A DNA stretch of 15,354 nt from Clostridiales bacterium. Its GTDB lineage: Bacteria > Bacillota > Clostridia > Oscillospirales > Acutalibacteraceae. The notes under the pieces were generated by a model that did no database searches, was not told the origin of the DNA, and worked only from the letters and a program-made list of their open reading frames with translations. Below are positions 1 through 15,354 of this stretch, piece by piece. Positions within the stretch are counted from its first letter, which is position 1, and every line of letters begins with the position of its first letter. The translations under genes were made by a program, and so were the position numbers. The DNA lies in the NCBI GenBank assembly GCA_014799585.1, contig JAAVHU010000047.1:1-15354 (forward strand). Direction: 5' to 3'.

Positions 1-2483
1 AGTTTATCCTGAGCTGCTGCTAATTCCTTTTCAAGGCGTTTTCTTTCAGCTTCAAAATCAACAAGCTCGCCAAGAGGAATATAAATCTTTGCATCGTCTG
101 TAATAATCGTTACAGTATTTTCAAGATTGCTAAAATCAGAAGATACATTAACTTCATTCGTCGAAGCAAGACGTTTAATAAATTCAGCACCCATATTAAA
201 GGTGTTTTCCAAAGCTGTTTCAACATATACAGTTGCTTTTTTGCTTGGCGGAATATTCATTTCTGCTCTGCGGTTTCTGATTGCACGGATAGCAGACATT
301 ATCTTTTCCATTTCAGCTTCCTCTGATGCGAAATTAAGAGTATCATCATACTTAACCCATTCAGAAATCATAATGGACTCTGTATCATGAGGAAGAGCCT
401 GATAGATTTCTTCTGTAATGAACGGCATAAATGGATGAAGAAGTTTTAATATATCTGTTAATACATAAACAAGAACAGCCTTTGCAGTTTCTGCACCCTC
501 TCCGCTTTGAAGTCTAATCTTTGAAATTTCAATATACCAATCGCAGAAAACATCCCAAATAAAATCATAAAGTTTCTGAATCGCGATACCGAGTTCAAAT
601 TTATCAAGATTATCAGTAACCTCTTTTGCAAGTGTATTCAGTTTGCTTAAAATCCACTTATCTTCAACAGCCAAATCACTTGGAAGACCATCATATTTAT
701 AATCCTCGCCAAGATACATAAGAACAAATCTTGCCGCATTCCAAAGTTTATTTGCAAAGTTACGGGAAGCCTTAACTCTTTCATCAGAAAAACGCATATC
801 ATTTCCCGGTGAATTACCTGTTGCAAGAGTAAAGCGGAGTGCATCTGCGCCGTATTCATCAATAACGAGAAGCGGATCAATACCATTTCCAAGAGATTTA
901 CTCATTTTTCTACCCTGTGAGTCACGAACAAGACCATGGATAAGAACAGTATCAAACGGAACTTTTCCTGTTTGCTCAATACCTGAGAACATCATTCTCA
1001 TAACCCAGAACGGAATAATATCATAGCCTGTAACAAGCGTATTTGTTGGATAATATTTCTTATAATCCTCTGAATTTTCATCAGGCCAGCCCATTGTGGA
1101 GAATGGCCAAAGCGCTGATGAAAACCAAGTATCAAGTGTATCTGGATCCTGATGGATATGCTCACTGCCGCACTTTGAACACTTTGTTGGTGTTTCACGG
1201 CTTACGGTAATTTCACCGCAATCATCACAATACCAAGCAGGGATACGATGACCCCACCAAAGCTGACGGGAAATACACCAATCACGGATATTTTCAAGCC
1301 AATGGAAATATGTTTTTTCATATCTCTTAGGAACAAACTTTGTTTCATCATTCTTAACCGCATCAATAGCAGGACCTGCAAGCGGTTTCATCTTTACGAA
1401 CCACTGCTTGGAAACCTTAGGTTCAATCGTGGTTCCGCAACGATAGCAAGTGCCTACATTATGGGAATAATCTTCAATCTCAAGAAGAGCGCCCTCTTTT
1501 TCAAGGTCTTCAACAATAGCTTTACGGCATTCATATCTATCCATACCGCTGTATTTACCCCAACCCTCTTTGATATGGGCATCATCCGTCATAACATCAA
1601 TTACCTCAAGGTTATGGCGAAGACCAACTTCAAAGTCGTTTGGATCATGAGCTGGCGTAATTTTAACAACACCTGTTCCGAATTCAATATCAACATAATC
1701 ATCGGCAATAACAGGAATTTCACGATGAACAATAGGAAGAACAAGCATTTTGCCGATTAAATCCTTATAACGCTCATCATTCGGATTAACCGCAACAGCA
1801 GTATCACCCAAAAGCGTTTCAGGACGGGTTGTTGCAAGCTCAAGATATCCGCTACCGTCTGCAAACGGATATTTAAGATGCCAGAAATGACCCGCCTGAT
1901 CCTCATACTCAACTTCTGCATCTGAGATAGAAGTTAAGCAATGCGGACACCAGTTTACAATTCTCTCTCCCCTATAAATCAAACCTTTTTCATAAAGATT
2001 ATTAAATACTTCAACAACGGCTTTGTTACAGCCCTCATCAAGCGTAAAGCGTTCTCTGTCCCAATCGCAGGAAGAACCCATTTTCTTAAGCTGTTCAATA
2101 ATTCTTCCGCCGTACTGCTTTTTCCATTCCCAAGCACGTTCAAGGAAACCATCTCTTCCCAAATCCTCTTTTGTAACGCCCTCTTTACGCATAGCTTCAA
2201 CAATTTTTGCTTCTGTTGCAATAGAAGCGTGGTCTGTGCCGGGAAGCCACAAGGTATCATATCCATTCATTCTGTGATAACGGATAAGGATATCCTGTAA
2301 GGTATTATCAAGGGCATGTCCCATATGAAGCTGACCTGTAATGTTTGGAGGCGGAATAACAATTGTATAAGGCTTTTTATCAGATTTAACATCTGCATGG
2401 AAATAGCCGTTATCAACCCAGAACTTATATGTTCTGTCCTCAACATTGGCAGGATTATATTGTTTTTCAAGATCTTTTGCCAT
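1..2483 (-). CDS. valS: Valine--tRNA ligase (ValS), C-terminal end cut off by window
   Basis: Class I aminoacyl-tRNA synthetase that charges tRNA-Val in the cytoplasm and edits misactivated threonine. The minus strand is open from an ATG at 2483 to the window edge, giving 827 residues; full-length bacterial ValS is about 880, so about 50 residues of the C-terminal coiled coil are missing. The class I HIGH signature is HMGH at residues 53-56 after PPPNITGQL, and the second signature KMSKS is at residues 526-530. Between them lie the editing-domain stretch with [13 protein letters not shown] and two CxxC pairs (CYRCG and CDDC...CSKC). The visible C-terminus ([11 protein letters not shown]) begins the family's tRNA-binding coiled coil. 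The start has GGAG nine bases upstream and follows a T-box leader directly. Several open frames on the plus strand here are antisense shadows. Identification is secure. Confidence 0.97.
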
Positions 2484-2748
2484 AGTATCATCTCCTGTAT
2501 AAATTAAAAAAGCTTTCGCCTCAAAAATGAGACGAAAGCATAATGTTTCCGTGGTACCACTCAAATTGCATTTTACAATTAAAATGCCGCTTAAATCTTT
2601 AACGCAGATATACGGGCAGAACTACTATGATTTCACCCTGCCGGCTCATACGCTACCTTCACTGACTTTCCTTTATGACTTGCACCAACCGTCAATTCTC
2701 TGAAAATTCCAATCAGATACTCCTCGTAATCGTTGCCGTTTATTATTG
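2484..2748 (-). promoter_or_regulatory. T-box leader (tRNA-Val sensing) of valS
   Basis: This untranslated leader binds uncharged tRNA-Val and prevents termination so that valS is transcribed. Seen: the T-box sequence TGAGTGGTACCACGGAAA at about 2546-2563 (minus strand), a Stem I with the AGUA/GAA internal-loop signature, and an intrinsic terminator directly before the ribosome-binding site. The UGGU in the T-box bulge can pair with the ACCA 3' end expected of tRNA-Val. In the specifier loop (5' arm UACG...AGUA, 3' arm GAAGGUAGCGUA) the GUA codon at 2656-2654 matches valine and the gene; the triplet GGU one base earlier is the only alternative register. The class is certain; the exact helix borders are by eye. 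Confidence 0.95.
2505..2539 (-). terminator. T-box regulated intrinsic terminator before valS
   Basis: The stem GCTTTCG (2533-2539 with 2512-2518) is extended by a GAG/CTC segment (2529-2531 with 2520-2522) across one mismatch. A six-T tract follows on the minus strand, about 22 bases before the valS start. In the tRNA-bound state the T-box antiterminator just upstream should replace it. Confidence 0.9.
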
Positions 2749-2753
2749 AAAAT

Positions 2754-2782
2754 ATTTTAACAAAGATAAAAGCTATTGTCAA
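2754..2782 (-). promoter_or_regulatory. Sigma-A promoter of valS
   Basis: On the minus strand there is a perfect -35 TTGACA (2782-2777), a 17-base spacer and a -10 TAAAAT (2759-2754). Transcription would start near 2747, just ahead of Stem I of the T-box leader, which fits well. Confidence 0.88.
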
Positions 2783-2810
2783 GTATTAACAAAGAAGTAA
2801 TAGGATAACA

Positions 2811-2842
2811 AAAAGGGCGGATACTATCCGCCCCTACAATTT
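2811..2842 (-). terminator. Intrinsic terminator of the LRR surface-protein gene; hairpin repeat copy 1
   Basis: An 8-bp perfect stem GGGCGGAT/ATCCGCCC (2815-2822 with 2826-2833) has a 3-base loop and is followed by TTTTT on the minus strand, 24 bases after the stop codon of the LRR gene. The flank TTGTAGG before the stem is shared with the second copy at 8193-8218, which points to a dispersed repeat used as a terminator. Confidence 0.85.
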
Positions 2843-2856
2843 ATTGTTACGAATTC

Positions 2857-5706
2857 TTATTTTCTTTTAGCACTTACAACACTGCTGTAATTTGATGTTG
2901 CAGAACTGTTTTTACTTGTTACTGCAATTATTTTATAGCTGTAAGTTTTACCTTTTGCTGCTACACCTGTTGTATATGATGTTCCTGTTACAGTTTTTAC
3001 CCACTTGTAAGTGCCGTTTGCCTGTTTGAGATAAACACCGTATTTTGTAGCCCCTGCAACCTTGTTCCAAGAAAGTTTAAACGTACCATTCTTGTTTACA
3101 ACAGCCTTAACACCGCTTGGTGTTTGCAGTTTCTTGTTATTCGTTACATTAACAGCATTGCTGAATTCAGACACAACCGAACTTGTATTTCCAACTGCTA
3201 ATACTTTATAATTATAAGTTCTGCCATACTGTGCAGTTCCTGTTGTCCAAGATGTTCCTGTAACAGTCTTTACCCAAGTATATGTGCCATTTGCATTCTT
3301 ATAGTAAATGCCATACTTTATAGCCCCTGCAATCTTATTCCAAGAAAGCGTAAATGAGCCGTTTGCATTCACTGTTCCTTTTAATACCGGTTTTGCAAGC
3401 CCTGTTGCAGGGATGGTTTCTTTTTTCGTTGATTTGCAGTTTTTGCAGGTGTATGTTTTTACGCCTGCTGTTGTAACTGATGCAGGTGTTGTTATCTTTC
3501 CGCTGTCATAACTATGGCCCGTTGCTTTAACAGTTTTCTGAGCTGTGATAACTGTATTACACACAGAACAATGCGACCCTGCAGTTTTCCCTGCCTTTGT
3601 GCAGGTTGGGGCTACTGCCTTATCTGTTACTGCTTTATGACCCGTAGCCTTTATTGCTTCTGTTACAGTAGCTTTACATACTGAGCAGGTATAGGTTTTA
3701 ACACCATTTGCAGTGCAGGTTGCCGCTTTTGTAACCTTGCCGTTATCATAGCTGTGCCCTGTTGTTTCAATAGTTTCCTGTGCATCAATAATAGTATTAC
3801 ATACTGAGCAATGAGTACCCACTGTTAAACCTGTTGTTGAACAAGTTGGTGCAACAGCATTGTCTATTACAACTTTATGACCCGTTGCAGGAACTGTTGC
3901 CTGTGCGGAAAAAACTGTATTACAAACAGAACAATGTGAACCTTCTGTTTTGCCTGCTGTTGTACAGGTTGGGGCAACAGCCTTGTCTGTTACAACTTTA
4001 TGACCTGTTGCGAAAATCGTTTCTGTTTTAATAATTGTACAATTCGAGCAAACATATTCTTTTCTACCGGGTGATGTACAGGTTGGCGCTTTTGTAACCT
4101 TGCCGTTATCATAGCTGTGCCCTGTTGCAGGGATAGTTTCTATTTTGGTTACACCACAAGCTGTGCAAGTATATGTCTTTTCACCTTTTAAAGTGCAAGT
4201 TGCATTTTTCGTGATTTCCCCATTATCGAAAGTATGCTCTGTCATAGGGATACTATATGTTTGCGTTGCACCACAGTTTGTGCAAGTACGTGTTCTGATA
4301 CCGTGTTCAGAACACGTTGGTGCCTGTGTTATTTCACCACTGTTATAGCTATGGTATTCTTTTGAGATTTCCTCTGTTTTTATTTCACCACAAATTGTGC
4401 AGGTATATGTTTTTTCCCCTTTTTCACTGCACGTAGCCGTTTTTGTGATTATTCCATTATCAAATACATGCCTACAATTAATAACACCATCTGAGCAGTA
4501 AATAACCGACTTAAATAATTGACTATTGCTATCGTTATTCGTTTTAAGCTCATTCCATTCATTTATGGTGCCATCATAATATACAGCAGAAATAGTAGTG
4601 TCGTAAAATGCCATACGGTCAATATGTGTTACACTATTTGACATTGTAATTTCCGTTATACGCGGACAATCAGAAAAGACACTGCTGCCGATAGTTGTAA
4701 CATTGTTTCCGATTATTACACTTTCTAAGCTTACACAATAACGAAACGCACCAGAGCCAATCGTTGTAACACTATTTGGAATTCTTACACTTTTTATATA
4801 GGAAAGACCTTCAAATGCATAATCATTAATGCTTGTTACCCCTTCCGGAATGGTTATGCTTTTTAAACTGTTGCAATTATAAAATGCAGATTTACCAATA
4901 CTTGTTACATTATTTCCGATTGATATATTCTCCAAACTAACGCAATTATAAAATGCCTTGTCATCAATAGCTGTAACGCTTTCAGGAAGATTGATTTCTG
5001 CTAAGTATGTACAATTATTAAACGCAGAGTTACCTATGCTTGTAACTTTATCACCCATTGTTACGCTAACTAAGTTAGTGCAACCACTGAACACTGCAGA
5101 TTCAATACTTGTAACACCGTTTGGAAGAATTACATTTGTTAAACTATCACAAGAAGCAAACGCACCACTTTCAATGCTTGTTACACTGGAAGGGATTGTT
5201 ATGCTTATTAAACTATGACAAGCATTAAATGCCTGCTCACCGATACTTGTTACACCATCAGGAATATTTACGCTTTTTAAATTACTGCAATAGCAAAATG
5301 CAAGCCTATTGATACTTGTTATACCGCTTCCGAGCGTTACAGTTTCCAACTTTGAGAAATTGGTAAACATCCAATCTTTAATACTTGTTACAGTATCAGG
5401 AATCACTACACTAATTAAAGAATCTTCTTGCGTTAAAAATGCATTTCTGGAAATACTTGTAACTGTTTTACCATCTATTTCGCTTGGAATGGATACTTCA
5501 AGGTCAGGGCCAATGTAATCATCAATCTCTATCGTTCCGTCAGCAAGAACTTTATAGGTATAATCCCCACTTGTTACGCTGCTTAATGCATAAGCAGAAA
5601 GGTCTATACCCGCAGTTATGCTAAAAAGCATTACTATTGCAAGCAATAAACTAAATACTTTTTTGAATGTAAAAGCCAATTTTCTTTTTTCAATTTTATT
5701 TTCCAT
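2857..5706 (-). CDS. Secreted BspA-type leucine-rich repeat protein with His/Cys repeats and two Fn3 domains
   Basis: Predicted exported protein of about 949 residues, probably for adhesion or binding at the cell surface; the ligand is unknown. A basic N-terminus and hydrophobic core (about residues 15-38) form a signal peptide with likely cleavage after AYA at about 40. Residues 80-370 hold 13 LRR_5 repeats of about 23 residues with the core VTSIxxxAF. A YYDGTINEWN segment follows, as is common after such repeats. Residues 413-769 contain nine tandem units of about 35-45 residues, each H-x(12-13)-C...C-x2-C; the ninth lacks the first Cys. Residues 770-949 form two near-duplicate Fn3-like domains. 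No LPXTG motif or C-terminal membrane anchor is seen, so attachment is unclear. I chose the ATG at 5706 because GGAGG lies ten bases upstream; a TTG six codons earlier overlaps that site. The gene has its own promoter and terminator and is a single-gene unit. Confidence 0.9.
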   Translation of the reverse strand: MENKIEKRKLAFTFKKVFSLLLAIVMLFSITAGIDLSAYALSSVTSGDYTYKVLADGTIEIDDYIGPDLEVSIPSEIDGKTVTSISRNAFLTQEDSLISVVIPDTVTSIKDWMFTNFSKLETVTLGSGITSINRLAFCYCSNLKSVNIPDGVTSIGEQAFNACHSLISITIPSSVTSIESGAFASCDSLTNVILPNGVTSIESAVFSGCTNLVSVTMGDKVTSIGNSAFNNCTYLAEINLPESVTAIDDKAFYNCVSLENISIGNNVTSIGKSAFYNCNSLKSITIPEGVTSINDYAFEGLSYIKSVRIPNSVTTIGSGAFRYCVSLESVIIGNNVTTIGSSVFSDCPRITEITMSNSVTHIDRMAFYDTTISAVYYDGTINEWNELKTNNDSNSQLFKSVIYCSDGVINCRHVFDNGIITKTATCSEKGEKTYTCTICGEIKTEEISKEYHSYNSGEITQAPTCSEHGIRTRTCTNCGATQTYSIPMTEHTFDNGEITKNATCTLKGEKTYTCTACGVTKIETIPATGHSYDNGKVTKAPTCTSPGRKEYVCSNCTIIKTETIFATGHKVVTDKAVAPTCTTAGKTEGSHCSVCNTVFSAQATVPATGHKVVIDNAVAPTCSTTGLTVGTHCSVCNTIIDAQETIETTGHSYDNGKVTKAATCTANGVKTYTCSVCKATVTEAIKATGHKAVTDKAVAPTCTKAGKTAGSHCSVCNTVITAQKTVKATGHSYDSGKITTPASVTTAGVKTYTCKNCKSTKKETIPATGLAKPVLKGTVNANGSFTLSWNKIAGAIKYGIYYKNANGTYTWVKTVTGTSWTTGTAQYGRTYNYKVLAVGNTSSVVSEFSNAVNVTNNKKLQTPSGVKAVVNKNGTFKLSWNKVAGATKYGVYLKQANGTYKWVKTVTGTSYTTGVAAKGKTYSYKIIAVTSKNSSATSNYSSVVSAKRK

Positions 5707-5813
5707 AATACCCACGACCTCCAAGGAAAAATAAACATCAAAAAGTTACGCCGCATAAGGCAATAACAAAAACACTTACCGAACAAATCGGATAGGATGT
5801 TATATATAATTTA

Positions 5814-5842
5814 AATATAGCACTACTTAAATCATTAGTCAA
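5814..5842 (-). promoter_or_regulatory. Sigma-A promoter of the LRR surface-protein gene
   Basis: Minus-strand -35 TTGACT (5842-5837), 17-base spacer and -10 TATATT (5819-5814). The -35 lies right after the T-tract of the terminator at 5844-5872, so the LRR gene starts afresh and is insulated from the transcript upstream. The leader would be about 100 bases. Confidence 0.82.
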
Positions 5843-5843
5843 G

Positions 5844-5872
5844 AAAAAAACTCCCATCACTTTGATGGGAGT
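5844..5872 (-). terminator. Intrinsic terminator of the putative non-coding RNA
   Basis: Perfect stem ACTCCCATCA/TGATGGGAGT (5850-5859 with 5863-5872) with a 3-base loop and a seven-T tract (5850-5844) on the minus strand. No protein gene lies immediately upstream on this strand, so it must end a non-coding transcript or attenuate a long leader of the LRR gene. Confidence 0.9.
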
Positions 5873-6345
5873 TGATATTTTTATCTATTAAATTTACTTA
5901 GTACATTGGACTAACCTCTCACAATTATTTTTTTGAAACAATGAAGCTCCTTAACATGGAACCATCTCCTCAAATAATTATCGTTTGTCGAGTTTATATT
6001 AGTTAGTGCATCGGACTACTCCTTAGTTTATTTGGGTGAAGATTTTTTATCTTCAAGCTTTTGCAGGGAAAGCTAAATTCATATACAATTAAATTAAATT
6101 AAATTTTTTAGACGCCTGTGTATTCATCTAATGGTTCCTGCTATAACTAATTTACTGCTTTATAGCTTGCTGCCCGTTATTGACTCTTTTTATCAATTCT
6201 GCCGACAGCCCATTCCGTTATATTACCTGAATACTGAGCAGGCGTTTGTCTGACCTGGTTCTGTATCTACCATCGGACAAAGCCTCCTTTCATAATTTGA
6301 ACTTAACCAAGAATTCTACTTCAATTCTTCCCTCTCTTAAGTTCA
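5844..6345 (-). ncRNA. Putative structured RNA of about 500 nt, class not recognised
   Basis: A consensus promoter and a strong intrinsic terminator bracket about 500 bases with no long reading frame. Complementary segments seen, in plus coordinates: 6337-6346 with 6297-6306 (10 bp, with an inner 7-bp stem 6309-6315/6323-6329); 6276-6281 with 6245-6250; 6239-6245 with 6112-6118 (7 bp, enclosing about 120 bases); 6204-6209 with 6169-6174 plus inner 6193-6197/6179-6183; 6160-6166 with 6140-6146; 6131-6138 with 5958-5965 (8 bp, long range); 6069-6074 with 6056-6061; 6049-6055 with 6037-6043. Two small look-alike hairpins have loops in GUCCRAUG (about 5898-5914 and 6004-6018). The marks of tmRNA, RNase P RNA, SRP RNA, 6S RNA and T-box are absent. 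It could be a large ornate RNA such as ROOL, a new class, or an attenuator leader of the LRR gene. The start is inferred from the promoter. Confidence 0.65.
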
Positions 6346-6350
6346 ACCTC

Positions 6351-6379
6351 ATAATAACACACCTTTTAGCAATTGTCAA
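6351..6379 (-). promoter_or_regulatory. Sigma-A promoter of the putative non-coding RNA
   Basis: Perfect -35 TTGACA (6379-6374), 17-base spacer and -10 TATTAT (6356-6351) on the minus strand, with start expected near 6344. It is one of the best promoter matches in the window and suggests strong expression. It is divergent from the DUF1292 promoter about 60 bases away. Confidence 0.87.
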
Positions 6380-6437
6380 TAGTTTTTTTCAACATTTTTA
6401 AAATAAATTGTAAGTTTTTAACAATTCGATATAAGTA

Positions 6438-6466
6438 TTGACTAAGCATAATGAAAAGTATATAAT
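6438..6466 (+). promoter_or_regulatory. Sigma-A promoter of the DUF1292 gene
   Basis: -35 TTGACT (6438-6443), 17-base spacer and perfect -10 TATAAT (6461-6466). Transcription would start near 6473, leaving a short leader with AAAGGA about 8 bases ahead of the ATG. Confidence 0.87.
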
Positions 6467-6495
6467 ATTATAGACAAATTGAAAGGAAGAATAAT

Positions 6496-6813
6496 ATGGA
6501 TAACGAAAAAGAGTTTTACGAACCTGATATTATTTCAGTTACCGATGATAACGGAAACGAAATATTATTTGAACTTCTTGAAAGATATGAAACAGATGAA
6601 GACGTTTATGTTGCTATAACAGAATACAGAGATGATGCCGAAGAAATCGTTGAGGCTGATTACGAAGTGATTATTCTTAAAGTGCTTGAAGATGACGGCG
6701 AAGAATACCTTGCTGAAATTGAGGACGAAATGGAATACGAACAGGTTTCTGATATTCTTATGGCAAAGGTTGAGGAAAAATTTGAGGTTGAATATTTTGA
6801 ACCTGAGCAGTGA
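6496..6813 (+). CDS. DUF1292 family protein (YrzB-like)
   Basis: Small, very acidic cytoplasmic protein of 105 residues. The opening (ISVTDDNGNEILFELLERYE), the central DYEVIILKVLEDDGEEYLAEIEDEMEYE and the C-terminal VSDILMAKVEEKF correspond to the DUF1292/YrzB family of Firmicutes; the function is unknown. In many relatives the gene sits with alaS and ruvX/yrrK; here it stands alone, with its own promoter and 6S RNA directly downstream. The start is an ATG with AAAGGAAG upstream, and codon use looks ordinary. The stop codon lies about 20 bases before the putative -10 of the 6S RNA, so readthrough into that RNA is possible. Confidence 0.9.
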   Translation: MDNEKEFYEPDIISVTDDNGNEILFELLERYETDEDVYVAITEYRDDAEEIVEADYEVIILKVLEDDGEEYLAEIEDEMEYEQVSDILMAKVEEKFEVEYFEPEQ

Positions 6814-6832
6814 TACTATATAACATAGATAG

Positions 6833-6838
6833 TATATT
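6833..6838 (+). promoter_or_regulatory. Probable -10 element of 6S RNA
   Basis: TATATT lies 7-8 bases before the first base of the 6S closing stem (about 6846), which is the spacing expected for its start. The -35 region around 6810-6816 matches the consensus poorly. An alternative is TTGAAC (6797-6802), 16 bases, TATAAC (6819-6824), which would start about 15 bases earlier. Confidence 0.5.
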
Positions 6839-6845
6839 GTTTACA

Positions 6846-7036
6846 GTCTGTGCATCTCGACAACCGAAAGCTTTAATAACCCGAACAATCTTTTATTAGG
6901 GATTTACGCTCGCCTTATGGGTATGCAGACCTCCCGCTTTTATGCGGACGTTGGTAGCACAAAGTAATGCGGCTAAAACCCACCTGCTTTAATATGCAGG
7001 TTATTCTCAGTTTTCGGCGGATGTGCGGATTTTTTG
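6846..7036 (+). ncRNA. ssrS: 6S RNA (RNA polymerase-binding regulator)
   Basis: 6S RNA mimics an open promoter and binds the housekeeping sigma-RNA polymerase holoenzyme, mainly in slow growth. The stretch is about 190 bases, the family's usual size. A closing stem joins 6846-6856 to 7020-7030, followed across an internal loop by CCGAAA (6864-6869) with TTTCGG (7011-7016 region). The 3' half carries GGCTAAAAC, then a small hairpin CCTGC/GCAGG (6983-7000), then CGGCGGATGTGCGG. From memory, E. coli 6S RNA has the same order: GCCTTAAAAC, a CCTTGAA/TTCAAGG hairpin, then CGGCGGCATCTCGG. A T-run follows at 7030-7035. The class rests on this architecture and recalled sequence likeness, not on a model search. 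Confidence 0.8.
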
Positions 7037-7045
7037 AAAACGAAA

Positions 7046-7075
7046 GGCTATGCTTACGCATAGCCTGTTTTTTTA
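7046..7075. terminator. Intrinsic terminator between 6S RNA and the convergent epimerase gene
   Basis: Perfect 8-bp stem GGCTATGC/GCATAGCC (7046-7053 with 7058-7065), 4-base loop, then TGTTTTTTTA on the plus strand. On the minus strand the stem is followed by TTTCGTTTTC, so it can also serve the epimerase gene that ends at 7077. Confidence 0.87.
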
Positions 7076-7076
7076 T

Positions 7077-8120
7077 TTATTCACCTTTCATTTCAACAAG
7101 GTCTGCTTTACCCTCAAAGGCTTCTTTGGAAAGCTTGATGGAGTCAAAAATGGCTTTTTCGATATCATCATTCGTACAGCCAAGCTCTTTGCAATCATCC
7201 GTTGGAATAAATAAATTCATTCCCATAATATCTGCAAGACCTACAGGGTCAATACCCGCATCAACATTTCTTTCTTTATAATCCTTTCGCATAACGAGAC
7301 CAAAGGCTTTAAAGGCACTTTTCGGAACATCAACAATCTTTCTGTTTGGTGTGCCGTTCATTGCACGATAAACGATTTTAAGAAATTCACGCCAAGTCAT
7401 ATTATAGCAGGATATACCATAGGCACGGAATGTACCATTATTATTTTTAACTGCTTCCATTGCCTGCTCTGCCGCACCGACGATTGCCTGCCCCACCTGC
7501 CTTACGGTAAGCATAGCTGTTCCGCCTGCGGGATACATAGTAAACGGCATTTTTTCAAATCTTTGAAGCTGTTCTATCAGAATAACCCAAACAGGCTTTC
7601 TGCCTGCCTGCGTTCCGAATATATACGGAAGCTCAAGCACACCAACCTGAAAATTCTTATCAGAATACTTTTCACAAACATTCTCTTGCTCTACCCTGCT
7701 TTTAATATACGGGTGTTTATCGCAGAGTTTCATATCAGGGCGGTTCTTTGCAAGCCAAGCAAAATATGAACCGCAAACAACGGCGCCTTTCATCCCTGCC
7801 TTTTTAGCAAGGGGCAAAAGCCTTTCAAGCGGAGCAATATTATATTTATAATAAGCATCATATACAGGAGCGGAAAATTCTATTCTTTCGTCAACACCTG
7901 TTGCAAAAACAAAGATATCACTGCCTTTCATAATTTCAAGCATTTCAGCATCAGATAGCTTGTTTGCATCCTTAAGAATGATTTCCATTTCATTCGGAAG
8001 ATTTGAACCAACAGGAATTGGCGGAAGCGAAAGCGTTTTTACCTTATGCCCTTTATCAATAAAAATCTGTGCCGCAGCAGAGCCGAGAAGCCCTGTGCCG
8101 CCTATCATAAAAATATTCAT
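7077..8120 (-). CDS. NAD(P)-dependent epimerase/dehydratase family protein (extended SDR)
   Basis: Cytoplasmic Rossmann-fold protein of 347 residues; the substrate cannot be told from sequence. The N-terminus MNIFMIGGTGLLG carries the nucleotide-binding GGTGLLG at residues 7-13. Ser118 in VCGSYF fits the catalytic Ser position. The expected YxxxK appears as Tyr138-x3-Arg142 (HPYIKSR), so the usual catalytic lysine seems replaced by arginine or shifted to Lys140. ELPYIFGTQ and PAGGTAMLTVRQVGQAIVGA are typical of the epimerase/NmrA-like group. I chose the ATG at 8120, seven bases after GGAGG; a TTG two codons earlier lies too close to that site. The gene has its own promoter and converges on the 6S RNA unit. 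Confidence 0.85.
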   Translation of the reverse strand: MNIFMIGGTGLLGSAAAQIFIDKGHKVKTLSLPPIPVGSNLPNEMEIILKDANKLSDAEMLEIMKGSDIFVFATGVDERIEFSAPVYDAYYKYNIAPLERLLPLAKKAGMKGAVVCGSYFAWLAKNRPDMKLCDKHPYIKSRVEQENVCEKYSDKNFQVGVLELPYIFGTQAGRKPVWVILIEQLQRFEKMPFTMYPAGGTAMLTVRQVGQAIVGAAEQAMEAVKNNNGTFRAYGISCYNMTWREFLKIVYRAMNGTPNRKIVDVPKSAFKAFGLVMRKDYKERNVDAGIDPVGLADIMGMNLFIPTDDCKELGCTNDDIEKAIFDSIKLSKEAFEGKADLVEMKGE

Positions 8121-8149
8121 AATCAAGCCTCCGATTTATTCATACAAGT

Positions 8150-8178
8150 ATTATATCAAAATCAAGTTAAATCAGCAA
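8150..8178 (-). promoter_or_regulatory. Extended -10 promoter of the epimerase gene
   Basis: Minus strand: perfect -10 TATAAT (8155-8150) preceded by TGA, which makes an extended -10, with a partial -35 TTGCTG (8178-8173) and a 17-base spacer. It lies just downstream of the terminator of the carboxyltransferase operon. Confidence 0.75.
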
Positions 8179-8180
8179 CA

Positions 8181-8220
8181 CAAAATAAAAACGGGCGGCT
8201 AATAGCCGCCCCTACAATAG
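8181..8220 (-). terminator. Intrinsic terminator of the carboxyltransferase operon; hairpin repeat copy 2
   Basis: Perfect 8-bp stem GGGCGGCT/AGCCGCCC (8193-8200 with 8204-8211), 3-base loop, followed on the minus strand by GTTTTTATTTTG. It begins about 14 bases after the stop codon of the oadA-like gene. It shares the ATTGTAGG flank and most stem bases with the terminator at 2811-2842. Confidence 0.87.
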
Positions 8221-8231
8221 TATATAAATTT

Positions 8232-9629
8232 TTATACAGGATGAACCTTTGTTTTGATATCATCGTGCTTACCATCAAGGTTGTATTTAGCATCTCTTCT
8301 GTTCTCGAAGAACTTAACAGCAACCTGATCAAACTGAGCATAGGAAAGAACATCCTCTTCCTGCTCATAAAATTCAGCGATTTCGCCCTTGAACTTATCA
8401 AGTTCAGGCTTAAGAAGATCAGCAGGACGGCAATCAATAACAGGATCTTCGCCAACAATCTTCTTTCTGAATTCAGGATCAATATCGCAAGGTGTTTTAC
8501 CATATTTGCCTGCAACCATATCCTTGAATTCCTTAGTAACCATCTTATAGCGTTCGCCCATAATGATATTGAACACAGCCTGTGTGCCGACAATCTGAGA
8601 TGTTGGAGTTACAAGCGGAGGATAACCGCTGTCTTCACGAACACGAGGAACTTCGGCAAGCACCTCTTCAAGTTTATCTGCCTTACCAGCCTGTTTAAGC
8701 TGATTGAGAAGGTTTGAGAGCATACCGCCCGGTACCTGATAAAGAAGCGTATTTGCATCTACACCGAGCATCTTTGTATTCAAAAGACCGTCTGCAATAT
8801 ACTTTTCACGAAGCGGTACAAAGAATTCACGGATTTCTGTTAATGCTTTAAGGTCAAGACCTGTATCATATTCAGTGCCCTGAAGCGCTGCAACCATAGA
8901 CTCTGTTGCAGGGTGAGAAGTACCCATAGCAAGAGGGCTCATAGCTGTATCAATAACATCAACACCTGCTTCAATACCCTTAAGCTGTACCATTGAAGCA
9001 AGACCTGATGTGTAATGAGAATGAAGCTGAATCGGAATATTAACATTTTCCTTAAGAGCCTTAACCAAATCATAAGTGCCATAAGGTGTTAAAAGACCTG
9101 CCATATCCTTAATACAGATTGAATCAGCACCTGCATTTTCAAGCTGTTTTGCATAATTGCAGTAATAATCAATATCGAAAACAGGACCTGTTGTGTATGA
9201 AATGGCAGCCTGAACGTGACCGCCGTATTTCTTTGCAGAATTGATAGCTGTTTCAAGGTTTCTAACGTCATTCAAAGCATCAAATATACGAAGAATATCA
9301 ATACCGTTATCAATACTTTTCTTTACGAAATAATCAACAAGGTCATCAGCATAATGGCGGTAGCCAAGCATATTCTGACCTCTGAAAAGCATCTGAAGTT
9401 TTGTATTCGGGCATTTTTTACGGATAAGACGAAGTCTATCCCACGGATCTTCATTAAGGAAACGAAGGCAGGAATCAAATGTTGCACCGCCCCAGCACTC
9501 AAGTGAATGATATCCGATTTTATCCATTTTCTCAAGAATATCTTCAAATTCATCTGTTCTCATTCTTGTTGCAATCAAAGACTGATGTGCATCACGGAGA
9601 ACAGTTTCGGTAATACCTATTTTTGCCAT
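8232..9629 (-). CDS. oadA: Oxaloacetate decarboxylase alpha / pyruvate carboxylase B-type subunit (5S-like)
   Basis: Cytoplasmic carboxyltransferase that moves CO2 between oxaloacetate/pyruvate and carboxybiotin. It is 465 residues: a TIM-barrel HMGL-like domain at about 5-270, then the conserved PYC/OADA domain (PGGMLSNL to the C-terminus). Metal ligands and catalytic residues can be placed: Asp13 in LRDAHQS, the carbamylated-type Lys174 in CIKDMAG, and His203/His205 in HSHYTSG. It has no fused biotin domain, unlike Klebsiella OadA of about 595 residues; biotin is supplied by the separate carrier gene 10 bases upstream. I chose the ATG at 9629, five bases after AGGTGA; a GTG three codons earlier overlaps that site. 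It is the last gene of a three-gene operon and is followed by a strong terminator. Whether its partner is oxaloacetate decarboxylation, transcarboxylation or pyruvate carboxylation is not settled by the sequence. Confidence 0.93.
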   Translation of the reverse strand: MAKIGITETVLRDAHQSLIATRMRTDEFEDILEKMDKIGYHSLECWGGATFDSCLRFLNEDPWDRLRLIRKKCPNTKLQMLFRGQNMLGYRHYADDLVDYFVKKSIDNGIDILRIFDALNDVRNLETAINSAKKYGGHVQAAISYTTGPVFDIDYYCNYAKQLENAGADSICIKDMAGLLTPYGTYDLVKALKENVNIPIQLHSHYTSGLASMVQLKGIEAGVDVIDTAMSPLAMGTSHPATESMVAALQGTEYDTGLDLKALTEIREFFVPLREKYIADGLLNTKMLGVDANTLLYQVPGGMLSNLLNQLKQAGKADKLEEVLAEVPRVREDSGYPPLVTPTSQIVGTQAVFNIIMGERYKMVTKEFKDMVAGKYGKTPCDIDPEFRKKIVGEDPVIDCRPADLLKPELDKFKGEIAEFYEQEEDVLSYAQFDQVAVKFFENRRDAKYNLDGKHDDIKTKVHPV

Positions 9630-9639
9630 ATCAGTCACC

Positions 9640-10008
9640 TCAATTTAAAGTAACAATAATCTGACCTGCTTCAACACTGTCGCCCTTACCAACAGCGATA
9701 GAAGCAACTGTTCCGTCAGCAGGAGCAACGATATCATTTTCCATTTTCATTGCTTCAAGAATGCAAAGAACATCGCCTGATTTAACTGCTGCACCAACAG
9801 AAGTTTTAACATCAAGAATTGTGCCAGGCATTGGAGCCTCAACCTTAACTGAACCCTCAGCACCGGAAGCAGCAGGCTTAGCTGCAGGAGCAGGAGCAGG
9901 CTTTGCAGCCGGAGCAACAGGGGCAGCAGCAACAGGAGCAGAAGCACCTGCTTCATCAACTGTTACATCATATGGTGTTCCATTTACTGTAATTGTATAT
10001 CTTTTCAT
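9640..10008 (-). CDS. Biotin carboxyl carrier protein (1.3S / gamma-type subunit)
   Basis: Swinging-arm subunit of 122 residues that carries CO2 on covalently bound biotin between the two flanking transferases. Biotin attaches to Lys88 in the canonical EAMKMEN. Residues 1-20 (MKRYTITVNGTPYDVTVDEA) match the N-terminal strand of transcarboxylase 1.3S-type carriers. An Ala/Pro-rich flexible linker covers about 21-50, and the biotinyl domain runs from about 53 (VKVEAPMPGTI) to the end. The ATG has GGAGG nine bases upstream, in the 16-base gap after the carboxyltransferase gene. The gene lies between the two transferases, the order expected for coupled synthesis of a complex. Confidence 0.96.
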   Translation of the reverse strand: MKRYTITVNGTPYDVTVDEAGASAPVAAAPVAPAAKPAPAPAAKPAASGAEGSVKVEAPMPGTILDVKTSVGAAVKSGDVLCILEAMKMENDIVAPADGTVASIAVGKGDSVEAGQIIVTLN

Positions 10009-10024
10009 TTCGTTAATCCTCCTA

Positions 10025-11347
10025 TTATTTAACTGAATGTTTTCTTGGAATTGTTGTTTCTCTTTTACTGTCTAAAAAGCTGAGTGCATTCATAAGCTTT
10101 GTTCTTGTTTCAGCAGGAACAAAGATATCATCAACAGCACCGCAGGCAGCAGCAGTGAACGGAGAAGCAATTTCAGCTTCATATTCTTTTTCAAGCTCTG
10201 CTCTGTTTTCACCTGCAGCAAGTCTGTCATTATAAAGGAATGCAACAGCAGACTCTGTGTCAAGCGGAGAAACAACAGCAGTATCCCAAGCAAAAACAAG
10301 GTCTGCATTTGAACCTCTGCCAGCAAGAGCAATATAAGCAGTGCCGATTGCTTTGCCTGTTATCACAGAAATTTTAGGGCAGGTAGCTGTTGCATAAGCT
10401 GATGTAAGCTTAGTTGCAGCAACAAGCATCTGATTTTCCTTTTCACTATTTAATCCCTTTGCATTAACAAAGGTAACAATTGAAATATTAAATGCATCAC
10501 AAAGCTTAATGAAAGCCTCTGCCTTATATGCACAATTCGGGCAAACCGCATTGCCGTCAAAAGCAACGAAGCCAACTGTTGAACCGCCCATCTGAGCAAA
10601 AGCAGTTACCACATTTTCTGCATAGCCTGCTTTGATTTCAACAACGCTGTTATCATCAGCAACAGCAGTAATGATATCTTTTGCAGAAGCATTTGCATCA
10701 GCAACATCTGAAAACTTTTCTTCAAAATCAAACATCGGAGCAACCTCAAGATTGTTTGACGGAAGAACAGAAACCAATTCCTTAGCAGATGCAATAGCTG
10801 AATCAACATCATCAGCAAGAATATCCACTGTTCCCTGCTTGAAAGACTCCTCTACTGTTACATTGCTTGGAGCTGTTACATAGAAATCTGCATCCTTTGC
10901 CGCAATAACAACATCTGCCATATTTGCCATAAGAGCAGAAGTGCCAAGGCATGCACCTGCAACAACTGAAATCTGAAGAACAACACCTGAAACGGATGTT
11001 GAAGCCTTCAAAATCTCACCATAAGCATTAAGAGCTTCAAAGCCCTCTTTAAGTTTCATACCGTTTGAATCGTAAATTCCGATAACGGCTGAACCTGTTT
11101 TTTTAGCAAGTTCATAAACCTTTTTAATTTTCGCACACTGTGCAACGCTGATAGCACCGCCGTCCACAGTTACATCCTGTGAGAACGCATATACATAAAC
11201 ACCATTTACTGAGCCGTAGCCTGCAACAACTTCAATCTCGCCGTCAGCAGATTTAGCAAAAGCATCAAGCTCTGTAAAAGTGCCTTCATCAAAAAGGGAT
11301 AAAAGCCTTTTGCGTGCTTCAGTGTTTTTTACTGTAAGTTCACTCAC
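10025..11347 (-). CDS. Short, divergent acyl-CoA carboxyltransferase (12S / MmdA / PccB-like) subunit
   Basis: Carboxyltransferase of the crotonase-fold family that should exchange CO2 between carboxybiotin and an acyl-CoA. It has 440 residues against about 510-525 for MmdA, PccB or transcarboxylase 12S. The N-terminal helical lead of about 40 residues is missing, and other loops are shorter. Family landmarks remain: GYGSVNGVYVYAFSQDVTVDGG (43-64 region), AQCAKIKKVYELA, AYGEILKA and KLCDAFNISIVTFV. Key glycine-rich sites are altered: the usual SGGAR-x-QEG is SNGMKLKEG (94-102), GPCAGG is GACLGT (131-136), and KAYGGAY is KAIGTAY (332-338). It may therefore accept another thioester, have changed activity, or be structural. 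The start is a GTG with GGAGG eight bases upstream. It is the first gene of the operon. Confidence 0.85.
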   Translation of the reverse strand: MSELTVKNTEARKRLLSLFDEGTFTELDAFAKSADGEIEVVAGYGSVNGVYVYAFSQDVTVDGGAISVAQCAKIKKVYELAKKTGSAVIGIYDSNGMKLKEGFEALNAYGEILKASTSVSGVVLQISVVAGACLGTSALMANMADVVIAAKDADFYVTAPSNVTVEESFKQGTVDILADDVDSAIASAKELVSVLPSNNLEVAPMFDFEEKFSDVADANASAKDIITAVADDNSVVEIKAGYAENVVTAFAQMGGSTVGFVAFDGNAVCPNCAYKAEAFIKLCDAFNISIVTFVNAKGLNSEKENQMLVAATKLTSAYATATCPKISVITGKAIGTAYIALAGRGSNADLVFAWDTAVVSPLDTESAVAFLYNDRLAAGENRAELEKEYEAEIASPFTAAACGAVDDIFVPAETRTKLMNALSFLDSKRETTIPRKHSVK

Positions 11348-11420
11348 TTAAAAATCCTCCTTGAAAGATTAATCATAATTCTGAAAATAACCAAACTTCC
11401 AGAAATATCTATTCTTCGGT

Positions 11421-11449
11421 ATTCTAACACTTTATATTTATAATTACAA
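11421..11449 (-). promoter_or_regulatory. Promoter of the carboxyltransferase operon
   Basis: Minus strand: -35 TTGTAA (11449-11444), 17-base spacer and -10 TAGAAT (11426-11421). This gives a leader of about 65 bases before the GTG start at 11347. The -35 matches the consensus at only four positions. Confidence 0.62.
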
Positions 11450-11480
11450 CTATTTTTTTATTATTATCTTAAAAAAATTT

Positions 11481-11514
11481 TATATAGAAAACGGCATTGA
11501 AATCAATGCCGTTT
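11481..11514 (-). terminator. Intrinsic terminator of the XRE regulator gene
   Basis: Perfect 12-bp stem AAACGGCATTGA/TCAATGCCGTTT (11489-11500 with 11503-11514) with a 2-base loop as drawn, five bases after the stop codon at 11520. The run after the stem on the minus strand is TTTTCTATATAAAATTTTTTT, so termination may be less than complete. Confidence 0.75.
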
Positions 11515-11519
11515 AATCT

Positions 11520-12452
11520 TTAGTATGCTTCAACAAGTATCTGAGCAAGAAGTGTTCCCGTTCCCTCGTAAGCACTACAAATATCTACTGAAATATATTC
11601 TCCTGTTAATATATCGCCGGCTGAAATTGGCTTGAATTTTTTTGTTTTCAAATCATACATAAAACATAATTTGTCGGTATTATTAACGAATGCTTCCTCA
11701 TCATAAAAACTATAACCATCACGAAGATAAAAATCAATAATGTATTCATTTGCAATGCTGTAATTCTTATCTATTTTTGAAAAATCAAGTACATCAAGAA
11801 ATTCAATGAGTTTGTTGCAGTTAAAGCCTGCCGTCCATTCTCTTGGCTCTTTATGCTGATATATAAATGTATCTGTATCATCAAAACCAGAACAGCCGCA
11901 ATGATAATAAACATTATCGCCTGTTACACCTTCAACATATAAATCACTGACTTCTTTATCCGTATTAAGAAATACTTTCAACCAAGTAATATTAAAATCT
12001 CTTGCTTCCATTGGGTCAATGAATGCTTGAATATTATCAAGCTGTGACCTTATATCTTTACTTGGAAGATAGATATGATTTTCTATTAAAGGGTTTTTGG
12101 CATTTATTACTGCAACAGCACCTAAGACACCAGAAACAATTACAGCTAATGCGACAATAATTGCAATCACAATTTTGAGCATTTTGTTTTTCTTTATATT
12201 TTTAACAACATTCTGCTCGCTAATAAAAATTACAGCTTTTTGTTCTAATCTTTCTCCCTGTAAAAGTTCGCTTACAGATACATGAAAGATTTCGCCAAGT
12301 GATTGCATAATTTCAATATCAGGATAATTCTTTCCGTTTTCCCATCTTGAAACAGCCTTGTCGCTAACACCTATTCTATCGGCAAGTTCCTTTTGTGTTA
12401 AATTCTGTTCTTTACGAAGTTCAGCAATAAATGATGAAAAGTTTTTGTTCAT
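11520..12452 (-). CDS. Membrane-anchored XRE-family regulator with extracytoplasmic domain
   Basis: Protein of 310 residues that joins a DNA-binding head to the membrane. Residues 7-61 are a Cro/CI-type helix-turn-helix (LTQKELADRIGVSDKAVSRWENGKNYPDI), the best-conserved part of XRE proteins. A basic stretch (NIKKNKMLK) leads into one membrane helix at about 91-116. The remaining 190 or so residues, rich in aromatic and acidic residues with Cys in HCGCSGF, NCNK, LCF and DICS, should lie outside the cell. I do not recognise that C-terminal domain. The layout suggests a one-component sensor that detects an envelope or external signal and regulates nearby or its own genes. The ATG has AAAGGAGAG upstream. 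No effector gene such as a transporter or protease adjoins it, so the target is unknown. Confidence 0.85.
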   Translation of the reverse strand: MNKNFSSFIAELRKEQNLTQKELADRIGVSDKAVSRWENGKNYPDIEIMQSLGEIFHVSVSELLQGERLEQKAVIFISEQNVVKNIKKNKMLKIVIAIIVALAVIVSGVLGAVAVINAKNPLIENHIYLPSKDIRSQLDNIQAFIDPMEARDFNITWLKVFLNTDKEVSDLYVEGVTGDNVYYHCGCSGFDDTDTFIYQHKEPREWTAGFNCNKLIEFLDVLDFSKIDKNYSIANEYIIDFYLRDGYSFYDEEAFVNNTDKLCFMYDLKTKKFKPISAGDILTGEYISVDICSAYEGTGTLLAQILVEAY

Positions 12453-12475
12453 AATTCAGCTCTCCTTTCTCCTTG

Positions 12476-12504
12476 ATTATAAGGCAATACACGCAAAGAG
12501 TATA
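12476..12504 (-). promoter_or_regulatory. Possible promoter of the XRE regulator gene
   Basis: A perfect -10 TATAAT (12481-12476) lies on the minus strand 23 bases before the ATG, but the -35 at 17 bases (TATACT, 12504-12499) is poor. The leader would be very short. Cotranscription from rluB, 88 bases upstream with no visible terminator between, is the alternative. Confidence 0.4.
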
Positions 12505-12540
12505 CCTATCCGAAAGAGAACAGGTAAAGCAGAGCGAGAA

Positions 12541-13284
12541 TTACTCTACTGTCTTTTTCTCGGAGGAGCGGAGGAGCTTTTTAACTTCATTTTCGGTAAG
12601 CTCACGCCATTTTCCCTGCGGAAGCATACCAAGTTTTAACGAGCCCATTGTGGTTCTTTTAAGTCTTGCAACTTCTAAGCCGACAGCATCGCACATTTTT
12701 CTGATTTGACGATTTCTGCCCTCGTGAAGTATAAATTCAAGGACAACTCTACCCTGCTCCTGTGTAATAACTGTAACCTCACAGGGAGCAGTTTCCCTGC
12801 CGTCTATTTCTATTCCGTTTCTGAGCTTATACAAAATCTCGTCCGATACAGCAGGACGAACAGTTACACGATAAACCTTTGCAAAATTATGACGAGGATG
12901 TGTTAAGGCATTCGCAAAAGAGCCGTCATTCGTCAAAATAAGAAGCCCCTCTGAATCCTTATCAAGCCTGCCGACAGGATAAACTCTTTCATTAACATCT
13001 TTTATCAAATCCATAACTGTTTTTCTGCCGAGTTCATCGGATACAGTTGTTAAATACCCTCTTGGCTTATGGAGCATAATATAACGCATATTTGAGACTT
13101 TGTTAAGTTTTTTGCCGTAAACGGTTACCAAATCCTTTTTAGGATTGATTTTATCACCGATATGAGCGATATGGCCGTTTACTTTAACCTTTCCTGCTTC
13201 AATGATTTCTTCGCTTTTTCTGCGTGAAGCCACACCGCAGTCAGCCATAAATTTTTGAAGTCTTACATCATTCTTGTTTGGCAT
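12541..13284 (-). CDS. rluB: 23S rRNA pseudouridine synthase RluB (RsuA/RluB family)
   Basis: Converts a uridine in rRNA to pseudouridine; RluB of E. coli acts on 23S rRNA helix 89 (U2605). It has 247 residues: an S4 RNA-binding domain at about 6-55 (RLQKFMADCGVASRRKSEEII), then the synthase domain with catalytic Asp108 in PVGRLDKDSEGLLILTNDG and the C-terminal signature EGRNRQIRKMC...LKRTTMG. SEGLLILTNDG rather than the TTGLLLLTDDG type favours RluB over RsuA. I chose the ATG at 13284, although its ribosome-binding site is weak; a TTG four codons earlier is possible. The start overlaps the end of the carboxypeptidase gene by 17 bases, so translation is probably coupled. This neighbourhood resembles Bacillus, where rluB lies near dacB and the spm genes. 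Confidence 0.92.
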   Translation of the reverse strand: MPNKNDVRLQKFMADCGVASRRKSEEIIEAGKVKVNGHIAHIGDKINPKKDLVTVYGKKLNKVSNMRYIMLHKPRGYLTTVSDELGRKTVMDLIKDVNERVYPVGRLDKDSEGLLILTNDGSFANALTHPRHNFAKVYRVTVRPAVSDEILYKLRNGIEIDGRETAPCEVTVITQEQGRVVLEFILHEGRNRQIRKMCDAVGLEVARLKRTTMGSLKLGMLPQGKWRELTENEVKKLLRSSEKKTVE

Positions 13285-14308
13285 AATATTCAACACTTTC
13301 TTCTGCCACGATCGGAACAGAAGCTACTTCCTTTTCTTTATATTTAATAATGACCTTTCCTATTTCACTGCCCTGTTCAACAGGTGCATAAAGGAACGGA
13401 AAGTGATAACATTCAACGGTTATAAGCTGAGGATTTAAAACGCTTATTTCGGCAGAATAAGACGCTGAAACAGTATTTTTATCTCCGCCAACAACATCAA
13501 TACTTATATTTTCTTTAATTTCTTTTTTCTGATACATTTTATCGCATTCTTTATAAAGCGAAATATGGTCGTTCCAATCATCGCCGTCATTCAGCGTTAC
13601 GCAAATCATAATCTTTCCGTTTCTGTTTACAGCAGAAACAAGGCATCTTCCTGCCTTTTCCGTAAACCCTGTTTTAATGCCAATGCAGTCATCCAAAAAT
13701 GACAACAGCTTATTATGATTATACACAGCATGCTTTTCGCCGTTTATCGTTACTTCCATTCTGCCCTCTTTACATATCTGAGCAAAAATTTCATTCTGCA
13801 GTGCATTTGAAGCAAGAATGGCCATATCATATGCTGTTGAATGATGATTGCCCTCATCAAGGCCTGATGGTGTAACAAACAACGAGCTGTTCATTCCTAT
13901 GGAACGTGCCTTTTCGTTCATCATAGCGGCAAACCCCTCTGTGCTTCCGCCAAGATACAAGCCAACAGCATTGGCGGCATCATTGCCCGAAACCATAAGC
14001 ATACCAACCACTAAATCATAAAGAGAAATTTTATCTCCTGCTCTTAGTCCCAACGACGTTCCGATAACATTAACCATTTCATCTGTTACAGAAACTATAT
14101 CATCAAGTTTACCGCTTTCACAGGCTATCAGCGAGGTCATAATTTTAGTAGTTGATGCCATGCTTCGTTCTTCATAAGCATTTTTCTCATAAAGAATTTC
14201 ATTTGTTAAACCGTCAATCACAATTGCCGAAGCGGCACTGCAATCTGCACTGTATGCAACTGTGGGTATCATTAAAAGAAAAGCTAAAATTAAAGAGAAT
14301 TTTTTCAA
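13268..14308 (-). CDS. D-alanyl-D-alanine carboxypeptidase (DacB/DacF-type, serine PBP5 family)
   Basis: Trims the terminal D-Ala from peptidoglycan stem peptides outside the membrane. It has 346 residues with a signal peptide (MKKFSLILAFLLMIPTVAYS, cleavage near residue 20-21). The three penicillin-binding motifs are in order: S52-T-T-K55, S107-G-N109 and K212-T-G214. The C-terminal part (about 270-346) is the beta-rich PBP5_C-like region; no clear amphipathic anchor helix follows. The gene lies between gerW and rluB, which suggests a role in spore cortex or envelope remodelling as for Bacillus DacB/DacF; this is inferred. The start is a TTG at 14308, eight bases after AGGTGA; TTG 14311 or GTG 14320 are alternatives, but the latter overlaps the ribosome-binding site. 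That site is in the right arm of a perfect inverted repeat (14316-14350). Confidence 0.92.
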   Translation of the reverse strand: MKKFSLILAFLLMIPTVAYSADCSAASAIVIDGLTNEILYEKNAYEERSMASTTKIMTSLIACESGKLDDIVSVTDEMVNVIGTSLGLRAGDKISLYDLVVGMLMVSGNDAANAVGLYLGGSTEGFAAMMNEKARSIGMNSSLFVTPSGLDEGNHHSTAYDMAILASNALQNEIFAQICKEGRMEVTINGEKHAVYNHNKLLSFLDDCIGIKTGFTEKAGRCLVSAVNRNGKIMICVTLNDGDDWNDHISLYKECDKMYQKKEIKENISIDVVGGDKNTVSASYSAEISVLNPQLITVECYHFPFLYAPVEQGSEIGKVIIKYKEKEVASVPIVAEESVEYYAKQE

Positions 14309-14315
14309 CAAAATA

Positions 14316-14350
14316 ATCACCTGCTAAAATATATATGCAGCAGGTGATTA
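14316..14350 (-). promoter_or_regulatory. Inverted repeat holding the carboxypeptidase ribosome-binding site
   Basis: Arms of 11 bp, perfectly complementary (AATCACCTGCT 14316-14326 with AGCAGGTGATT 14340-14350), separated by 13 AT-rich bases. On the minus-strand transcript the 3' arm contains AGGTGA, the likely Shine-Dalgarno of the next gene, and is followed by ATTTTG. It could be a weak terminator after gerW, a translational block, or both. Confidence 0.7.
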
Positions 14351-14364
14351 AAATTTAATACGAA

Positions 14365-14766
14365 TTATTCAGCTTTATTTTCACTTATAGTTTTGCCGTC
14401 ATCATTCTTAGCTTTAAGAAGCTGAGAAACCTGATCAACAAGCTCAGGAATCATAGAAATTGCACGATCAGCAGATGAAGTGTAATTATCAATCTGCATT
14501 AATCTTACCTTATCATTCTGAATAACGATAAAAGCAACAGGCGTGATTGTGATACCACCGCCGCCGCCACCGCCGAACAGCTCTGCATTTGACTTAGACG
14601 GAAGATCTGTGCCTCCGCTTGTAAAGCCATATGAAACCTTTGAAACAGGAATAAGCGTTGTATCACCTGTTTGCATAGGTTCACCGATAATAGTTGAAAC
14701 ATCAACCATTTCACGCATTTTTTCAAGTGTATTTTCCATTATTTTGTTTACGGGTGTTTCTTTCAT
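14365..14766 (-). CDS. gerW: Sporulation/germination protein GerW (YtfJ) family
   Basis: Protein of 133 residues of the GerW (YtfJ) family, found in spore formers and relatives; in Bacillus it is a spore protein needed for normal germination. Seen: the N-terminal VNKIMENTLEKMREMVDVSTIIGEP, then GDTTLIPVSKVSYGF, a run of seven glycines in FGGGGGGGITITP, and the C-terminal AFIVIQ..VRLMQID, which together define the family. The ATG has AAGGAG about 10 bases upstream. It lies 26 bases after the DUF2953 gene, the same order as ytfI-ytfJ in Bacillus, so the two are probably cotranscribed. The acidic/lysine-rich tail after LLKAKNDDGK looks disordered. Confidence 0.94.
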   Translation of the reverse strand: MKETPVNKIMENTLEKMREMVDVSTIIGEPMQTGDTTLIPVSKVSYGFTSGGTDLPSKSNAELFGGGGGGGITITPVAFIVIQNDKVRLMQIDNYTSSADRAISMIPELVDQVSQLLKAKNDDGKTISENKAE

Positions 14767-14792
14767 TGTTATATCTCCTTAAAACAGATTAT

Positions 14793-15354
14793 TTATTTTT
14801 TAATAATATTAATTACGTAAGTTTTACCTGCTGAAAAAAGAACTTTTAAAACAGTTAAAACGCTTACAGAACCGATAAACTGAAATCCGTATTCATTTTT
14901 TGGAGCAATGAAATCAGGAGCAATCCAGTCATCATAATTATCAACTTTCATTCCGTTTAAAACAGCACCTTTAAGCGGATAGTAATATTTACAAACTCGT
15001 CCGTAAGCCTGTGCTATATCAGCAGCATCATTGCCGCCTACAAGTATTTTAACATAAAGCGAATAAATATGGAAGCCCCTAAATAAAGTTAATATTGCAT
15101 TTGAGGCAGATTCAAATAAATTTGTTGCAAAACTCATTATTCCAACAATGCCTTCATTCTTCCATATGTTCTTTATATGATTTTCTTTCTGCGGTTTTGC
15201 TGCCGTTGAATGATTATTCTTGCTGTCTTCTTGATTGGAAGAAGTTTCTTTTATTTCAACAACATCATCTTTCGTGTTGGAATTTGATTTTTCAGAAGCC
15301 TTTTTCTTTAAATCATTTTTTGTTTCCTGTGCTTTTTTTTCGGGAAACAAGATA
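14793..15354 (-). CDS. DUF2953 domain protein (YtfI-like), N-terminus cut off by window
   Basis: The minus-strand frame is open to the window edge with 187 residues visible; no start is assigned because related proteins begin with a membrane segment and about 70-80 residues before this point. The visible part starts LFPEKK and continues with a Lys/Glu/Asn/Ser-rich, likely disordered linker of about 55 residues. The conserved DUF2953 core follows (YVKILVGGNDAADIAQAYG, YPLKGAVLNGMKV, PDFIAPKNEYGFQFIGSVSVLTVLKVLFSAG). The family's function is unknown; in Bacillus the gene precedes gerW/ytfJ, as here, which supports the assignment and suggests a sporulation or envelope role. The long linker is the unusual part. 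Confidence 0.85.
   Translation of the reverse strand, partial: ILFPEKKAQETKNDLKKKASEKSNSNTKDDVVEIKETSSNQEDSKNNHSTAAKPQKENHIKNIWKNEGIVGIMSFATNLFESASNAILTLFRGFHIYSLYVKILVGGNDAADIAQAYGRVCKYYYPLKGAVLNGMKVDNYDDWIAPDFIAPKNEYGFQFIGSVSVLTVLKVLFSAGKTYVINIIKK

Follow-up and report, generated by a model that had tools for sequence, protein, structure and literature searches.

A structured RNA with repeated start-stop units in the [Eubacterium] coprostanoligenes group

The minus strand of the window, i.e., the entire stretch of 15,354 nt that was analysed, contains a gene of about 500 bases (approximately 6344 to 5845) whose sequence features identify it, almost certainly, as a stand-alone RNA with its own promoter and terminator. 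With very little doubt this RNA represents a new class of structured RNAs that is absent from Rfam. Its 5' domain is predicted to form a covarying fold that includes a pseudoknot and is threaded by a conserved short ORF, and its 3' tail holds repeated units of a Shine-Dalgarno (SD) sequence, a start codon and an early stop codon, which are probably the functional core of the RNA.

Results

Transcript limits and genomic context

The transcript is preceded by the promoter TTGACA-N17(TG)-TATTAT (6379-6351, minus strand), which had already been recognised in a preliminary description of the locus; it agrees with the consensus in 11 of 12 positions and carries a TG in front of the -10 element (extended -10). 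A promoter match at most 200 nt from the core was observed for 57 of 60 homologues, in all 57 cases with the TGn motif and in 56 with the 17-nt spacing. With the start inferred approximately 7 nt after the -10 element, the RNA as modelled covers positions 5845-6344 of the minus strand and ends in an intrinsic terminator (5873-5849, minus strand), for which the seven Ts described previously were retrieved, two of them inside the stem, while the stem comprises 11 pairs instead of the 10 given earlier. The terminator was identified in 54 of 60 homologous loci. The same description had characterised the interval as lacking a long frame, which holds true but overlooked a conserved short ORF (ORF1) and the start-stop units.

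The RNA gene is located divergently to a DUF1292 gene (PF06949, assigned by Pfam; 6496-6813, plus strand) that serves as a syntenic marker, next to which a genuine 6S RNA gene is situated (RF00013, Rfam cmscan; 6842-7035, plus strand), and both neighbours are in agreement with the earlier account. Except for L004, L005, and L027, whose contigs end first, DUF1292 occurs divergently upstream of all distinct homologues (57 of 60, or 58 of 61 counting the duplicate L068), and 6S RNA was also detected in five of 12 other homologous loci scanned. On the downstream side, positions 2857-5724 encode a 955-aa repeat protein which by eye has the look of BspA-type leucine-rich repeats (LRR), and a promoter-like site at this gene (5842-5814) lies just past the RNA terminator. 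A T-box leader (2525-2742, minus strand; Rfam cmscan, 136.5 bits) reads toward the left end of the contig. The downstream content varies among the genomes examined, with the LRR gene in the window and T-box leaders or other genes elsewhere, and the conserved downstream gene that would mark a cis-regulatory leader was not observed in the loci examined.

Homologues and distribution

A blastn search and an alignment of homologues, as proposed in the preliminary description, yielded matches in 48 of 198 relatives at an E value of 0.01 or better, some of them short, and 53 aligned sequences. With a covariance model built from 29 sequences, the RNA was found in 61 of 80 genomes of the [Eubacterium] coprostanoligenes group genus and in 45 of the 51 good genomes. 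Each carrier genome contains one match, with a single exception in which the second match was judged spurious. Among the named relatives are Eubacterium coprostanoligenes ATCC 51222 and metagenome-assembled genomes, several of which originate from rumen or deer. Searches beyond the genus used stricter filters, by which weak members may be lost: in the family, nine of 300 genomes matched, two of them judged spurious, and a better model matched nine of 398 genomes from three of 135 genera; in the order, the three matches among 345 genomes all belong to the genus of the RNA itself.

The weak model matches L098, L099, and L100 were discarded, since neither such a promoter nor ORF1 or units were seen on inspection of their sequences. 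All three features are present in L095 (E 0.0095), which was retained as a homologue but left out of the structure counts. In detail, L068 (a duplicate of L026) was omitted from the ORF1, unit, promoter, and terminator counts, L095 and L019 from the aligned sets, and L003 and L005 (near duplicates) as well as L070, L076, and L093 (large indels) additionally from alignment A2. In case of L015, L017, and L018, the distance between DUF1292 and the core is approximately 200-350 nt longer than in most loci, which suggests an extended 5' domain.

Comparison with known RNA classes

Within the window, only the T-box leader and 6S RNA matched any of the 4227 families of Rfam 15 (cmscan), and the corresponding scan of 12 homologous loci returned only 6S, T-box, and tRNA matches. 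The preliminary description had reported that marks of tmRNA, RNase P, SRP, 6S, and T-box RNAs are missing, had left the choice between a known ornate class (ROOL, OLE, GOLLD) and a new one, and had proposed a comparison with the Rfam models. This comparison agrees with the missing marks and favours the second option, as none of tmRNA, RNase P, SRP, 6S, T-box, ROOL, GOLLD, and OLE matched the RNA at or above the gathering cutoff. In a permissive scan of the segment, MicC, SpF39, and others appeared far below their gathering scores and were taken as chance matches; the two best sub-threshold matches end at the terminator hairpin. In the literature searched, titles and the beginnings of abstracts held no description of such an RNA.

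The RNA resembles ROOL, GOLLD, and OLE, which are represented in Rfam, in being long, structured, and equipped with its own promoter and terminator, but differs from them in matching no Rfam family and in holding a conserved short ORF together with start-stop units. Its link to 6S RNA (RF00013) is the neighbouring position at the locus; to the 6S model itself the RNA gives no match.

Fold of the 5' domain

The predicted fold energy of the RNA (-115.4 kcal/mol) is lower than that of each of 100 dinucleotide shuffles (mean -95.3 kcal/mol, z -3.9). All helices described in the following are given in minus-strand orientation. A 5' hairpin P0, proposed by eye, pairs GAACUUAA (6344-6337) with UUAAGUUC (6306-6299); by a rough count, 29 of 50 scored homologues agree in at least six of the seven positions, and in the minimum-energy fold P0 is partly paired otherwise. 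P1 (UUUGUC, 6281-6276, with GACAAA, 6250-6245) encloses the start codon of ORF1 and is weaker, with 67-69% of cells paired, in part limited by the alignment. P2 (CGCCUG, 6244-6239, with CAGGCG, 6118-6113) and P3 (GUAUUC, 6234-6229, with GAAUAC, 6125-6120, and GGU, 6227-6225, with ACC, 6135-6133) constitute a long stem that closes a multiloop. P2 is paired in 93% of cells with double changes in six of seven pairs; the two halves of P3 reach 76% and 86%, with double changes in nine of ten pairs.

Inside the multiloop, P4 (AUAAC, 6221-6217, with GUUAU, 6147-6143) is nearly invariant: it is paired in 99% of cells and hardly varies, hence it is not amenable to a covariation test. P5 (GCUGUC, 6209-6204, with GGCAGC, 6174-6169) and its inner hairpin P5b (AUUGA, 6197-6193, with UCAAU, 6183-6179) are paired in 96% and 86% of cells, respectively, with double changes in all pairs. 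Just 3' of P4, GCAGG (6141-6137) is predicted to pair with CCUGC (6067-6063) in the loop of P7, thereby creating a pseudoknot that is paired in 99% of cells and in which all five pairs are doubly changed in one to three sequences each, e.g., GUCGG/CCGAC. P7 itself (AGCUUU, 6074-6069, with AAAGCU, 6061-6056) is paired in 92% of cells with double changes in all pairs. The hairpin P8 (UGAAGAU, 6055-6049, with AUCUUCA, 6043-6037) has covariation support in alignment A1 but aligns poorly in the larger alignment, where it does not exceed the controls (52% paired versus 48% shuffled); P6 does not exceed the controls in this alignment either (49% versus 43%).

Covariation, named in the preliminary description as a test of the helices, was assessed against shuffled and slid controls, and the fold scores above both. 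When 53 sequences were aligned with MAFFT, 88.1% of cells were paired, compared to 75.0% in shuffled and 31-39% in slid controls. The covariation score is 0.410, compared to 0.198 for shuffled (reached in 0 of 500) and 0.06-0.09 for slid alignments, whereby the shuffles ignore phylogeny. The controls moreover lean toward the fold: when RNAalifold was applied to the first alignment, its proposal was limited to P1, P2, P5, P8, and a two-pair helix, and the remaining helices were suggested by eye from the same sequences. Read with these limits, the comparison supports the conservation of P2/P3, P5/P5b, P7, and the pseudoknot.

Two long-range helices had been put forward previously. The pairing of 6239-6245 with 6112-6118 corresponds to P2 and covaries strongly. 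The pairing of 6131-6138 with 5958-5965 is complementary in the window sequence but unconserved: a 7-mer version is kept in two of 47 homologues tested, it competes with P3, and it is probably a chance pairing. The proposal of an independent large structured RNA is backed by the conservation of promoter and terminator, the fixed synteny, and the covariation including the pseudoknot.

ORF1 is threaded through the fold

ORF1 (MVDTEPGQTNACSVFR*; 6223-6273, minus strand), preceded by the SD sequence AGGAGG at 6288-6283, ends just before P4. All 60 homologues contain this ORF with a length of 10-17 codons and AGGAGG or AGGGGG 7-11 nt in front of the AUG. The P4 anchor string is located within -3 to +12 nt of the end of the ORF1 stop codon in 57 of 60 homologues; in the remaining three the exact string is missing near the stop, and in L010 and L011 ORF1 stops inside P4. 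The frame survives indels, as exemplified by a compensated frameshift of L004 compared to L003. The peptide sequence is not conserved across homologues, and a functional ORF1 peptide is thus unlikely. Since ORF1 runs through P1, P2, and P3, translation and folding exclude each other. The folded domain might act as a switch in which translation of ORF1 would unfold the domain and folding would hide the ORF1 start.

Start-stop units in the 3' tail

Downstream of P8, the tail holds units composed of a purine-rich SD sequence, CC, R, AUG, usually one codon, and a stop codon. Their pattern in the genus is GAGGU-N-CCRAUG-NNC-UAA, with an A/G variant of the first base (A/GAGGU). The window contains three units on the minus strand, unit 1 (AAGGAGUAGUCCG-AUG-CAC-UAA, 6003-6024), unit 2 (GAGGAGAUGGUUCC-AUG, 5925-5971), which opens the decapeptide MLRSFIVSKK*, and unit 3 (GAGGUUAGUCCA-AUG-UAC-UAA, 5898-5918). 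A decapeptide-like ORF (M-L/I-R-x-F-I-V-x-x-K like; 5925-5957 in the window) was observed in unit 2 of 15 of 19 close loci; it was seen in this close group only and could be a real micropeptide.

The strict pattern identified 144 units in the tails of 59 loci (without L068 and L095), whereas 100 shuffles gave 1.3 on average and at most 5, and 52 of the 59 tails contain two or three units. A stop codon within four codons occurs in frame for 125 of 144 units, compared to 63 and 33 in the other two frames, and 97 units stop directly after the second codon. This second codon is mostly NNC (UAC 62, GGC 24, CAC 15, UUC 11, and GAC 10, n = 144). With a looser definition of the unit and a stop within six codons, the numbers by frame are 148 of 180, 105 of 168, and 67 of 176.

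Units in leaders of putative secreted-protein genes

The pattern GAGGN{1,4}AGTCCRATG matched 58 times in 80 genomes of the genus, compared to six control matches. Sixteen matches away from the RNA were inspected, among which the further site G065:C370 is not included. In seven of them the unit is associated with a uORF of 2-10 codons, and the start codon of the next gene follows 73-84 nt past the first base of the unit. These leader units (L191 and L192 twice each, L214, L215, and L220) derive from four of the 80 genomes. By eye, six of the seven products have a signal peptide-like beginning; the frame of the first L191 copy is interrupted after 14 codons. None of five putative secreted proteins tested scores above the Pfam cutoff. 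Some neighbours of the leader genes look, by eye, like membrane or ABC-transporter proteins. The other nine sites (L193-L195, L216-L219, L221, and L222) are coding, gene starts or unclear and were not considered further. Outside the genus, two units are located 115-118 nt upstream of putative secreted-protein genes (L228 and L240).

At the sequence level, the element is thus both repeated in the RNA and present in mRNA leaders, as would be expected of a repeat-array decoy. Two of the four genomes with leader units, G011 and G056, gave no match to the RNA model, hence a sponge and its targets do not always co-occur, although the absence of the RNA may be explained by the draft state of the assemblies.

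Unit-bearing relatives outside the genus

A search with DUF1292 matched 99 of 120 genomes of the family, and the best 30 places were retrieved, four from carriers and 26 from other genera (39-51% DUF1292 identity). At E below 0.02, the covariance model gave two weak matches among the other-genus loci, L153 (18.6 bits) and L165 (16.5 bits), which were not counted as evidence for the fold. A divergent promoter and a unit next to DUF1292 were observed in 10 of the 26 loci; in 16, including two with too little sequence to judge, the unit was not found.

The RNA of L165 consists almost only of units, namely three GGUGAGUCC units plus a short ORF, a fourth unit, and a terminator, and those of L157 and L182 are composed of a short ORF and two units. 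L173 contains four units in which AAAG or AAAA replaces AUG. By eye, small hairpins seem to come after these units, and they may be part of the unit module in the genus of L173. L157, L158, L165, L173, and others retain units that lack AUG but otherwise preserve the motif, and the units of L179, from another genus, use GUG or AUG. The core common to the genera is accordingly GGUGAGUCCRA, and AUG followed by an early stop is near-invariant only in part of the family. In case of L180 and L250, the unit-bearing RNAs are located on contigs other than that of the DUF1292 gene found in the same genome.

Tandem pairs of GGTGAGTCC occur in 11 of 300 genomes of the family and eight of 135 genera, two of the 11 looking unrelated. 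The arrays of G347 and G369 were set aside as apparently unrelated tandem repeats; at G347:C29 and G369:C4, repeats of approximately 36 bp contain GGTGAGTCC and AAGTGGAAGTTGTACAAGA and seem to have no relation to the RNA. GGTGAGTCCRATG was found 49 times in 160 genomes of the family and twice in the reversed control, a control that ignores ordinary SD-AUG contexts; eight of 30 inspected GGTGAGTCCRATG loci (L223, L230, L232, L233, L242, L243, L246, and L247) appear, as read by eye, to be situated within ordinary genes or at their beginning. A phage origin was considered and rejected: GAGGTGAGTCCRATG occurs in 86 viral stretches, but the 80 listed contain one match each and no arrays, and by a rough estimate this number does not exceed chance. 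Outside the genus, the comparison reveals a wider class of unit-bearing RNAs in the family.

Complementarity to the 16S rRNA 3' tail

The 16S rRNA 3' tail, located by pattern in three of 15 genomes (G000, G005, and G047), reads GCGGCUGGAUCACCUCCUUUCU. Compared to its complement, AGGUGAUCC, the unit carries one extra G, i.e., AGGUGA-g-UCC is complementary to the tail except for this base and resembles an SD sequence extended by UCC. Predicted duplexes between units and the tail have an average energy of -11.4 kcal/mol, which changes to -9.1 kcal/mol if CC is altered in silico; the CC of the unit would thus contribute approximately 2.3 kcal/mol on average.

Discussion

The existence of RNAs consisting of little else than units, together with the recurrence of the unit in mRNA leaders, is most economically explained by a multi-site decoy, and we tentatively propose that the RNA titrates a binder common to these leaders, without regarding the case as settled in its favour. 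The tail, mostly with two or three units, would act as the multi-site decoy, and the binder would also recognise the unit where it occurs in the 5' leaders of some mRNAs for secreted proteins, so that its titration would change the translation or stability of these mRNAs. Candidates for the binder are the 30S subunit, contacted through the 16S rRNA 3' tail, or some RNA-binding regulator, which may be a protein or another RNA. That the 30S subunit itself is bound appears rather unlikely, and the extra G of GGUGAGUCC would be odd if maximal pairing to 16S rRNA had been selected. Units devoid of AUG in other genera favour binding over decoding and argue against a purely translational role; early stops and the exchange of GUG and AUG favour engagement of the ribosome, and the near-invariant AUG and early stop in the genus argue against a purely protein-binding motif. 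Against the decoy stand the few genomes in which leader elements were seen (four of 80 in the genus) and the 16 of 26 other-genus DUF1292 loci without a unit, bearing in mind the two with too little sequence.

The CsrB/RsmY sponges, which titrate CsrA, are similar in being stand-alone RNAs with a repeated, ribosome binding site-like element that is also present in mRNA leaders. Their repeat is an ANGGA hairpin, whereas the repeat described here is GGUGAGUCCRAUG, has start and stop codons, and follows a pseudoknotted 5' domain. On inspection, multiple GGA hairpin loops as in CsrB/RsmY were not observed, the repeats being GAGGU/GGUGAGUCC start-stop units; some units contain GGAG, none of which was seen as a GGA hairpin loop. 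CsrB-CsrA provides the logical parallel for a decoy (PMC5027483, PMC5574718), and iraD a precedent for a uORF-coupled CsrA case (PMC5574718).

Several other explanations have to be weighed against the decoy. STAB-SD or ribosome roadblock leaders contain a strong SD sequence in the 5' region, well away from the genuine start codon. By analogy, the units might be 30S docking sites at which 5' exonucleases are blocked, in this RNA as well as in the leaders of secreted-protein mRNAs with a long lifetime; the functional part of the RNA would then be its folded 5' domain. We regard this as unlikely but worth keeping in mind: the units are strong SD sequences with extended 16S complementarity that lie far from a real start codon, units without AUG, as in L173, would still bind 30S subunits, and the position upstream of secreted-protein genes fits. 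The known cases differ from the present RNA, which is not a leader and carries several units along its length with a conserved motif extending past the SD sequence, the CC and the NNC-stop exceeding what an SD requires. Moreover, L165 and L182 are almost only short ORF and units and have no 5' domain to protect, and units spread to the 3' end are needless against a 5' exonuclease.

An array of translated minigenes is improbable to a greater degree. The lambda bar minigenes consist of an SD sequence followed by a two-codon ORF and a stop, with AUA as the second codon, and 97 of 144 units have this architecture of SD, AUG, one codon, and stop. Translated units could accordingly act through release of dipeptidyl-tRNA or fMet-dipeptide or through occupation of initiation factors. 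The in-frame stops within four codons (125 of 144), the predominance of NNC second codons (UAC in 62 of 144), the preservation of the ORF1 frame in all 60 homologues along with its compensated frameshift, and the use of GUG as well as AUG in one genus are all in line with translation. In contrast to lambda bar, the units are arrayed in a chromosomal stand-alone RNA, their second codon is mostly NNC, and the AUG was lost in some relatives that keep the motif otherwise intact; peptides and second codons also vary between units.

Similarly doubtful, and given even less credence, is a function that resides in the pseudoknotted domain, which might serve as a scaffold, sense a ligand or act as a catalyst, while ORF1 and the tail would play an accessory part in controlling folding or turnover. 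The elaborate, strongly covarying fold and its single copy at a fixed position in 45 of 51 good genomes would suit such a role, but under the stricter filters the modelled fold was found in only three of 135 genera, while the units are more widespread and persist without it. That the RNA is a long leader or attenuator which regulates the divergent DUF1292 gene or a downstream gene in cis is very improbable in spite of the conserved divergent arrangement (57 of 60), since it has a terminator of its own, what follows downstream varies among the genomes examined, and in the case of L180 and L250 the unit-bearing RNA and the DUF1292 gene found are on separate contigs.

Returning to the decoy, it is tempting to speculate about a regulatory system common to the family, in Clostridia of gut and rumen, that is based on a dedicated RNA with an array of units resembling ribosome starts. 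By titrating the 30S subunit or some regulator that binds start sites, the array would control mRNAs whose leaders contain the unit and which encode secreted proteins, possibly with an antagonistic function; in some genera, a pseudoknotted, translation-sensitive domain would guard the array. This extended scenario is less likely to be right than wrong. It is rare to find a large conserved RNA whose role is not known, and the recurrence of the unit in identifiable mRNA leaders offers a concrete lead by which function is directly testable. With E. coprostanoligenes ATCC 51222, the lineage includes a named strain in which expression can be checked. 6S RNA provides a precedent for the titration of a core machine by an RNA, and, if the scenario is true, the RNA described here would be the equivalent of 6S RNA or CsrB at the level of translation, made up of start-stop codons. 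Titration of 30S subunits or of a start-site regulator by such an RNA would represent a new principle of global translation control.
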